Part shown: positions 1-64,000 of the stretch, piece after piece
Layout of the letters: every line of letters starts with the position of its first letter
Position numbering within the stretch: the first letter of the stretch is position 1
DNA from: Candidatus Lucifugimonas marina
GTDB lineage: Bacteria > Chloroflexota > Dehalococcoidia > Lucifugimonadales > Lucifugimonadaceae
Assembly (NCBI GenBank): GCA_029593915.1
Contig: CP046147.1
Span: forward strand, 2,589,001-2,653,000
Direction of reading: 5' to 3'
Length of the DNA: 64,000 nucleotides
Made by a program: the position numbers and the translations under genes
Notes under the pieces: model-generated
Told to the model about the DNA's origin: nothing
What the model saw: only the letters and a program-made list of their open reading frames with translations
Database searches by the model: none

Positions 1-345
1 ATTCGTATCGAATATCGCGCACCCGATGCTGCCGCGAACCCTTATTTACTATTCTCGGTTCTGCTTGCTGCAGGCCTTGATGGCATCGAAAACAAACTGC
101 CGCTTCCCGAGCCGCTTGATGATGACGTATTCCGAATGTCGGATACAGAGTTGAACGAGCGCGGGGTGGCACGATTGCCGCGAACCCTTGATGAGGCAAT
201 TCGCCTTGCGGAGAACAGCGAGCTCCTCGAAAAAGCTCTCGGTTCAACCGTGATGTCGAACTTCCTCGCTAACAAGCGGATCGAATGGCAAGAGTTCAGC
301 AATACAGTCACCGACTTCGAGCTGAAGAGATACAGACACCTTTAA
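1..345 (+). CDS. glnA: glutamine synthetase, C-terminal part (partial)
   Basis: This is the last 114 residues of a glutamine synthetase cut by the window edge. Frame 1 is open from the first base and begins with the IRIEYRAPD-AAANPYL segment, which matches the family's conserved RxEYRxPDxxxNPYL stretch near the active site. The rest is the usual helical C-terminal tail. The enzyme makes glutamine from glutamate and ammonia with ATP in the cytoplasm. An internal ATG at 136 is only a methionine of this reading frame, not a separate gene. The gene is followed after 63 bases by gltB, so the GS-GOGAT pair appears to be co-transcribed. Function is secure. The 5' end and subtype cannot be judged. 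Confidence 0.9.
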   Translation: MRIEYRAPDAAANPYLLFSVLLAAGLDGIENKLPLPEPLDDDVFRMSDTELNERGVARLPRTLDEAIRLAENSELLEKALGSTVMSNFLANKRIEWQEFSNTVTDFELKRYRHL

Positions 346-408
346 CCCTATTGTCCTAACCAATCTTTGACAGCTTGAGCACCAATTGATCTTCCTATTA
401 GGAGAAAC

Positions 409-3400
409 ATGACCGAAGTCCGGAATACATTTGAATCACACCTGAACGACTCGCAGTCGGATGGATCGAACACTGGTTTTGCAGTGCCAGATTTCTCCGA
501 TGTTGCAGAACGTGGGTTGTACGTTCCAGAACTGGAACGTGATGCTTGTGGTGTTGGCATGGTGGCCAACATTACCGGCGAACGGTCACACGAGATCGTG
601 AATCAGGCTCTTGAAGTTCTGGTCAATCTCGATCACCGTGGCGCAGCCGGTGCAGACCCGCTGACCGGTGACGGTGCAGGTATCACGATTCAGATGCCCG
701 ATGCCTTCATGCGCAAAGTCGCTGGTGAAGCTGGCATAGAACTTCCCGCCGAACGCCGCTACGGTGTGGCGATGTCGTTCTTGCCTGTAGACGACAAGCT
801 CAACGCAGCTGCTCGTGCAGCACTTGAAGCGTCGGCTACCGAGAACGGGCTAACCGTTCTTGGGTGGCGAGATGTGCCAGTGGACCCTAATTCGGCAGGT
901 GTTACAGCTTCGGCCATCATGCCTAAGTTCGCTCAGATGTTCGTCGCTGCTCCAGATGGTGTTGAAGAAGACGCTTTCGAACGAGTGATGTACCTTGCTC
1001 GAAAATCGACTGAAAAGAATTTCGTAAATGGCGAATCTGACCCCACAACAAAAGAAACTCTGCTTCGAGAGTTCTACGTTTGTTCATTCTCAGCACGAAC
1101 CCTCATCTACAAGGGCATGCTGCTAACGCACCAGCTCGGCGAGTTCTATCTCGATCTAAAAGACGAAAGCATGGTTAGTGCTTTCGGTCTGGTTCACTCA
1201 CGATTCTCGACCAACACGCTTGGCTCTTGGAAGCTTGCGCACCCATACCGCATGCTGGCTCACAACGGTGAGATCAACACGGTTCGCGGAAACCGAAACT
1301 GGATGCAGGCTCGTGAGCGTTCGATCGATTCTCCGTTCTTCGGCGACAAGATCGACCAGCTCACGCCTATCTGTGAAGCCGATGATGCTTCCGACACAGC
1401 GTCTCTCGACAACGTGTTCGAACTCCTGCGCATGACAGGTCGCTCGGTGGAACACACCGCGGCGATGATGATGCCTGCTGCATGGAACGGTCACGAGTCG
1501 ATGCCGCAGAACGTCAAAGATTTCTACGAGTACCACGGCAACCTGATGGAGCCGTGGGACGGACCTGCAATGATCGTGTTCACCGACGGTGACGCTGTTG
1601 GTGCGGTTCTCGACCGAAACGGTCTACGCCCGTTCCGATACTGGGTGACCAAAGACAACCTGCTTGTGATGGCTTCAGAAGCTGGTGTTCTGAACATCGA
1701 TCCTGATCGCATCAAGTACCGCTCACGTCTCGAGCCGGGTCGTATGTTCCTTATCGACTTTGAAGAACAGCGAATCGTTGAGCCGGACGAGGTTATCGAC
1801 CGAATCGCATCGGAGAACCCGTACGGTGAGTGGCTGGAAGAAAATCGAGCAACTATCGATTCGCTTCCAGATGCCCCGAATGTTCCCGAAGCCGACATCG
1901 ATACTCTCGTTGATCGCCAGATGGCGTTCGGCTACTCGCGCGAAGATCTGCACATGCTCGTTCGCCCAATGGCGATTACCGGTCACCAGCCTCAGGGTTC
2001 GATGGGTAACGACGCGCCGCTTGCGGTTCTTTCCGACAAGCCGCAGAACATGTTCGCCTACTTCAAGCAGGCGTTCGCTCAGGTTTCAAACCCGCCACTC
2101 GACGCCATTCGCGAGAAGCTAATCACGCAGCGAGCTGTGCCAGCTGGACGACGTCCAAACATTTTCGAAACGACTTCGGTGCACTGCCAAACGCTTCGCA
2201 TCGATCACCCGATTCTGCGAAACGGTGAACTGGCTAAGATCAAAGCTTCCACCGTTCCCGGTGTGAACGCTAAGACGATTTCGACTCTCTTCCCTACTGC
2301 TGGCGGAGCCGAGGCACTCAATGCTGCTCTCGACCGAATTCGTAGCGAAGCAAGTCAGGCTATCGAAGATGGTTACACGCTTCTGATTCTCTCCGACCGT
2401 GGAATAGACAGTGAGAACGCGTTCGTACCTTCTCTGCTCGCAACAAGTGCCGTTCATCACCACCTGATCAGGGAACGTAACCGTGCTCAGGCCGACATCA
2501 TTGTCGAATCCGGTGAGCCACGTGAAGTTCACCACTTCGCAACCCTGTTCGGTTACGGTGCTTCGGCAATCAACCCGTATCTCGCACTCGAGACAATCGC
2601 TGGTCTTCGACTTCGACCTACAGCCGAAGAAAAGATTCCTTCGCAGGACACTGCGGAAGAAAACTTCCGAGAGGCTATCGAAGAAGGTGTCGTAAAGACG
2701 ATGGCCAAGATGGGTATTTCAACCCTTCAGGGCTACATCGGTGCACAGGTATTTGAAGCACTCGGACTTTCACAGGAACTTGTCGACGAGTACTTCACTT
2801 GGACCGTCTCTCGCATCAGTGGAATCGGTATCAACGAGATCGCTCTCGACATTCTCGCTAACCACTCACGTGCTTACGCTGACGACAACATCCCGTCGAA
2901 CCTCAAACTCGACATGGGTGGCCTCTACCTCTGGCGCGCCACTGGCGAACGCCACATGTGGAACCCCGACACTATCGCACTCCTACAGGACGCCGTTCGC
3001 AGGAACGATGGCGATGTGTTCAAGCAGTTCGAATCGGCCTCCAACAAGGAAGGCGATGAGCACATCACGATTCGGAACATGCTGGAGCCTATCTATGGAG
3101 ATGAAATTTCCATCGATGAAGTTGAGCCAGCAGAAAAGATCGTAGAACGATTCGCAACGGGAGCAATCTCGCTAGGATCGATCAGTCGTGAAGCTCACGA
3201 AACTCTGGCTGTTGCAACCAACCGCATCAACGCTCGTTCAAACACGGGTGAGGGTGGTGAAGACCCTGAACGATTTACTCCTGAAGCAAATGGCGATTCA
3301 CGATCAAGTGCTATCAAGCAGATTGCATCAGGTCGATTTGGTGTAACGACCAACTACCTGAGTAACGCCAAAGACCTTCAGATCAAAATGGCTCAGGGAG

Positions 3401-5064
3401 CCAAGCCGGGCGAAGGTGGTGAAATTCCGGGTCGCAAGATTTCGGATTACATCGCGTATATAAGGAAGACGACTCCCGGTGTGGAGTTGATTTCTCCTCC
3501 ACCTCACCACGACATCTACTCAATTGAAGACCTGGCTCAGCTGATCCACGACCTCAAGAACGTAAACCCCGATTCTCGTGTTCACGTGAAGTTGGTTTCT
3601 GTCGCTGGTGTCGGAATCATCGCTGCCGGCGTTGCCAAAGGTAAGGGCGATGTTGTTCTTATCTCAGGTGACTCGGGTGGTACCGGAGCATCGCCACTCA
3701 GTTCGATTCGACATGCGGGTCTGCCGTGGGAGCTTGGTCTTGCTGAAACTCAGCAGGTTCTTGTAGCCAACGGACTCCGAGACCGAATTACAGTTCAGAC
3801 CGACGGCCAGATGAAGACGTCTCTAGACGTTCTAGTCGGTGCGTTGCTTGGTGCTGAAGAATGGGGAATCGCAACTGGAGCGCTCATCTCGATGGGCTGC
3901 ATCATGCTGCGCAAATGCCACCTGAACACGTGTTCAGTCGGTGTCGCAACTCAGGACCCAGAGCTTCGCAAGAAGTTCACTGGAACTCCTGATGCGGTTG
4001 TGAACTACTTCATGTTCCTTGCTGAGGGACTCCGCGAACTCATGGCCAAATTGGGCTTCCGAACGGTCAACGAAATGATCGGTCGAGTCGACAAGCTGAA
4101 GGTTCGTGAAGACATCACTCACTGGAAAGCGAAGACTCTCGATCTTTCGCCAATTCTCATGAAGCCTGAAGTGCTTCCACAGGACCACACATACCAGCAG
4201 ATTCTGCAGGACCACGGTCTGGATAAAGCACTCGATAACGAACTAATCGAACTCGCACGTCCAGCTATCGACAACGGCGACAAGGTCGAGGCAACACTGC
4301 CAGTGACCAACGTGAACCGCACAGTCGGAGCCACTTTGAGTGGTGTCATCGCCAAGAAGACTGGTGAAGAAGGTCTTCCTGACGGTTCTATCAACTTCAC
4401 GTTCCAGGGTTCTGCAGGTCAGAGCTTCGGTGCGTGGGTAGTAAAGGGAATCACCTTCAAGGTTGAGGGTGACGCCAACGACTACTTCGGCAAGGGTCTT
4501 TCAGGTGGACGACTAGTAATCACTCCGCCTCAGAACAGCGCCTACGAAGCCAAAGACAACATCATCATCGGTAACGTTGCCCTTTACGGCTCTACAGGCG
4601 GTGAAGCATACGTAAACGGTCTTGCTGGTGAGCGATTCGCAGTTCGAAACTCTGCAGCCTCCGCGGTTGTTGAAGGCATCGGTGATCACGGTTGTGAATA
4701 CATGACTGGTGGTCGAGTAGCCATTCTCGGACCTGCAGGTCGAAACTTCGGCGCAGGCATGAGCGGTGGTGTCGCATACGTGATCGATGAAGACGGTTCA
4801 TTCGGTAGCCACTTCAACGATTCGATCGCTGATCTACTCGATGTCGAAGCTGGCTCAGCCGATGACGCAGAACTAAAAGAAATGATTGAAAAGCACGTTC
4901 AGTACACAGGCAGTAAGGTTGGATCCGAGCTACTTGCCGACTGGGCTAACTCGGTAACGAAATTCAAGAAAGTATTCCCTCGGGACTACGCACGAGTCCT
5001 TCGAGGACGTGCAGCCGCTTCTGAATCGACCGACTCTAAAGAAGGGGTAGGCAGCCGTGGGTAA
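409..5064 (+). CDS. gltB: glutamate synthase (NADPH) large subunit
   Basis: The 1551-residue length fits the GltB alpha subunit, which makes glutamate from glutamine and 2-oxoglutarate. Cys47 in the ACGVGM motif is the expected catalytic N-terminal cysteine of the class II amidotransferase domain, which implies removal of a 46-residue propeptide. The FMN-binding synthase domain holds the SGDSGGTGASP stretch. The 3Fe-4S ligands are seen at Cys1164, Cys1170 and Cys1175 (C-x5-C-x4-C). The C-terminal glycine-rich repeats (GGEAYVNGLAGERF and similar) form the GltB beta-helix domain. A TAGGAGA Shine-Dalgarno lies just before the ATG. The stop overlaps the gltD start by 8 bases, which suggests translational coupling of the two subunits. 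Confidence 0.97.
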   Translation: MTEVRNTFESHLNDSQSDGSNTGFAVPDFSDVAERGLYVPELERDACGVGMVANITGERSHEIVNQALEVLVNLDHRGAAGADPLTGDGAGITIQMPDAFMRKVAGEAGIELPAERRYGVAMSFLPVDDKLNAAARAALEASATENGLTVLGWRDVPVDPNSAGVTASAIMPKFAQMFVAAPDGVEEDAFERVMYLARKSTEKNFVNGESDPTTKETLLREFYVCSFSARTLIYKGMLLTHQLGEFYLDLKDESMVSAFGLVHSRFSTNTLGSWKLAHPYRMLAHNGEINTVRGNRNWMQARERSIDSPFFGDKIDQLTPICEADDASDTASLDNVFELLRMTGRSVEHTAAMMMPAAWNGHESMPQNVKDFYEYHGNLMEPWDGPAMIVFTDGDAVGAVLDRNGLRPFRYWVTKDNLLVMASEAGVLNIDPDRIKYRSRLEPGRMFLIDFEEQRIVEPDEVIDRIASENPYGEWLEENRATIDSLPDAPNVPEADIDTLVDRQMAFGYSREDLHMLVRPMAITGHQPQGSMGNDAPLAVLSDKPQNMFAYFKQAFAQVSNPPLDAIREKLITQRAVPAGRRPNIFETTSVHCQTLRIDHPILRNGELAKIKASTVPGVNAKTISTLFPTAGGAEALNAALDRIRSEASQAIEDGYTLLILSDRGIDSENAFVPSLLATSAVHHHLIRERNRAQADIIVESGEPREVHHFATLFGYGASAINPYLALETIAGLRLRPTAEEKIPSQDTAEENFREAIEEGVVKTMAKMGISTLQGYIGAQVFEALGLSQELVDEYFTWTVSRISGIGINEIALDILANHSRAYADDNIPSNLKLDMGGLYLWRATGERHMWNPDTIALLQDAVRRNDGDVFKQFESASNKEGDEHITIRNMLEPIYGDEISIDEVEPAEKIVERFATGAISLGSISREAHETLAVATNRINARSNTGEGGEDPERFTPEANGDSRSSAIKQIASGRFGVTTNYLSNAKDLQIKMAQGAKPGEGGEIPGRKISDYIAYIRKTTPGVELISPPPHHDIYSIEDLAQLIHDLKNVNPDSRVHVKLVSVAGVGIIAAGVAKGKGDVVLISGDSGGTGASPLSSIRHAGLPWELGLAETQQVLVANGLRDRITVQTDGQMKTSLDVLVGALLGAEEWGIATGALISMGCIMLRKCHLNTCSVGVATQDPELRKKFTGTPDAVVNYFMFLAEGLRELMAKLGFRTVNEMIGRVDKLKVREDITHWKAKTLDLSPILMKPEVLPQDHTYQQILQDHGLDKALDNELIELARPAIDNGDKVEATLPVTNVNRTVGATLSGVIAKKTGEEGLPDGSINFTFQGSAGQSFGAWVVKGITFKVEGDANDYFGKGLSGGRLVITPPQNSAYEAKDNIIIGNVALYGSTGGEAYVNGLAGERFAVRNSAASAVVEGIGDHGCEYMTGGRVAILGPAGRNFGAGMSGGVAYVIDEDGSFGSHFNDSIADLLDVEAGSADDAELKEMIEKHVQYTGSKVGSELLADWANSVTKFKKVFPRDYARVLRGRAAASESTDSKEGVGSRG

Positions 5065-6550
5065 AGTAACTGGATTCATGGAGGCGGCTCGTCGTACTCC
5101 GTCACGCCGCGATGCTCAAGAACGAATCAACGACTGGCAAGAGGTTTACCTCGAATGGGACGAGTCTGACGCACGCCGTCAGGCTAGTCGCTGTATGGAT
5201 TGCGGAGTTCCGTTCTGCAACAGCGGTTGCCCTCTAGGAAACCTGATTCCAGAGTTCAACGACTTCATTTATCACGGTAACTGGGAAGAAGCAATCGAGC
5301 GTCTTCACGCCACGAACAACTTCCCAGAATTCACCGGTCGCATCTGCCCTGCTCCATGTGAGGCATCATGCACACTTTCCGTCAACTCCGACCCTGTGAC
5401 TATCGAGATGATCGAAAAGCAGATAGTCGAACACGGCTGGAAGGAAGGCTGGATCAAGCCGCAGCCAGCGAAAAACAAGACCGATAAGAAAGTTGCCATT
5501 GTTGGTTCAGGGCCAGCAGGTCTTGCAGCAGCACAGCAGCTCGCACGAGCTGGTCACACAGTTACCGTTTACGAACGAAACGAGTACATCGGTGGTCTTC
5601 TGGCGCTTGGAATTCCCGAGTTCAAACTAGAGAAAGAAATTGTCGAACGACGAATCAACCAGCTTCGAAGTGAAGGCGTAAAGTTCCGCGTTAGCACCAA
5701 CGTTGGTGTTGATGTAACTCACGAAGAACTACTCGAAAAGTTCGATGCTATTTGTCTTTCAGGTGGCTCAACCGTTCCACGCGATCTTCCTGTTGAAGGT
5801 CGAGAGCTCAAGGGCGTTCACTTCGCAATGGAGTTCCTCACTCAGCAGAACCGAAAGCTCAGGGGCGCAGAGTTTGGACCTGACGAGAACATCGATATAA
5901 AAGGCAAGAACGTTGTTGTCATCGGTGGTGGTGACACTGGTGCTGACTGTCTCGGAACTTCTCACCGTCAAGGCGCAGCAAACATCATCCAGATGGAGAT
6001 TATGCCTCGACCTTCGGAAACTCGTGTAGAGACCAACCCGTGGCCTCAGTGGCCTACAATCTTCCGCACATCAAGTGCTCACGAAGAGGGTGGCGACCGT
6101 GATTTCAACGTTCTGACGAAGCGATTCGTTGGTGACGATGATGGCAACCTGAAGCGACTCGAGTGCGCTCGAGTTGAATGGGTGAAAGACGAAGAAACTG
6201 GCCGCTTCAATATGAACGAAGTGCCGGGTAGCGAATTCGTTATCGAAGCTGAAGCAGTATTCCTGGCAATGGGATTCCTGCACCCGCAGCACGATGGCTT
6301 GCTCGATGCTCTCGGAGTCGACTATGACCCACGTGGCAACGTAGCGGCCGATGGCAGCCTGCGAACCAACCTCGACAAAGTCTTCGCTGCTGGAGACATG
6401 CAGCGAGGTCAGTCGTTGGTAGTTCACGCAATCGCAAGCGGACGTCGTGCGGCTCGACAGATCGACATTTTCCTCACCGGAGATTCTCGACTGCCGACTG
6501 TCAGTGGCTACGCTCGACCACCGATCATGGCTACCAACAGCAACGACTAG
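5057..6550 (+). CDS. gltD: glutamate synthase small subunit
   Basis: This 497-residue GltD beta subunit oxidises NAD(P)H and passes electrons through FAD and Fe-S clusters to GltB. The N-terminal domain has the cluster cysteines C46, C49, C54, C58 and C97, C101, C105. An FAD-binding VGSGPAGLAAA motif lies near residue 150, and a second dinucleotide fold near residue 295 has VIGGGDTGAD. The C-terminal AAGDMQRGQSLVVHA segment is the usual second FAD contact. The start is a GTG inside the end of gltB. A GGGGTAGGCAGCC stretch before it is a weak ribosome binding site, so coupling to gltB translation is likely. Confidence 0.96.
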   Translation: MGKVTGFMEAARRTPSRRDAQERINDWQEVYLEWDESDARRQASRCMDCGVPFCNSGCPLGNLIPEFNDFIYHGNWEEAIERLHATNNFPEFTGRICPAPCEASCTLSVNSDPVTIEMIEKQIVEHGWKEGWIKPQPAKNKTDKKVAIVGSGPAGLAAAQQLARAGHTVTVYERNEYIGGLLALGIPEFKLEKEIVERRINQLRSEGVKFRVSTNVGVDVTHEELLEKFDAICLSGGSTVPRDLPVEGRELKGVHFAMEFLTQQNRKLRGAEFGPDENIDIKGKNVVVIGGGDTGADCLGTSHRQGAANIIQMEIMPRPSETRVETNPWPQWPTIFRTSSAHEEGGDRDFNVLTKRFVGDDDGNLKRLECARVEWVKDEETGRFNMNEVPGSEFVIEAEAVFLAMGFLHPQHDGLLDALGVDYDPRGNVAADGSLRTNLDKVFAAGDMQRGQSLVVHAIASGRRAARQIDIFLTGDSRLPTVSGYARPPIMATNSND

Positions 6551-6574
6551 AAGCGGCGATAGAATCAAATCACT

Positions 6575-8371
6575 ATGACTACCGATAACGGCAGTTCGGG
6601 TGACATTGGCGCAACTCTTAGAGTTGCGGCCGCCCAGATCAATACATCCGTCGGCGACATCGACGGAAACGCAAGGCTGATCGAAGAATGGATCAGCCTT
6701 GCGCAGGATCAGGGCGCTGATCTAGTAGCGTTTCCAGAACTTACGATCACGGGCTACCCGCCGGAAGATCTTGTCCTCTACGACAACTTTATTGCTGCGA
6801 ATAAAGCTGCTCTAAATCGAATAGCTGCCGGCGTTGGAAACATCGTTGCATTGGTAGGTTATGTCGATTCGGAAGTCACTGAATCTGGTACGAAGCTCTA
6901 CAACGCTGCTGCGGTCATACACAACCGAAAAGTAGTTACGACGTACCGGAAGATCCACCTCCCCAACTATGGCGTGTTTGACGAACGCCGGTACTTCACC
7001 GCAGGTAACGAATGCCCTGTTATTTCGATTCGGGGAATCAAAGTCGGCGTAAATATCTGTGAAGACATTTGGGAACCAATTGGACCATCAGAGGTTCAAT
7101 GTGCAAACGGCGCCCAAATCGTCGTAAACCTCAACTCATCGCCATACGAGTCGGGCAAGCAGGGCGACCGTGTTGATGTAGTAACCGATCTTTCACGTCG
7201 CAATCGAGTGTTCACGCTCTACACGAATCAGATCGGTGGCCAGGACGAACTTGTTTTCGATGGTGGCAGCATGCTTGCAGCTCCCGACGGCGAACTGCTG
7301 GGCACGGCTCCTAGATTTGAGCAATCACTTCTGGTGGCTGATATCGACGTCAACGCTTTAGAGGACTCTCGAACGAAACACCAGTCGTTCGCTGTTCCAC
7401 AGGACGACCTCGACAAAATCGGTCAACCCACCACCATCGAAATCGTTCAAACACCGGCCAAGAGCCGCCCGGCACTACAACCGTTAACTGTTCATAGCCT
7501 CGACCGACTAGAAGCCGTTTACCGCGCTCTAATCGTCGGTACTCGGGACTATCTGAAGAAGACACGATTCAAGAAAGTCGCCATTGCCGTTTCAGGCGGG
7601 ATCGACTCGGCAATCGTTACAGCAATCGCCGTCGATGCCATCGGTGCCGAGAACGTTGTAGGCGTAGCCCTTCCATCAAGATATTCGTCAGAAGGCAGCG
7701 TTACTGACGCCGAAGATTTGTGTTCACGACTTGGCGTGGAACTGTGGAACATTCCTATCGAGCCCGGTCACTCTGCCTTCGAAGAGATGCTTTCTGAAGC
7801 TTTCGAGGGAACTGCTCCCGGTCTCGCCGAAGAAAACACCCAGTCTCGAATTCGCGGCAACATCATGATGACCATTGCCAACAAATTCGGCTGGCTTGTC
7901 CTCACAACCGGCAACAAGTCCGAAATGGCGACCGGTTACGCCACGCTCTACGGAGATATGGCTGGAGCCTACGCTGTGATCAAGGACGTACCAAAAACTC
8001 TGGTATACGAACTGTGTCGCCACAGAAACAATCGTGGTCCTGGCTCGCCTATTCCAAACGCCATTATCGACAAGCCGCCGAGCGCAGAGCTTCGACCCGA
8101 TCAACTCGACGAAGATTCACTTCCGCCGTACGACCAACTCGACAGAGTGATTCACATGTACATCGAAGAACGCATGTCGCCAGACCTTATTGTCGAGAAA
8201 GAACAGGCGCTCGGTAAAGAAGGCGCAGCCGAGTCAGTTATTCGCAGGATTGTTCGGCTAATCGACATCAACGAATACAAACGTCGACAGTCGCCTCCCG
8301 GAGTGAAAATAACGGGACTGGCGTTTGGAAAAGATCGCCGATTGCCAATTGCTTCCGGTTGGCAAAAGTAG
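6575..8371 (+). CDS. nadE: glutamine-dependent NAD+ synthetase
   Basis: This 598-residue, two-domain NAD synthetase converts deamido-NAD to NAD with ATP, drawing ammonia from glutamine. The N-terminal nitrilase-like glutaminase has the Glu55, Lys126, Cys162 triad (FPELTITG, YRKIHLP, NICEDIWEP). The C-terminal synthetase has the PP-loop SGGIDS at residues 340-345 and the TTGNKSEMATGY segment. It starts 24 bases after gltD, in the same direction. It is thus the fourth member of a glutamine-centred operon, and gltB and nadE both consume glutamine. Nothing looks degraded. Confidence 0.96.
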   Translation: MTTDNGSSGDIGATLRVAAAQINTSVGDIDGNARLIEEWISLAQDQGADLVAFPELTITGYPPEDLVLYDNFIAANKAALNRIAAGVGNIVALVGYVDSEVTESGTKLYNAAAVIHNRKVVTTYRKIHLPNYGVFDERRYFTAGNECPVISIRGIKVGVNICEDIWEPIGPSEVQCANGAQIVVNLNSSPYESGKQGDRVDVVTDLSRRNRVFTLYTNQIGGQDELVFDGGSMLAAPDGELLGTAPRFEQSLLVADIDVNALEDSRTKHQSFAVPQDDLDKIGQPTTIEIVQTPAKSRPALQPLTVHSLDRLEAVYRALIVGTRDYLKKTRFKKVAIAVSGGIDSAIVTAIAVDAIGAENVVGVALPSRYSSEGSVTDAEDLCSRLGVELWNIPIEPGHSAFEEMLSEAFEGTAPGLAEENTQSRIRGNIMMTIANKFGWLVLTTGNKSEMATGYATLYGDMAGAYAVIKDVPKTLVYELCRHRNNRGPGSPIPNAIIDKPPSAELRPDQLDEDSLPPYDQLDRVIHMYIEERMSPDLIVEKEQALGKEGAAESVIRRIVRLIDINEYKRRQSPPGVKITGLAFGKDRRLPIASGWQK

Positions 8372-8581
8372 GTCAATTCGATTGAAACTGATCTGCGAAT
8401 GCAGACCATACGCACATTCCGAATATCGGATTCATTTCGATCCACACAGTTGCTCCATATTTACCGCGTAGATTAGAGATCACCAAATCCAACACGCTCC
8501 TAAAACGGCTTGCACGGAGATCACCCGACGCTAATCGACAAGATCACAGATCAGACTTGGCGGCGATGCATCAAATAAATC

Positions 8582-9919
8582 ATGAAAACGTTGAACGATC
8601 TAAAAAAACTCTTCATTGGTGGCATCTCAGCACTGACCCTCGTAGCCGCCATTGCTTGTACAGGCACCGCTGAGCCGACAGAGTCAGTATCTTCACAGGA
8701 GCCAGATGCAACCCAGCAGCTAGCGGTTTCTGATGATGGTGGCCCAACCGGCCCTCCATCCAACGTTGCGCAAAACGAAGATAGCAATTCGACCGGGGAC
8801 GATCTTTTTGGTGAAATCGAGAACCCAACTTCTGAATCCATCCCCGCCGCATTCGACGGTGAATCTGACGACGGACCAATTGGCGAAGCTAGTCCCGAAG
8901 TAATCGAACCGGCTCCCGCGTCACCCGAACTCACAGCTATCGACATTGTTACTGCTCAGGAAGAGCATCTCACTGCGCTATACGAACAGACTGTTCAATC
9001 CGTAGTGTTCATCGTTACAGGTTCGCTGCAGGGTGTTGGCTCAGGCTCAGGCTTTGTGTGGGATGACGAAGGACACGTCGTAACGAACTACCATGTCGTG
9101 CAAGGTGCGACGACATTAGTTGTGAAATTCTTCAATGGACGAGAGTACAGAGCGGATATCGTTGCGTTCGATCCGGCTGCCGATCTCGCTGTGATCAAGC
9201 TGATTGATGTCGAGCACGAACTTGTTCCGCTCACTATTGGTAGCTCTGATGAATTGCGAACGGGGCAGTCGGTGATTGCGCTAGGGAACCCTTTCGGCGA
9301 AGAATTCACCATGACTACGGGAATAGTTAGCGCTATCACTCGAACTCTCGACAGCGGCTTCTCGCAGTACAGCATTCCATCTGTCGTTCAAACCGATGCA
9401 GCGATAAACCCTGGAAACTCCGGCGGCCCATTGCTCGATATTTTTGGAGCAGTAATCGGAGTAAATACACAAATAAAAAGTGAAACCCGTCAAAGCTCGG
9501 GTGTTGGATTCGCCGTACCTGTCGATCTTGTGAAACGAGTAGTTCCATCGCTAATTGAATTTGGCGAACATACCTACGCGCTAATGGGTATTAGTGGAGA
9601 AGAAGTTGGTTTGCAACATCGAGAGACGCTAGGACTCCCTGGTGATGTAACTGGAGCCTATGTAACTCGAACAACGCCAGATGGTCCTGCCGATTTTGCG
9701 GGTGTACGAGGCGACACAGGAACCCAGACGACCGGCAGGCAATTCGATGGAGACGTAATCGTTTCTATCAACTCAATTCGCATGAAATCGATGGATGACC
9801 TAATTGGCTATTTAGCGCTGAACACCGCTCCCGGTGAAGAAATCGTTCTGGGAGTCTTCCGAAATGGGGTTGAAATCGCTATTCCGATGGTCCTCGGTGC
9901 CCGCCCTTCAGTTGCATAG
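8582..9919 (+). CDS. HtrA/DegP-like S1C serine protease, lipoprotein
   Basis: This is a 445-residue exported protease. Residues 1-26 form a lipoprotein signal with an AAIAC lipobox and Cys26. A low-complexity acidic Ser/Pro/Glu linker runs to about residue 120. The trypsin-like domain shows the triad His171 (TNYHVV), Asp201 (AADLAVIKL) and Ser280 (GNSGGPLL). The C-terminal 110 residues fit one PDZ domain, with the DGDVIVSINSIRMKS-like core. HtrA proteins degrade or chaperone misfolded envelope proteins. Here the enzyme is probably anchored outside the membrane. It stands alone, followed by a strong intrinsic terminator. Substrate and exact paralogue type are not determined. Confidence 0.9.
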   Translation: MKTLNDLKKLFIGGISALTLVAAIACTGTAEPTESVSSQEPDATQQLAVSDDGGPTGPPSNVAQNEDSNSTGDDLFGEIENPTSESIPAAFDGESDDGPIGEASPEVIEPAPASPELTAIDIVTAQEEHLTALYEQTVQSVVFIVTGSLQGVGSGSGFVWDDEGHVVTNYHVVQGATTLVVKFFNGREYRADIVAFDPAADLAVIKLIDVEHELVPLTIGSSDELRTGQSVIALGNPFGEEFTMTTGIVSAITRTLDSGFSQYSIPSVVQTDAAINPGNSGGPLLDIFGAVIGVNTQIKSETRQSSGVGFAVPVDLVKRVVPSLIEFGEHTYALMGISGEEVGLQHRETLGLPGDVTGAYVTRTTPDGPADFAGVRGDTGTQTTGRQFDGDVIVSINSIRMKSMDDLIGYLALNTAPGEEIVLGVFRNGVEIAIPMVLGARPSVA

Positions 9920-9953
9920 CAGCACCCCACACCGGTGCGTTGGAATATTTCGA

Positions 9954-9987
9954 AAGCCCTCAGTTCAACTACTGAGGGCTTACTTTT
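9954..9987 (+). terminator. intrinsic terminator after the HtrA-like gene
   Basis: A 10-bp perfect stem (AAGCCCTCAG with CTGAGGGCTT) and an 8-base loop are followed by TACTTTT. It sits 34 bases after the stop codon of the protease gene and fits a rho-independent terminator. Confidence 0.85.
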
Positions 9988-10135
9988 CGCTGAATTCCAA
10001 CCGCTTTTCATTACAAGTTGGCACTGGTATTGACGATATTTCTCAGTAAACTTACTCCCTCGAAGTAACGAAATGTATGTAGATGCTTGCTATATGTTCT
10101 TTCAAGATCATTCGAACACTATTTACACTCAGGAA

Positions 10136-10232
10136 CGGGCTTTGACACATTTTTCCCACCAAATACTTTTTTTGAGTTTGGCGGTTAGTGACAGTTTGGT
10201 GTTTTTCACTAACTTTCACTGTTCAAAGCCCG
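10136..10232. promoter_or_regulatory. large inverted repeat upstream of the LysR gene
   Basis: The 422-base gap before the LysR gene holds no convincing ORF. CGGGCTTTGA at 10136-10145 is repeated in inverted form as TCAAAGCCCG at 10223-10232. With flanking bases the arms extend to about 14 positions with one mismatch. Inside are further partners: CCACCAAA near 10157 and TTTGGCGG near 10177, and TTAGTGA near 10185 with TCACTAA near 10206. The nested symmetry could be a regulator-binding region, since LysR proteins often bind near their own gene, or a folded leader RNA. Function is inferred only from position. Confidence 0.5.
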
Positions 10233-10341
10233 CTCCAGTTCGATATGTGTAAGTTGAATCTGGAAATTGAGATAGTATGCACGAGGCATGCACGGAGAAT
10301 AGGCCCCACAACCGGTTAGAAATTCCCGGAGGTCAAAGACT

Positions 10342-11226
10342 ATGAATATTGCAGAACTCGAAGCTCTAAAGGCTGTCGCAGAGACAGGGAGTTTTACACG
10401 AGCAGCAGACCGACTTGGCATGAGCCAACCTGGCCTGAGTCGGCAAATACAGCGTCTTGAACGGGAGTTGGGCACTCGCCTACTCGAACGTCGTGGCACA
10501 GGTGCCATACTCACTGATGCAGGTCGCGAATCGATGCAGTTTGCAATCCGCACAATTTCGGATTTCGATGCCCTTGTTTCACGATTTGGCCCCGACCCAT
10601 CAGCACTCTCTGGAGTAATCAGAATCGTCGCAAGTTCGACGCCTGCCGAGTATCTCGTTCCAGCTCTGATTTCAGAATTCACACAACAGCACACCGGAAT
10701 ATCTGTCGAAGTTCTTGTTGCAGATTCTGCACAAGTAGCTCGCACACTCGGCGACCGACAGGCCGATCTCGGTCTATCGGGAATGCCTTCAACATCGGTC
10801 GGTTACTCGACAATCCCGATGGCAAAAGACGAAGTTGTCTTAGCTGTTTCCTCCAGCCACAGATTTGCCGATCAACGGTCGATCACAATCGACCAGCTCC
10901 GAGATGAGAACATCATCGAGCGTGAAGGCGGATCAGGCACTTGGCAAACAGTTGTACAGGCTCTTTCCGCCTCTGGAATTGAACTTCCTGAACACAAAGT
11001 TTCGATGACCCTGGGAAGTACTCAAGCTGTTGTTGCTGCAGTTCAACAGAATCTCGGTGTTGGATTTGTTACACAACACGCCGTTTCGAGCCACAGCAAA
11101 GTGGTTGCTGTTCGAATAGATGGGCTATCGCTCGAACGTGACTTGAGCTTGGTATACGAAACAGGCCGTGTACGCGGACGTCACACTCAGGCATTCATCG
11201 ACTTCGTCAACGCTAAGTCTTCCTAG
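10342..11226 (+). CDS. LysR-family transcriptional regulator
   Basis: The 294-residue length is typical of LysR proteins. Residues 1-60 form the winged helix-turn-helix (GSFTRAADRLGMSQPGLSRQIQRLE). The rest is a periplasmic-binding-protein-like effector domain, recognisable from the ADLGLSGMP and VGFVTQHAV segments. A GGAGG-like sequence (CCGGAGGTC) lies 12 bases before the ATG. LysR proteins often control a divergent neighbour, but the gene to the left runs in the same direction and ends in a terminator. The target is therefore unknown, and autoregulation through the upstream inverted repeat is possible. The TFDR/CysB-like effector cannot be guessed. Confidence 0.9.
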   Translation: MNIAELEALKAVAETGSFTRAADRLGMSQPGLSRQIQRLERELGTRLLERRGTGAILTDAGRESMQFAIRTISDFDALVSRFGPDPSALSGVIRIVASSTPAEYLVPALISEFTQQHTGISVEVLVADSAQVARTLGDRQADLGLSGMPSTSVGYSTIPMAKDEVVLAVSSSHRFADQRSITIDQLRDENIIEREGGSGTWQTVVQALSASGIELPEHKVSMTLGSTQAVVAAVQQNLGVGFVTQHAVSSHSKVVAVRIDGLSLERDLSLVYETGRVRGRHTQAFIDFVNAKSS

Positions 11227-11305
11227 CTCTTTTCGCTACAGTTCCACACACTTTTATGGGAGAACGATAACGTTGTTCCATCAGGTGACACATGGCTGTT
11301 GCAGC

Positions 11306-11325
11306 ATTAGAACAGATGTGCTAAT
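11306..11325. promoter_or_regulatory. LexA-type SOS operator of recA
   Basis: ATTAGAACAGATGTGCTAAT is a near-perfect 20-base palindrome, 67 bases before the recA start used here. Its core is GAAC-N4-GTGC, one base from the GAAC-N4-GTTC LexA box known from Gram-positive bacteria. Its reverse complement differs from the site at 62195-62214 by one base, and it resembles the sites at 50771-50809. Position in front of recA is the main reason to call it a LexA site. Confidence 0.75.
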
Positions 11326-11391
11326 CTGCCTTTCATTGCGGACGATTTGAGCCGCATAACCGGGCCTAGTAGCGCAGAAAGAAGAGCGACG

Positions 11392-12474
11392 TTGGCTGTT
11401 AAGAAAGCATCGAAAACGGTCTCAGTTAACGGAAGTGCGGCCGACCGAGAAAAGACTCTCGAGTTGGCTCTGGCACAGATTGAAAAGTCGTTCGGCCGTG
11501 GCGCAGTAATGCGCATGGGTGAAGCTGGCAACAATCAAGGTGTCAAAGCTGTTCCAACAGGTTCTATTGCTCTAGACCTGGCTCTAGGTGTAGGTGGACT
11601 ACCTCGTGGTCGCATCATCGAGATCTTTGGTGCTGAGTCGGCTGGTAAGACAACACTCGCCATGGCGGCTGTTGCTGAAGCACAGGCAGCCGGTGGTCAG
11701 GCAGCGTTCATTGACGTTGAGCACGCTATGGATCCTGCCTACGCACGTTTGATCGGTGTCGATGTCGACAAGCTTCTCATTTCGCAGCCAGACTCTGCTG
11801 AGCAAGCTCTCGAAATTACCGAGTACCTCATCCGCAGTGGTGCACTCGACATCATTGTTATCGACAGTGTTGCAGCGCTGGTTCCTTCCGCTGAATTGGA
11901 AGGAGATATGGGTGACATGCAGATCGGCCTGCAGGCACGAATCATGTCTCAGGCACTTCGCAAGCTCACAGGAATCATTCACAAGACCGATACCGTTTGT
12001 ATCTTCATCAACCAGCTTCGAGAAAAAGTTGGTGTGGTATTCGGCAGTCCTGAAGTAACTCCTGGTGGACGAGCACTGAAGTTCTACAGCTCAGTTCGTA
12101 TCGACTTACGCCGGGTTGAAGCTGTGAAGGTCGGACAAGACATCATCGGTAACCGTGTTCGCGCCAGAGTTGTGAAGAACAAGGTTGCTCCTCCATTCCG
12201 AAAAGCCGAAATGGAGATTCTCTTCGATTCGGGTATTAGCAAAGAGGGCAGCTTGCTAGATCTCGGTGTAGATATAGGAATCGTGAAAAAGAGCGGTTCG
12301 TTCTACTCATATGGTGATACTCGCCTTGGTCAGGGTCGTGAGGCTTCTCGCAAGTTCTTGAAGGCAAACACTGACATTCGAGATGAGATCGAAGCAGCTA
12401 TTCGCCGGGGTGAAGATGACACTGCTCCACCTGATGAACAGGGCGAGACCGCCGATGCGCCAGCCCTGAACTAA
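11392..12474 (+). CDS. recA: recombinase RecA
   Basis: This RecA of about 360 residues forms filaments on single-stranded DNA, drives strand exchange and triggers LexA self-cleavage. Walker A is GAESAGKT near residues 80-87. The [38 protein letters not shown] and later segments are the conserved L1/L2 and core regions. The frame is open from a TTG at 11347, but the TTG at 11392 has an AAGAAGAG Shine-Dalgarno five bases upstream and gives a normal RecA N-terminus, so it is preferred. A LexA-type palindrome lies in the promoter region. The C-terminus is acidic, as usual. recX is not adjacent. Confidence 0.96.
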
Positions 12475-12517
12475 GGGCACTTAAGCACTCTCTCAGTAGA
12501 AGATTGATCAATTCGGT

Positions 12518-12545
12518 CGCAATTGGAATTCATTCGCCAATTGCG
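12518..12545. other. hairpin after recA
   Basis: CGCAATTGG at 12518-12526 pairs with CCAATTGCG at 12537-12545 across a 10-base loop. There is no T-run after it, so it may be a weak 3' stem for recA mRNA rather than a true intrinsic terminator. Confidence 0.4.
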
Positions 12546-12621
12546 TACCGATGGTCATTCAACGCTACACTTGTTAGACGAACGGTTGCAGCATTGTTAT
12601 CTGCTCCGTTCCTGAGTACAA

Positions 12622-13905
12622 GTGACCACCTCAATCGTAATCATCGTTATCGGGCTGCTTGGTAGCGCTTTCATCAGCGCAACCGAGGCGGCTGTTTTAG
12701 GCGCGAGCCGGCACAGAATCGAACACCGCGGCGAAGAGGGCGACAAACGCGCACAGCTAGTCGTAAAAATTTTCCAGCAGTACGAAAAGTTCTTTGGAAC
12801 TATTCTTCTGATCGGAAACCTATTCAACATCATGGTCGCAACGGTTGGCACCACACTCGCCATATCCACCATCGGAGGCGGTGATGCAACTCTATTGTCG
12901 ACTGTCACAGCGACTGCTCTTGCCACGGTTGTCGTTGTAGTTGTCGGTGAACTCACGCCGAAAACTCTCGCCGTAGTAGCGCCTGAAAAATGGTCGCTGA
13001 TCACTGCTCGAATAGTTCTAATACTGATGACCATTTCATGGCCAATCGTGTTTGCATTCACTCTCGTCCCACGCGGGATCATGCGATTGCTGGGCGGTAA
13101 GGAATCTTTTACGAGCCCGATTGTCACGGCGGGTGAACTACGCACTCTTATCGATCTCGGTGAAGCTGAAGGAACGGTCGAAGAGAACACTGGTGAAATG
13201 CTCGAAAACATCTTCCGATTTGGAGAGATGGAAGTTCGAGACGTAATGACGCCTCGGCCAGAAATCGTATGGCTACGAGCCGATACGACTTATGCGAACT
13301 TCATGCGTACCTACCAAGTTTCACCACACACACGGTTCCCGGTTTACGACACGAACCACGACGATGTTGTAGGTATCTTCTCCGTCAAAGACGTTCTAGC
13401 CATCCTTTCCGAAGGCAAGCTCGATCCACAACTGAGCATCATCAATCTCCTACGGCAGGCTAATTTCGTTCCAGAAACCAAACGACTCGATGACCTTTTT
13501 GACGAGATGCAGGAATCGGGACACAAAATTTCTATGGTGGTGGACGAATTCGGTGGAATCGCAGGACTCATCACACTATCTCGATTAGTTGAGCAGATCG
13601 TTGGCCGAACCGGTGAAGAAGGCAACAAGCCCGACCGCAGATTCGTGACGGTCAACGAAAACACGTTTGTTCTCGATGGCGGATTAGAGATCGGTGAAGC
13701 GAACGACGAACTTGGTCTCGATATTCCGGAAGGCGATTACGAAACGATCGCAGGATTCTTCCTCGAACAGGCCCAGCAGCTCCCGAATCCGGGCACACGA
13801 GTGCGATTCGGAAATCTTCGGATGCAGGTTGGCGAAATGGAAGGATCCAAAATCACCACTATCCGTGTAAGGCGGGTAACCGAGGTCGCCGAGGTCGTTC
13901 AGTAG
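12622..13905 (+). CDS. CNNM/CorC (HlyC) family membrane protein
   Basis: This 427-residue protein has three parts. Residues 1-185 are a DUF21 membrane domain with about four hydrophobic segments. Residues 200-325 hold a CBS-domain pair (MTPRPEIVWLRADT, FPVYDTNHDDVVGIFSVKD). The C-terminal CorC/HlyC transporter-associated domain runs from about 340 and includes GDYETIAGFFLEQ. Family members take part in Mg2+ and Co2+ homeostasis, and the hemolysin name is historical. The start is a GTG without a strong Shine-Dalgarno. tilS begins 10 bases after the stop, so the two are probably one operon. Ion specificity is not shown. Confidence 0.88.
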   Translation: MTTSIVIIVIGLLGSAFISATEAAVLGASRHRIEHRGEEGDKRAQLVVKIFQQYEKFFGTILLIGNLFNIMVATVGTTLAISTIGGGDATLLSTVTATALATVVVVVVGELTPKTLAVVAPEKWSLITARIVLILMTISWPIVFAFTLVPRGIMRLLGGKESFTSPIVTAGELRTLIDLGEAEGTVEENTGEMLENIFRFGEMEVRDVMTPRPEIVWLRADTTYANFMRTYQVSPHTRFPVYDTNHDDVVGIFSVKDVLAILSEGKLDPQLSIINLLRQANFVPETKRLDDLFDEMQESGHKISMVVDEFGGIAGLITLSRLVEQIVGRTGEEGNKPDRRFVTVNENTFVLDGGLEIGEANDELGLDIPEGDYETIAGFFLEQAQQLPNPGTRVRFGNLRMQVGEMEGSKITTIRVRRVTEVAEVVQ

Positions 13906-13915
13906 GCGGGTTCTC

Positions 13916-15346
13916 ATGTCGACTGACTCGAAATTTATCCAACTTCTCGGTGCAGGACTTGATCAGACTGGCGTGCCAGACGGCGTGACCCTAGTTGTCG
14001 CTTTCTCAGGCGGCCCAGACTCATCAGCGCTCCTGGCCGGGTTGTCTGAACTTCGAGAACGACGGAATCTTTCGCTTATCGCCGCACATGTGAATCACGG
14101 GATTCGGCCTGAGTCATCGGCCGCCGACCAAGATGCAGCCGCAGCGGTCGCCAAATCCCTCGGCGTAGATTTCATTGCTGCAAAAATTGATGTGCCAGTC
14201 TTGTCCGCCGACAACGGTGTTTCTATCGAGTCGGCTGCGCGAACGTTCCGCTACAAAGAATTAGAAGCGATTGCGACTGATAACAACGCATACGGAGTCG
14301 TCACAGGTCACACAGAGGACGACCAAGCTGAAACCGTTTTGCAGCACGCAGCTCGAGGCTCAGGGTTAAAAGGCATTTCGGGAATGCGGTTCACTTCTCG
14401 GCTAAACATCGCTGCCGAGAATGTCAAACTAAGAATTCTGCGTCCTATGCTCGATATCTCCAGAGTCCTTTGCGTTGAATACTGTGAGTGTCGTGGGCTT
14501 TCACCTGTTTTTGACGAATCGAACAGTAGTCGTGAGTACACCCGTAACAAAATCAGGCTTGATGTTCTTCCGCAGTTGAACGAAGCGATTCCTGAGGCAT
14601 CTCGCGCTTTGGCTCGATTGGCGATGAACGCAAGCGACGATCTAGAAATCATCGATTGGGTAGTGGAACTGCACCTGTCGGATGCGAAGACTGGAAACGG
14701 TTTGTATGTGCGTGATTCCGTATCCGCACTTCCGCCCAGTCTCACCAGGCGGCTGATTATGAAGGCCTACGACGATAATGTCGGGCACTCACTAGATCTT
14801 GAACGTACCCACGTCATCAAGATGCAAGAGCTTCTCAACGGGCAAAGCGGAACCTCGATCGAACTGCCAAACAAGGCGGTTTTCTTCGTCGACAAAGATG
14901 AATTCGGGTTTCGAATGCAAGGCGATGACGACTGCCCATATCCATCGATTGTCACGGCTAAGAAACTAGAAACCCCAGGGATTACCGATCTGAGCGACGG
15001 CGTTGCGGTGCACACCGAGGTAATCGACAGGCCAGAGCATCTCGATGCCGGTGGACCAAACGTCACCTTCGCATCACCTGAACTAATTAGCCGTTCACTC
15101 AACCTCCGCAGCCGAAAGAATGGCGACCGATTCCAACCGTTGGGCATGGTTCCCAAAGTGAAGCTGCAGGACTTCTTCGTGGGAGCTGGGGTACCTGAAC
15201 GATGGCGTGATCGAGTTCCGCTAGTTGATTCGGATCAAGGAATCGTGTGGGTTGCCGGATACAGACTTGCCGAATGGGCGAAAGTGCTACCAGAACACGA
15301 TCGAGTGACGCGATTCGAGATCGTCGGAACAAAAATCGCTAAGTAA
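13916..15346 (+). CDS. tilS: tRNA(Ile)-lysidine synthetase
   Basis: This 476-residue TilS converts C34 of tRNA-Ile(CAU) to lysidine so that it reads AUA codons. The PP-loop ATPase motif SGGPDS is at residues 31-36. The HVNHGIRPESSAADQDAAA and GHTEDDQAETVL segments match the catalytic N-terminal domain. The middle region is TilS-specific. The C-terminal domain carries LNLRSRKNGDRFQPLGM, followed by KLQDFFVGAGVPERWRDRVPLV, the usual C-terminal signature. It ends 22 bases from the convergent nicotinate phosphoribosyltransferase gene. The gene is essential in most bacteria and appears intact. Confidence 0.95.
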   Translation: MSTDSKFIQLLGAGLDQTGVPDGVTLVVAFSGGPDSSALLAGLSELRERRNLSLIAAHVNHGIRPESSAADQDAAAAVAKSLGVDFIAAKIDVPVLSADNGVSIESAARTFRYKELEAIATDNNAYGVVTGHTEDDQAETVLQHAARGSGLKGISGMRFTSRLNIAAENVKLRILRPMLDISRVLCVEYCECRGLSPVFDESNSSREYTRNKIRLDVLPQLNEAIPEASRALARLAMNASDDLEIIDWVVELHLSDAKTGNGLYVRDSVSALPPSLTRRLIMKAYDDNVGHSLDLERTHVIKMQELLNGQSGTSIELPNKAVFFVDKDEFGFRMQGDDDCPYPSIVTAKKLETPGITDLSDGVAVHTEVIDRPEHLDAGGPNVTFASPELISRSLNLRSRKNGDRFQPLGMVPKVKLQDFFVGAGVPERWRDRVPLVDSDQGIVWVAGYRLAEWAKVLPEHDRVTRFEIVGTKIAK

Positions 15347-15367
15347 GCCCATGATCGGGCAAGCGGA

Positions 15368-16369
15368 CTAAAGAACCTGAGAAAGTCGAGGGTTCACTGC
15401 GAGGCCAGGAATTCGTCCACGCTTAGCGACAGCACGATTCTCAATTTCCTTGATGTCGGCTGTGAACGAGATCGGGCTTGCTGCCGCAATGTAGTAGCCG
15501 ACGGCGAACACGCTTACTGGCGCCGAAGCATCGACGAACTCCCGGATACGCTCGGGAGTAATTCCACCACTAACGAAGATATCGACGTGACTGTAGCCGC
15601 CCTGATCGAGTCGAGCTCGTATTTCATGAACGAGGTCTGGCGTTACACCACCGCGCTCTTTGGGCGTATCAAGCCGGATACCACGAAGCCGCTCTCGCAA
15701 AGCCTTCGCAACATCGAGTGCTTCTTCAGCTTCGTCTTTGAACGTGTCGACCAGCGCCACACGAGGAACCTCCGGAGGCATGTGCTTGTCGAACGCCATG
15801 ATCGACCGCACGGTGTCGCCCATGAGCAGCACTAGCGAGTGAGGCATAGTTCCTGAAGGCGTGAGACCGTGCAACTGCTGACCAACTACCGACGAGCTTG
15901 ATGCGCACTTACCGACAACTGCCGAGTAATCCATCACACCAACCACTTCAGGGTGAACGTGTCGCGCCCCGTAAGCGATAACAGGAATACCATCGCCAGC
16001 TTCCACGCACTCAGCTGCCGCAGTTGCCCAACCAGTACACGAAGCGAGTGTTCCGAGAATGGCTGTTTCAAATAATCCGAAAGATGCGTATGGCGCCCTG
16101 ATACGAAGCGCTACTTCACCGCCAGCTACCGATACACCTTCGTCGAGCGCCCAAACTTCACGACCGGTTTCAGGAAGTACTCGGTCGAGCAGGGTTTTCA
16201 CTTCCGTGATCCCGCAGAAAACTCCGTCCCGTTCCGCGGTGAACTCAACTACAACTTCAGGGTTGACTCCTTCGTTACGAAGAATGGTCAACGCCCTGTG
16301 TAGTTCGTTGTCGGCTGTGTACCCAGTTAGTACTGAGCGGCCAATTTCAAAATCGCCGGGAGTAGTCAT
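15368..16369 (-). CDS. nicotinate phosphoribosyltransferase (short form)
   Basis: This is a 333-residue NAPRTase-type enzyme that makes nicotinate mononucleotide from nicotinate and PRPP. Its size fits the short archaeal/Chloroflexi-type members rather than the 400-plus-residue PncB. Visible family features are the FGLFETAILGTLAS segment, the YGARHVHPEV stretch, the LVDTFKDEAEEAL motif and the VSGGITPERIREF phosphate-binding loop. Such enzymes feed the Preiss-Handler route, which ends at NAD synthetase; a NadE is encoded at 6575-8371. The ATG at 16369 is preceded by a weak purine stretch. It is the last gene of a loosely spaced minus-strand series. Confidence 0.88.
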   Translation of the reverse strand: MTTPGDFEIGRSVLTGYTADNELHRALTILRNEGVNPEVVVEFTAERDGVFCGITEVKTLLDRVLPETGREVWALDEGVSVAGGEVALRIRAPYASFGLFETAILGTLASCTGWATAAAECVEAGDGIPVIAYGARHVHPEVVGVMDYSAVVGKCASSSSVVGQQLHGLTPSGTMPHSLVLLMGDTVRSIMAFDKHMPPEVPRVALVDTFKDEAEEALDVAKALRERLRGIRLDTPKERGGVTPDLVHEIRARLDQGGYSHVDIFVSGGITPERIREFVDASAPVSVFAVGYYIAAASPISFTADIKEIENRAVAKRGRIPGLAVNPRLSQVL

Positions 16370-16446
16370 AGTTTGATGATCAGAGTGCGCAGTTCGCTAA
16401 AAAAGATACGCGAGTACCCAACTCTAGCTACCGAATAAATCAACGG

Positions 16447-17181
16447 TCAAGGCGTAGATGGCGGAACTGGGCGACCTTTAAACCTCAACCTAAGGAGCCC
16501 TTTAACGTCTTCCCAAGCAGTCGAAATGATTTTCACTCGGGTGTCAGGATCGTCTTCCCAGTGCACTGGAATCTCTTTTATGCCGTACCCAGCCTTGTCG
16601 GCAAGCAACAGTAATTCAGTGTCGAGGAACCAAGCGTTATCTTTGATGAGAGGAAGAACATTCTCGGCAGTACGACGTGAGATAGCTTTGAATCCACACT
16701 GCGCATCCTTCCACCTAGTAAGAGGAAAGAACATGTGAATCATGATGTTGTAACCACGAGAAGTGATCTCTCGTTTGAGCGTTCGGTCGACTACTTCTGA
16801 CCCTTTGGTCAAACGCGAACCAATAGCAACTTCGTAGCCATCGTCGGCAATTGCTGACACCAGTGTGGGAAGGGCTTTTAGGTCGGTTGAAAGATCGACG
16901 TCCATGTACAGACGCACATCGCCATCGCCTTCACCCCAGGCTTTTTTGAGAGCTCGACCACGCCCGCGCTGAGTTAGTTTCGAAACTGAAAGGTTCGAAT
17001 GCTTTTCAGCAAGCTCAGTTGCGATTTCCGTAGTGCGATCTGTCGACCCGTTGTCGGCGATGATGATTCGCCAATCACGTTCTGGGTAGTCGGCCGTGAA
17101 CTCGTATAGCTTTTCAACACAGCCAGCCAGAGCCACTTCCTCGTTGAGGACCGGAATCACTATGTCGACTGTTGTTGCCAT
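16447..17181 (-). CDS. family 2 glycosyltransferase (dolichyl-phosphate glucose/mannose synthase-like)
   Basis: This 244-residue GT-A fold enzyme starts with DIVIPVLNEEVALAGCVEKL. It shows IIADNGSTDRT and the metal-binding LYMDVDLSTD motif near residue 95. QCGFKAISRRTAENVLP resembles dolichyl-phosphate beta-glucosyltransferases (Alg5-like), and no C-terminal membrane segment is present. Such enzymes load a sugar onto a polyprenyl phosphate for cell-surface glycan assembly. A UbiA-type polyprenyl transferase at 22498 may belong to the same kind of pathway, though it is not adjacent. The sugar donor and acceptor are not determined. Confidence 0.82.
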   Translation of the reverse strand: MATTVDIVIPVLNEEVALAGCVEKLYEFTADYPERDWRIIIADNGSTDRTTEIATELAEKHSNLSVSKLTQRGRGRALKKAWGEGDGDVRLYMDVDLSTDLKALPTLVSAIADDGYEVAIGSRLTKGSEVVDRTLKREITSRGYNIMIHMFFPLTRWKDAQCGFKAISRRTAENVLPLIKDNAWFLDTELLLLADKAGYGIKEIPVHWEDDPDTRVKIISTAWEDVKGLLRLRFKGRPVPPSTP

Positions 17182-17284
17182 TGATAGTTTTCGCCTAATT
17201 GCGTGACCTGATTGCGTGAAATGGGCGTTTCAGATGCTTCTACATTCGCACAGTGTAGAGCGAACGTGAACAAACTAGCACCGA

Positions 17285-18829
17285 TTAGTGATAGAAGTGC
17301 CGTGTGCCAGTGAACAACATGACCAGACCAAGCCGGTCGGCGGCTTCGATCACTTCCTGATCCTTTACCGATCCACCCGGCTGTACAACTGCGACTGCTC
17401 CAGCTTCCGCTGCACCTTCGATCCCATCAGGGAACGGGAAGAATGCGTCACTGGCCATCACACAGCCCTGCGCTTCGTCTCCGGCGGCTCGACCAGCGAG
17501 GTAAACGCTGATAGCTCGGTTTGGCTGGCCTGCGCCCATACCTTGCAGCATAGAGTTCTTAGCAAATACGATGGCGTTCGAGTGAACAAGCTGACATGCC
17601 TTCCAGGCGAATGCCATATCGCTCAACTGCTGCTCTGTCGGTTGCTTCTTAGTAACGACTTTCCAGCTTGAAGGATCTTCGACGATATCGTCCGGTTGCT
17701 GAACCAGAGCACCACCAGTCACGTTTCGAACGTTCAACAATGGAGTTGCTGAAGGCTGAACTTCGAGTACCCGTGTGCGTTTTCGCTTACTGAGAATCTC
17801 TAGAGCCTCGGGTTCGTATCCGGGCGCAACGATGTTGTCGTAGAGAACGCCCTTCATGGCGAGTGCCGTCTCAGCGGTAACTACGGTGTTGAATCCAACG
17901 ATTCCACCGAATGCAGAGATCGTGTCGCCAGCGTATGCCTTTCGGTACGCCTCGGCCTGATTGTAGTCGGTTGCGAGTCCGCAAGGGTTGGCGTGCTTCA
18001 CTACCGACACACAGTGCTGACCGAGTGACTCGAACGAGTTAGCAGCGACCCAAGCAGCGTCGGCGTCAAAGTAGTTGAGGTACGACATGTCGATACCGTG
18101 CAACTTCTTAGCGTTGACGATCCCGCCTGATTCACCCGGAGTTACATAAATTCCACCTGCCTGATGAGGATTCTCACCGTATCGAGGGATTGCGACCCGG
18201 TTCCAGCCAAACGTTAGTTCTTCTGGGAAGAGAGCAGTCTTGTCGTCGCCGGTAGCTTCAGGCTCTCGAAGGTACGCAGATATCAGCGTGTCGTAGCCGG
18301 CAACGTGCTGGAACGCTTTTGAAGCGAGCTTGCGGCGCTGATCCATCGAAACGCCGCCATTGGCGATCATATCGCCGACTACCGAGTAGTCCGATGGGTC
18401 GACAACGATTACTACGTCTGGAAAATTCTTGGCGGCTGCACGAGTCATTGCCGGACCACCAATGTCGATGTTTTCAAGAGCTTCGTCGAGAGTCACATCA
18501 GGCTTGGCGATGGTCTGCTGAAACGGGTAGAGATTGTTGACTACGACATCGATTCCCTCGATGCCCTGTTCTTTCATTTCAGCAACGTGAGCGGGATTAC
18601 TGCGTTTGCCGAGAAGTCCACCGTGAATTCGTGGGTGAAGTGTCTTTACTCGACCATCAAGGATTTCAGGAGCGCCAGTAACGTTTGCCACTTCGGTGAT
18701 ATCAAGCCCAGCGTTCTTTAGTTCGGCAGCGGTGCCGCCAGTGCTCAATAGCTCGAAGCCCTTGGCTGCCAGAACTTTGGCAAAGTCTACGAGTCCGGTT
18801 CGGTCATATGCAGAAAGTAGCGCTCTCAA
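17285..18829 (-). CDS. purH: bifunctional AICAR transformylase / IMP cyclohydrolase
   Basis: This 514-residue PurH catalyses the last two steps of IMP synthesis. Residues 1-190 are the MGS-like IMP cyclohydrolase domain (GFELLSTGGTA, LDGRVKTLHPRIHGGLL). The remainder is the AICAR formyltransferase domain (RYGENPHQAGGIY, KHANPCGLA, and SDAFFPFPDGIE near the end). The only sensible start is TTG at 18829, giving MRALLSAYDRTGLV. A GAGAAG Shine-Dalgarno lies five bases upstream. It follows purM by 65 bases in the same direction, forming purF-purM-purH. Confidence 0.96.
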   Translation of the reverse strand: MRALLSAYDRTGLVDFAKVLAAKGFELLSTGGTAAELKNAGLDITEVANVTGAPEILDGRVKTLHPRIHGGLLGKRSNPAHVAEMKEQGIEGIDVVVNNLYPFQQTIAKPDVTLDEALENIDIGGPAMTRAAAKNFPDVVIVVDPSDYSVVGDMIANGGVSMDQRRKLASKAFQHVAGYDTLISAYLREPEATGDDKTALFPEELTFGWNRVAIPRYGENPHQAGGIYVTPGESGGIVNAKKLHGIDMSYLNYFDADAAWVAANSFESLGQHCVSVVKHANPCGLATDYNQAEAYRKAYAGDTISAFGGIVGFNTVVTAETALAMKGVLYDNIVAPGYEPEALEILSKRKRTRVLEVQPSATPLLNVRNVTGGALVQQPDDIVEDPSSWKVVTKKQPTEQQLSDMAFAWKACQLVHSNAIVFAKNSMLQGMGAGQPNRAISVYLAGRAAGDEAQGCVMASDAFFPFPDGIEGAAEAGAVAVVQPGGSVKDQEVIEAADRLGLVMLFTGTRHFYH

Positions 18830-18894
18830 TATCTTCTCACTTGCCTTGGCGTTGGTTTCTCGATCGCCAGTAATTTCGTGGTTGGGACGGTGGG

Positions 18895-19932
18895 TTAGAG
18901 GCCAATGAGCTTTGTTCGCTCTTCGCCTTCGGCTCGTTTGACTACTTCACCGACTCGGAACGATCCGGGAACGCTTGCGAGTACATCGTCAGCCAGTCCA
19001 GGCTCGACAATGATCGTCATGCCTACCCCCATGTTGAAGACTCGGAACATTTCCTTGTCTTCAACTCGGCCTTGTTCCTGAATGAACTTGAACAGCGGTG
19101 GCGTGTCCCACGTAGAGATATCCACATCTGCACCGAGACCATCGGCCAGCGCCCTTGGGATGTTCTTGTAGAAGCTTCCGCCTGTTATATGACCGAGTCC
19201 GCGAATTTTGTCTAGAACAGGGCTGAGTGGCTCAAGGTATGAGAGATGCGGTCGAAGCAGCATCTCGCCCAGTGTGTGTGAAGTCTCGGGGACGTTCGTA
19301 GCAAGAACTGAAGGGTTCTGGTCTGTCTCGAAAATAGATCGCACCAGTGAGTAGCCATTGGTGTGCAGACCATCCGAAGCCAACGCTAGAATCACATCCC
19401 CTTCCTGAGTATTCTCAGGCTTGAGAAGCGCATCCTTGCGCACGGTTCCAACGATAAACCCCGCTAGGTCGTAATCATCGCCGTGGTAGATGTCAGGCAT
19501 CGTGGCAGTTTCGCCACCAAGCAGTGCACATCCAGCCGCAGCACACGCCTTCGAAAGTCCAGAAACAATCTTGGCGATCTTGTCTGGATCGAATCGACTG
19601 AGACCAATGTAGTCGAGGAAAAATAGCGGTCGTGCACCGGCTGGAAGAATGTCATTGATGCAATGATTCACGATGCTGGCACCGATAGTGTCGTGGGCAC
19701 CTAAAGCATCCGCAATCCGGAGTTTAGTTCCAACACCGTCTGTGCTGGCAACCAAAAGCATGTCTCCGTTCGGATCGGGATCGATTACTCCACCAAATCC
19801 GCCAGGACCCGCCACTACATCGCCACCGAGCGTCGATGCAGCGATGTCTTTGATCCTGCTCTTCACCACAGCTGCATCATCCAGGTTTACACCTGCGTCA
19901 GCGTAGGTCTTGCCTGCTGGGCGATCAGTCAT
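18895..19932 (-). CDS. purM: phosphoribosylformylglycinamidine cyclo-ligase
   Basis: This 345-residue PurM (AIR synthetase) closes the imidazole ring of AIR with ATP. The N-terminal KTYADAGVNLDDA segment, the STDGVGTKLRIA ATP-binding region, the GGETATMPDIYH motif and GHITGGSFYKNIPRAL are all family signatures. Length is normal. The ATG start has a GGGAGCCGGAAGC stretch before it, with GGAAG as the probable ribosome binding site. It lies between purF and purH on the minus strand. Confidence 0.96.
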   Translation of the reverse strand: MTDRPAGKTYADAGVNLDDAAVVKSRIKDIAASTLGGDVVAGPGGFGGVIDPDPNGDMLLVASTDGVGTKLRIADALGAHDTIGASIVNHCINDILPAGARPLFFLDYIGLSRFDPDKIAKIVSGLSKACAAAGCALLGGETATMPDIYHGDDYDLAGFIVGTVRKDALLKPENTQEGDVILALASDGLHTNGYSLVRSIFETDQNPSVLATNVPETSHTLGEMLLRPHLSYLEPLSPVLDKIRGLGHITGGSFYKNIPRALADGLGADVDISTWDTPPLFKFIQEQGRVEDKEMFRVFNMGVGMTIIVEPGLADDVLASVPGSFRVGEVVKRAEGEERTKLIGL

Positions 19933-20077
19933 GCTTCCGGCTCCCGTAAACGTAATTATTAGCCTGTATACAAACGGCTTGAACTGCCGACGTACAGACG
20001 CGTATTAATCAGTCGATAAGTATACGTTCAGAAGGGGTAATTTAGAGCATCAAAATGCACCAAGTGCACGGACCGAT

Positions 20078-21523
20078 TTAGTCGGCTGGAGCAGCTTCAA
20101 ATCCCATTTTGTTCATCTCGAGTTGAACAGGGATTGGATAGTCGCCAGTAAAGCAACCGGTGCAATAGGCGTTTTTCGGTGCACGAACGGCACGAAGAAG
20201 ACCTTCAACTGAAAGATATGCCAAGGAATCGGCACCGATGTATTCAGTGATTTCGTCGACGGTTTTGTTGGCTGCGATCAGCTCACTTAGCGTCGCCATG
20301 TCGACACCGAAGTGGCAAGTAGATTTAATCGGTGGTGAAGCAACCCTAACGTGAACTTCTGCAGCACCGGCCCGGCGCAACATTTTGATCACTCGGGTAA
20401 TTGTTGTGCTTCGTACGATTGAGTCATCTACAACAAGTAATTTCTTGCCTTCGATTACGCCACGCATCGGGTTGAACTTCGTCTGAACACCTTGCGCTCT
20501 TGAACGCTGGTCAGGCTGAATAAATGTTCGCCCAACGTAACGGTTACGAATAATCGCTTCGGTATATGGAATCTTTGCGGCGGCAGCTAATCCAACTGCG
20601 TGGGGAGTCGATGAGTCAGGAATACCAACTACGATATCGGCATCGACAGGATGTTCACGGAACACCTCTGCGCCGAGTCGTTGGCGGGTCTCATACGCAA
20701 GCTCCCCGTTGAGTATGCTGTCGGGTCGTGCGAAATAGATCTGCTCGAACACACACATGGCATGCGCCGAACGAGCTCCTGACCAAACTTTGGACTGGAT
20801 GCCGTTCTTATCGATTACCAACGTTTCGCCGTGTTCAAGCTCACGTACAAATTCAGCGCCGAGGTTGTCGAGTGCGGCTGTTTCAGATGCAACGACATAT
20901 CCGCCATTCAGAGTTCCGAGACATAGCGGCCGAATTCCGAGCGGATCGCGAACTGCAATCAATTGATCTTTGGTCATGATTGCGAGCGAGTAGGCGCCTT
21001 TGAGTCGACGCATGGCATATGCGGAAACTTCAAACCAGTCAGCGCCAGGAGCTTTGGCAAATAATTCGGCGATGACTTCGGTGTCGGAAGTCTTTTCAAA
21101 TGAGGAGCCGAACTCTTCGGCCATTTCAACCCGAAGATCACTCGCGTTGATGACGTTTCCGTTGTGCCCTACAGCGATCTGGCCCCGTTGGCCTTCAGCT
21201 AACAAAGGTTGAGCGTTGTATTCCTTGCTTCCACCCATTGTGGAATAACGGGTGTGCCCAATTCCGAGATGACCCGGCAGTGCGGCGAGAGTTTCTTCCC
21301 GGAATACTTGAGATACGAGACCCATCTTAGCTTTGAGATTGATCTTGTCGCCTTCGGAGGTGGCGATTCCAGCACTTTCCTGCCCGCGATGCTGCAGCGC
21401 AAAAAGTCCGAAGAATGTGGTGCGGGCTACGCTTTCGCCGGGTACGAAAGCACCGACGATTCCACATTCCTCATGCGGATGGTCGTCGGTTTCTGGGATG
21501 ATCGAGCCTGGAGTGTCTAACAC
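20078..21523 (-). CDS. purF: amidophosphoribosyltransferase
   Basis: This 481-residue PurF performs the first committed step of purine synthesis, PRPP plus glutamine to phosphoribosylamine. Cys20 in EECGIVGAF is the expected nucleophile after propeptide removal. The PRPP loop is LLVVDDSIVRSTT, with Ser in place of the usual Gly before TT. The C-terminal YCTGCFTGDYP motif, with other cysteines, matches the Fe-S-cluster-bearing Bacillus-type PurF. It is first of the purF-purM-purH series, 153 bases downstream of tlyA. No purine riboswitch was recognised in that gap. Confidence 0.95.
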   Translation of the reverse strand: MLDTPGSIIPETDDHPHEECGIVGAFVPGESVARTTFFGLFALQHRGQESAGIATSEGDKINLKAKMGLVSQVFREETLAALPGHLGIGHTRYSTMGGSKEYNAQPLLAEGQRGQIAVGHNGNVINASDLRVEMAEEFGSSFEKTSDTEVIAELFAKAPGADWFEVSAYAMRRLKGAYSLAIMTKDQLIAVRDPLGIRPLCLGTLNGGYVVASETAALDNLGAEFVRELEHGETLVIDKNGIQSKVWSGARSAHAMCVFEQIYFARPDSILNGELAYETRQRLGAEVFREHPVDADIVVGIPDSSTPHAVGLAAAAKIPYTEAIIRNRYVGRTFIQPDQRSRAQGVQTKFNPMRGVIEGKKLLVVDDSIVRSTTITRVIKMLRRAGAAEVHVRVASPPIKSTCHFGVDMATLSELIAANKTVDEITEYIGADSLAYLSVEGLLRAVRAPKNAYCTGCFTGDYPIPVQLEMNKMGFEAAPAD

Positions 21524-21676
21524 AGATGAAATTGCTTTAGATCGGTCCGCTCAATTCCTGACGATGCACGTTTGCAACGAGAGGATCAGGTTCGCCGGGT
21601 GGTTCCAAATTTCAACGGCGAGTGAGCTATCAATTTTAACGTGGCAAAACGAACTCGGTCAACGCGAACACACCAA

Positions 21677-22441
21677 TTAGTGGGTGATTTGGGCGTTATC
21701 TGCACTTGGAACTTCGAGGTGGAGCAGAAACTCTTTATTTCCCTTGCTGCCGAGTATCCCTGAGCTAACGAGGTTTCGTATTCGAATTTTCGATTCGACT
21801 GCCCACTTCACAAATCTACCAATCACAACCGCGTGAACATTCGGATCAGTTATGACTCCGCCTCTGGGCACTTCTAATTTCTTAGCTTCGAACTGCGGTT
21901 TGAGAAGAACGATAGCTTGCCCGCCTGGCTTAAGTTGATCGAAGGCGGTTGGAAGAACGTTGGTCAGTGACGTGAACGAAACGTCGGCAACAACAAGATC
22001 AACCTTCTCTGGCAGTCCAATTCCATCGACAAGATTCGTGCGTTCCATGTTGATAACTCGTTCGTCGGTCAACAGCTTCTGGTGCAATTGCCCTCGACCA
22101 GTATCGACTGCGTAAACACGTTCAGCTCCTTCTTGAAGCAGGCAATCGGTAAACCCACCTGTGGATGCTCCAACATCCAGGCAGATAATGCCTTTGGTGT
22201 CGACATTAAAAACTTCTAATGCGTTCGCTAATTTCTCACCGCCTCGCGAAACAAAACGCTTTTCGGCTGCGACATCGATCTCGATATCGTGTCGAACCTG
22301 CATGCCAGGCGTCGGTGATTGTCGTTCCTGTGGGAGGCTAACTTTTCCGGCCATCACCAGTGCAGCGGCTTCGTTGATGTCAGGCGCAAGATTCCTATCA
22401 ACAAGAAGTTGATCGAGGCGTATTTTCGAATTTGATTGCAT
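21677..22441 (-). CDS. TlyA-family rRNA 2'-O-methyltransferase
   Basis: This 254-residue protein has an N-terminal S4 RNA-binding domain (residues 6-66: RLDQLLVDRNLAPDINEAA and the VSRGGEKLANAL join). A FtsJ-like SAM methyltransferase domain follows (CLDVGASTGGFTDCLLQEGA, VYAVDTGRGQLHQKL, DLVVADVSF, VLLKPQFEA). Known TlyA proteins methylate cytidines in 16S and/or 23S rRNA and affect capreomycin sensitivity; some family members were labelled hemolysins. The gene is divergent from the UbiA gene, with 56 bases between the starts. Target site in this organism is unknown. Confidence 0.92.
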   Translation of the reverse strand: MQSNSKIRLDQLLVDRNLAPDINEAAALVMAGKVSLPQERQSPTPGMQVRHDIEIDVAAEKRFVSRGGEKLANALEVFNVDTKGIICLDVGASTGGFTDCLLQEGAERVYAVDTGRGQLHQKLLTDERVINMERTNLVDGIGLPEKVDLVVADVSFTSLTNVLPTAFDQLKPGGQAIVLLKPQFEAKKLEVPRGGVITDPNVHAVVIGRFVKWAVESKIRIRNLVSSGILGSKGNKEFLLHLEVPSADNAQITH

Positions 22442-22497
22442 AAATACTGGTGATTCGCGTCAGGGTCTCGAATTGACCCCTAATTCCGAATACAACT

Positions 22498-23511
22498 ATG
22501 ATCGCTTATATGGCCGCAAAACAGGAAGTGAAAATCAATACAGCTCGGGTTCCAAGCTTTCGGGCAATCGTTAAAGAGTCGCGCCCTCGTCAGATGGTCA
22601 AGAACGGTCTCGTTCTAGTACCTCTCTTCTTCACTGTAAACATCTGGTACAGCGCCGACGATTATGCCGGCATGGCAGCTATTGTCGGAAGAGCGTTCGC
22701 TGCCCTCGGCATCTTCGTTCTACTATCGGCAGCAGTTTATTTCATCAATGATTCGGTAGATGTTGAGAAAGACCGCATTCACCCGAGAAAGCGATTCCGA
22801 CCAATAGCGGCGGGAAGAATTTCAATTCCATGGGCATACGGAATTGCGTTGGCGATGGTTGTTGGTGCACTTGCTGGGGCTGCTGCACTTTCGATTCCGA
22901 TGGCCCTCACGGCAATTGCCTACCTTGCAACAAATGTCGCATACAGCTGGTGGCTGAAAAATATTGTTCTGCTTGACGTAATGGCGGTCGCTTCTGGGTT
23001 CGTGCTCAGGGCGGTTGCGGGTTCTATCGCCATCGACCATTCCATCATCAACTATGGTGGCATCCCGAACGAACTCGATCTCACGATTTCACCGTGGCTT
23101 TATGTCGTTACCGCTCTGGGAGCTTTATTTATCGCCCTAGCCAAACGGCGTAACGAACTTTTCATCGCCGGAGATAACTCGGGCGCACAACGATCAATTC
23201 TCAACGAATACACCGTTCCGTTGCTCGACAATTTGATCAACGTGGTGGCTACGGCAACGCTTATTTCCTACACGCTCTACACGTTCAGTACGGGCGTTAC
23301 TGAAGCCAACGTTCCGAGCGATCATTCGATGATGCTCACAATACCGTTCGTTGCTTACGGCGTGATGAGGTATCTCTATCTGATCCATGTCAAAGGTGTT
23401 GGTGAAGCACCTGAAGAAATTCTGATTCGAGATAAGCCACTTCTCTTGAACATATTTCTCTGGTTGATCACTGGTTCTTCGGTACTGATGTGGACACGAC
23501 TCGTTAACTAA
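22498..23511 (+). CDS. UbiA-family prenyltransferase (decaprenyl-phosphate phosphoribosyltransferase-like)
   Basis: This 337-residue integral membrane protein has about eight hydrophobic segments. The first Asp-rich motif is NDSVDVEKD at residues 84-92, followed by RIHPRKRFRPIAAG. With SRPRQMVKNGLVLVPLF near the N-terminus, this resembles the decaprenyl-phosphate 5-phosphoribosyltransferase branch of the UbiA superfamily. The second motif region contains LAKRRNEL. Such enzymes move a phosphoribosyl group to polyprenyl phosphate for surface arabinan-like glycans. ATG 22498 is used; ATG 22510 is an alternative. A terminator overlaps the stop codon. Confidence 0.82.
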   Translation: MIAYMAAKQEVKINTARVPSFRAIVKESRPRQMVKNGLVLVPLFFTVNIWYSADDYAGMAAIVGRAFAALGIFVLLSAAVYFINDSVDVEKDRIHPRKRFRPIAAGRISIPWAYGIALAMVVGALAGAAALSIPMALTAIAYLATNVAYSWWLKNIVLLDVMAVASGFVLRAVAGSIAIDHSIINYGGIPNELDLTISPWLYVVTALGALFIALAKRRNELFIAGDNSGAQRSILNEYTVPLLDNLINVVATATLISYTLYTFSTGVTEANVPSDHSMMLTIPFVAYGVMRYLYLIHVKGVGEAPEEILIRDKPLLLNIFLWLITGSSVLMWTRLVN

Positions 23512-23520
23512 CGAGTTTTT
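23499..23520 (+). terminator. intrinsic terminator overlapping the UbiA-family stop codon
   Basis: A 7-bp stem (ACTCGTT with AACGAGT) with an AACT tetraloop is directly followed by a run of T bases. The stop codon is inside the structure. Confidence 0.75.
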
Positions 23521-23678
23521 CGACGTGAAGACAATGTCGACGAACGAAGCGTGACCGAGCACGACACAGCCTCTTGCAATTTGTAAACTGCCGGCATTCC
23601 CGGCTCGGCTGGGCTTCAGAAATAATTCAGGGCGTCGTTCGAACGACAAGGCTCGGTAGTTAGGGACAAATTCAAGGC

Positions 23679-25769
23679 ATGTCTGAATTCGCAGGTCGCA
23701 CAGAGTTCTGGAACATCGGCTATCCGTTCGCCGGTGCACTTGTTTATCTCATTGCGCCGATAGCTCTAGCTTCTATTGCGTACGCAATGCGACGACGATG
23801 GCAGCTGTGGCACACCGCAGGTGCAGATGTAGATCTCGGTCCAAGCTCCGTTCGCTGGAAGGCATTTTTATCTCTGTTGGTTGGTGGTCTGTTTGCTCAT
23901 AAACAGTTCGTCCGCAAGCGAGATCTTTACCCGGGGATCATGCATTTTTCGATCTTCTGGGGATTCACGATCCTGTTGATCGCAACCACGATCGCGGCAT
24001 TTGAATTCAACGCGGAAAAATATCTCGACTGGATATGGCCAACCGCCCATATTCGAGTTGAACTCGGGTTTATCTGGGATGTGTTCGGCGGTGGACTCGC
24101 CACAGTTGGTCTTTCGATGGCTTTCTGGCGACGTTATGTGATCAAACCCAGTCGGCTAAACACAGCACTCGACGAAGGTGTTGTGCTCGGCTTCTTGTTT
24201 GCGCTGCTCATCACCGGTTTCCTAATTGAAGGCATGAGAATTGGCGCCACCGAACTCAACCCTTCATCGAGCTACTACGACACCTCGATAGCCGTATGGT
24301 CGCCCATCGGATGGATATTCGCGAAAGCACTGATGGGCATCGGCTTCACTTCAGCAACGCTCGAATCCGTGCATGCCATTACGTGGTGGGCTCACGCTGG
24401 AATATTTGTATCGGCGATTGTTTACGCGGCACTGCGGTTCAGTCGATTCACCCACATGATCGTCAGCCCTATGAACTGGTACTACCGATCACTTCGACCT
24501 CGTGGTGCGCTAAAACCCATGGGCGATTTCGAAACACTCGAAACGTTTGGTGCCAAAGATATTCCCGATCTTTCGTGGACCCAGATGCTTAGTTTCGACG
24601 CTTGCACCAACTGTGGCAGATGTCAGGACGCATGTCCTGCTTGGGCTTCCGGTAAACCTCTTTCACCACGAGCCGTGATTCAAGGTATGCGGGGATACAT
24701 GGAAGAACGCGCTCCAGTGCTGCTAGGAACGCCAGAAGGTGAAGCACCACCTGAACCTGCCACCTCCATGGTTCACGACGCTATCGGTGACGATGCCCTA
24801 TGGAGCTGCCTGACTTGTGCGGCATGTCTCGACGCCTGTCCGGTTGAGATCAACCAGATCGAGCCTATCATCGACATGCGCCGCTTCCTAACTCTCGAAG
24901 AAGCAAGCACTCCCGACACTGCACAATCGGCTTTGCAGTCGATCGAGCAACGTGGTCATCCCTGGAGAGGAACGACTCTCACTCGTACGTCATGGATGGA
25001 TGGGCTTGATATTCCGACACTCGCCGAAAAGCCAGAATCAGAAGTTCTCTTCTGGGTCGGCTGCTCAGGCGCACTCGTTCAGCGTGGTGTCGACACCACT
25101 CGCTCAATGGCATCAGTGCTCAAGAAAGCCGGAATAGAATTCGCCGTTTTGGGTGACGAAGAAACTTGCACAGGCGATCCTGCACGTCGACTCGGCAACG
25201 AGTATCTATTCCAAATGCAGGCAGAAACAAATATCGAGACGTTTAAGCAGTACGACGTTAAAAAGATCATCACTACCTGCCCGCACTGCTTCAACACGAT
25301 CAAAAACGAGTATCCGCAACTGGGCGGGAACTACGATGTGATTCACTACACAGCGTTCGTCGGCGAGCTGCTCAAAGAAGGAAAGCTAAAGCCGACCGAA
25401 GCTGGCATTGGCAAGGTTGGAACCGTCACCTATCACGACTCCTGCTATCTGGGTCGGCACAACGGCGAGTTCGGTGCACCTCGTGAAATTATTAGCTCGA
25501 TACCGGGCTTGAATTTTGTCGAGATGGATCGCAATCAAGAGCGATCATTCTGCTGTGGAGCCGGTGGTGGCCAGATGTGGATGGAAGCTGAAGGTGAACG
25601 TGTGAACCACATGCGTACCGATCAGTTCCTCGAAACTGGTGCAGAAACCGTAGCGGTGTCGTGTCCATTCTGTATCCAAATGTTCGATGAAGGTATTACG
25701 GCTAAAGGCGCTGAAGACGATAAAAAAGCCGTCGACCTAATCAGCATCCTCGACAAAATGACGGATTAG
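23679..25769 (+). CDS. membrane-bound Fe-S oxidoreductase (NarI-like plus HdrD/CCG domains)
   Basis: This 696-residue fusion protein has residues 10-260 with five or six membrane segments and histidines (His89, His232, His239) that could bind heme b, as in NarI/DsrM-type subunits. Two 4Fe-4S motifs follow: Cys309-312-315-319 and Cys377-380-383-387. Two CCG (heterodisulfide-reductase D) repeats end the protein, the last with FCCGAGGGQMW. Such proteins pass electrons between the quinone pool and a soluble partner, often an acyl-CoA or hydroxyacid dehydrogenase. No EtfAB or dehydrogenase gene is next to it, so the partner is unknown. A second CCG protein is encoded at 35727. Confidence 0.85.
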   Translation: MSEFAGRTEFWNIGYPFAGALVYLIAPIALASIAYAMRRRWQLWHTAGADVDLGPSSVRWKAFLSLLVGGLFAHKQFVRKRDLYPGIMHFSIFWGFTILLIATTIAAFEFNAEKYLDWIWPTAHIRVELGFIWDVFGGGLATVGLSMAFWRRYVIKPSRLNTALDEGVVLGFLFALLITGFLIEGMRIGATELNPSSSYYDTSIAVWSPIGWIFAKALMGIGFTSATLESVHAITWWAHAGIFVSAIVYAALRFSRFTHMIVSPMNWYYRSLRPRGALKPMGDFETLETFGAKDIPDLSWTQMLSFDACTNCGRCQDACPAWASGKPLSPRAVIQGMRGYMEERAPVLLGTPEGEAPPEPATSMVHDAIGDDALWSCLTCAACLDACPVEINQIEPIIDMRRFLTLEEASTPDTAQSALQSIEQRGHPWRGTTLTRTSWMDGLDIPTLAEKPESEVLFWVGCSGALVQRGVDTTRSMASVLKKAGIEFAVLGDEETCTGDPARRLGNEYLFQMQAETNIETFKQYDVKKIITTCPHCFNTIKNEYPQLGGNYDVIHYTAFVGELLKEGKLKPTEAGIGKVGTVTYHDSCYLGRHNGEFGAPREIISSIPGLNFVEMDRNQERSFCCGAGGGQMWMEAEGERVNHMRTDQFLETGAETVAVSCPFCIQMFDEGITAKGAEDDKKAVDLISILDKMTD

Positions 25770-25823
25770 GTTTCGAGTAGAGATCGGCACTCGGTCTACG
25801 CACAATCATCGAGAGTCCATCAT

Positions 25824-25840
25824 TCTCCTCGTCCCGACCG
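25824..25840. repeat. left copy of the dispersed repeat near the R-M locus
   Basis: TCTCCTCGTCCCGACCG occurs here and again exactly at 27601-27617, on the two sides of the methyltransferase and nuclease genes. The bases after it (TAGCGATAGAGA) loosely resemble the arm of the larger element at 27612-27752. The remaining gap 25770-25974 holds no gene that I can see. Confidence 0.6.
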
Positions 25841-25974
25841 TAGCGATAGAGATTTCAGATTCGATTGCTTATTCCCTCTTCGCTGAATCCTCGCACTAAC
25901 GCTGATTTGCACCCCCTACTGCCTTAAATAATTCGCGCTCGCGCGAGGCAACTGCTAGCATCCTTTTACACAAG

Positions 25975-26961
25975 ATGCCTCGTCGTTCAAAAGCTGCTCC
26001 CAAACAGCGCCCCACAAGCACATCATCCTTCGGGACAAACGGAAGATTCAGCCACGATTCTTCCGAATACTACGCACGCGCCTTGCAGCCTGACGACCGG
26101 GAAAGTCTGGATAAAAAACCAGAGCCCGAGCAATCTGTGCCAATCGACATTTTGGATTCGTTCCTAAACTCTTCCAGCGAAGATATGGCGGCACTGCCAG
26201 ATCGATCGGTTCACCTTATGGTCACGTCGCCTCCTTACAACGTTGGCAAGGACTACGACGATGATCTGACCCACGAGCAGTACATGCAGCTAATCGGAAA
26301 CGTGATGCGTGAGACATTCCGCGTGCTGGTTGATGGCGGACGAGCGTTAGTGAACGTAGCGAATCTGGGTCGCAAGCCGTACATACCGCTTCACGCCTAC
26401 ATCATCGAGCAAGCATCGCTCGCAGGCTTCCACATGCGCGGTGAAGTCATTTGGGATAAGGGTGCGGGAGCAGGCACATCGACCGCATGGGGCAGTTGGA
26501 TGTCAGCTTCCAATCCGACTCTACGCGACACGCACGAGTACATCCTCGTATTTCAAAAACCCCCGTTTGGACGAAAGAAAACCGAAGGTAGAGAATCGAC
26601 GATTACCCGCGACGAATTCCTCGAATTCACAAAGAGTGTGTGGGAATTCGCTCCACAGTCTGCCAAGCAAGTTGGGCATCCGGCGCCGTTCCCTGAGGAA
26701 CTCCCCAGACGAGCAATCGAGCTGTATACGTTCTCAGACGAAGTAGTCCTCGACCCATTCATGGGAACAGGATCGACAGCAATCGCAGCCGTGAAGAGCG
26801 GTCGTCATTTTGTTGGGTATGACGTATCTTCTGAATACGTCGAACTGGCTCGACAGCGATTTGAAGCCCATTCCAGTGGCAAGAAATTCAAACCGCCAGC
26901 AGCCGAAAAAGCCACAAAAAAGCCGACCGCTAAAACCGCTAAGAAATCTGGCAAGAAGTAA
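25975..26961 (+). CDS. DNA methyltransferase, beta class (probable N4-cytosine)
   Basis: This 328-residue DNA methylase has motif IV TSPPY at residues 84-88 and the SAM-binding motif I DPFMGTGST at 260-268, followed by GYDVSSEYVELA. The order IV then I defines the beta class. SPPY is the form common in m4C enzymes, whereas m6A enzymes usually have DPPY or NPPY, so N4-cytosine is favoured but not proven. The last 30 residues are Lys/Ala-rich and disordered-looking. Its TAA stop overlaps the ATG of the next gene by one base, so the pair is translationally coupled. Target sequence is unknown. Confidence 0.88.
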   Translation: MPRRSKAAPKQRPTSTSSFGTNGRFSHDSSEYYARALQPDDRESLDKKPEPEQSVPIDILDSFLNSSSEDMAALPDRSVHLMVTSPPYNVGKDYDDDLTHEQYMQLIGNVMRETFRVLVDGGRALVNVANLGRKPYIPLHAYIIEQASLAGFHMRGEVIWDKGAGAGTSTAWGSWMSASNPTLRDTHEYILVFQKPPFGRKKTEGRESTITRDEFLEFTKSVWEFAPQSAKQVGHPAPFPEELPRRAIELYTFSDEVVLDPFMGTGSTAIAAVKSGRHFVGYDVSSEYVELARQRFEAHSSGKKFKPPAAEKATKKPTAKTAKKSGKK

Positions 26962-27581
26962 TGACCCGCACACTCACCGAACTTTCCAGCGATGAACGTG
27001 AGATCGTCGTTGCCACGGTTCACAAAGAAGCTGAAGCTTCGGGGTGGTCACAGCTTTCTAACTCTCGAAAATCGGCGCTCTACTCTGCATGGGAATCGCA
27101 GTTCAATCTTTCACACGCCACGCTGAAAGACGGAATCATGAAGGGCTTCGATGCCGCACAAGGGATTCCCAAAAAGGCCGAAGCCGAGATTCAGGAAGAA
27201 GTGACTCGAATATTTCGACTCGCCGGTATCAACGCTATCGAACAGGCTCAGATGTGGACCGGCAAGGAACGAGCCGATCTGCTCGTTGGTTACAGCGCAA
27301 AGTTCCCGACTCATGTGATCGAGATTGAACGAGCCGACTCATGGTCGGAGGGATTGCGGCAGGCGCTCTGGTATCAAGCGGCGATCTTCAAGGCTGAACG
27401 ACGTCACGTGTTGCCAGTATTGATTCTCTTTGGGAACACTTCAGCCGAACGATTCGAGCAGATAGTAGCCACATGCGATCACAACCACGTAACGCTCAGC
27501 AGTCACCGGCTTGAGATCGATGGTCAACTAGAGAACGACTATTCGCTGGGTGCACTGCTAAACGGCCCACCTGCGGAGTAG
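26961..27581 (+). CDS. probable restriction endonuclease of a type II system (PD-(D/E)XK-like)
   Basis: I do not recognise this 206-residue protein as a named family. The evidence for a nuclease is its one-base overlap with a DNA methyltransferase gene and a possible active site. ADLLVGYSAKFPTHVIEIER (residues 110-129) has an Asp, a beta-hairpin spacing and then E-x-E in place of the usual D/E-x-K. After it, SWSEGLRQALWYQAAI resembles the helix that follows the core in PD-(D/E)XK folds. The N-terminal 70 residues are helical and charged. It could instead be a specificity or anti-restriction partner, but a compact type II R-M pair is the simplest reading. Confidence 0.55.
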   Translation: MTRTLTELSSDEREIVVATVHKEAEASGWSQLSNSRKSALYSAWESQFNLSHATLKDGIMKGFDAAQGIPKKAEAEIQEEVTRIFRLAGINAIEQAQMWTGKERADLLVGYSAKFPTHVIEIERADSWSEGLRQALWYQAAIFKAERRHVLPVLILFGNTSAERFEQIVATCDHNHVTLSSHRLEIDGQLENDYSLGALLNGPPAE

Positions 27582-27600
27582 TTTCTTCAACCAGGAACAA

Positions 27601-27757
27601 TCTCCTCGTCCCGACCGAACCGATAGCGGAGCGGAGGGATCTTGGACGGCTCGGCAACCCACGATCTATGAACAGGGCTTAACAATGTCCGCTCGTCAAT
27701 CTGTTCCGACTGATTTGGATGAGGTCTCTCCACTTCGCTATCGCTTCGGTCGAGAAG
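27601..27757. mobile_element. MITE-like element with imperfect inverted repeats
   Basis: The 331-base gap 27582-27912 has no convincing gene. Its bases 27612-27642 and 27722-27752 form an inverted repeat, matching at 26 of 31 positions (shared core CGACCGAA-N-CGATAGCG). The spacer is about 80 bases. No transposase and no clear target duplication were seen, so a non-autonomous or palindromic dispersed element is inferred. The 17 bases at its left end also occur at 25824. Confidence 0.5.
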
Positions 27758-27912
27758 TGGGTTAGTTTTCAGTCGAGGTCTTGCAGCAGTAATAATTGGA
27801 ACTTGAGCCGTTAGCCTCACGAATCACCGCGTCGTTTTCGCATCCAGCGAATCTAACTTTGCGTATAACCCACTGAACAAGTAATTAGTGCACGTCCTCA
27901 CAGAGAAAAACT

Positions 27913-28398
27913 TTGCTCGAACTTTTCAACCAATACTCGGCATTCATAACCATTCCGGGAATCATCGTGCTGCTGATCGCGCTGCTGCCAATCAAAGGCA
28001 AACGCAGGCAGATCGTCATCTATTCGATAGCCGGAATTATCGGACTTTCCGCCGTGCTGATTCTTCGTCCCGGCGATAGTAGTGTTGCAACCGAGGCCGA
28101 AGCACATAATCTCATTACTTCTGGCAGTCCGGTATTCGTCGAATTCTTCTCCAACTCGTGTACGGCGTGCCTAGCTTCACAGCCGATTGTCCAGAGTCTC
28201 GAAGGCGAGATGGACGAAGATGTGCAATTCCTCAAATTAAACGTTCAGGATTCGATTGCCGCACAGCTGGTGCGTGATTACCGCGCCTATCTAACACCGA
28301 CGTTCGTCGTGATCGGTAGCGATGGAGAAGTTGTTTGGCGACAGTCGGGTGGGTTACTCGACAAAGGCAAAGCGTTAGAGGCACTCGCCGAGGCGTAA
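27913..28398 (+). CDS. membrane-anchored thioredoxin-like protein
   Basis: This 161-residue protein has two hydrophobic segments in its first 55 residues. A thioredoxin-fold domain follows, with FVEFFSNSCTACLASQPIVQSL. Its CxxC (Cys-Thr-Ala-Cys) is at about residues 78-81. LKLNVQDSIAAQLVRDYRAYLTPTFVVIG carries the expected cis-proline (TPTF). It probably acts in thiol-disulfide exchange or cytochrome/extracytoplasmic protein maturation. The TTG start is chosen because the upstream GTG is in another frame. A purine-rich AGAGAAAAA precedes it. Confidence 0.8.
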   Translation: MLELFNQYSAFITIPGIIVLLIALLPIKGKRRQIVIYSIAGIIGLSAVLILRPGDSSVATEAEAHNLITSGSPVFVEFFSNSCTACLASQPIVQSLEGEMDEDVQFLKLNVQDSIAAQLVRDYRAYLTPTFVVIGSDGEVVWRQSGGLLDKGKALEALAEA

Positions 28399-28404
28399 TG
28401 AACG

Positions 28405-29238
28405 CTACAGGCGCGCTTCGACCTGCTCACGTGAAGGGCAGCCGCTCAGCCCGATCGACTCGATCGAAATAGCTGCTGCCGTGGCTGCATAGCGACCAGC
28501 TTCTTCGATGCTCTTTCCTTCGCTCAACGCAATCGTAAAAGCTGTGGCCCAGATGTCGCCTGCGCCTGTGAAATCTACAGGTTCAGTTTTCACAGCCGGA
28601 ATCTGAATCCACTCGCCATTGCTCCAAACACTGGTTCCGTTCTCACCTCGAGTCACGCAAACGATATCGCCAAGATCAAACAGCTGCTGTTCAGGCAGCA
28701 GTTCGATCTCTGATTCAGAAACAGCGATTACGTCCCACTTCTTCCCTCGGAACGGTGGAAGCATATCGGCGTGAGAAATAGCGCCATCATGTCCCCAACG
28801 CCTGAGCCAGCCGGACGGTATCAAGCACGATAGTTTGGCGTCGAACCAATTCACACAATCGGTCGGAAGCTCATGAAGCAATGGTCCTACAAAGACGATA
28901 TCCGGAGTGGTCCAGCCGCTCGGCACTGCCGCCTGAGAAATTCGATTGCCTGATGCCATCAGCACCTGAGTCCGCTCACCCGAGTCGTAGTAGTTGGCAA
29001 AGCTCGCAGTGTGTTCGCTTTCGACAACTTGGACATCTATTCCTTCAAGAATCAGGTTCACCGGATAGTCCTCGCCAACCGATGTAACTGCACCTGTAGC
29101 CAGTCCATGCTTTTGAGCCGTGAGTGTCGAGAACGCAACTGCCCCACCGGGTATGTGACTCGACGGTGGACCATTGTCGATCACGTTCACATCGAACGAG
29201 AGGTGGCCTAGAGATATGAAGGATGGTGCGGAGGGCAT
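28405..29238 (-). CDS. PfkB-family carbohydrate kinase
   Basis: This 277-residue member of the ribokinase/PfkB superfamily has a GGAVAFSTLTAQKHGLATG N-terminal region and a C-terminal DFTGAGDIWATAFTIAL motif. That motif holds the anion-hole GAGD and catalytic Asp (usually DTxGAGD, here DFTGAGD). The middle lid region is short. The ATG at 29238 is preferred over the TTG at 29244. Substrate (sugar, nucleoside or inositol-like) cannot be told from the sequence. Convergent with the thioredoxin-like gene, with 6 bases between the stops. Confidence 0.82.
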   Translation of the reverse strand: MPSAPSFISLGHLSFDVNVIDNGPPSSHIPGGAVAFSTLTAQKHGLATGAVTSVGEDYPVNLILEGIDVQVVESEHTASFANYYDSGERTQVLMASGNRISQAAVPSGWTTPDIVFVGPLLHELPTDCVNWFDAKLSCLIPSGWLRRWGHDGAISHADMLPPFRGKKWDVIAVSESEIELLPEQQLFDLGDIVCVTRGENGTSVWSNGEWIQIPAVKTEPVDFTGAGDIWATAFTIALSEGKSIEEAGRYAATAAAISIESIGLSGCPSREQVEARL

Positions 29239-29317
29239 TGGCAAGTATTGGTGCTAGCGGCGATATTGTCGCAACAGGTGAAATTGGTTCGGTTCGAAGA
29301 TATCACCCTCACCCCAA

Positions 29318-29338
29318 CCCTCTCCCACTGGGAGAGGG
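29318..29338. repeat. short palindromic repeat
   Basis: CCCTCTCCC, three bases, then GGGAGAGGG. It is preceded by TCACCCTCACCCCAA, a context seen in dispersed palindromic repeats of many bacteria. Similar palindromes occur at 50902, 51013 and 57983. Confidence 0.6.
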
Positions 29339-29350
29339 AGTTATCACCGA

Positions 29351-29396
29351 AAATAAAAAATCGCCTGAAGCCGCATCATTGCGACTCAGGCGATTT
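29351..29396 (-). terminator. intrinsic terminator after jag
   Basis: AAATCGCCTGA at 29358-29368 pairs with TCAGGCGATTT at 29386-29396. On the minus strand the stem is followed by TTTTTTATTTT. It lies 34 bases past the jag stop and closes the rpmH-to-jag cluster. Confidence 0.85.
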
Positions 29397-29429
29397 ATTC
29401 AATCTCTCAGAAAGCGTGCCATTGGCACC

Positions 29430-30530
29430 CTAATCGTTCGGGAAGATCACTACTCGGCGTTGGTTGCCTTCACCTTCAGATTCGGTTCGAACCTCAGGGT
29501 GACCAGCGAGCGCCATGTGAACGATTCGTCGTTCTGCCGGCGACATTGGCTCCAGGCTATCTTCACGACCGCTTGATCCGACTCGTCCTGCTGTTCGGCG
29601 AGCAAGTCGTCGCAGCATCTGAACGCGTCGTTCCCGGTAGTCTTCGATATCGATAACTACGTAGGCTTTTCGACCGAGTTGTCGGTTGGTGACCATTCGA
29701 ATCAGGAACTGAAGCGCTTGAAGCGTTTCTCCACGTCGACCGATCAGCAATCCGGCGTCCTGACCTTCGATTTCGAATGTCATTGAGCCTTCTTCATCGT
29801 CTTCACGGATGTAGGTGTCGGCTACGACGCCCATTGCACCCAGGAAGTAATCTATGAGTTCAGATACGAGCTGCTCAGCCTCTTCGTCTTTTTCACGAAT
29901 GATTGGCTGTGAGTCGGTATTTCGGTCAGAGTTACGTTCTGATCGAGCAGGACGATCTTCGCGAGCAGACTGCTCAGATCGCTCTGAGCGGGCAGGCCGA
30001 TCATCACGATCTTCTCTATCATCCGAAGACGAACGCTCGGAATTCCTTCCGTTTCGTCGACCTCTGCCGCGACCACCACGCTGACCTCGACGTCCTCGTG
30101 AAGGCGCTTCTTCTTGCTCGGAATCATCGCCTGTTGAAGCCTCAACAGGTTCTGACTGCGGTTGATCTTCATCGCTAGCCTGATCGCCGCGACCACGTCC
30201 GCGACCTCGGCCACGATTTCGGCTCCGATTGCGTGATCGGCTTCGTCGACGAGGTGCTTCCTCTTCAGAATCTTCCGAGGCATCCGAATCAGTCGAAGCC
30301 TCCGGAGAATCTTCTACGGCATCTTCAAAATCATCGTCATAATACGACCCGGCATCACCGAGTGCGGATACTTCGATCTCTGCAGGTTCACCACCGAATC
30401 CGAGAATTCCCGAACGGCCAGTGTTAATTACCCTTATTTCGACGTCTTCGAGTTCGGCGTCCAGTTCGGCGAGAGCGATTTCGGTCGCTTCGTCGACTGT
30501 CTTTCCCGAGAACTTCCGTGCTCTGGTCAT
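29430..30530 (-). CDS. jag: Jag / KhpB RNA-binding protein
   Basis: This 366-residue Jag (SpoIIIJ-associated) protein starts with the Jag-N domain (MTRARKFSGKTVDEATEIAL, then GRSGILGFGGEPAEIEV). A long disordered insert of about 160 residues rich in Glu, Asp, Arg, Ser and RGRGRG follows. Next come a KH domain (SMTFEIEGQDAGLLIGRRGETL) and a C-terminal R3H domain (LEPMSPAERRIVHMALAGHPEVRTESEG). Jag/KhpB binds RNA and is linked to cell division and elongation in Gram-positives. ATG 30530 is used, since the frame before it is not Jag-like. The gene starts inside yidC, with about 107 bases shared. Confidence 0.9.
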   Translation of the reverse strand: MTRARKFSGKTVDEATEIALAELDAELEDVEIRVINTGRSGILGFGGEPAEIEVSALGDAGSYYDDDFEDAVEDSPEASTDSDASEDSEEEAPRRRSRSRNRSRNRGRGRGRGRGDQASDEDQPQSEPVEASTGDDSEQEEAPSRGRRGQRGGRGRGRRNGRNSERSSSDDREDRDDRPARSERSEQSAREDRPARSERNSDRNTDSQPIIREKDEEAEQLVSELIDYFLGAMGVVADTYIREDDEEGSMTFEIEGQDAGLLIGRRGETLQALQFLIRMVTNRQLGRKAYVVIDIEDYRERRVQMLRRLARRTAGRVGSSGREDSLEPMSPAERRIVHMALAGHPEVRTESEGEGNQRRVVIFPND

Positions 30531-31398
30531 CTTCGTCTGACTCCTCCGGATCTGGTGTCGGTTCGCTCTCACCGGATGCCATGGCTGCGAGTTCTTTTAC
30601 TCGCAATGCCCGGCTCTCGTCGGTTCCGAGGTACGACCGTCCGAATAGTTCAATTGGTTGTTTGCCGCTGACGTAGTACTGAATTACTACCCCAACGATG
30701 TTTGAGAACAGTATGTAAACAGCCAAACCAGCGGGGAACTGCCATGTGAATGCACCGAACATAATCGGCATCATCCACAGCATCATCTGGTTGGTCTGTC
30801 GCTGGCGTGGGTCTGTAGTTGGGTTCGTCGTCATCTTCTGCTGGAGGAACATCGAGGCACCAACCAGAACTGGCAGTGCGTAGTTCCACGGCATAGCCGC
30901 AGCAGATACGAGATCCACAAGAGATAGACCCAGGAACTGACTATCGAATGGAACTGCGGTAATCGCAGGGTTCCAGCTATAGAACAGATCCGATAGATTC
31001 GCCATGCCTTCTGGTGTCGATGGCATGGTGCGCAGAATTGCCCTGTAGAAACCAATCCAGATAGGCATCTGGATAATCATCGGACCTAGACAACCAACCG
31101 GGCTAACCCCAGCTTCTTTGTACAGCCCCATAGTTTCTGAGGACATCTGACGACGGGCGTCGCCCTTTTTGCCCTTGTACTTATCTTGAATCGCCTTCAG
31201 CTTTGGCTGAATGCTCTGCATCTTCTTCATCTGGCGAGTTTGCCGCACAGTCAGTGGGATCATTGCCAGACGGATGAGAACAGTAAAGACGATGATGCTG
31301 ATTCCGAAGTTCGAAAACAGCAGCTGATACAACAGCGCAAGGCTGTTGATCATCGGACGCATAATTACTTCTTGCCAGAGAATGCCAAATATTTCCAT
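30424..31398 (-). CDS. yidC: membrane protein insertase YidC/Oxa1
   Basis: This 324-residue YidC lacks the large N-terminal periplasmic domain of proteobacterial forms and resembles the Gram-positive type. Hydrophobic segments, the RLAMIPLTVRQTRQMKKMQ loop with its conserved Arg/Lys-rich hairpin, and the VSPVGCLGPMIIQMPIWIGFYRAI region identify it. The C-terminal 60 residues are acidic, then strongly basic (RRSDRNRSRRTGRRTRRRRNKGN by its end), as in YidC tails that touch the ribosome. This tail is encoded by the same bases as the Jag N-terminus in a different frame. It inserts membrane proteins alone or with SecYEG. Confidence 0.93.
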   Translation of the reverse strand: MEIFGILWQEVIMRPMINSLALLYQLLFSNFGISIIVFTVLIRLAMIPLTVRQTRQMKKMQSIQPKLKAIQDKYKGKKGDARRQMSSETMGLYKEAGVSPVGCLGPMIIQMPIWIGFYRAILRTMPSTPEGMANLSDLFYSWNPAITAVPFDSQFLGLSLVDLVSAAAMPWNYALPVLVGASMFLQQKMTTNPTTDPRQRQTNQMMLWMMPIMFGAFTWQFPAGLAVYILFSNIVGVVIQYYVSGKQPIELFGRSYLGTDESRALRVKELAAMASGESEPTPDPEESDEDDQSTEVLGKDSRRSDRNRSRRTGRRTRRRRNKGN

Positions 31399-31450
31399 TA
31401 GATGGCCGCCCCGTTCGAAGTTTCGTGGCTAAACAGGCTAGGTGGAACGA

Positions 31451-32701
31451 TTAGTCGCATCGTCCACCGCCTTTCAAATCGACACACCCTCTTTGGGTCG
31501 TATCGTCGACTGAGTACCACTTGAGATCGCCGTTCAAGGCGTGGACATAGAGCAGGTCGTTGTGAACCAACGGGCTGGCTTTGACCGGCTCGTCGGTCAA
31601 GAACACCCCAAGCTCTCGTCCGTCGATGACTGAAATAACCCAAACGTTCTTTTCGCCCGATGGCACAGCGAGTGCTCTTTCTCGGGTATCACCGCGCTTG
31701 CGGTCGAAAAGTGTTGGCGATGCAACGATTTGACCGTCGACAGATGCTGACCACTTCTCTGAACCAGTTGAATCGTCGATGGCGAACACCGTTCCGCTAA
31801 GGGTCGATATGTACACCGTGTCGTCCTCGATCACCGGCTTAGCCCAGACCCACTCTCCAGCATCGAACTTCCATTCGCCATTGCCAGAGTTCACAGCAGA
31901 AAGCTGCGAAGAGCTTGATCGTGACGAAATATTGAGTTGGTAAGCATTGCTTGCCAGATCGCCGAAGTACAAGTTTCCGTCTTGGGCGAGGATTGGGCCA
32001 GCGATGGCACCATCGGTTTCAAAAGTCCACTTGATGCGATCTGAAGCATTGGACGAATCGTCGGGATTCGAAATATCAATTGCGTAAAGCGTTCCTGCCA
32101 TCGTTCCGATGAACGCAGTCGAACCTTCTACAGCTACGCCGGTAAAAGCGTTGCCATCGAGAGCAATTCGCCATTTTGCGATTGAAGAAGCTGACGCTGA
32201 AGAGTCGATGGCGTAGAAGTAGCCATCGGCGCTATCTTCCTCATCACCTATCGTGGTTGTTCCAACAAATAGGGTGTCGCCTGAAACTCCGATATCACCA
32301 ACAAGTTTGGTTTTGAGCTCAAGTCCCTTCTGGCCCCAAATGGAAAGACCAGACTCGAGATTCAGTCCGAATATCTCGCCATCGCATTCATCACCACGAC
32401 AGGTGTAACCAATGCTGTAGATGTTCTCGCCGAGGACAACAGCGTTGCTGTACATCGCACCGAGGCCGTCACCGGATGGGTAACGCCAGCTATTGTCGAG
32501 ATTTCCTGTCTCGGCATCGAACCGAACAAGATGACCATCCCGATTACCGATGAACAGCTTGTTTTCTTCGGCTACAGGTCCCGACCATCCACCTTCTGGG
32601 GTGAGATCGTTCACACAGGCAACCGCTGCAATCATCACAAATACGAGTGCGAAGAGTACGGGTAACCGTCGGCGACTATTGAAGTTTCGTTGTTTTGACA
32701 C
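31451..32701 (-). CDS. PQQ-type beta-propeller lipoprotein (BamB-like repeats)
   Basis: This protein of about 416 residues has a lipoprotein signal (RRRLPVLFALVFVMIAAVAC, Cys29) and then at least six PQQ-like WD-type blades (for example LYAIDISNPDDSS, VFAIDDSTGSEKWSAS, YYAIDS). The frame is open to a GTG at 32812, but that would put 65 residues before the lipobox Cys. GTG 32701 gives a normal signal peptide, so it is chosen. No strong Shine-Dalgarno decides this. It resembles BamB and related propellers. Its position between yidD and yidC is unusual and suggests a role in export or envelope assembly, which is inference. Confidence 0.8.
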   Translation of the reverse strand: MSKQRNFNSRRRLPVLFALVFVMIAAVACVNDLTPEGGWSGPVAEENKLFIGNRDGHLVRFDAETGNLDNSWRYPSGDGLGAMYSNAVVLGENIYSIGYTCRGDECDGEIFGLNLESGLSIWGQKGLELKTKLVGDIGVSGDTLFVGTTTIGDEEDSADGYFYAIDSSASASSIAKWRIALDGNAFTGVAVEGSTAFIGTMAGTLYAIDISNPDDSSNASDRIKWTFETDGAIAGPILAQDGNLYFGDLASNAYQLNISSRSSSSQLSAVNSGNGEWKFDAGEWVWAKPVIEDDTVYISTLSGTVFAIDDSTGSEKWSASVDGQIVASPTLFDRKRGDTRERALAVPSGEKNVWVISVIDGRELGVFLTDEPVKASPLVHNDLLYVHALNGDLKWYSVDDTTQRGCVDLKGGGRCD

Positions 32702-32824
32702 GAGTGCGCTGTTTGATGTGCGGTTCGTGCCGGATATTGACGGTGGCGTTTTAGGCCTCCGGGAGGTTTGGAACTGAGTCAGATTACTAATTTGATATTG
32801 GCGATCTGGCACAGCAGGTTTCAG

Positions 32825-33052
32825 TTATTTAGATACGGACTTTTCAGGGACAGGATCGTAACCCCGCGATCGACCGGGATGACACCGACCAATCCTTTTT
32901 GCAGCAAGCCACGCACCCTTGACTGAACCGTGAGTCTTGATTGCATCAGCTGCAAATTCAGAACAAGTTGGATCGTATCGGCACTGGCCAGGCCAGTAGG
33001 GAGATATAGCCAACTTATAAAACTTGATGAACAGTAGCAGCGGGTGACGCAT
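32825..33052 (-). CDS. yidD: membrane protein insertion efficiency factor YidD
   Basis: This 75-residue YidD has the family hallmarks FYKLAISPYWPGQCRYDPTCSEFA (shown in part) and the cysteine pair Cys23 and Cys30 region, then CHPGRSRGYDPVP. It helps YidC insert membrane proteins. Its ATG overlaps the rnpA stop in a TAATG arrangement, so translation is coupled. Confidence 0.95.
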   Translation of the reverse strand: MRHPLLLFIKFYKLAISPYWPGQCRYDPTCSEFAADAIKTHGSVKGAWLAAKRIGRCHPGRSRGYDPVPEKSVSK

Positions 33053-33384
33053 TATTCGACACCTGCCCGCTTGACCGACTTACCGATAGAGCGTTCTAGA
33101 TCTGAGAACGCTGCGTCAGCCGATTCAGGCTTCGCAGTTACTACAACATCCCAACCTTCTGAGGCATCGATGTTTGCAAAAACACTGCGTATGCGTCGCT
33201 TAACAAGGTTTCTTGTCACGGCGTTCCCAACACGTTTGCTCACCGATAGACCGACCCTCACATAGGGAAGGCCGTTAGGCATTGCCACGACGTTGGTCAA
33301 AGCATTGGAACTTCGGCGACCGCGAGAGAATACCTGACGGAATTCCGCCGGTCGCTTTATTCGTTGCTCAGTAGGAAGTGACAC
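33052..33384 (-). CDS. rnpA: ribonuclease P protein component
   Basis: This 110-residue RnpA is the protein subunit of RNase P, which matures tRNA 5' ends. RIKRPAEFRQVFSRGRR at the start, RVGLSVSKRVGNAVTRNLVKRR in the middle with the RNR-type basic motif, and DVVVTAKPESADAAF near the end match the family. It lies 13 bases downstream of rpmH, the usual arrangement. Confidence 0.95.
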   Translation of the reverse strand: MSLPTEQRIKRPAEFRQVFSRGRRSSNALTNVVAMPNGLPYVRVGLSVSKRVGNAVTRNLVKRRIRSVFANIDASEGWDVVVTAKPESADAAFSDLERSIGKSVKRAGVE

Positions 33385-33397
33385 GGAATGCGGCTTA

Positions 33398-33535
33398 CTA
33401 AACGGTTAGCCGCAGCCTGCCCTTGCCTCGACGACGTGCGAGAACCGCACGGCCGCCCTTAGAACTCATTCGTGATCGGAAACCGTGGACGCGCTGGCGT
33501 CGGCGGGATTTTGGTTGGTAGGTACGCTTTGGCAT
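33398..33535 (-). CDS. rpmH: 50S ribosomal protein L34
   Basis: This short gene encodes 45 residues beginning [20 protein letters not shown] and ending [14 protein letters not shown], an unmistakable L34. It heads the minus-strand series rpmH, rnpA, yidD, propeller lipoprotein, yidC, jag, which is the order found near dnaA/oriC in many bacteria. Upstream the strand turns to a GreA-like gene, not to dnaA. Confidence 0.97.
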
Positions 33536-33655
33536 ATTTGTAGTGGGAGGCTTTCGGAATTCTGATGAGCAGTGTCCCTACGGCGATGTGACCCGAATTA
33601 ATAACAGATGGGTAAACATCGATTTTAAGTTCGAGACGCTCTGGGTGTCAAACAA

Positions 33656-33685
33656 TTTTGAGATGAATTATTTGCGGTCTCAAAA
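33656..33685. promoter_or_regulatory. inverted repeat between rpmH and the GreA-like gene
   Basis: TTTTGAGA at 33656-33663 and TCTCAAAA at 33678-33685 are an 8-bp inverted repeat with a 14-base centre. It lies in the 234-base divergent promoter region. Function unknown. It could be an operator or a leader stem. Confidence 0.4.
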
Positions 33686-33769
33686 ACGCGTAACTATCAT
33701 TAAGGGATTGTTCTTCTGTTATCCAGCAGTGGGAAACAGGATTTCCTGACCCACAGAAATAGGCAAAAC

Positions 33770-34615
33770 ATGGCAACGACGTCTGAAGCACCGGAAACCA
33801 CTCAAGAAGAGCAAGGAGTCCTTTCACTAAACGAAGCATTTCAGACGTATGTAAGGCAAATGCCACAAGACACTAAGAAGTCTGCGCAGCCTGAAATTGC
33901 CAAGTTCGTTCGCTGGATGGGATCGGAGCGCCTGATCGATTCGATCATCCCTTCCGAAATTGGTGATTACAACGATATTTTCGGCGCTAAGACCGCCACT
34001 CGTGACGCCACCGAACGCCTCAGCGCTGTAAAGCTTTTCCTCACTTTCCTTAAGAAGAAAGACTTCATTGAGGTAAACCTTGCGCAGCACCTTCGCCTTC
34101 GAAAATCTCGCACATCAGCTGCTGCAAAAGCAGTCGCAGCCGAGAACCAGACTCGAAGCGTTCGATTGACCCAAAGCGGATACAACGAGATGACCAAGCA
34201 GCTTGCACAATTGCAAGAAGAGCGCATCAGAATCGTTGAAGATATTCAGCGAGCAGCAGCCGACGGTGACGTACGTGAAAACGCTCCACTTGAAGCAGCT
34301 CGAGAAGCCCAGGGTATGACCATCGGTAAGATTCAGGAACTTGAGGCAACGCTCAAAGTTGCTGTGATCATCGATGCTAAAGACCAGGACGACACCCGAG
34401 TTCACATCGGATCGAAGGTAGAGCTAACTGAGACTAGTTCCGACAAGACGGTCAAGTATCAGTTGGTAGAGCCAAACGAAGCCAACCCACTGGCAAGCAA
34501 AATTTCGATCGTGTCACCAGTCGGTTCAGCAATTCTCGGGCATAAGCTCGGCGACGAGGTAAAGGTAAAGACCCCTCGTGGCCAGCAGGTGTACAAGATC
34601 AGCAAGACTTCGTAA
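33770..34615 (+). CDS. GreA/GreB-family transcript cleavage factor with extra N-terminal domain
   Basis: Residues 125-281 are a complete GreA. They hold a coiled coil with acidic tip GDVRENAPLEAAREAQ (Asp and Glu conserved as in GDLKENAEY), then the C-terminal FKBP-like domain ending VGSAILGHKLGDEVKVKTPRG. GreA rescues backtracked RNA polymerase by stimulating transcript cleavage. Residues 15-110 are a helical domain (YVRQMPQDTKKSAQPEIAKF, RDATERLSAVKLFLTFLKKK) that looks like the SAM-like core-binding domain of tyrosine recombinases. It lacks any catalytic domain. At 281 residues the protein is much longer than the usual 155-160. Whether the extra domain binds DNA is not known. Confidence 0.85.
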   Translation: MATTSEAPETTQEEQGVLSLNEAFQTYVRQMPQDTKKSAQPEIAKFVRWMGSERLIDSIIPSEIGDYNDIFGAKTATRDATERLSAVKLFLTFLKKKDFIEVNLAQHLRLRKSRTSAAAKAVAAENQTRSVRLTQSGYNEMTKQLAQLQEERIRIVEDIQRAAADGDVRENAPLEAAREAQGMTIGKIQELEATLKVAVIIDAKDQDDTRVHIGSKVELTETSSDKTVKYQLVEPNEANPLASKISIVSPVGSAILGHKLGDEVKVKTPRGQQVYKISKTS

Positions 34616-34752
34616 TTTGGGAAATCGCTAAACGCGATTAGTTGATCAACGATAATCTCACCGACCCGCAGTTCACTGTGCTAGTTTATTCCGCGGATTC
34701 GCGCACCCCTCGATTCACAATTACGCAAACAGCGTAGAAAGACGTATCTCTG

Positions 34753-35730
34753 TTGCTAGAGACCTTTAACCACTGGTTATTTTTCAACTTAGCGCTTGTC
34801 GTACTACTCATATTCGACCTTTTGATCCTCACTAAAAACGACCGCGAAGTTTCGATGAAAAACGCTGCGTGGTTAACAGCTTTCTGGTGGGGAGTTGCCA
34901 CACTTTGCGGTGTTTGGATATTCACCCAAGGCTCGTCAGAGCAAGGCGTTAATTACGCCACAGCGTTCGTTGTTGAAAAAGCGCTTAGCGTTGACAATTT
35001 ATTTGTCTTCTTGGTGATCTTTACTTACTTCCGATTACCAGGAGATGTAAGACTCCGTGCGCTGTTCTTCGGCATCATCGGAGCACTGCTTGCCAGAGCA
35101 ATCTTTATTGCTGTTGGTATCACGCTTATTACGGCATTCTCCTGGGTACTGTTCATACTCGGAGCGTTCCTGATCTACACGGGGTACAAAATCGCATTCG
35201 TTGGCGATTCAGAAGTAGATCCTGGACAAAATCCTGTCGTTAAAATCTTTAGAAAATTCATGCCCGTCACCGACGAATATGATGGGCACAAATTCTTCAA
35301 GCGACTACCTAACGGCACTAAAGCGGCGACGCCATTTTTACTGGTAATCATCGCCCTCGGCACGACGGACATTGTGTTCGCCATTGACTCGATACCAACA
35401 GTGTTCGGTATCACTCAGGATCCCTTTATCGTTTGGACCTCAAACGCCATGGCGGTGCTAGGACTACGACCACTGTTTTTCCTACTGTCAGGACTAGTCA
35501 AAATATTCCGCTTTCTCCAGTACGGATTAGCGGTTGTACTGGTACTAATCGGTATAAAAATGGTGCTCGAGGAAGCTGCCCACGCGTTCGACTTCCACTT
35601 ACCCGAAATTATGGAAGCTCCGTTCCTTTCACTGGTCGTTATAACGATAATTTTCTCCGTTGCGATCGTCCTATCAAAGATGTTCCCTGCTCCGGAAGAA
35701 TCGCCTGAAGAACACGGTCCAGTTGCATGA
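34753..35730 (+). CDS. TerC-family integral membrane protein
   Basis: This 325-residue TerC family protein has about eight membrane segments. It has the family signatures NYATAFVVEKALSVDNLFVF and ALGTTDIVFAIDSIPTVFGI, with their membrane acidic residues. TerC/Alx proteins take part in metal (manganese, tellurite-linked) handling. The TTG start is supported by the absence of an upstream in-frame alternative. The stop overlaps the next ATG (ATGA), so it may be co-translated with the FAD/Fe-S oxidase. A functional link is not obvious. Confidence 0.88.
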   Translation: MLETFNHWLFFNLALVVLLIFDLLILTKNDREVSMKNAAWLTAFWWGVATLCGVWIFTQGSSEQGVNYATAFVVEKALSVDNLFVFLVIFTYFRLPGDVRLRALFFGIIGALLARAIFIAVGITLITAFSWVLFILGAFLIYTGYKIAFVGDSEVDPGQNPVVKIFRKFMPVTDEYDGHKFFKRLPNGTKAATPFLLVIIALGTTDIVFAIDSIPTVFGITQDPFIVWTSNAMAVLGLRPLFFLLSGLVKIFRFLQYGLAVVLVLIGIKMVLEEAAHAFDFHLPEIMEAPFLSLVVITIIFSVAIVLSKMFPAPEESPEEHGPVA

Positions 35731-38651
35731 CATCGTTACCTACGCAATCTGCCCAGAACCGGCGCCTATCGTCTCAAACATCTGATTTGGAAAGCGAACT
35801 CAAAAAGGCAGTAGCCGGCGAGGTTCGATTCGATTCAATATCCAAGCAAATGTATTCGACTGATGCATCCCTTTACAGGATGGAGCCAGTCGGAGTCGTA
35901 ATTCCTCGTAATTCCGACGATGTTCAAGCGGTGCTCGAAATCGCTGGGAAGAACGGTGTTTCAGTTCTTCCACGTGGTGGTGGAACAGGGCTTTCAGGCC
36001 AAACTGTGAACCACTCAGTTGTGCTCGACTTTTCGAAGTACATGCACAACGTCATCGAGATAAACAAAGAAGAACAGTGGGTGAAAACCCAGCCCGGTGT
36101 AACGATCGATGAGTTGAATCGCCAACTCAAGGCTTCCGGCCTCTTCTTCACCCCCGACCCAAGCACATCCAGCCGAGCAAACATCGGCGGTGCAATGGGT
36201 AACAACTCCTGCGGAACACACTCGATCATCTACGGCAAGACAGTGGATCACGTGCTCGAGATGGACGTCACATTGTCAGACGGAACGCAGACTAATTTTG
36301 GAATGCGAGATGCAGCCGCTCTCACTGGGCTACTTCGTAAAGAAGGCCTAGAGGGTGACATTTATCGCGGTGTTACCGAGATTTCAGCCAATGCTGCAAA
36401 TCTGGTTGAAACAAAATTTCCAAAGATTCTTCGACGTGTTGGTGGCTACAACATCGACAGAACCCAAGACCCTTCAGCACTGAATCTAACGCAAGTAATG
36501 GTTGGTTCTGAAGGAACTCTCGCAGCCGTTACTGCAGCCAAGCTGAATCTCGTAAAGATCCCGAAATACAAAGTATTCGGAGTCGTACATTTCAACAGCC
36601 TAATCGAATCGATGGAGGCAACGGTTGCGATTCTCGAAGAATCACCAGCTGCTATCGAACACGTCGGTCAACTAATCATCGAACAGTCACGACGATCACT
36701 CGGATTCTCCCGAGCTACCGGCTTTATCCAAGGTGACCCAACCGACCTACTAGTCGTCGAATTCAGCGGCGAGGATGAAGCAGAGACGCGTTCGCGACTT
36801 GACCACATGGTCGAAAAGCTTGAGCGCTTAAACCTTGGCTATGCAACCACCAAGCTCTACACAGCCGCCGAACAAAATCAGGTAGCCGACTTCAGGCGTG
36901 CCGGTCTTGGTTTGCTAATGAACGTTGATGGGCCGGCGAAGCCACTCGCATTCGTCGAAGACACTGCGGTATCTCCTGAGAAACTTCCTGCATACGTTGA
37001 ACGTTTCGACGAGATCGTAAAGAGCCATGGCACTGAAGCCGGATACTACGGTCATGCCAGTGTTGGCTGTCTCCACATTCGCCCGCTGATCAATATCAAA
37101 ACTCGCGATGGCATGGAGAAGATGGAGGCAATAGCGACCGATATTGCCGATCTTGTTCAGGAGTTCGATGGTGCTTACTCCGGAGAACACGGCGATGGCA
37201 TCGTTCGCGGGTTCTTCACCGAAAAGCTCTTCGGAAAAGAACTAACTGATGCCTTCAGAGATATAAAAAACGTGTTCGACCCAACAGGGATTATGAATCC
37301 TGGGAAGATTTTCGACACACCGGATATCAAAGAGAATCTCAGGTTTGGTGATACTTACAAAGCGCCTGAAATTTCAACAAGGCTTGATTTCAAAAAAGAA
37401 GGTGGTTTCGTAGCCGCCGTCGAAATGTGCAACGGAGTCGGTGCCTGCCGCAAACTTCATGCAGGTGCGATGTGCCCTTCGTACATGGCAACACGAGAAG
37501 AGCAACACACCACCCGCGGCCGCGCGAACACATTGCGAGGGGTTCTTTCTGGCTCACTCCCGCACGAAAAACTTGGCTCCAAGAACATACTGAACGTTCT
37601 CGACCTCTGCCTTGAGTGCAAATCGTGCAAGGCTGAATGCCCATCGAACGTCGACATGGCTAAGATCAAGTACGAGTACCTGTACCAGTACTACAAGACG
37701 AACAAGGTGCCTCTGCGCTCGAAACTCGTCGCCGACATCCACCGGTTAAGCTCACTTTCGGCACCAATGGCGCCAATCGCCAACATGGTCAACCGATCAG
37801 CCCCGGTCAAATTTCTGCTGGAAAAAGCGGTTGGCTTTGACCGAAACCGCCCAATGCCAAAAGTGGTTCGAAACACGTTCGAGAAATGGTTTGACGGGCA
37901 CAAATCGCAGACAGCGAGCCCCCGTGGCAAGATAGTTCTCTTTCACGACACGTTCATGAACTTCAACCACCCGAGCATCGGCATTTCCGCCACTCGAGTG
38001 CTCGAAGCACTGGGCTACGAAGTTGTCGTACTGAAAGATCGCAAATGCTGTGGCCGACCTATGATCTCCAAAGGCCTACTCGACAAAGCTGGCAGCAACG
38101 CTCGCCACAATGTCGACCTGCTTCATCCGTACGTTGAACAAGGCGTGAAAATCGTTGGCTGCGAAGCCAGTTGTGTTTCGGCGATGACCGACGATTGGCC
38201 CGATCTTCTTGGTAGTGACGAAAAAGCAAAAGCAGTAGCAGCTGCAGTTGTGACTATCGAAGATTTGATAGTCGAAACCGATGGCGATGATGGGCAGCAA
38301 ATCAAATGGTCGGATGCCAAGAAAGAGATTAGTTTCTTTGGGCACTGTCACCAAAAGGCGCTCACTGGAACATCAAACTCGGTAAAGGCTCTGAATATTC
38401 CGGCAGGCTTCGAAGCCACTGAAATTTCAGCTGGTTGCTGCGGCATGGCTGGCTCTTTCGGCTATGAAAAGGGGCACGTCGATATCTCGACCGCAGCAGG
38501 TGAAGACCGCCTATTCCCGGCAATTCGTGAAGCAGGCTCAAACGTCGAAATCGCTACTTCAGGAGTCTCGTGTCGTGAACAGATCGGTTTCAACACCCCT
38601 CGAGAATCTCGCCACGTCGTCGAGATTCTCGCTGACGCACTGTTCGACTAG
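35727..38651 (+). CDS. FAD-linked oxidase with Fe-S and CCG domains (YdiJ/GlcD-GlcF-like)
   Basis: This 974-residue fusion is of the D-2-hydroxyacid dehydrogenase type. The FAD-binding domain (PCMH type) has LPRGGGTGLSGQTV at residues 81-94. The FAD-linked oxidase C domain runs to about 540. Fe-S cysteines start at Cys568 and Cys574, with a CxxCxxCxxxCP cluster at 628-638 (LECKSCKAECPSNVD). Two CCG repeats follow (KCCGRPMISKG, GCCGMAGSFGYE). Such proteins oxidise D-lactate, glycolate or D-2-hydroxyglutarate and pass electrons to quinone or a partner. The substrate cannot be set from sequence. It overlaps the TerC gene by 4 bases. Confidence 0.88.
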   Translation: MTSLPTQSAQNRRLSSQTSDLESELKKAVAGEVRFDSISKQMYSTDASLYRMEPVGVVIPRNSDDVQAVLEIAGKNGVSVLPRGGGTGLSGQTVNHSVVLDFSKYMHNVIEINKEEQWVKTQPGVTIDELNRQLKASGLFFTPDPSTSSRANIGGAMGNNSCGTHSIIYGKTVDHVLEMDVTLSDGTQTNFGMRDAAALTGLLRKEGLEGDIYRGVTEISANAANLVETKFPKILRRVGGYNIDRTQDPSALNLTQVMVGSEGTLAAVTAAKLNLVKIPKYKVFGVVHFNSLIESMEATVAILEESPAAIEHVGQLIIEQSRRSLGFSRATGFIQGDPTDLLVVEFSGEDEAETRSRLDHMVEKLERLNLGYATTKLYTAAEQNQVADFRRAGLGLLMNVDGPAKPLAFVEDTAVSPEKLPAYVERFDEIVKSHGTEAGYYGHASVGCLHIRPLINIKTRDGMEKMEAIATDIADLVQEFDGAYSGEHGDGIVRGFFTEKLFGKELTDAFRDIKNVFDPTGIMNPGKIFDTPDIKENLRFGDTYKAPEISTRLDFKKEGGFVAAVEMCNGVGACRKLHAGAMCPSYMATREEQHTTRGRANTLRGVLSGSLPHEKLGSKNILNVLDLCLECKSCKAECPSNVDMAKIKYEYLYQYYKTNKVPLRSKLVADIHRLSSLSAPMAPIANMVNRSAPVKFLLEKAVGFDRNRPMPKVVRNTFEKWFDGHKSQTASPRGKIVLFHDTFMNFNHPSIGISATRVLEALGYEVVVLKDRKCCGRPMISKGLLDKAGSNARHNVDLLHPYVEQGVKIVGCEASCVSAMTDDWPDLLGSDEKAKAVAAAVVTIEDLIVETDGDDGQQIKWSDAKKEISFFGHCHQKALTGTSNSVKALNIPAGFEATEISAGCCGMAGSFGYEKGHVDISTAAGEDRLFPAIREAGSNVEIATSGVSCREQIGFNTPRESRHVVEILADALFD

Positions 38652-38854
38652 ATGTTCGACTAAATCGGTCAATTAAAGAGCTTCCAGCCGGTATCCCCCT
38701 ACGGCAGAAATCACCAAGACCGAGTTTAGTTCGCTCACACCATGTGGTTTCGTTGAACACGTAACAACGTAAGTACTAGTCGTATTACCGTATACAGATG
38801 CCGCAGAGTCATATACTCATGGTGAAAGCCCAAATCTCTAGCGGGAGCAGCAGC

Positions 38855-39457
38855 ATGTCGCTTACTAGTCACTTAAAAGACAAAAATAGCCTCGTCAGAC
38901 AATTCATTCTTGACCGTTTTCCAAACACGAGAGCTCTAACCAAAGAAGCCTCGGCAGCGATCAAGAAATCAACGACTTCACGTCCAAACGGGTCAGCCAG
39001 AATTCCGACAACCATCGGGGGCGCGATCGATTATCGAATTAGATACTTTTTTCCGCAGGAATCGTCTCGCTCGCTGCTTGCGTGGAAGGGTGCGAATCAG
39101 GCCAGCACCCAAATTGAAAACGGGTTCGACGCTATCCCAGAAGTGTCCGCTGACGCTCGGATGAATCCTGAAATAGGAAAGAGCGGTACTATCCTGCACC
39201 CAGCCGGGGGAGTCGTAACAGAATTCTTCGAGGAACTCGATTCGTTTCTTGAGTCGGAAAAACCGGCTGGAAGGCAGCTTGATCATAAACCTGAAACGGT
39301 ACTGGCTCGCTACTGTTATGTTCTATCTCTATTCGAAGAAGTGTCTCGAGCCGGAGCGTGGCCTACATCCATACTGTTCAAGCAGAAGTATAAATCGTCG
39401 GAAGAATTACTCGAGGCGATTTCTGATGACTGGGTCGACGACATCTTGAATCTTTAA
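38855..39457 (+). CDS. N-terminal half of a nuclease-like protein, ended by an in-frame stop
   Basis: The 200-residue reading frame begins MSLTSHLKDKNSLVRQFILD. A GGGAG Shine-Dalgarno about eight bases before the ATG makes this start better than the ATG at 38798. It ends WVDDILNL with TAA at 39455. The next ORF lies in the same frame, separated only by that stop and one codon, and carries a nuclease-like core. I read the two as one gene of about 320 residues broken by a nonsense codon, or by a sequencing error. The N-terminal half has a GGAIDYRIRYFF motif and a helical RYCYVLSLFEEVSRAG stretch. Function of this half is unknown. Confidence 0.55.
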   Translation: MSLTSHLKDKNSLVRQFILDRFPNTRALTKEASAAIKKSTTSRPNGSARIPTTIGGAIDYRIRYFFPQESSRSLLAWKGANQASTQIENGFDAIPEVSADARMNPEIGKSGTILHPAGGVVTEFFEELDSFLESEKPAGRQLDHKPETVLARYCYVLSLFEEVSRAGAWPTSILFKQKYKSSEELLEAISDDWVDDILNL

Positions 39458-39460
39458 GCG

Positions 39461-39817
39461 ATGTTCTTTCATCAATTCGAATATCAGCTTAATAAACCCG
39501 TCACACTAAACCCAACGTTTGATGGCAGTATTGACGTTTCAGGTGCTGACGGGGATTTGATCCTAGACCATTGTCTAATCGACTTCAAAGCCACTATAAA
39601 TCCAAAATTATCTCCAGATTGGATACGCCAATTAGTCGGATACTCACTACTCGACTACTCTGATATCCACCAGTTAGATTCTGTCGGCATATATCTCGTG
39701 CGACAAGGGCTATTGCTTCGGTGGTCTATGGACGAATTCATCGGAACATTAACCGAAGGGAAAGCCAATTTGGCTACGCTCCGAGAAGACTTTCAAGAAA
39801 TGACGAACTCTCTTTAG
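39461..39817 (+). CDS. C-terminal half of the interrupted nuclease-like gene (PD-(D/E)XK-like)
   Basis: These 118 residues are in frame with the ORF before. The segment GADGDLILDHCLIDFKATIN has the D-x(n)-D-x-K layout of a PD-(D/E)XK active site (Asp in GDLI, then DFK). WIRQLVGYSLLDYSD matches the helix after the core in such folds. A free-standing protein starting at the ATG 39461 has no clear Shine-Dalgarno, so it is more likely the tail of one broken gene. The setting, with long non-coding gaps around, looks accessory. A defence or DNA-repair nuclease is possible. Confidence 0.5.
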   Translation: MFFHQFEYQLNKPVTLNPTFDGSIDVSGADGDLILDHCLIDFKATINPKLSPDWIRQLVGYSLLDYSDIHQLDSVGIYLVRQGLLLRWSMDEFIGTLTEGKANLATLREDFQEMTNSL

Positions 39818-40338
39818 CTTGTCGATCCGAAACTCCAATCGATTTTTCGAAAACGTTTTTTTTCGCCTGTTCAGTCCGAAATCGGAACGGTGTACGCCGC
39901 CGACGGCATGAGATATACCGTCGGCCCGGTTCCCCCGATGTTCGCCATATCGCCGAACACTTTTTTCACCGCGCCATCCAACGACTCGGTGGTTCGGCCT
40001 CGCATCATCGCCAAGAATATTTCGTTCCTCATCCAGCGTCAGAACTCGATGAATTTCAGTCGCATATATGAACTAAATATCTTTTTGCGCTCCTCCGACA
40101 TTGTTCAAGCCATCGACACGAGAGAGCAGCCACTGATTACCTGATCATCAAAATGCTTTCGTGAAGATTTATAGCGTTCGCTCTGATCGAAGAATTCGCA
40201 GCGTATCAGCATCACATCGTCACACCAGATTCTCGTTTGAGTACACATATCCACCGTTTCAGGCGTTACACTTCCGCCATCTAACTACTAGGTCCGCTAT
40301 CGGGCTTTGGTACGGCAAAACGAGTACGGAGTATCACT
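39818..40338. other. 520-base gap with a possible tiny minus-strand ORF
   Basis: No strong gene is seen. A minus-strand ORF of 53 codons (40032 down to 39871) begins MRNEIFLAMMRGRTTESLDG but has no good ribosome binding site and no recognised relatives. A hairpin GCCGACGG (39899-39906) with CCGTCGGC (39918-39925) lies in it. The transaldolase promoter is probably in the last 100 bases. Confidence 0.35.
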
Positions 40339-41106
40339 GTGGCAACCCAAAATGGAACATCAGCAAAACTAACCGAACCACTGTTCGGCACAGCTGAAAA
40401 CGCACGAATGACCGGAACTGGACCGGCTATCTGGCTTGCTGGCGATCCAGAAGATCTTCCCGAATGGCTCGATGCTGGAGCTGCCGGAATCGTAACCAAC
40501 ACTGTTGTTCTCAATCAGATGGTTCAGAAATATGGCCAGATCACTGAACTCACCCAGCGATACTTGGACATCACCGACAAGCCAGTCGTTATCGAAATCG
40601 ATGGTCATTCGACCCAGGAGCTTCTCGACGTTGGTGAAGTGTTCACCAAAATGTCCGATCAGATCGTGCTAAAAATCCCTGCATCTACTCACGCATTGGG
40701 CGCTTTCGCTGAACTAAAGAAGGCAGGAGTTCCAACCTTCTGCACGACGGTTTTCACACTCCCACAAGCCGCCGCTGTGGCACAGGCAGGCGTGACTCAC
40801 GTTCTGCCATTCTGCGAGCCATTCAACGACGTGGGTGGCGACCCCACAAAGCTAATTCGTGACTGTCAGGAAATGTTCGACGGCTGGGCAGACCGACCGT
40901 TCGTAACTGCCGCACTTGTGCGTTCTGTCGAGACAGCCGAGGCTGCTCTTGCCGATGGAGCTGATGGAATCATCGTCTTCTGGCCAGTATTCAGAGACAT
41001 GATGCAGAGTCACTTGACCGATGAGTGGAACAAGACATTCCTGGACGAATGGAATTCGATGAACGATGCAGGTCTGATGAAAGACCTTCCAGTCCAAAAG
41101 CACTAA
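40339..41106 (+). CDS. transaldolase-family aldolase
   Basis: This 255-residue TIM-barrel protein is of the transaldolase/fructose-6-phosphate aldolase family. Lys112 in VLKIPAS is the Schiff-base lysine. The TFCTTVFTLPQAAAVAQAGVTHVLPF stretch corresponds to the beta-5/6 region of small transaldolases. The N-terminal 30 residues are an extension relative to the 215-residue enzymes. The start is GTG. A strong hairpin follows the gene. A pentose-phosphate or deoxysugar role is possible; the substrate is not shown. Confidence 0.82.
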   Translation: MATQNGTSAKLTEPLFGTAENARMTGTGPAIWLAGDPEDLPEWLDAGAAGIVTNTVVLNQMVQKYGQITELTQRYLDITDKPVVIEIDGHSTQELLDVGEVFTKMSDQIVLKIPASTHALGAFAELKKAGVPTFCTTVFTLPQAAAVAQAGVTHVLPFCEPFNDVGGDPTKLIRDCQEMFDGWADRPFVTAALVRSVETAEAALADGADGIIVFWPVFRDMMQSHLTDEWNKTFLDEWNSMNDAGLMKDLPVQKH

Positions 41107-41139
41107 TCGAATCTTCTCGAACCGAAATTAAAGTTAACG

Positions 41140-41185
41140 ACAGTAAGGGCATCCTCCGGCCGGGTTTGGAGGATGCCCTTACTGT
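41140..41185. terminator. 18-bp perfect hairpin after the transaldolase gene
   Basis: ACAGTAAGGGCATCCTCC pairs perfectly with 41168-41185 across a 10-base loop. There is no T-run on either side, so termination may be factor-assisted. It is the first of several stems in the convergent gap. Confidence 0.65.
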
Positions 41186-41201
41186 TAGTAGGACTGTCGG
41201 A

Positions 41202-41298
41202 CCGCCCCGTCAGCAAAAATACTGAGGGGTTTAGCGTTTAAGCTCCCGGGGCGGGCCATTGGCCATCGCACCACCTGTTTGTCCGGCCGGGACGAACA
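41202..41298. other. structured intergenic region with two further stems
   Basis: CCGCCCCG (41202-41209) pairs with CGGGGCGG (41247-41254) around an A-rich inner loop. TGTTTGTCC (41276-41284) pairs with GGACGAACA (41290-41298) with one G-U pair. Both lie between the convergent transaldolase and archaellin-like genes. They could be the 3' end of the archaellin-like transcript or a small RNA. No family was recognised. Confidence 0.45.
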
Positions 41299-41340
41299 AG
41301 GGCACTGCAAATACACGCTGATGAGAGTTCTGAACCTATG

Positions 41341-42054
41341 TCAGTTCAGACTCATCACCGCTCGCAGTCCGGGAGGGACACTACGCTGAATTGTTAGAGG
41401 TGCTCCGAGCTGAGGTGTCATTTCTATGACAAACCTGGTGCTTTTTACAACCAGGGAATCGGTAGCAGTGAGTCCATTGACTCCACCACCGTTGGCAGAA
41501 CTTCCGTCCATATAGGCGAGCGAGCTGTTACTAGAAACGTCGACGGCTGTGAGTCGATCAAGCAGCCAGACCGTGACTTCAGCTTTTTCACCGTCTTCTA
41601 ACAACGAGTCGCCGTTGTTATTTCCGATAAATACCGCTGACCATGGGACGTCGCTCAAGCGCTGATTTTCATCTGCATACGAGACAATCGTCGCCGTACT
41701 TGCACCCGGAACGATATCCGGGTCGGTGCCCGAATCGTCGGCTGAATACGGCGCAGTCAAGTCGACAGGTTCACCTGCGAGCGAGTTCTGAGCAATAAAG
41801 ACAATTTTGTGTACTGCCTGAGTGCTGCCAACGTATCCAGAGAATGCGAAAGCCGAACCAGCCTGGCGCAGACGTGTCCGAGTCTCTTTGAGACCGGCGT
41901 GGATCGTTTGCTTGTTTGCCTCAGATGAGAACACACCTGCTGAAAGAATCGTGAATGCGAACACTGAAGCCACAACCACAAATGCAATTAGCACGATCGC
42001 TGTTTCAAGACCCGTGATGCCTTTTTCTTGGCTACGGGATCCCTTCAGGACCAT
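41341..42054 (-). CDS. archaellin-like protein (archaeal-type flagellin prepilin)
   Basis: The 237-residue protein begins MVLKGSRSQEKG, then ITGLETAIVLIAFVVVASVF. This is a class III signal peptide with cleavage expected after Gly12. The hydrophobic stretch matches archaellins (Arch_flagellin family) rather than bacterial type IV pilins, which have a Phe-Thr-x-x-Glu start. Glu17 is present. The remaining 200 residues are beta-rich and Ser/Asp/Gly-rich, as in the outer domain of an archaellin. An AAGGGG Shine-Dalgarno lies seven bases before the ATG. No FlaI/FlaJ or prepilin peptidase gene is nearby. It is an orphan filament subunit here. Confidence 0.82.
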   Translation of the reverse strand: MVLKGSRSQEKGITGLETAIVLIAFVVVASVFAFTILSAGVFSSEANKQTIHAGLKETRTRLRQAGSAFAFSGYVGSTQAVHKIVFIAQNSLAGEPVDLTAPYSADDSGTDPDIVPGASTATIVSYADENQRLSDVPWSAVFIGNNNGDSLLEDGEKAEVTVWLLDRLTAVDVSSNSSLAYMDGSSANGGGVNGLTATDSLVVKSTRFVIEMTPQLGAPLTIQRSVPPGLRAVMSLN

Positions 42055-42514
42055 AATCGTTACCCCTTACTTATACCGCTCGACCTATGCGACGACAGCG
42101 AGAACCCCCTCGCTGTTGTTTTAGATCGCCCACTCGTTTTTATTTGAGTGCTGGCCGGGCGGATAAGCTCCACTATGTCGCTCCTCTACCAGCCAAACAT
42201 CGTGGAAACTACCTAGTGGCATCCGGGAAACGCGGTAATTAACAGCACCTATCAAGCATCCGTAAAGACGTAGTCGGGCATGGTTACCAGTGCACATTCC
42301 CAGTTCAACACGGCATGTTCAAGCAACACAGAGACAAGTAATACCAGCGGACAGGGGTATCAACTTTCGCAAAGCTGGGGAAATCGCTATTTGTGCATAT
42401 TTACGAGCGCACTACAGGTAAACCCCCACGCGAAAAGTTCGAGTGAGGGTGTGTAAGTGCTACTAGTTGGGGTTCAGCGTATGGCTAACCCCGCAGGGTT
42501 AGCCCAGATCTGAG
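42055..42514. other. 460-base non-coding region upstream of the archaellin-like gene
   Basis: No gene is seen. It contains the leader stem ACAGCGAG (42095-42102) with CTCGCTGT (42109-42116), 41 bases before the archaellin start. A perfect 9-bp stem GGCTAACCC, CGCA, GGGTTAGCC lies at 42483-42504, just after the PLP-enzyme stop. The latter probably ends that transcript, though it lacks a T-run. A GEMM-like riboswitch was considered but not supported. Confidence 0.45.
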
Positions 42515-43654
42515 CTAACTGCGGAGAATCTCGTTCAATCGGTCGGCAATGATGATCTCTTCGCCGTCTTGAACGTTAACCATCACGATGTTGATCTCTT
42601 CTCGACTTCCACCGCCGCCGACGTAAATACCAGGATCGCCATCTTCGAGCTGCTGTTTGATATCTGCAATTGAAGGTCCATCAAAGTCGTCTTCGAAGTA
42701 CAGCACCGGCTGAGGACCTTGCCTCTCAGCTGGATCGTCTTCGATCACAACCCGTAACCCGTCGATTCCCGCAAGTCGTTCGGCGACAAACTCAGCTTTA
42801 GATTGCCAGCCCGCCCACTCAGCCGCTTCATCAGAGTCGGTGAACAGTTGGAGAGCAGTGACCATTCCAACGATGTTCTCTTTAGAGACCTTCATGGGGC
42901 GACCTATGCCGGCAACTGACGAATCGAGGTTCAGCGAGTTCATCACTACTGCTTCCATCAGGTCAGCTTTGCCTGCAAGTACACCCGCCGATTGTGGCCC
43001 ACCTATGCCCTTGCCACCACTGAACGCCACCATGTCGGCGCCCATCTTGTGGAATTTTGACAGATTTGAACGAGGTGGAACTTCAGCAGCGGCATCTACG
43101 ATCACCGGTACGTCATGTTCGTGAGCGACACGAATCGTCTCTTCCAGACCGATACCGTGGTCGATGAACGGTGCAACGACAAACGCAACGCAAGCTGTGT
43201 TCTCGTTGATGGCAGCTTCGAGATCGTCCGATGTAACTGATCCAGGCTCTCCGTACTCAACCAGAGTGCCCCCTGCGGTCACAAAAGCCTTGTCATAACG
43301 ATTGCGTTGCCCTTTAAAGATGATGACTTCATTCTTCATTCCGGTCGTATCTGGAAGTTGCTCAACGTTCTCTTCGCTCTGACCGGTCATACACGCAGCC
43401 ACCATTAGTACCTGAGCCGCAGAACAACCAGCAGTAACGAGTCCACGTTCGGCACCGCACGAGCGTGCTACAACTTCGCCAGCCGCCAAGTTCAGCTTCT
43501 TTATGTCTATAAAGGCGTTTGCGGCGTCGTCCATCGCCTGTCGCACTTCTGGGCCCATAATCGAGCCACCGAGGGCGGTAACCCAGCTCTGGGCGTTGAT
43601 GATGGGCGAAACTCCGAGCTTTTTGTACACCTCGGGCCAAACGCGTTCAGTCAT
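42515..43654 (-). CDS. SelA-like PLP-dependent enzyme
   Basis: This 379-residue fold-type I PLP enzyme is of the SelA/D-glucosaminate-6-phosphate ammonia-lyase branch. PLP Lys215 lies in FSGGKGIGGPQSAGVL. Asp187 in VIVDAAAEVPP would hold the pyridine nitrogen. YKKLGVSPIINAQSWVTALGG near the N-terminus is typical of this group, in which many members are not true selenocysteine synthases. No selD, selB or selenocysteine tRNA is seen here, so a lyase or aldolase role is more likely. Substrate unknown. Confidence 0.8.
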   Translation of the reverse strand: MTERVWPEVYKKLGVSPIINAQSWVTALGGSIMGPEVRQAMDDAANAFIDIKKLNLAAGEVVARSCGAERGLVTAGCSAAQVLMVAACMTGQSEENVEQLPDTTGMKNEVIIFKGQRNRYDKAFVTAGGTLVEYGEPGSVTSDDLEAAINENTACVAFVVAPFIDHGIGLEETIRVAHEHDVPVIVDAAAEVPPRSNLSKFHKMGADMVAFSGGKGIGGPQSAGVLAGKADLMEAVVMNSLNLDSSVAGIGRPMKVSKENIVGMVTALQLFTDSDEAAEWAGWQSKAEFVAERLAGIDGLRVVIEDDPAERQGPQPVLYFEDDFDGPSIADIKQQLEDGDPGIYVGGGGSREEINIVMVNVQDGEEIIIADRLNEILRS

Positions 43655-43752
43655 GCAGAAACTCCAATTCGTATTGCAGCACCCAGATATGGGACTATCT
43701 AACGAGGCGGAATTCTACAGATGATTTTTAGCTTTGGGGCGAGTTCGCGCTA

Positions 43753-44967
43753 CTAAGCGCCGAGAATGTCGATCGCACGTTCACGAAGCTGACCGCAACC
43801 GGCGTTGATGTCGATTCCCTTTTCCATCCGAACAGTCGAAGGAATACCGTACTGCTTCAAGCCACCTTGAAACTCTTTGGCAGAGCCCAGATCGGTTCGT
43901 TCAAATGGCCCAAGCTTGGTTGGGTTAACCGGAATCAAGTTCACGTGACAGTGCAGACCGTTCAGCAGTCGTCCAAGTTTCTGAGCTTGCTCCAGCGAAT
44001 CGTTCTGCTCTTTAAGGAGAACGTACTCGAAGAAAATACGGCGCCCCGTGGCATCGGCGTACTTGTGGCACGCACGAATGAGATCTTCAACCGGGTATCG
44101 CTGGTTGATAGGCATTGTCTGCGAACGAGTCGCATTGTCGGGTGCGTGAAGCGAGATCGCTAAATTAATTTGAAGTTCTTCTTCAGCGAGTTGCAAAATC
44201 TGAGGAACCAGTCCAACGGTAGACACAGTGATGTGCCGTGCACCGATATTCAAGCCCTGGCCATCGTTCAGCACTCGAATCGCAGCCATCGTGTTCTTGT
44301 AGTTGGCTAGCGGTTCGCCCATTCCCATGAACACCACATTCGTAACGCCCTGCAGTTCACCCTTCGTGCGCTTTCCTGCTTCCATCTGAGCTTCGTCTTC
44401 AGCGTAGGCGATGCGCTGCATCTCAATTACTTGAGCTACGATCTCACCAACTGTCAGGTTCCTGCGGAATCCCTGTTGTCCTGTCGCGCAGAACGTACAG
44501 CCGAGCGCACATCCTGCCTGAGTTGAAATACACGCTGTCTTACGATTCCGGCGGTGACCATCAGTTTCGTACCGCATGAGCACGGTTTCGATCAACTCGC
44601 CGTCACGAAGTTTGTACAGCGCTTTGCTGGTCGACTTGTCTTTGGAAGTAATGAACATCGCCTGCTCGACGGAGGAAATGGTGTACTTCTCGTTCAGCGT
44701 CTTCCTGAACGGCTTACTGAGAGTCGACATATCGTCAAAACTCTCGGCAGCCTCGTGGTAAATCGATCGCCAGAGCTGATCTGCGCGGAATTTCTTCTCA
44801 CCCATTTCGATCATTGTCGATACGAGACGATCACGGGAGAGTTCGAGAATAGATGGAAGTTTAGATGAGGTATCGGAAGTGTTTGAAGCTTCGGATGCAT
44901 CTGCGGCTGAGACAGAATCTGAGCCAGAGTCACCAGAGTTCGGTGAGGTAGACGAGGGAGTTGTCAT
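43753..44967 (-). CDS. rlmN: 23S rRNA (adenine-2503-C2)-methyltransferase
   Basis: This radical SAM methyltransferase adds a methyl to C2 of A2503 in 23S rRNA and A37 of some tRNAs. The 4Fe-4S motif CALGCTFC is at residues 153-160. GVTNVVFMGMGEPLANY and the C-terminal NAGCGQLR with the methyl-carrying Cys are conserved. At 404 residues it is longer than usual because of a Ser/Thr/Asp-rich, disordered N-terminal extension of about 35 residues. A start nearer residue 37 cannot be excluded. Divergent from the GH gene at 45073. Confidence 0.94.
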   Translation of the reverse strand: MTTPSSTSPNSGDSGSDSVSAADASEASNTSDTSSKLPSILELSRDRLVSTMIEMGEKKFRADQLWRSIYHEAAESFDDMSTLSKPFRKTLNEKYTISSVEQAMFITSKDKSTSKALYKLRDGELIETVLMRYETDGHRRNRKTACISTQAGCALGCTFCATGQQGFRRNLTVGEIVAQVIEMQRIAYAEDEAQMEAGKRTKGELQGVTNVVFMGMGEPLANYKNTMAAIRVLNDGQGLNIGARHITVSTVGLVPQILQLAEEELQINLAISLHAPDNATRSQTMPINQRYPVEDLIRACHKYADATGRRIFFEYVLLKEQNDSLEQAQKLGRLLNGLHCHVNLIPVNPTKLGPFERTDLGSAKEFQGGLKQYGIPSTVRMEKGIDINAGCGQLRERAIDILGA

Positions 44968-45072
44968 CGATCAGGAGGGGGGGACTATCGGGGGGAAGTA
45001 AACGTTAAGTTTAGCAATGAAGAACCAAAATGGGCGCATGACATCTCTACGACCAGTGCCTAAACTCGACTC

Positions 45073-46356
45073 GTGACCAATAACTACCCGAACACAGTCG
45101 AACCGAATCATGAAGGTACCCTAGAAGAGAGGGCGCTGGCGAGATTGATCGCCAATCGCCGAACTGGCTACGACCCCTTCTACAAGTACAACTACGAATA
45201 CTCGATCCCTTCGCAGGGTCGCTACCACTGGCAATGGTTTTGGGATTCGTGCTTCCACATCATCGCATTGGCTCGGCTAAGCCCGGCAATGGCAATCGCT
45301 GAACTCGACTCACTCCTAACACCTCAACAGGAAAATGGCTTTGTGGGTCATCTCACCTACTGGGGCCGACGTGGTGCGGTGATGAGTGCGATCTACGGTC
45401 AGAGTCGATTTGGCGAGTGGCGACGTAGACATTCCGGAATGATTCAACCGCCAGTTCTAGCCCACGCGCTAGAAGAGATATGGCTTCAAACCGGTGATAC
45501 CGAAGTTCTGAGGAAGTTTCTGCCCAAAGTGCGTGCGTACTACGACTGGTTGAATCGGGAGCGCGATGCCGATGACTCAGGGCTTATCGGAATAGTTTCA
45601 CCATATGAGGCGGGAACCGACAACAACCCGTCGTTTGATCGAGAGTTAGGAGTGTCGAACCCGAGCCGGAACGGCATTTTGTGGGCGAATCGCAAGCTCG
45701 ATTGGTACAACATCGTTCGGGGTAAGAATTTTGACTACCGAACCTTGATTGAACGAAATCGATTCGTTGTGATCGACCCGTTCATGAACGCAGTCTACGG
45801 CGATGCCTGGAGTTCTCTAGAGCGGATGCACGAAGTTCTAAGCGACACCGAACCAGCCGCAAGCGCACGTTCGCAAGCCGCGAAAACCACGGCAGCACTC
45901 AACGAACATTGTTGGGACGAAGGACGTGGCCACTACACGTACCTGCATGGTGCCGATCAGATTCCCGACACAACACTCTCAGTTGGAGCGATTTTTCCTC
46001 TCATCCTCAAAGACGCACCTAAAGATCGGGTTTCCAGCGTGATGGAGCGATACGTAACTAACGAAAAGCATTTCTGGCGCCCCTTCCCTATCCCAAGCGT
46101 TGCGGCATCTGAGGATTCGTATAACGCCGAAAGCGAAGCGATGATCTGGCGCGGGCCCATCTGTATGAACTTGAACTGGCTGCTCGCACGTGGTTTCAAA
46201 TCGCACGGCTACACCCACGAGTCGAAACGAATATCTGACCGCTCAAAGGAAGCAGCGTTCGAAGATTTTCGCGAGTTCTACTCGCCTGAAACCGGAAGAG
46301 GAATGCGCGGAACGAAGTTTGGGTGGGCCACCGCTGCGATTGCCATCGATGGCTAG
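45073..46356 (+). CDS. GH63-like glycoside hydrolase (mannosylglycerate hydrolase type)
   Basis: This 427-residue (alpha/alpha)6-barrel enzyme is of the GH63/MGH type. YHWQWFWDSCFHIIALARL near residue 50, the SPYEAGTDNNPSFD motif holding the probable catalytic Asp near residue 180, and SEAMIWRGPICMNLNWLLARGF near the end (with the Glu that acts as base) are family signatures. Such enzymes hydrolyse glucosyl- or mannosylglycerate or short alpha-glucosides, and in marine bacteria may recycle compatible solutes. The start is GTG. No sugar transporter is nearby, so the substrate is open. Confidence 0.82.
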   Translation: MTNNYPNTVEPNHEGTLEERALARLIANRRTGYDPFYKYNYEYSIPSQGRYHWQWFWDSCFHIIALARLSPAMAIAELDSLLTPQQENGFVGHLTYWGRRGAVMSAIYGQSRFGEWRRRHSGMIQPPVLAHALEEIWLQTGDTEVLRKFLPKVRAYYDWLNRERDADDSGLIGIVSPYEAGTDNNPSFDRELGVSNPSRNGILWANRKLDWYNIVRGKNFDYRTLIERNRFVVIDPFMNAVYGDAWSSLERMHEVLSDTEPAASARSQAAKTTAALNEHCWDEGRGHYTYLHGADQIPDTTLSVGAIFPLILKDAPKDRVSSVMERYVTNEKHFWRPFPIPSVAASEDSYNAESEAMIWRGPICMNLNWLLARGFKSHGYTHESKRISDRSKEAAFEDFREFYSPETGRGMRGTKFGWATAAIAIDG

Positions 46357-46517
46357 GCAGTTCTCCTTATATCTCGATATCTCGACTTAGGCTCAGTGCG
46401 GATAAATAGTGACGCAGTGAAAAATATTTCAATCTGTTAACTTTCCACAACTACCATTTGAACCATCACGAAGAACGTTCCCAAATACGGCGTTCAGGTT
46501 CATTTGTGGAGTAATCA

Positions 46518-47351
46518 ATGGCCCTAAATGACACCGACCTCCTTTCACAGGCAGGATCGGCTGAAAATATTCTGAAGTTCGATGACATCGAGCCTTTGCT
46601 CGAATCGAACGATCTCTCCGTTTCCTATGGCGGCCAAACTGCAGTAAGCGGAGTATCGCTTCAAGTTCCTAAAAACAGCGTCGTATCGCTAATCGGACCC
46701 TCAGGCTGCGGAAAAAGCACACTTCTGCGCTGCTTCAATAGGATGAACGATCTCATCCCGTCTGCATCAGTCTCTGGCAAGGTCAACTTCGCCGGCCAAG
46801 ATATTTACGCACACGACGTCGACCCCACTGAAATTCGTTTTCGAATCGGAATGGTGTTCCAACGCCCCAACCCGTTTCCGAAAAGCATCTACGAGAACGT
46901 CGCTTTCGGTCCACGCATTAACGGAATGACCGACGATCTCGACGAAGTTGTCGAGACATCACTGCGACGTGCGGCCGTTTGGGACGAAGTAAAAGACCGC
47001 CTCAACGACAGCGGTTTGAGTGTTTCAGGTGGTCAACAGCAGCGAATCTGTATCGCACGTGCGCTCGCTGTAAATCCTGAAATCGTTCTGATGGACGAAC
47101 CGGCGTCGGCGCTCGATCCTATTTCGACTCAGGCGATTGAACAGCTGATTCAAGAACTGTCGAGCGAAGTAACTATCATCATCGTTACACACAACATGCA
47201 ACAGGCGACCCGAATTTCCGATTACGCTGCTGTGATGATGGCGGGAGAAGAGCGGATCGGTCGAATGATCGAATACGGTACGAACGAACAAGTCTTTGGT
47301 AACCCTAAAGACGAACGCACTGAAGCGTACGTCACCGGTCGTATCGGCTAA
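46518..47351 (+). CDS. pstB: phosphate ABC transporter ATP-binding protein
   Basis: This 277-residue PstB powers phosphate uptake through PstSCA. Walker A is GPSGCGKST, the signature [16 protein letters not shown], Walker [15 protein letters not shown], and the His-switch [16 protein letters not shown]. PstB-specific spacing around [18 protein letters not shown] is seen. phoU follows after 49 bases, but pstS, pstC and pstA are not in the window, so the permease must lie elsewhere. A phosphate-regulon box could not be identified in the 161-base upstream gap. Confidence 0.94.
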
Positions 47352-47400
47352 TTAAACCCAAAGCCAGATTCATCTCAGAAACAGGTAAACTGCAGCGATT

Positions 47401-48117
47401 ATGAACGAACAGAGCAGCATCATCCCAACGGGACGACAAGAATTTGATCGAGAACTTGGCAGACTTGAAGCCGAGCTGATCCTGATGAGTGGTCTCGTTG
47501 AAAAAGCGATATTCGACGCTCTGCAAGCCTTGAAGAACCGTGACATCGACCGCTCACAACGCGTTATCGATGAGGATGATCACATCGACGAGACGGAGCT
47601 TGAGATCGAACGCTACTGCGTGGAACTCATTCGCCGTCAGTCGCCGATGGCAGGCGATCTCCGCAGAATCGTTGCATCTCTCCAAATCGCTGGTGAACTC
47701 GAGCGAATCGGAGATTACGCAGAAGGTATCGCCAAGATCAGCATAACGATGGGCAGCCAACCTCCTCTCAAGGAGCTGATCGACATCCCACGAATGGGCG
47801 ATATGGCGGTCAGCATGCTCAAACGCTCGCTCGAGGCCTTTATCAGTCGCGATGCCGACAGCGTACGAACTATCAGTGTTGAACTTGAGAACGAAGACGA
47901 CGAAGTCGACGATCTCTACGCCAAAGTACAGGCTGATCTCATGGAGCTGGTGAAGAGCAATCCAGACAACGCAGAACGTGCGACCTACCTGATGTGGGTG
48001 GCTCACAACGTTGAGCGTGTTGCTGATCGAGCCATGAACATCGTCGAACGAGCGTTGTACCAGGCAACCGGTGAGTTTGTAAGCGGATCAACTCAGATCG
48101 AACCAACCGCCGAGTAG
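47401..48117 (+). CDS. phoU: phosphate signalling protein PhoU
   Basis: This 238-residue PhoU has two three-helix bundles, each with the E/D-rich metal-binding motif: DRSQRVIDEDDHIDETELEIE in the first half, and DADSVRTISVELENEDDEVDDLY in the second. PhoU links the Pst transporter to the PhoR kinase and limits phosphate uptake. The residues LIRRQSPMAGDLRRIVASLQIAGELERIGDYAEGIAK match the family. It forms an operon with pstB. Confidence 0.94.
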   Translation: MNEQSSIIPTGRQEFDRELGRLEAELILMSGLVEKAIFDALQALKNRDIDRSQRVIDEDDHIDETELEIERYCVELIRRQSPMAGDLRRIVASLQIAGELERIGDYAEGIAKISITMGSQPPLKELIDIPRMGDMAVSMLKRSLEAFISRDADSVRTISVELENEDDEVDDLYAKVQADLMELVKSNPDNAERATYLMWVAHNVERVADRAMNIVERALYQATGEFVSGSTQIEPTAE

Positions 48118-48157
48118 TTTCTCTCGGACGTTCTATTCAGCTTCTCGTTCGCTTTGA

Positions 48158-49453
48158 TTACCCGAATAAAGCCGCGCCAGCTATTGATACGAACGATGTA
48201 TCATCTTCGTCAGCCTGACACTGTTGATATCCGTTCCAAATACCCGTAGTGACGTCGGCTGCCCAGAGAGTCATGTAAATCGGAGCGAGACCACAGATCT
48301 TGTTCTGGTCGTCGATATTTTTTATCGACTCAAAAAAACTACGCCTGCTGCCTCTAGTGATCGATTCGAGTAATCGTTCGTCATCCGCCTGAACACGTTT
48401 ACGCCCCTCGGAATCTTTAGGCATCTTTTCCTCGTCGCCAAATGCCGGGCCGACGTGTGCTAAGTCTGCAGCAGCGATAAACAAGGTCTTTCGTTCTTTA
48501 GCAACTTCACGAAGAAGGTTTATCACGCGACTTATTTGCGGATGATCATCGATGTTCGGAGCTCCATCTTGCAACAGACTCCCGAACGAGCCACACAGAA
48601 TCGGCAGCATTTTTGCATTCGAACGTCCTATTGCCCTGTGAAGCCACACGCTGGCAAGTTCTATCGAATGCTCGTTAACGTGATTGAACTCATCGGCAAA
48701 CGGGTGATCGTCAACCGCACTGTCTGTAGCTAGAATCCGTGCAATGTCATCAACCAACTCAGTGTCAGTTTCCAGTTCACCGAGAGGAGTTTGGTAGTTC
48801 TGATTCGTAAGCGTTAGACGTGGTCCGTCGCCATTGTGGTCAGTTCCAAACACGACGAACAGTTCGACGTCCTGAAGTTCGTGGCGTACCTGTTCCCAAA
48901 TCATCCCGTACGAATCGCCACCGCGCTCGAAATCTATATGCGGTGAGATGACAGCTTTGAGTTCGACATCAAGATCAGCTGGCAGATCGTCGTCTGCTCG
49001 GGCATCCTCAACCATGTACGGAAAGGCGAATCCGTCGAGATACCCTCGAAGATCCTCTAACTCTGCCGGATACGCCAACCCTGCAAGTGCAGGTTTTCGA
49101 AACAGTGCTTCACGGTACTCGCTTAGCCTTTGTTCGATCTCCGCTTCGTACTTGCCGTTGGATAGCAGGTACATGTCGTCGAGCCTCGACATCAGATCAT
49201 CGAGAGTTTCAGGCGTAACTTCAGGCGCACCGTTTCTCAGTGCTTCTTGAACGATCTCGTTTAACGTGTTCGTTCCATCGGCTCCTTGGAGGTACAACCC
49301 AAGCGGAGCAGGAACCATCAGTGACTGATCACTGAGTTGGCGAAGGTCCTTTAACAAGAAGTAGTCGCTCCCCTCATGGGTGATGCGACTTACTTCGACA
49401 GGTCGTAACTGCGGGCGATCCGGAATGTTTGAGCCATTTGATTCTGATGTCAT
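48158..49453 (-). CDS. MEMO1-family (AmmeMemoRadiSam system B-like) protein
   Basis: Residues 170-431 match the MEMO1 fold: AVISPHIDFERGG, FVVFGTDHNGDGPRL, DEFNHVNEHSIELASVWLH, PILCGSFG, and the late FIAAADLAHVGPAFGD. These histidines and the cysteine correspond to the family's active-site-like cluster. MEMO1 proteins resemble extradiol dioxygenases, and their bacterial function is not settled. The first 150 residues are an extra domain that I do not recognise. The AmmeMemo AMMECR1 and radical SAM partners are not seen here. The gene is 58 bases downstream of the HTH gene and could be in the same transcript. Confidence 0.8.
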   Translation of the reverse strand: MTSESNGSNIPDRPQLRPVEVSRITHEGSDYFLLKDLRQLSDQSLMVPAPLGLYLQGADGTNTLNEIVQEALRNGAPEVTPETLDDLMSRLDDMYLLSNGKYEAEIEQRLSEYREALFRKPALAGLAYPAELEDLRGYLDGFAFPYMVEDARADDDLPADLDVELKAVISPHIDFERGGDSYGMIWEQVRHELQDVELFVVFGTDHNGDGPRLTLTNQNYQTPLGELETDTELVDDIARILATDSAVDDHPFADEFNHVNEHSIELASVWLHRAIGRSNAKMLPILCGSFGSLLQDGAPNIDDHPQISRVINLLREVAKERKTLFIAAADLAHVGPAFGDEEKMPKDSEGRKRVQADDERLLESITRGSRRSFFESIKNIDDQNKICGLAPIYMTLWAADVTTGIWNGYQQCQADEDDTSFVSIAGAALFG

Positions 49454-49511
49454 GACGACAGTCTATCCGTCAGAATCAAGCTCCACCGTGTCGGACCCAG
49501 CTGTAGTAAAA

Positions 49512-49955
49512 CTAGTTCACGCCAAACTGATTTGAGTTTCTGATCCCCAATTCAGGAAACGGAGTGCGCTCTCGGAACAGTGATCGCTCTGCCAACTCAC
49601 TAAGCGAGATCAACGGACCATCGTCCTCTTCAGCAGCAGTAACGGGAGCAGCACCACCACGTTGAACAATTCGGTGCACAGTGCGAGTACTGATACCAAA
49701 TCGCTTCGATATCTCAGCCACTGGTACTCGCTCTTCTCTTAACCGAAAGATTTCATCATCACGAGTCCTACGACTCTCGCGCTGCAACCAGCCGGGATCA
49801 TCGTACTTGCATAGTGATAGCGGACAATCAAGACAGCTCACCGAAGCTTCGCAACCATCGTCCTTGTACTGCGTGTTCTCTGGCAGCGTGTCGGATCGAA
49901 CAGGCGCGAGCGTTCCAAAAGATTCAGGGTTAGCGGGACCAATCGTCATCACCAT
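49512..49955 (-). CDS. small zinc-ribbon/HTH protein, second gene of SOS-like operon
   Basis: This 147-residue protein has four cysteines, C35, C41, C44, C49 (SCLDCPLSLCKYDDPGW), that suggest a zinc knuckle. Residues 67-98 form a helix-turn-helix (DEIFRLREERVPVAEISKRFGISTRTVHRIV) like that of resolvases or sigma region 4. A disordered tail follows. It is probably a DNA-binding regulator. It starts 43 bases after the gene at 49999-50736, so both probably share the promoter with two LexA-type operators. I do not know its target. Confidence 0.65.
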   Translation of the reverse strand: MVMTIGPANPESFGTLAPVRSDTLPENTQYKDDGCEASVSCLDCPLSLCKYDDPGWLQRESRRTRDDEIFRLREERVPVAEISKRFGISTRTVHRIVQRGGAAPVTAAEEDDGPLISLSELAERSLFRERTPFPELGIRNSNQFGVN

Positions 49956-49998
49956 AAGGGGAAGCCTCCGAAGAAAAAGTAATAAGGGGGGAGTGAAC

Positions 49999-50736
49999 TT
50001 AGACAGCCGCCGTAGCGGACCAGTTCAATTGACGTGAAAAGTGGATTCCGCCAGGTCGACCCGACAGATTCTTAGTGCGTTCTCGTTTGAAGATTGAATT
50101 TGCGTACTCAGAACCGGGAGCGTTCGGCACACCGAACATCACAGTCGTCAGTCCAGCGGATGAAGCACGTGGACTCACACGTTGGTCATACCACTCGGAA
50201 CTAATTCGGTGCGCAGCAACAATCTCTATAAGTGTGTTCGGCGAAGGACTGCGATCTGCAACCGGCATATCGACGCTCACAAACAGGTGCTTAGCGTTGC
50301 CCATTCGAATAGAACGAGGCCCGTCTGGCTTCCATCCATCGCTGGCGCCAGAACTCTCAAAGCCCTTCACAAGAGCAAGCATCGCGGGGTAGGTATCGTC
50401 TTTAAAAGAAGGAGAAACCGTGGCTGAGATCGAACCACCTGAGCTATCAGCACGATTCATTACCAACAAAAGCATTCGTAGCCGAGTAGAGAACTCTTGA
50501 GCGCTCTCACCCGGAGCAAGATCTACCGTGATGAGATTTGCATCACCATGACTGGCTCGGTTAGTAACGCTTTGAACAATATGCGTCCACGCTGTATTGA
50601 ATCCGTCAGCCGTTGATACAGACTTCTTCGCCACTCCAGATGCAATCGACACAGGTGAAAGCACGCCAACGCCTTTAGCCCCTTCAATACTCTGAGGGCT
50701 ACTCGGTGTGACAATCGGGGTAGCAGTCGGACTCAT
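49999..50736 (-). CDS. unrecognised protein, first gene of SOS-like operon
   Basis: I do not recognise this 245-residue protein. The ATG at 50736 is chosen because a GAAGAGG Shine-Dalgarno stands five bases before it. The longer frame to 50799 would place the start inside an operator. The N-terminal 40 residues are Ser/Thr/Pro/Val-rich and disordered-looking. The middle part is mixed alpha/beta (ANLITVDLAPGESAQEFSTRLRMLLLVMNRA, LFVSVDMPVADRSPSPNTLIEIVAAHRI). The C-terminus has GIHFSRQLNWSATAAV. No nuclease, polymerase or helicase motif is seen. The tandem upstream operators suggest damage-inducible expression. Confidence 0.65.
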   Translation of the reverse strand: MSPTATPIVTPSSPQSIEGAKGVGVLSPVSIASGVAKKSVSTADGFNTAWTHIVQSVTNRASHGDANLITVDLAPGESAQEFSTRLRMLLLVMNRADSSGGSISATVSPSFKDDTYPAMLALVKGFESSGASDGWKPDGPRSIRMGNAKHLFVSVDMPVADRSPSPNTLIEIVAAHRISSEWYDQRVSPRASSAGLTTVMFGVPNAPGSEYANSIFKRERTKNLSGRPGGIHFSRQLNWSATAAV

Positions 50737-50770
50737 CTTAACCTCTTCGGAACTTGCTTTTGCTCGCTTG

Positions 50771-50809
50771 TTTAGAACGACTGTTCTAGTATCGAACATA
50801 TGTTCTAAT
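50771..50809. promoter_or_regulatory. two tandem LexA-type operators
   Basis: TTTAGAACGACTGTTCTAGT (50771-50790) has core GAAC-GACT-GTTC. TATCGAACATATGTTCTAAT (50790-50809) has core GAAC-ATAT-GTTC. The second shares CATATGTTCTAAT with the site at 62195. Both match the GAAC-N4-GTTC LexA class, and resemble the recA site. They lie 35 to 73 bases before the first gene of the minus-strand operon, in the promoter position. Confidence 0.75.
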
Positions 50810-50842
50810 TAAGTCAAGCGCGTTTGGCGTTAGTCGCTGTGA

Positions 50843-51050
50843 CGTTAGTCGCGCTCGTCGTCCGACGACTCGGCTCCGCGTCGCAATCTCCCACCCTCTA
50901 ACTCCCTCCCACTCTGGGAGGGAGGACAAAGACAAGCAGTGCGATCTAGCGTTAGTCGCGCTCGTCGTCCGACGACTCGGCTCAGCAGCACTGTCTGCGA
51001 CATGGCCTCTAACTCCCTCCCACTCTGGGAGTGAGGACAGATACAAGCAG
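50843..51050. repeat. tandem ~100-bp direct repeat with inner palindromes
   Basis: Two units (50843-50939 and 50950-51050) share CGTTAGTCGCGCTCGTCG, CGACGACTCGGCTC and the 3' part ending ACAAGCAG. Each holds a palindrome CTCCCTCCCA-CTC-TGGGAGGGAG (50902-50924 and 51013-51035). A partial third copy of the first 10 bases is at 50828. No gene lies in 50810-51139. The minus-strand ORF through it is repeat-made. Confidence 0.6.
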
Positions 51051-51139
51051 TTGACCCCGTTCACATTCCGCTCTACGTTGATTCCGGCATCCACAAATCA
51101 AACTAGTACCCACTCACGAATCGCCTTAAAAGAAGAAAC

Positions 51140-52375
51140 ATGAACGCAGAAATTGTCTCTATCGGCTCGGAACTACTGCTCGGCCAAATCGTCGACACAA
51201 ACGCTTCCTGGATCGCGCAGCGACTTGCAGCAAGCGGTGTGAACCTCTTCTACAAAACAACCGTTGGCGACAATCTTGATCGCATGGTCGATATTCTCGA
51301 TCGTGCTCTTGACCGCTCGGATGTCGTGATCACAGGCGGTGGAATAGGGCCAACCCAAGACGATCTCACTCGAGAGGCAATCGCTAAAGTTACGGGTCGT
51401 GAAGTAGTAACCGATCCCGAATCTCTTGAAGAACTACGAGAGCGATTTCAGAAGCGTGGTTTCATTCTTACGAAGAACAACGAACGCCAGGCACAGATTC
51501 CTAGCGGCGCTATTGTCGTGAAAAATCCAAACGGGACCGCCCCTGCGTTCATCGTCGAAACCGACCGAGGCGTGACCATAAGCCTCCCCGGTGTTCCGTT
51601 CGAGATGAAGTGGCTCGTCGATAACGAAGTAATTCCGTACCTGCGCGAAAAATACGGCTTAACGCAGATGATTCACTACCGCGTCCTGAAGGTAGCCGAC
51701 ATCGGAGAAAGCGCCGTAGATGATCGAATCGGTCACCTGATCGCCGATTCCAAGAATCCCACAGTTGGAGTTCTGGCCCACCCCGGGCAGGTCGACGTAA
51801 GAATCGCCGCACTCGCCGAAAGTGTTGATGAATCAAACAAGCTGATTGAGCCTGTCGATGCAGAAGTGCGAAAACTACTAGGCGACAACATCTTTGCGGT
51901 CGACGACGAAACTATCGAATCAGTCGTTGGCAATCTGGTCAAAGAGAACAATGCAACTGTAGCTACCTGCGAAGATCTCAGCGGTGGTTCAGTAGCTTCA
52001 GCAATCCAAAAGGCAGCCGATTCGGCGTTCTTGCAAAGTTCCATCGTGAACTCGAACGAAGCCCTCGAAAAGATCGCTCGCACAGGCGGCGAAACACCAC
52101 CATTTTCCGATGGAGCCGAACGAGCGGCGGCGCTCGCACGTGCAATCAAAAAGACCACCGGAGCAACCTACGGAATTGCTGTTCACGGAACCGAAGAGGG
52201 CGACCAGCGAACAGAAAACCTGGGTCGGGGAGAAACGTACATCGTGGTTTCAGGCCCGAATGGTGAACGAACCCGGCACGTTCGATCTGCTGGCAGGGGT
52301 GGCCCCGACCGCCAGCGCGCTGCAATGGGTGCACTAAGCCTCTTCAGGCGAGAATTGCTGGGATTACCTGAATAG
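51140..52375 (+). CDS. cinA: CinA-family protein
   Basis: This 411-residue CinA-like protein has an N-terminal molybdopterin-binding-like (MoaB/MogA) COG1058 domain (IGSELLLGQIVDTNASWIAQRL, GGIGPTQDDLTREAIAKVTG, LPGVPFEMKWL). The C-terminal nicotinamide-nucleotide-amidase domain follows. The usual ESCTGG of that domain is EDLSGG here, with Asp at the position of the Ser normally followed by Cys, and the GPGGG motif is not clear (GTEEGD). The deamidase may therefore be weak or lost. A GAAGAAAC Shine-Dalgarno lies before the ATG. CinA proteins in many bacteria belong to the same transcript as recA, which is not so here. Confidence 0.85.
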   Translation: MNAEIVSIGSELLLGQIVDTNASWIAQRLAASGVNLFYKTTVGDNLDRMVDILDRALDRSDVVITGGGIGPTQDDLTREAIAKVTGREVVTDPESLEELRERFQKRGFILTKNNERQAQIPSGAIVVKNPNGTAPAFIVETDRGVTISLPGVPFEMKWLVDNEVIPYLREKYGLTQMIHYRVLKVADIGESAVDDRIGHLIADSKNPTVGVLAHPGQVDVRIAALAESVDESNKLIEPVDAEVRKLLGDNIFAVDDETIESVVGNLVKENNATVATCEDLSGGSVASAIQKAADSAFLQSSIVNSNEALEKIARTGGETPPFSDGAERAAALARAIKKTTGATYGIAVHGTEEGDQRTENLGRGETYIVVSGPNGERTRHVRSAGRGGPDRQRAAMGALSLFRRELLGLPE

Positions 52376-52555
52376 TTCACGTTCGAACACAGCGAATTAT
52401 TGCCTGATTCCCAGCAAATCCTAAGGAAACATAGGTAAAAAGGTCATCAAAACAGAAATACAGCGGTAACGATTTAGACTTAATCCCAATCGTGGCACGG
52501 CAACGCCTACTTACACGCCTGTTTTACAGCCCTACCCAGGGTGGAGACGACCTAG

Positions 52556-53698
52556 ATGTTTCGCCAAAAGTCAGTAATTTTCCTATCACTCACAGCCATC
52601 ATGGCTGTGGTTATCGCTTGTGGTGGAGGTGCCGAGCCAACGGCCACACCTGCGCCGACCGCTACTCCCGTGCCAACAGCGACACCGGTTCCTGTTGCGC
52701 CAATTGAGATTGACCCTATCGCCGATCCAGTTGGATTCTTCGAGGCGCTACCGTCAGACGAAGCATCATGTGCAGCCGATGCACTCGGTGGACGTGAGCG
52801 TGTTCTATCGATGCTCGAGGGCGATCTTGGCGACCAGCGTCTCACAGCTTCCGAAGCTGATGCGCTCAACGCCTGCTTGAGCGACGACACTGTTCGGGCC
52901 GTATTTATTGGTCAACTCACCAGAGAAGCCGGAACGCTTAGCGATGCGACCATCGTTTGCATCGGCGAAAAGGTTGGCGGTATGGCTGCAGCAAGCCTGT
53001 TCACCGATGAACCGGCTGCCTATGTGATCATCAGCACTTTGCAGGGTATTTTCTGCCTGAACGCAGATGAACGGGCAGCTATTTCTGAGAGCGAGTACAT
53101 CTACGGATTCGGCGAACTCGGCGGCATCGACGCTGTCGAGTGTGTCGTAAACGGTGTCGGCCCTACCGGACTCACCGAGCTAGCCGGGCTTGCTTCGGCT
53201 GACGAATACGATTTTGCAGCTCTTGGCGAGCTGTTCCCGCTCATGATCGAGTGTGGAGCTATCCAAGATGAGCAATTCGAAGAGTTGGGTGTTTCCGCCG
53301 AACAGATCGGTTGTGTTCTTAGCGAACTTGGCGAGGATGGTCTAGCGCTTCTCGACCCAACCGCTGGTGAACCAGACATATCTGATCTGAGTTCGATTCT
53401 AGCCGTGTTCGGTACCTGCGAGATTTCGCTAGATTATCTACTCGGTGAGGTTTCGGAACTACCGATCAACCCTGACCCTGTGATCGATCCAACAGAACTT
53501 CCTGATGTTCAGATAGAAATTCCAGAATCGGTCGAAGACATCGATCTGCCGTTCACGGAAGAGCAGATCATCTGTCTGACGAACGAAATCGGCGACGAAC
53601 AGATTGCGAACCTGCTAGCTGGCGGTGCGCCAGATCTAAGCCTGTTCGCTGCCCTCAGCACCTGCGAAGTCGACATCGCAACTCTGCTTGGTGGCTGA
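52556..53698 (+). CDS. lipoprotein of unknown function with cysteine-patterned repeats
   Basis: This 380-residue exported lipoprotein has an AVVIAC lipobox with Cys22, then the linker PTATPAPTATPVPTATPVP (residues 28-46). The body has repeated helical segments of 50-60 residues, each with one cysteine in an acidic frame (for example SCAADALGGRERV, VCIGEKVGGMAAAS, ECVVNGVGPTGLTELAG, GCVLSELGEDGLALL, ICLTNEIGDEQIANLLAG). The pattern CxxxxxG and ELG/DxL suggests an internal repeat. I do not recognise the family, and function is unknown. A strong terminator follows. Confidence 0.7.
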   Translation: MFRQKSVIFLSLTAIMAVVIACGGGAEPTATPAPTATPVPTATPVPVAPIEIDPIADPVGFFEALPSDEASCAADALGGRERVLSMLEGDLGDQRLTASEADALNACLSDDTVRAVFIGQLTREAGTLSDATIVCIGEKVGGMAAASLFTDEPAAYVIISTLQGIFCLNADERAAISESEYIYGFGELGGIDAVECVVNGVGPTGLTELAGLASADEYDFAALGELFPLMIECGAIQDEQFEELGVSAEQIGCVLSELGEDGLALLDPTAGEPDISDLSSILAVFGTCEISLDYLLGEVSELPINPDPVIDPTELPDVQIEIPESVEDIDLPFTEEQIICLTNEIGDEQIANLLAGGAPDLSLFAALSTCEVDIATLLGG

Positions 53699-53723
53699 GT
53701 CGTTCGGTTTCAGTTGAATAACG

Positions 53724-53761
53724 CAAAAGAGTTCAGGAGTTTCGATTCCTGAACTCTTTTG
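53724..53761. terminator. bidirectional intrinsic terminator
   Basis: CAAAAGAGTTCAGGA (53724-53738) pairs with TCCTGAACTCTTTTG (53747-53761), a 15-bp stem ending in A/T pairs, between convergent genes. It can serve the lipoprotein gene and the TSUP gene alike. Confidence 0.85.
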
Positions 53762-53769
53762 TTAAATGT

Positions 53770-54618
53770 CTAATTTGGGTACGCAGAAAACACTCGTACT
53801 ACGACTATTGGGCCGGTTGCAGCGAGCAATATGGCAATCATTAGTCGCATGGTAGTGGCGCTGATTCTTCCGGTTTGCTTGGCGCCGATGAAGCTGCCAA
53901 TCATCCCGGTAATCCCCATGACAGCGAGCACAGCGATGTCGAAGTTCATGTTGATGGCGTGGCCGGCGAACCCAAATATGCCAGCAAGTACGCCAATGGC
54001 GTTGTTCGTTCCTGCGGCGTAACGAGGATCCATCTTTAGAACGTTAATCAGAATCGGGAATCTCAGTACGGCGAGAATGAGTCCTACCGCTCCACCAACA
54101 ACTCCGATTGCGAATCCAATCGCACCGTAGAGTGTTCGATTGCGGGCATCAAGTGCGACGCCTTCTCTCGTTGCAATCTCAGCCGCACTAGATTCGCCAG
54201 CCGCCACAAGCCGAGATGTTCGAATCTCTCCACGCCACTGCCAGAACGATATTCCGGAAGACACAAAAGTTAGGACGGCGATCAGCGAAAGCAGAATCCA
54301 CACCTTAACGTCGTCGGCGAATAATCCACCAAGCAACGATCCCACTATTGCCGGCAAACCAATTACCAGCACAACTCGACCAACGACTCTGCCATCGCGC
54401 CAATGCGGCCATGCTGCAGCTGTCCCGCCAAGAATCGTCACACCAAGGTTCGTTCCGGCAGCAATTACGGGACTAAAACCCATAGCCAGCATTATCGGTA
54501 GACGAACGGCTCCGAGCGCTACTCCAACCATCCCGGCAAAAACGCCCAATGCGAAAGTGAACACACCGAGGAATATCAGCTGGTTAGTGGACGCATCGAG
54601 CGGTAGAAGGTCAATCAT
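53770..54618 (-). CDS. TSUP-family membrane transporter (TauE/SafE)
   Basis: This 282-residue protein has about eight hydrophobic segments in two repeats: GMVGVALGAVRLPIMLAMGFSPVIAAGTNLGV near the start, and GGAVGLILAVLRFPILINVLKMDPRYAAGTNNAIG in the second half. These are the TauE/SafE signatures. Family members export or import sulfite, sulfoacetate or other organic anions. No sulfur-metabolism gene is beside it, so the substrate is not known. A charged loop in the middle (RTSRLVAAGESSAAEIATRE) is longer than usual. Confidence 0.87.
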   Translation of the reverse strand: MIDLLPLDASTNQLIFLGVFTFALGVFAGMVGVALGAVRLPIMLAMGFSPVIAAGTNLGVTILGGTAAAWPHWRDGRVVGRVVLVIGLPAIVGSLLGGLFADDVKVWILLSLIAVLTFVSSGISFWQWRGEIRTSRLVAAGESSAAEIATREGVALDARNRTLYGAIGFAIGVVGGAVGLILAVLRFPILINVLKMDPRYAAGTNNAIGVLAGIFGFAGHAINMNFDIAVLAVMGITGMIGSFIGAKQTGRISATTMRLMIAILLAATGPIVVVRVFSAYPN

Positions 54619-54872
54619 TCAGGAAAATAACGCGCCATACGAATCATCGCCTAAGCAGCGAGATTAGGATAAGAAAAACCAAGTGTAGTCTCGCCCACAA
54701 ACATGACTCGATACCCATCCGAGTAATTTCAGCCCATGTTCCTATACAAAACCACCCATCGATCACCCGCCTAATAGCTCCTCAATGCTAAACTTGCCGC
54801 CTATTCGATTCCTTCTTAGGTGAACACTAAATTGAGCCGAGCAAACACGCTACGGCAGAGGAACAGACAACG

Positions 54873-55922
54873 ATGAAAAGCAGAGCCGCTATTCACGTCG
54901 GACACGGCAAAGAACTTGTAGTCGACGAGGTGAACATTCCAGATCCTCAGCCTGACCAGGTTGTTGTGAAGCTCTATTCAAGCGGAGTCTGCGCCTCTCA
55001 ACTTCACCAGATGCACAATCCCGACACTCCAACTCCGGGATTGCTTGGACATGAAGGCTTCGGCGTCGTGACTCAGGTTGGCTCAGGCGTCACCCATCTC
55101 AAAGAGGGTGATGCTGCGATCGTAACCTGGGTCCCACGTGAGCCAGTTCAGGGTCGATGGCGAGCACCCGCTGCGGGCGTAACCTGGCAAGAGGAGAAGC
55201 TCGAAGGCTCGACATACACATGGGGTGAAGACGCCATCGTGTGGGGCGGTTACGTTGTGAAAGTCGAAGATGACTCACCACGTGATCTTTCGTCTATCGT
55301 CGGCTGTGCAGTTCTCACTGGAGCGGGAGCAGTTACCCACACAGCAAAGGTACGACCCGAAGAATCGGTCGCAGTATTTGGTGTTGGTGGAGTCGGACTC
55401 TCGGCGATTCAAATGGCTGCGGTAGTGAACGCATACCCGATCATCGCGATCGATATCGACGACGAGAAACTCGAGTTCGCCAAGCAGTTCGGTGCTACCC
55501 ACACCGTGAACTCCAGCAAGGTCGATCCGATCGAGGCGATCATCGAAATGACCAATGGCGGTGTCGACTACGCTTTCGATACCGTGGGTCTTCGTATTAC
55601 CAACGAACAGATTTTGCCTGTGACCAAGAGTGGTGGATCGGGTGCCGACAACATCGGTGGCATGGCTGTTTTGGTCGGCATGCCGGGACCTGAGATGACC
55701 TTGTGGCCGGGACACTTTATGTTCCACCAGCGTCAGTACCGTGGCTCGCTGGGTGCGACCTATCCAGACAAAGATTTCAACATGTACTTGCGCCTCTACA
55801 AAGAGGGCAAGTTCCCGCTCGATAAATTGATAACGAAGCGATACAAGCTCGATGACATCAACGAAGCGTGCGACGACTTAAATAGCGGCAAAATTCTAGG
55901 TCGCGCAATCCTCGAGTACTAA
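54873..55922 (+). CDS. zinc-type alcohol dehydrogenase (MDR) lacking the structural-zinc loop
   Basis: This 349-residue medium-chain dehydrogenase has catalytic zinc residues Cys40 (SGVCASQ), His60-Glu61 (GHEGFG) and Cys145 (VGCAVLTG). The NAD(P) fold shows FGVGGVGLS at 169-177. The loop that in most family members holds four cysteines for structural zinc (residues 88-112) contains none (VPREPVQGRWRAPAAG). Such enzymes oxidise alcohols or reduce aldehydes. It overlaps nothing, but an aldo-keto reductase starts 16 bases after the stop, so the two are probably co-expressed. Substrate unknown. Confidence 0.88.
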   Translation: MKSRAAIHVGHGKELVVDEVNIPDPQPDQVVVKLYSSGVCASQLHQMHNPDTPTPGLLGHEGFGVVTQVGSGVTHLKEGDAAIVTWVPREPVQGRWRAPAAGVTWQEEKLEGSTYTWGEDAIVWGGYVVKVEDDSPRDLSSIVGCAVLTGAGAVTHTAKVRPEESVAVFGVGGVGLSAIQMAAVVNAYPIIAIDIDDEKLEFAKQFGATHTVNSSKVDPIEAIIEMTNGGVDYAFDTVGLRITNEQILPVTKSGGSGADNIGGMAVLVGMPGPEMTLWPGHFMFHQRQYRGSLGATYPDKDFNMYLRLYKEGKFPLDKLITKRYKLDDINEACDDLNSGKILGRAILEY

Positions 55923-55938
55923 GAGAACCCAGTAAAAA

Positions 55939-56856
55939 TTGCAGTATCGAAAATTAGGTAACACCGGCGTAGACGTTTCACTCCTGAGCTACGGAACCGG
56001 TGGACCATCCCAGTTCGGCCAAAAAACAGGCGTTGATGATGCGGGCCGAGAGGCTCTGGTTAATCGTGCGATAGAACTCGGTGTGAATCTATTCGACACG
56101 GCAGAAGCCTACGATGGCGCTGAAGTGCTTCTCGAAAAAGCTCTTCGAGGGCGTTCCAGAGATTCACACTTGATCGCCACAAAATGGTCGTATCGTCTTG
56201 CCGACGGTCCGGTTACTGATCCTGCCGAGATCGTCCGTTCTCTCGAACAGAGCCTCACCCGTCTAAAAACCGACTACGTCGACATTTTTCAGATTCACGG
56301 CGTTCTCGAAGAACACTACGACCACGTGACCGATATCTACGTTCCAGCGATGCAAAAGCTTCAGGAGCAGGGCAAGACCCGGTTTCTTGGCATCACCGAA
56401 ATGCTGACTATGGACCCCAAACATGAGGGAATGTCGGTAGCTATGGAGAAGCATCCCGACGTTTGGGATTCAGTGATGCTCAAGTACGGAATCATGAATC
56501 AGTGGGCAGCAAAGCGCTCGCTTCCGCTTGCGGGATCGTCCTCAACAGGCATTCTGAACATGGCTCCAGTTCGACTCACACTGACACGACCAGAAAAACT
56601 CCAGGAACGCATGAACGAATGGGGTGAAGACGAAGGCGGGAACGCCCTCGACTGGCTCTCAAATGGCGACTCTGCCGAGTTGATTCGCAAGGGCTACCAA
56701 TTCGCAGCCGAGCCATCTGAGATCACTACTGTTATCTCGGGCACATCCAGCATCGCTCACCTCGAACAAAACGTTGCAGCACTCGATGGCACACTCACCG
56801 ACGAAGAATTCAGCAAGCTCAAATCTGCCTACGGCGACTCTGCGTCGCCAGACTAA
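55939..56856 (+). CDS. aldo/keto reductase
   Basis: This 305-residue AKR has the tetrad Asp53, Tyr58, Lys82, His120 (NLFDTAEAYDG, LIATKWSY, IFQIHG) and the C-terminal cofactor site TVISGTSSIAHLEQNVAAL. It reduces carbonyls with NADPH or NADH. The start is TTG (MQYRKLGNTGVDVSLLSYG), which is the usual N-terminus. The close spacing with the alcohol dehydrogenase suggests a common carbonyl/alcohol pathway. No substrate can be named. Confidence 0.9.
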   Translation: MQYRKLGNTGVDVSLLSYGTGGPSQFGQKTGVDDAGREALVNRAIELGVNLFDTAEAYDGAEVLLEKALRGRSRDSHLIATKWSYRLADGPVTDPAEIVRSLEQSLTRLKTDYVDIFQIHGVLEEHYDHVTDIYVPAMQKLQEQGKTRFLGITEMLTMDPKHEGMSVAMEKHPDVWDSVMLKYGIMNQWAAKRSLPLAGSSSTGILNMAPVRLTLTRPEKLQERMNEWGEDEGGNALDWLSNGDSAELIRKGYQFAAEPSEITTVISGTSSIAHLEQNVAALDGTLTDEEFSKLKSAYGDSASPD

Positions 56857-56882
56857 TAACCACCTGATTCCAATCGCCCCCT

Positions 56883-56906
56883 CAATTAGTGCAAACGCAC
56901 TAATTG
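56883..56906. promoter_or_regulatory. perfect 10-bp inverted repeat
   Basis: CAATTAGTGC, AAAC, GCACTAATTG. It lies 27 bases after the aldo/keto reductase stop and 127 bases before the universal stress gene. It may end the reductase transcript (no T-run) or be an operator. Confidence 0.45.
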
Positions 56907-57032
56907 TGCAATTATTCACATACCTCTCATACGGGCTAAACCGTTACTTCCTGAAACCTCACAGCCGATCAACATAATGAGGTTGTTACGAGGGCTGGCG
57001 AGTGACTCCACTCGCATGTAAGGAGGTACAGA

Positions 57033-57971
57033 ATGTTCAGAAGAATTCTTGTCCCAGTAGATAGCTCGGAAGAATCGAGAACTATCCTGCGATGGGCAGT
57101 CGGGCTGGCAAAGGCAACCAAGTCCGATGTGACTCTTCTTTCAGTGGTCGACACTGAAGATTTCGCTATCGTCGAAGCTGGAGCACGGGGTGAAGAACGT
57201 CCGACCGCTCCAAAAGGTGTTGTCACCAAGATAACCGCTCAGGTGAAGGCGGGACTCGAAGCAGAAGCTGATGAGTTACGTAAAACTTGCGTCGGTATTG
57301 ATGTCAGAGTCACAGCTGGCTCCCCAGCAGAAACGATTGTCGCTGAAGCAACTGCTATCGGTGTCGACTTAATTGCAATGTCGACACGCAGAGAGTCTGC
57401 TCTGGCTCGCGGAATCCTCGGAAGTGTGACCGATAGAGTGCTGCATTCAACGTCTACTCCGTTGCTAATTCTTCAACCTGAAGACATTACCGACGAAGCA
57501 GTTGGCACAGGTTTCATTCAGCACGTTGTGGTCCCTCTCGATGGTTCCACACTCTCGGAAACCGCGGTTGCACCTGCAACAGTTCTTGCTCAGGCAACTG
57601 GCGCAGAGTTGGTGTTCACAGAGGTTGTAAAGCTTCCGGTTTACGGTGTTGATATGGGCGGAGTCGGATACGGATCGGTTCACTACGCCGAAGTGCTCGA
57701 TACCAAGTTGCAAGAAGAAGTTGCGATGAGGTACTTGCAGGGATTCGTCGAAGATGCCGAAACCGCAGGACTAAAGGCTCGTGCTCAAGTTCGAGTTGGT
57801 AACCCGTCGATCCAAATCGTTGATGAAGCTGCTGCCACCGAGGGTAGTGTCATAGTGATGGCAACTCACGGTGCAGGTGGAATCAAACGCTGGGTTGTAG
57901 GCAGTGTTACCGATAAGGCCATTCGAACGGCTCACCGACCAGTGCTAGTCATTCCGCCAGCCGCCGCATAA
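57033..57971 (+). CDS. tandem universal stress protein
   Basis: This 312-residue protein has two UspA domains. Domain 1 (1-150) ends STRRESALARGILGSVTDRVLHST. Domain 2 (160-312) ends ATHGAGGIKRWVVGSVTDKAIRTAHRPVLVIP. Both have the G-x2-G-x9-G(S/T) ATP-binding signature in full or near-full form. Such proteins help cells survive starvation or stress. A very strong Shine-Dalgarno (AAGGAGG) lies eight bases before the ATG, suggesting high expression. Confidence 0.92.
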   Translation: MFRRILVPVDSSEESRTILRWAVGLAKATKSDVTLLSVVDTEDFAIVEAGARGEERPTAPKGVVTKITAQVKAGLEAEADELRKTCVGIDVRVTAGSPAETIVAEATAIGVDLIAMSTRRESALARGILGSVTDRVLHSTSTPLLILQPEDITDEAVGTGFIQHVVVPLDGSTLSETAVAPATVLAQATGAELVFTEVVKLPVYGVDMGGVGYGSVHYAEVLDTKLQEEVAMRYLQGFVEDAETAGLKARAQVRVGNPSIQIVDEAAATEGSVIVMATHGAGGIKRWVVGSVTDKAIRTAHRPVLVIPPAAA

Positions 57972-57982
57972 GCAAGTCGATT

Positions 57983-58009
57983 CTCTCCCTCTCGTTTTGA
58001 GAGGGAGAG
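57983..58009. terminator. palindrome between convergent genes (probable terminator)
   Basis: CTCTCCCTCTC, GTTTT, GAGAGGGAGAG is an 11-bp stem. It belongs to the CCCTCTCCC-type palindromes seen at 29318 and 50902, but here sits just after the universal stress stop and next to the convergent gene, so it may act as a bidirectional terminator. Confidence 0.6.
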
Positions 58010-58022
58010 TTACGCGTTCGCC

Positions 58023-58484
58023 TTAATGGTCGTCAGCCTGTCGCGCTTTATCGCTGTAGTTGAATGTCGAAATTAGTCCGCGAATGAGATTCTCTCGCTC
58101 ACGTTCACTTAGGTTCCGATCACCTGGAATCAGCTTGTAGTAATTCGGCGGCATCTCGCCCTCCATCACTGATTCAGCGATCTCGTCGACATCGTCGTAC
58201 TCCCACGACCACTCTGAGAAATTGAGATCGTCACGACCTTCTTCGACGTGATTCTGGGTCCACCACGAAACGGGCTCTACTCTCGAATACCACGGGTAGT
58301 GGGTTTCATTCGAATGGCAATCGAAGCACGCGCGAACAGCGAGATCACGAGTAGCTTTGATGTCCCATTCAGGCTCGTTGACAACAGGTGGATTACTGGC
58401 GGTTCTACCGTACGGAACGATCTGAATCGACACAAACGCCACTAGAACGGCGACCACCAGGTACTTAATTACGCGCTTGACCAA
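58023..58484 (-). CDS. heme-binding domain protein (Haem_bd type)
   Basis: This 153-residue protein has one N-terminal membrane segment (KRVIKYLVVAVLVAFVSIQIV) and a CxxCH motif at residues 53-57 (ACFDCHSNETHYPWYSRVEPVSWW), typical of the short periplasmic haem-binding domain. It would be exported and act in electron transfer or as a c-type cytochrome-like sensor. No partner is adjacent. The C-terminus has acidic and helical segments with a conserved MPPNYYKLIPG. Confidence 0.85.
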   Translation of the reverse strand: MVKRVIKYLVVAVLVAFVSIQIVPYGRTASNPPVVNEPEWDIKATRDLAVRACFDCHSNETHYPWYSRVEPVSWWTQNHVEEGRDDLNFSEWSWEYDDVDEIAESVMEGEMPPNYYKLIPGDRNLSERERENLIRGLISTFNYSDKARQADDH

Positions 58485-58515
58485 CTAACTAACTCCAGCC
58501 AGCCCTGCTTGTTTC

Positions 58516-59790
58516 TTAAATTCCCATCTCGGCATCGATCTCATCTTGGAACGCCGATGCTCGCCCTTCCGCCACATCTTCAACCGTAACCGGCAGGCCG
58601 GTAGCTCCCGACTCCATCAGAGCGTACGCCAGTGCCAGCGCATCCATGCCTTCTTGCGGACCCACTTCAGGCTGACCGCCCGATTCAGCAGCGGCAACCA
58701 TGTCGAGATACTCGTATGCCAAAATTTTCGAATCGATCTCTCGGAAATCCATATCGTAGGAACTGATGCGACGAGCACCATTCCAGAGGATCGAGGTTGT
58801 GTCGTCCAGCTCAAAATCAGGTACTAATTCAAGCAACGCATCGCCTGTGATTTCTGTCCCATCGTTTCGAACGATCCGCGGTGATTCACCCGACCGGCTG
58901 GCAGGTCGATACATCGTGCCTGTGCTGCCCGAAATCGTCGAAACGCCTAGATATTGACCGTGTGAAGTATCGGTCATCAGCAGCTGGCCAATGGCTCCCG
59001 ACTTGAATCGAATCACACCAAACGCCGTATCGACAGCCGTTTGCTCTACCGTGTCGCCAGTTTCGTAGCCATCCTCTTTTCGATGGTTGTACATCTTCGC
59101 CAAAACCGGAGCGACTTCATCCATAGGACGAAGAGTGCGCTGCGACTCGTTAATGGCAGTTTCAGCGAAAACCGTGTTCGCTCCGCCCAGCAGATAGAGC
59201 AGCATATCGGCGTTGTGCACACCAGCGTCCAGAGGCGCTCCACCTGCCTGAATCTTCTTCGCTCTCCAAACAGTGCTGTGCATCACAGCACCGTTTGAGC
59301 TGCCCACTCCGATATCTAGTGCGAAGTATGGAGTTCCAATCGCACCCGCTTCGATCAATGCCCGAGTGAGGCGATTCATGGGGTCACGTCGGTAGTTTTC
59401 TGCCACCGCCATCGACTTACCCGTCTGCTGCGAAACTTCTCGCATCTGGCGGCAAGCTTTCAGGGTCAGTCCCATCGGCTTTTCAGTGATGACGTGCAGG
59501 CCAGATTCCATCGCTTTGATGGCGAACCGGTGGTGCATAGGTGTGCTTGTGATGATCGCAACACCATCGAGATCTGCTTTTTCGAGCATTTCATCGAAGT
59601 CGGTGTAGATGGTTGGGCGTGCCCCGGTGGCATCGCCTATTTCGTCGGCAACAGTAGCAGCGACATCAGCGTGCACATCACACACCGCCGACATCTCAAC
59701 GGTGTCGAAATACTTTCGAAGTTCGATGTATCCGTGGGCGTGTCGACGACCCATTCCGCCACAGCCAACCAATGCAATTTTGAATGTCAT
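58516..59790 (-). CDS. Gfo/Idh/MocA-family oxidoreductase
   Basis: This 424-residue NAD(P)-dependent sugar-type oxidoreductase has an N-terminal Rossmann fold (IALVGCGGMGRRHAHGY), then HVITEKPMGLTLKACRQM (the EKP motif) and an alpha/beta C-terminal domain (GGAPLDAGVHNADMLLYLLGG). Family members oxidise or reduce sugars, inositols or related compounds. The nearby ketopantoate-reductase-like genes and sulfatase suggest catabolism of a polyol or sulfated sugar, but this is only an association. Confidence 0.85.
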   Translation of the reverse strand: MTFKIALVGCGGMGRRHAHGYIELRKYFDTVEMSAVCDVHADVAATVADEIGDATGARPTIYTDFDEMLEKADLDGVAIITSTPMHHRFAIKAMESGLHVITEKPMGLTLKACRQMREVSQQTGKSMAVAENYRRDPMNRLTRALIEAGAIGTPYFALDIGVGSSNGAVMHSTVWRAKKIQAGGAPLDAGVHNADMLLYLLGGANTVFAETAINESQRTLRPMDEVAPVLAKMYNHRKEDGYETGDTVEQTAVDTAFGVIRFKSGAIGQLLMTDTSHGQYLGVSTISGSTGTMYRPASRSGESPRIVRNDGTEITGDALLELVPDFELDDTTSILWNGARRISSYDMDFREIDSKILAYEYLDMVAAAESGGQPEVGPQEGMDALALAYALMESGATGLPVTVEDVAEGRASAFQDEIDAEMGI

Positions 59791-59836
59791 GTTTCTTTTA
59801 TCTTTTGTGTACTAGACGAGGCAGATTTCTAGGCGA

Positions 59837-60865
59837 TTACGGCAGCATGTCCACGAGCGGTTGAATGTTTTTAGGCTCGCCTTTGAAATCGATTCCGAGG
59901 TCGTGAATGATCTCGACTATCTTGTCGTTGAAAGGCGTTGGGACTCCAAGCTTCTTACCCATGTCCGACACCAAACCGTTCAAGTAATCGATCTCGTTGC
60001 GTCGACCCTTTCGAACGTCCTGACCGAACGACGGAACACCACCCGCTCCTGCCCTTCGACCCGCCTCGATGAATGCAGCTTCGACCTCTTCGATTCCTCG
60101 ACCTTCAGCAGCATCGATGATCGATTCGGCGGGTAGGGCGAGCACTGAATACAAATTGATGTCCTGAGCCAGAGCAACACGCGCAACTTCGGCACCCAGC
60201 TGAATACCAACCCTACGAGGGTCGATTTCCGTGCGCACTTCCGAAGTGCCGTAGCCACTCACACCCGAAAGTGCGTTGGCCATGCAGTTGACCATCAACT
60301 TCGACCAACGGTTGCCCCAAAGGTCGTCAGTAAATTCGGTGTCGGCAATTACGCTCAAAGCTTCTACAAGTTCACGGGCCCGAGGTGTGTCAGATCCATC
60401 GTGTTCGCCAATTTTGAAGCCCAGAGGATAGTTGTCGGTACGAATGCCTCGACCCGGCTCCCATGCGGCGGCTCCGATAGTGATGACACAACCAAGTGAT
60501 CGTTCGACGCCTGCAATAGCCGCCATGCGCTCGTCATTGATACCGTTCTGGAAGTCGACGAACACGCCGTGATCTGGATCGACGTACCGAAGCATGAGCG
60601 TGGTTGCCCACTCGGTGTCGTACGACTTCACAGCTATGAACGCAGCATCAAACGGAACTGTTTCATGCTGAAGCTCGTGAATATGGATCGCTTTTGGGTG
60701 GGTGAGGTATTCGTCTTCTTGAGTCTCAACGATCAGACCGTCAGCCTTGATCTTCTCGACGTGCTCCCACCACTGGTCAATCAAAGTAACGTCGTGCCCT
60801 GCCCGCGATAGCAGTCCACCAACGACGCTTCCAATGCCACCAGCGCCCATGATCCCAATACGCAT
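59837..60865 (-). CDS. ketopantoate reductase-family protein, copy A
   Basis: This 342-residue protein of the ApbA/PanE family starts MRIGIMGAGGIGSVVGGLL at the ATG 60865, a clear dinucleotide-binding site. A longer frame to a TTG is ignored. Conserved parts include SYDTEWATTLML, NRWSKLMVNCMANALSGVSG and PSFGQDVRKGRRNEIDYLNG. It may reduce ketopantoate or another 2-oxo acid. It is a close paralogue of the gene at 60985-62013, of identical length, and both share the promoter-region motif GGGCGAAGTGTATGCGC. Confidence 0.85.
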   Translation of the reverse strand: MRIGIMGAGGIGSVVGGLLSRAGHDVTLIDQWWEHVEKIKADGLIVETQEDEYLTHPKAIHIHELQHETVPFDAAFIAVKSYDTEWATTLMLRYVDPDHGVFVDFQNGINDERMAAIAGVERSLGCVITIGAAAWEPGRGIRTDNYPLGFKIGEHDGSDTPRARELVEALSVIADTEFTDDLWGNRWSKLMVNCMANALSGVSGYGTSEVRTEIDPRRVGIQLGAEVARVALAQDINLYSVLALPAESIIDAAEGRGIEEVEAAFIEAGRRAGAGGVPSFGQDVRKGRRNEIDYLNGLVSDMGKKLGVPTPFNDKIVEIIHDLGIDFKGEPKNIQPLVDMLP

Positions 60866-60944
60866 CTGAATATAGCTTCCAAACAAAAAATTTTCTGGCG
60901 TTAAAACAAAATCGCCCTCGGGCAATCTAGTTCAAGATTTCTGA

Positions 60945-60961
60945 GGGCGAAGTGTATGCGC
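60945..60961. repeat. leader motif shared by the two ketopantoate reductase paralogues
   Basis: GGGCGAAGTGTATGCGC occurs here (80 bases before the copy A start) and at 62092-62108 (79 bases before the copy B start). The first copy adjoins the arm of an inverted repeat TCGCCCTC...GAGGGCGA (60912-60950). It may be a promoter or operator kept after duplication. Confidence 0.5.
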
Positions 60962-60984
60962 GTACGAGGTGTATTTGGTGACGA

Positions 60985-62013
60985 TTACGGGAGCATGTCG
61001 ATCAAAGGTTGAACGTGTTTTTTATCGCCTTTGAATTCGATACCGAGGTCGTGAATGATCTCCACTATTTTGTCGTTGAACGGAGTAGGCACGCCTTTCT
61101 CACGTCCCATGTCAGATACGTAGCCATTCAAGAAATCGATTTCGGTGCGTCGACCTTTTCGTACGTCTTGACCGAACGAAGGAACGCCCCCGGGACCCGC
61201 CTTGCGGGCAGTCTCAAGCAGGGCAGCTTCTACCTCTTCGACATTCCGTCCTTCAGCAGCATCGATAACCATTTCGGGAGAAAGCCCAAGCACGGAGTGA
61301 AGTTCCTTACCGTGAGCTTTGGCGACTCGTGCGACTTCGGCACCCAGCTGAATGCCGATTCGTCGGGTGTCGGCTTCGGTGCGAACTTTGGCTGTGCCGT
61401 ATCCGCTAACACCAGACAGAGCATTGTTCATGCAGTTGACCATAAGTTTCGACCAGCGCTCGCCCCAGAGATCATCTGAAAATTCTGTGGCTTCAACTGC
61501 GTTCATCACTTCTACAAGCTCACGAGCACGAGCGGTGTCTGAACCATCGTGCTCAGCGATCTTGAATCCTGGCGAGTTCACATCAGTTCGCACACCACGG
61601 CCAGGCTCGTAGCAGGCAGCGCTAATCGTGATGATGCAGGCAAGTGAGCGCTCGACACCGGCGATGTCGGCCATACGCTGGTCGTTTATGCCGTTCTGGA
61701 AATCGACGAATACGCCGTGATCGGGATCGACGTAGCGCAGCATCATCGTGGTCGCCCACTCGGTGTCGTACGACTTCACGGCGATGAACGCAGCATCGAA
61801 CGGCTCGGTCTCAAGCTGCAATTTGTGAAGGTGAATGGCTTTGGGATGGGTGAGAACTTCGGTATCTCGGTGTTCAACGATTAGACCATCGGCTTTAATC
61901 TTATCGACGTTCTCAGGCCACTGGTCGATCAACGTTATGTCGTGACCTGCATTCGACAGCAGTCCACCAACAACGGTCCCGATCCCACCAGCACCCATAA
62001 TCCCAATTCGCAT
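60985..62013 (-). CDS. ketopantoate reductase-family protein, copy B
   Basis: This 342-residue paralogue is highly similar to copy A throughout. The ATG at 62013 gives MRIGIMGAGGIGTVVGGLL and equal length to copy A; a GTG at 62019 with GGGAG upstream is another start option. Distinct regions are the first 80 residues and some helices, while SYDTEWATTMMLRYVDPDHGVF is identical in style. Two copies side by side suggest either dosage or diverged substrates. The longer frame to 62049 is not used. Confidence 0.85.
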   Translation of the reverse strand: MRIGIMGAGGIGTVVGGLLSNAGHDITLIDQWPENVDKIKADGLIVEHRDTEVLTHPKAIHLHKLQLETEPFDAAFIAVKSYDTEWATTMMLRYVDPDHGVFVDFQNGINDQRMADIAGVERSLACIITISAACYEPGRGVRTDVNSPGFKIAEHDGSDTARARELVEVMNAVEATEFSDDLWGERWSKLMVNCMNNALSGVSGYGTAKVRTEADTRRIGIQLGAEVARVAKAHGKELHSVLGLSPEMVIDAAEGRNVEEVEAALLETARKAGPGGVPSFGQDVRKGRRTEIDFLNGYVSDMGREKGVPTPFNDKIVEIIHDLGIEFKGDKKHVQPLIDMLP

Positions 62014-62194
62014 TCGCACTTCACTCCCTGATGATTTTTTTGACGGCACTAAAAAAATTCGCTCTCAGTCGATCACTCTCGTGATCGATAAGGGCGAAGT
62101 GTATGCGCTCTAGGGCAGATACGTACACGCTGTCATGCTGAATTCATTTTCAAGGTCAATCAATCATCGTTCGTATCTCACACACACTCAACGT

Positions 62195-62214
62195 ATTAGC
62201 ACATATGTTCTAAT
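62195..62214. promoter_or_regulatory. third LexA-type operator
   Basis: ATTAGCACATATGTTCTAAT is within one base of the reverse complement of the recA operator, and shares CATATGTTCTAAT with the site at 50790. It lies 119 bases before the sulfatase start and 182 bases from the copy B start, between divergent genes. Which gene it serves is not clear. Confidence 0.65.
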
Positions 62215-62332
62215 TAATAAGTTATATGCCAGCCTTAAATCGGTCAATCCTCGGTGTCACACCCTAAATATTCATAAACCCACAGTTTGCTCGTTATACT
62301 CAAGCCCTCGTACACAACCCCTGGAGCAATTC

Positions 62333-63733
62333 GTGAGTTCTCGCCCAAATATCCTCTTCATCATGTCGGACGACCACGCCGCACACGCTATCTCGGCCTA
62401 CGGCAGTCAGATCAACAACACTCCAAATATCGACCGACTTGCCAACGAAGGCGTGCGTCTCGACAACACCTTTTGTACGAACGCTCTTTGCACTCCGAGT
62501 CGAGCCACAATTCTCACCGGCCAATTCAGCCACGTGAACGAAGTCAAAACCCTCGACGACAAAATCGACAGCTCACGACCGATCCAGTCGCAAAAGCTCA
62601 TGAAAGAAGCCGGGTACGACACCGCAATCATCGGAAAATGGCACCTGGGCAACGACGACGCAAGTAACCCTCAGGGTTTTGATTACTGGAACATCCTGCC
62701 GGGGCAAGGCGACTACTACGACCCGACATTCTTTGAGAACGGTGTCGAGAAAAAGCACGAGGGCTACGTAACCGACCTAATCACAGATTTCGCTGTCGAC
62801 TGGCTCGATTCTCGTGACAAAGACACCGAAGATCCATTCTTCTTGATGGTCCACCACAAGGCACCACACTCATCGTGGATCCCCGCCAAGCGACACGAAA
62901 ACCTCGGTGTCGAAGGCGAGTTCCCTGAGCCTGACAACCTTATGGACACCTACGAAACACGATCTGAAGCAGTCAAAATGACTTCCATCAGGATCGAAGA
63001 CACCCGCAAGCCAAATCTCAAATTCGATCCGCCTGAAGGAATCACCAAAGACGAAAAACGAAAATGGGCTTACCAGCGCTACATCACCGACTACACGCGA
63101 ACTATCGCTGCTGTCGATGAAAGCGTCGGCACGCTGCTCGATTACCTGGATGAAAACGGACTCGCAGAAAACACTCTCGTCGTTTACACATCCGACCAGG
63201 GAATGTTCCTTGGTGATCACGGCTGGCACGACAAGCGATTCATGTACGAAGAATCTCTGCGAATGCCGTTCCTAGCACGCCTACCAGGCGAAATCGAAGC
63301 AGGTTCAGTTTCGAATCACATGCTTCTGAACGTCGATTTCGCCCCAATGTTCCTGGATTTCGGCGGTGTAGAAATTCCTGAAGAAATGCAGGGCACGTCG
63401 GGTCGTAAAGTACTTAGCAACGATGTACCCGACGACTGGCAGACCAGCATGTACTACCGCTACTGGATGCACACTATCGGGCACAAAGTGATCCCGAACT
63501 ACGGTGTGCGAAATGAACGCTACAAGCTGATCTACTACTACGGCGTAACGCCTGAGGATACCGGCGACCCAAGCATCAAAATAGACCCCGAATGGGAACT
63601 ATACGATCTTGAAGAAGACCCGCGAGAGATGAACAACGTCTACGGTTCACCTGACTACGTAAAGGTTCAAGCAACCATGCTCGCCGAACTCGATCGTCTC
63701 CAAGCCGAAGCTAAAGACACTCCCCGGCACTGA
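62333..63733 (+). CDS. sulfatase (formylglycine type)
   Basis: This 466-residue arylsulfatase-type enzyme starts at the GTG 62333, with GGAG six bases before it and a normal SSRPNILFIMSDDHAAHAI N-terminus. The upstream ORF to 62135 would add 66 meaningless residues. Metal ligands Asp13-Asp14 and the CTPSR motif at 53-57 (Cys to formylglycine) are seen, as is the GKWHLGNDD stretch and DQGMFLGDHGWHDKR. No signal peptide is present, so it seems cytoplasmic. It is a probable choline-sulfatase or sulfated-sugar hydrolase relative. No sulfatase-maturing enzyme is nearby. Confidence 0.9.
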   Translation: MSSRPNILFIMSDDHAAHAISAYGSQINNTPNIDRLANEGVRLDNTFCTNALCTPSRATILTGQFSHVNEVKTLDDKIDSSRPIQSQKLMKEAGYDTAIIGKWHLGNDDASNPQGFDYWNILPGQGDYYDPTFFENGVEKKHEGYVTDLITDFAVDWLDSRDKDTEDPFFLMVHHKAPHSSWIPAKRHENLGVEGEFPEPDNLMDTYETRSEAVKMTSIRIEDTRKPNLKFDPPEGITKDEKRKWAYQRYITDYTRTIAAVDESVGTLLDYLDENGLAENTLVVYTSDQGMFLGDHGWHDKRFMYEESLRMPFLARLPGEIEAGSVSNHMLLNVDFAPMFLDFGGVEIPEEMQGTSGRKVLSNDVPDDWQTSMYYRYWMHTIGHKVIPNYGVRNERYKLIYYYGVTPEDTGDPSIKIDPEWELYDLEEDPREMNNVYGSPDYVKVQATMLAELDRLQAEAKDTPRH

Positions 63734-63749
63734 AAGCAAAGAGCAACAG

Positions 63750-63800
63750 AAAAGCCGCTGATGTACCGACCATTGAACATCGGAATACCGGCGGCTTTTT
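63750..63800 (+). terminator. terminator after the sulfatase gene
   Basis: AAAAGCCGC (63750-63758) pairs with GCGGCTTTT (63791-63799), with inner pairing of GATGT and ACATC, and a T-run at the end. The last 200 bases (63801-64000) hold no gene that I can support. Confidence 0.75.
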
Positions 63801-64000
63801 CGCGTCTACCGAATTAAAGAATCTAAACCAATCACTGGTGCAATCGCACCTACTGTGAAAAACTTCACAAGTTAATCACAATAATATGCGAATGTTTTCA
63901 CAAGTGCTTCATACGCGGTCGATATCCTCATGTACATGATCACTGCAGAGTAGATAAATCAACTAATTCAGCCGTACCGGAAAACAAAAAGCAGGAATTC

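Follow-up and report, generated by a model that had tools for sequence, protein, structure and literature searches.

A predicted LexA regulon in a SAR202-type lineage, with candidate targets in DNA repair, cell division and phage-derived packaging genes

The palindromes that recur upstream of recA and at several other loci of this genome are very probably LexA operators, the organism having a single LexA repressor. The regulon predicted from them comprises recA; lexA; imuB with a small downstream open reading frame (ORF); an operon beside cinA that encodes an uncharacterised protein (hereafter unk245) and a helix-turn-helix (HTH) protein; an operon for a zinc-ribbon protein, a terminase and a portal protein; a divergent FtsZ; and, in some relatives, an MmcB-like gene. 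According to consensus scoring, the boxes overlap or adjoin a sigma70-like promoter at recA, lexA, unk245, the terminase and imuB. In undamaged cells, LexA would occupy boxes overlapping or adjoining the -35/-10 elements, and damage-activated RecA would then bring about LexA self-cleavage, by which the regulon would be opened. From sequence, we infer that LexA binds these sites, that damage induces the regulon and what its targets do. A comparative SOS regulon is hereby set out for a SAR202-type lineage, for which none was found in the open-licence literature. RegPrecise 3.0 includes a collection of five Chloroflexi genomes and covers LexA in over 25 groups (PMC3840689); the number of LexA motifs is put at 17 in a paper from 2021 (PMC8565304).

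Probable operators at recA, lexA and imuB

The window, i.e., the whole stretch of 64,000 nucleotides that was analysed, corresponds to positions 2589001-2653000 of a single-contig genome of 3.09 Mb. Among named RecA sequences, the nearest come from MAGs with the labels Chloroflexi, Dehalococcoidia and SAR202 (top RecA match 95% identical). Within the window, recA (11347..12474, plus strand; Pfam RecA, E 1.6e-128) is preceded by the box ATTAGAACAGATGTGCTAAT (11306..11325, plus strand), located 22 bp before the annotated TTG and recognised by both consensus and matrix. A candidate promoter, found by consensus scoring only (GTGACA, 17-bp spacer, TAGAAC; 11285..11313, plus strand), has its -10 element within this box. 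When the best upstream site with at most five mismatches was considered, the box was conserved in 28 of the 43 recA loci scored (out of 80). Most of the conserved recA boxes share the form GAAC-N4-GTGC, so that the asymmetric half-site is itself conserved. A symmetric matrix was trained on 17 distinct recA operators, including the window's own recA site and leaving out the other three window sites. Beyond the recA region, sites of 14 bits were found in none of the 31 long recA loci.

A single S24 gene is present in this genome (S24 domain, E 7.7e-21), and it scores above the equivalog cut-off for lexA (157.1 vs 110.95 bits). Its promoter, TTGACA-N16-GATAAT, carries the variant box TTCAGAACATTAGTGCGAAT directly after the -10 element; this box is weak, with 12.4 bits and mismatches at 6 of 20 positions. 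The core of the lexA-type box was nevertheless found in 25 of the 33 lexA loci examined, and the form GAACATT[A/C]GT[G/A]C in all 24 lexA loci scanned, which were hand-picked, as well as in L155. It was not found in the remaining eight of the 33, namely three lexA-type loci of the small-genome genera g5 and g7 (L143, L145, L153) and five of genus g11 (L316-L320). In these g11 loci, the LexA HTH is different (PNLREIA in place of PPxxRDIQ) and the promoters have ACA-N2-TGT where others have the GAAC box, which may reflect a natural shift in what LexA recognises. The consensus box is missing from all seven g11 genomes in the family scan, which fits such a change. However, one g11 unk245 promoter still contains GAAC-N4-GTTC, by eye, so that the g11 comparison is not a clean test of changed recognition, and the ACA-N2-TGT form, sought at seven g11 unk245 and terminase loci, was found at none. 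Two other arrangements near S24 genes were observed in relatives. Tandem boxes 18 bp apart occur in genus g7 (G036:C67:6106-6143, with similar ones in G006, G017, G027, G042, G054 and G060), those in G036 being situated some 0.9 kb beyond the S24 match of lexA. In the small-genome relative G017, a 16.8-bit box (L139:1433-1452) immediately precedes a short, UmuD-like S24 gene.

The imuB-like gene carries the box TTTAGAACAGATGTTCTATT at genome position 2097097, ending 204 bp upstream of a 466-aa Y-family protein (Pfam IMS, E 5.8e-10), and the same arrangement of box and imuB was found in G067, G012 and G061. As in the imuB/dnaE2 mutasome, a Y-family protein thus lies behind a LexA box, with a DnaE-type polymerase as the next gene in G061; the present genome differs in that just a 128-aa ORF, which may be a dnaE2 remnant, follows imuB. 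This ORF (L176:7714-8100) matches a portion of the DnaE-type ORF found behind imuB in G061.

GAAC-N4-GTTC is the LexA box class of Gram-positives, known from other bacteria. The present set resembles the SOS regulons of this class in its single LexA and in that boxes, placed on or adjoining promoters, mark lexA, recA and a gene for a translesion polymerase. It differs from them in that recA and lexA use GAAC-N4-GTGC, and in its extra targets, which are the divergent FtsZ, unk245 with its HTH gene, and phage packaging genes. The earlier note on this DNA, which had seen the recA palindrome and its copies as defining an SOS regulon, is supported by the variant box directly after the promoter of the single lexA gene, by the imuB box and by the conservation at recA; the predicted regulon takes in recA, lexA and imuB and would extend beyond repair to division and phage-derived genes. 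Another repressor sharing the site might own the boxes, LexA controlling only a subset of them. The weak and differently shaped box of lexA itself would be in line with this, as would the high scores of the phage-linked boxes, which are among the strongest (31.4 bits at 62195), as expected for a phage-type repressor. However, the search, which covered S24-domain repressors, returned one such gene in the genome, and the motif is common to recA, imuB and lexA. We consider ownership by another repressor improbable, and the boxes are discussed below as LexA operators.

The motif in the window and in the genome

All four sites that the earlier note had reported, at 11306, at 50790 with a tandem partner at 50771, and at 62195, were located in the window. 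The consensus ATTAGAACATATGTTCTAAT, with at most three mismatches, has exactly three matches there, at 11306 (2 mismatches), 50790 (3) and 62195 (1), and none in 100 shuffles of the window. The tandem partner at 50771 has five mismatches, and a recount gave 15-19 of 20 bases kept, where 12-19 had been claimed. With the recA-operator matrix, only these four window sites reached at least 10 bits (29.9, 22.9, 20.3 and, for the box at 62195, 31.4). Column-permuted matrices gave four window matches in 0 of 200 cases at 12 bits and in 2 of 200 at 10 bits, and 100 dinucleotide shuffles yielded nine matches in total at 14 bits, with a maximum of 18.0. In the whole genome, the consensus was found at five sites with at most three mismatches, and the reversed pattern at none; among 61 family genomes, 42 contain the consensus at least once and 4 a reversed match. 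The claim that such matches are unlikely by chance was upheld by the shuffles, the reversed pattern and the matrix permutations.

The core had been described as GAAC-N4-GTTC, which is right at the level of the box class and does not hold as a strict form, the recA box being GAAC-N4-GTGC and that at 62195 GCAC-N4-GTTC. The bare GAAC-N4-GTTC core was not enriched in the window (4 matches vs 1.93 expected; 8 of 100 shuffles reach 4), and its matches at 3924 and 40375, both inside long ORFs, were dismissed as sites. A degenerate core, TTAGMAC-N4-GTKCTAA, added a perfect site at genome position 1757853 and a weaker neighbour at 1757898. At one mismatch or less, it gave 8 sites vs 2 reversed in this genome, and just 79 vs 55 reversed when summed over the 19 genomes of the genus; at two mismatches or less, no enrichment was found in this genome (22 vs 64 reversed). 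In view of these counts, the weak site classes were treated as background, and weight was given to strong or conserved sites only. That the palindromes arose by chance, as the unenriched bare core might suggest, is a reading to which we give practically no credence, since full-length sites were absent from the shuffles and from the reversed search, and since the conservation of boxes at orthologous promoters already contradicts it.

Five of the seven boxed loci (recA, unk245, 62195, terminase and lexA) lie within about 118 kb of the 3.09-Mb chromosome, from 11306-62214 in the window and then on to genome position 2718752. A GC-rich intergenic element, gttagtcgcgctcgtcgtccgacgactcggct, occurs twice in the window (50825-51030), and inspection by eye showed elements of this type close to further boxed genes (L176, about 5785; L177, about 12085).

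The unk245 operon and the phage-derived genes

The gene for unk245, a 245-aa protein (49999..50736, minus strand), was found in 46 of 76 family genomes and is preceded by a tandem pair of boxes on the minus strand, 19 bp apart. The promoter-distal one (50790..50809), matched by consensus and matrix, occupies most of the -35/-10 spacer of a candidate promoter found by consensus scoring only (TTGACT, 18-bp spacer, GATACT; 50788..50817, minus strand), while the promoter-proximal one (50771..50790) was recognised by the matrix and in relatives. The second gene of the operon (49512..49955, minus strand) encodes the 147-aa HTH protein (Pfam HTH_23, E 1.2e-7) and adjoins unk245 in 12 loci (L304-L315); a Memo-like protein (48158..49453, minus strand; Pfam Memo) is possibly encoded by a third gene, given its adjacency in relatives. 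Among the 30 unk245 loci examined, out of 47 matches, sites of at least 10 bits numbered two or more in 25, one in 4 and none in 1, the boxless locus being one where the match begins at base 38 of its contig. At 14 bits, the corresponding numbers were 22, 4 and 4. The tandem spacing in the 25 two-box loci was 19 bp in 22, 20 bp in 2 and 18 bp in 1. One of the boxes has a recurring odd arm, GTTCGATA, which coincides with the candidate -10 element in TTGACT-N18-GATACT, and this overlap may explain it. No Pfam, PHROG or NCBIfam match was obtained for unk245; a PDB profile search with seven of its sequences gave a best E of 0.36, and an AlphaFold model from a single sequence (mean pLDDT 33.7) was not used. 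Tandem boxes accompany unk245 in several genera, and it makes a strong candidate for a family of SOS genes not yet described. Just upstream of a distant terminase locus (L278 of G011), a homologue of the 147-aa HTH protein (42% identity) was observed, which hints at an association of this HTH family with phage packaging genes.

The box at 62195 (62195..62214, minus strand) is an orphan in this genome. It is accompanied by a candidate leftward promoter (TTGACC, 17-bp spacer, TAACTT; 62219..62247, minus strand), which is the same in G068 and G071, and in these two relatives the homologous box heads minus-strand genes for a prohead protease and an HK97-type capsid protein. In G068, small ORFs come next in the module, along with genes for a tail-fibre-like protein, a head-tail adaptor and a tail terminator. 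The capsid gene was not found in the present genome and is present in 2 of the 19 genus genomes. We read 62195 as a promoter left behind after the loss of the capsid module; the first gene to its left is now a ketopantoate reductase gene, which might have inherited it. A sulfatase was rejected as the target, as the promoter elements face left and are common to G068 and G071, where capsid genes follow. In G067, a 105-aa ORF that remains beside the box looks, to the eye, like the final ORF of the module in G068.

The box at genome position 2661806 stands directly after a candidate promoter (TTGACT-N17-TAGCTT) and precedes genes for a 64-aa zinc-ribbon protein, a large terminase and a portal protein. 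A terminase match was obtained in 8 of 19 genus genomes, with a box at the best locus in 7; the eighth locus, in G022, is degraded and boxless. The order box, zinc ribbon, terminase and portal is common to genera g1, g4 (G003, G024) and g10 (G019, G055, G037), while in G014, of genus g4, the three genes are present and the box was not found. Of the 30 terminase loci examined overall, 16 have a 14-bit box and 14 have none, the nine g11 loci contributing one boxed case.

By sequence, these phage-derived operons lie under LexA boxes, and they may represent the remains of a head-and-packaging module that would be transcribed from LexA-controlled promoters. They could instead be decaying prophage pieces whose late promoters were LexA-controlled and which have no function for the host, to which we give close to an even chance. 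The loss of the capsid gene here is consistent with such decay, as are the terminase and portal copies that are split or contain stops and the degraded locus of G022. The dN/dS values, by contrast, are low, at 0.063 for the terminase (vs G068 and G040) and 0.037 for the portal gene (vs G068), i.e., about 0.04-0.06 and like those of the neighbouring exchanger (0.036-0.072), the G046 terminase and portal pairs being saturated. The operon order kept across three genera also argues against mere decay. The same neighbours were seen in several genus members, but some copies decay.

A retained module would bear some likeness to the gene transfer agents (GTAs) of Caulobacter and Rhodobacter as presented in an excerpt of one paper (PMC9632790), in that several relatives have the head and packaging genes at one chromosomal location, apparently under purifying selection. 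It differs from them in its LexA-box control, in its two separate modules and in its incomplete structural set, and it is known from its genes alone. Judged by the genes beside the box and by a search for the capsid gene, the head and tail set of a GTA is incomplete in this genome, where terminase and portal genes stand beside a box and a capsid gene was not detected. The same excerpt states that Caulobacter GTAs help DNA repair and names damage as a candidate trigger (PMC9632790). With LexA boxes on packaging genes, the damage-triggered production of GTA-like particles, for which this trigger was proposed in Caulobacter, would become directly testable.

A divergent FtsZ-like gene behind probable LexA boxes

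Three tubulin-family genes are present in this genome, one of which sits behind the boxes at 1757853 and 1757898. Its product has a tubulin/FtsZ GTPase domain (PF00091, E 5.7e-22) and scores below the FtsZ equivalog cut-off (141.8 vs 295.2 bits), whereas the other two score 410.4 and 413.9; it is 25-27% identical to these two canonical FtsZ proteins. The gene was sought in 8 of the 19 genus genomes and found in all eight (43-100% identity). In seven, a box of 20.7-27.5 bits lies 81-154 bp upstream of the match, and the eighth locus begins at base 45 of its contig. The candidate promoter scored poorly by the consensus. Among the 30 FtsZ loci examined overall, the 22 others, from other genera, had no site of at least 8 bits in the same region. 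The T7 motif NLDFAD is missing from all eight FtsZ-like orthologues and present in 20 of these 22 other loci, and the T4 pattern G-x-GTG-[ST]-G was found in five of the eight. In an alignment of five FtsZ-like sequences with this genome's pair of canonical FtsZ proteins, a gap falls at the T7 region, and several residues are invariant (e.g., E137, R141, N164 and D185), which we take to be GTP-site residues. In G040, G032, G052 and G058, the other side of these boxes is occupied by an MmcB-like gene, whose Pfam match is weak (above cut-off in two of four tested); in the present genome, two ORFs separate the boxes from the MmcB-like gene.

In our preferred reading, this protein would be an SOS-induced division inhibitor. 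From a mechanistic point of view, a protein that keeps several GTP-site residues and has lost the T7 loop could cap FtsZ filaments and leave the GTPase site incomplete. A role as a damage-induced division inhibitor is plausible on the basis of the sequence. It may alternatively be some other filament protein, involved for instance in DNA positioning or in a phage-derived role, an option that we place somewhat short of an even chance. Sequence alone cannot tell these apart, and an identity of 25-27% to the canonical proteins leaves room for such a role. The presence of LexA boxes in seven of eight loci, the loss of the T7 motif in all eight, the many invariant GTP-site residues and the MmcB-like DNA-repair neighbour in four relatives nevertheless argue for division inhibition.

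A review names, in the part consulted, SulA, SidA, YneA and SosA as SOS division inhibitors (PMC9578287). The FtsZ-like protein resembles these in being predicted as LexA-controlled and acting on division; it differs in being itself FtsZ-like, while those four are not FtsZ paralogues. The review also describes MmcB as an SOS-regulated nuclease in Caulobacter (PMC9578287), in line with the position of the MmcB-like gene across LexA boxes in the four relatives. No SOS precedent for the FtsZ-like, unk245/HTH or terminase targets was found in the open-licence literature, and a survey by title and abstract returned none for an FtsZ paralogue or a GTA combined with LexA. We tentatively propose an SOS checkpoint in which a LexA-controlled, catalytically dead FtsZ paralogue would poison the ring from inside, the same repressor driving domesticated phage packaging genes and linking damage to packaging; as a whole, this remains a speculative model that we hold to be rather doubtful. 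If true, an FtsZ paralogue as SOS effector would constitute a new way to stop division, by means of a defective, damage-controlled form of the divisome's own filament former.

In one relative, G070, a near-perfect box of 26.9 bits (L234:3338-3357) was also observed before the gene for a 212-aa MerR/DUF433-type protein, and this gene may be an additional target in that species.
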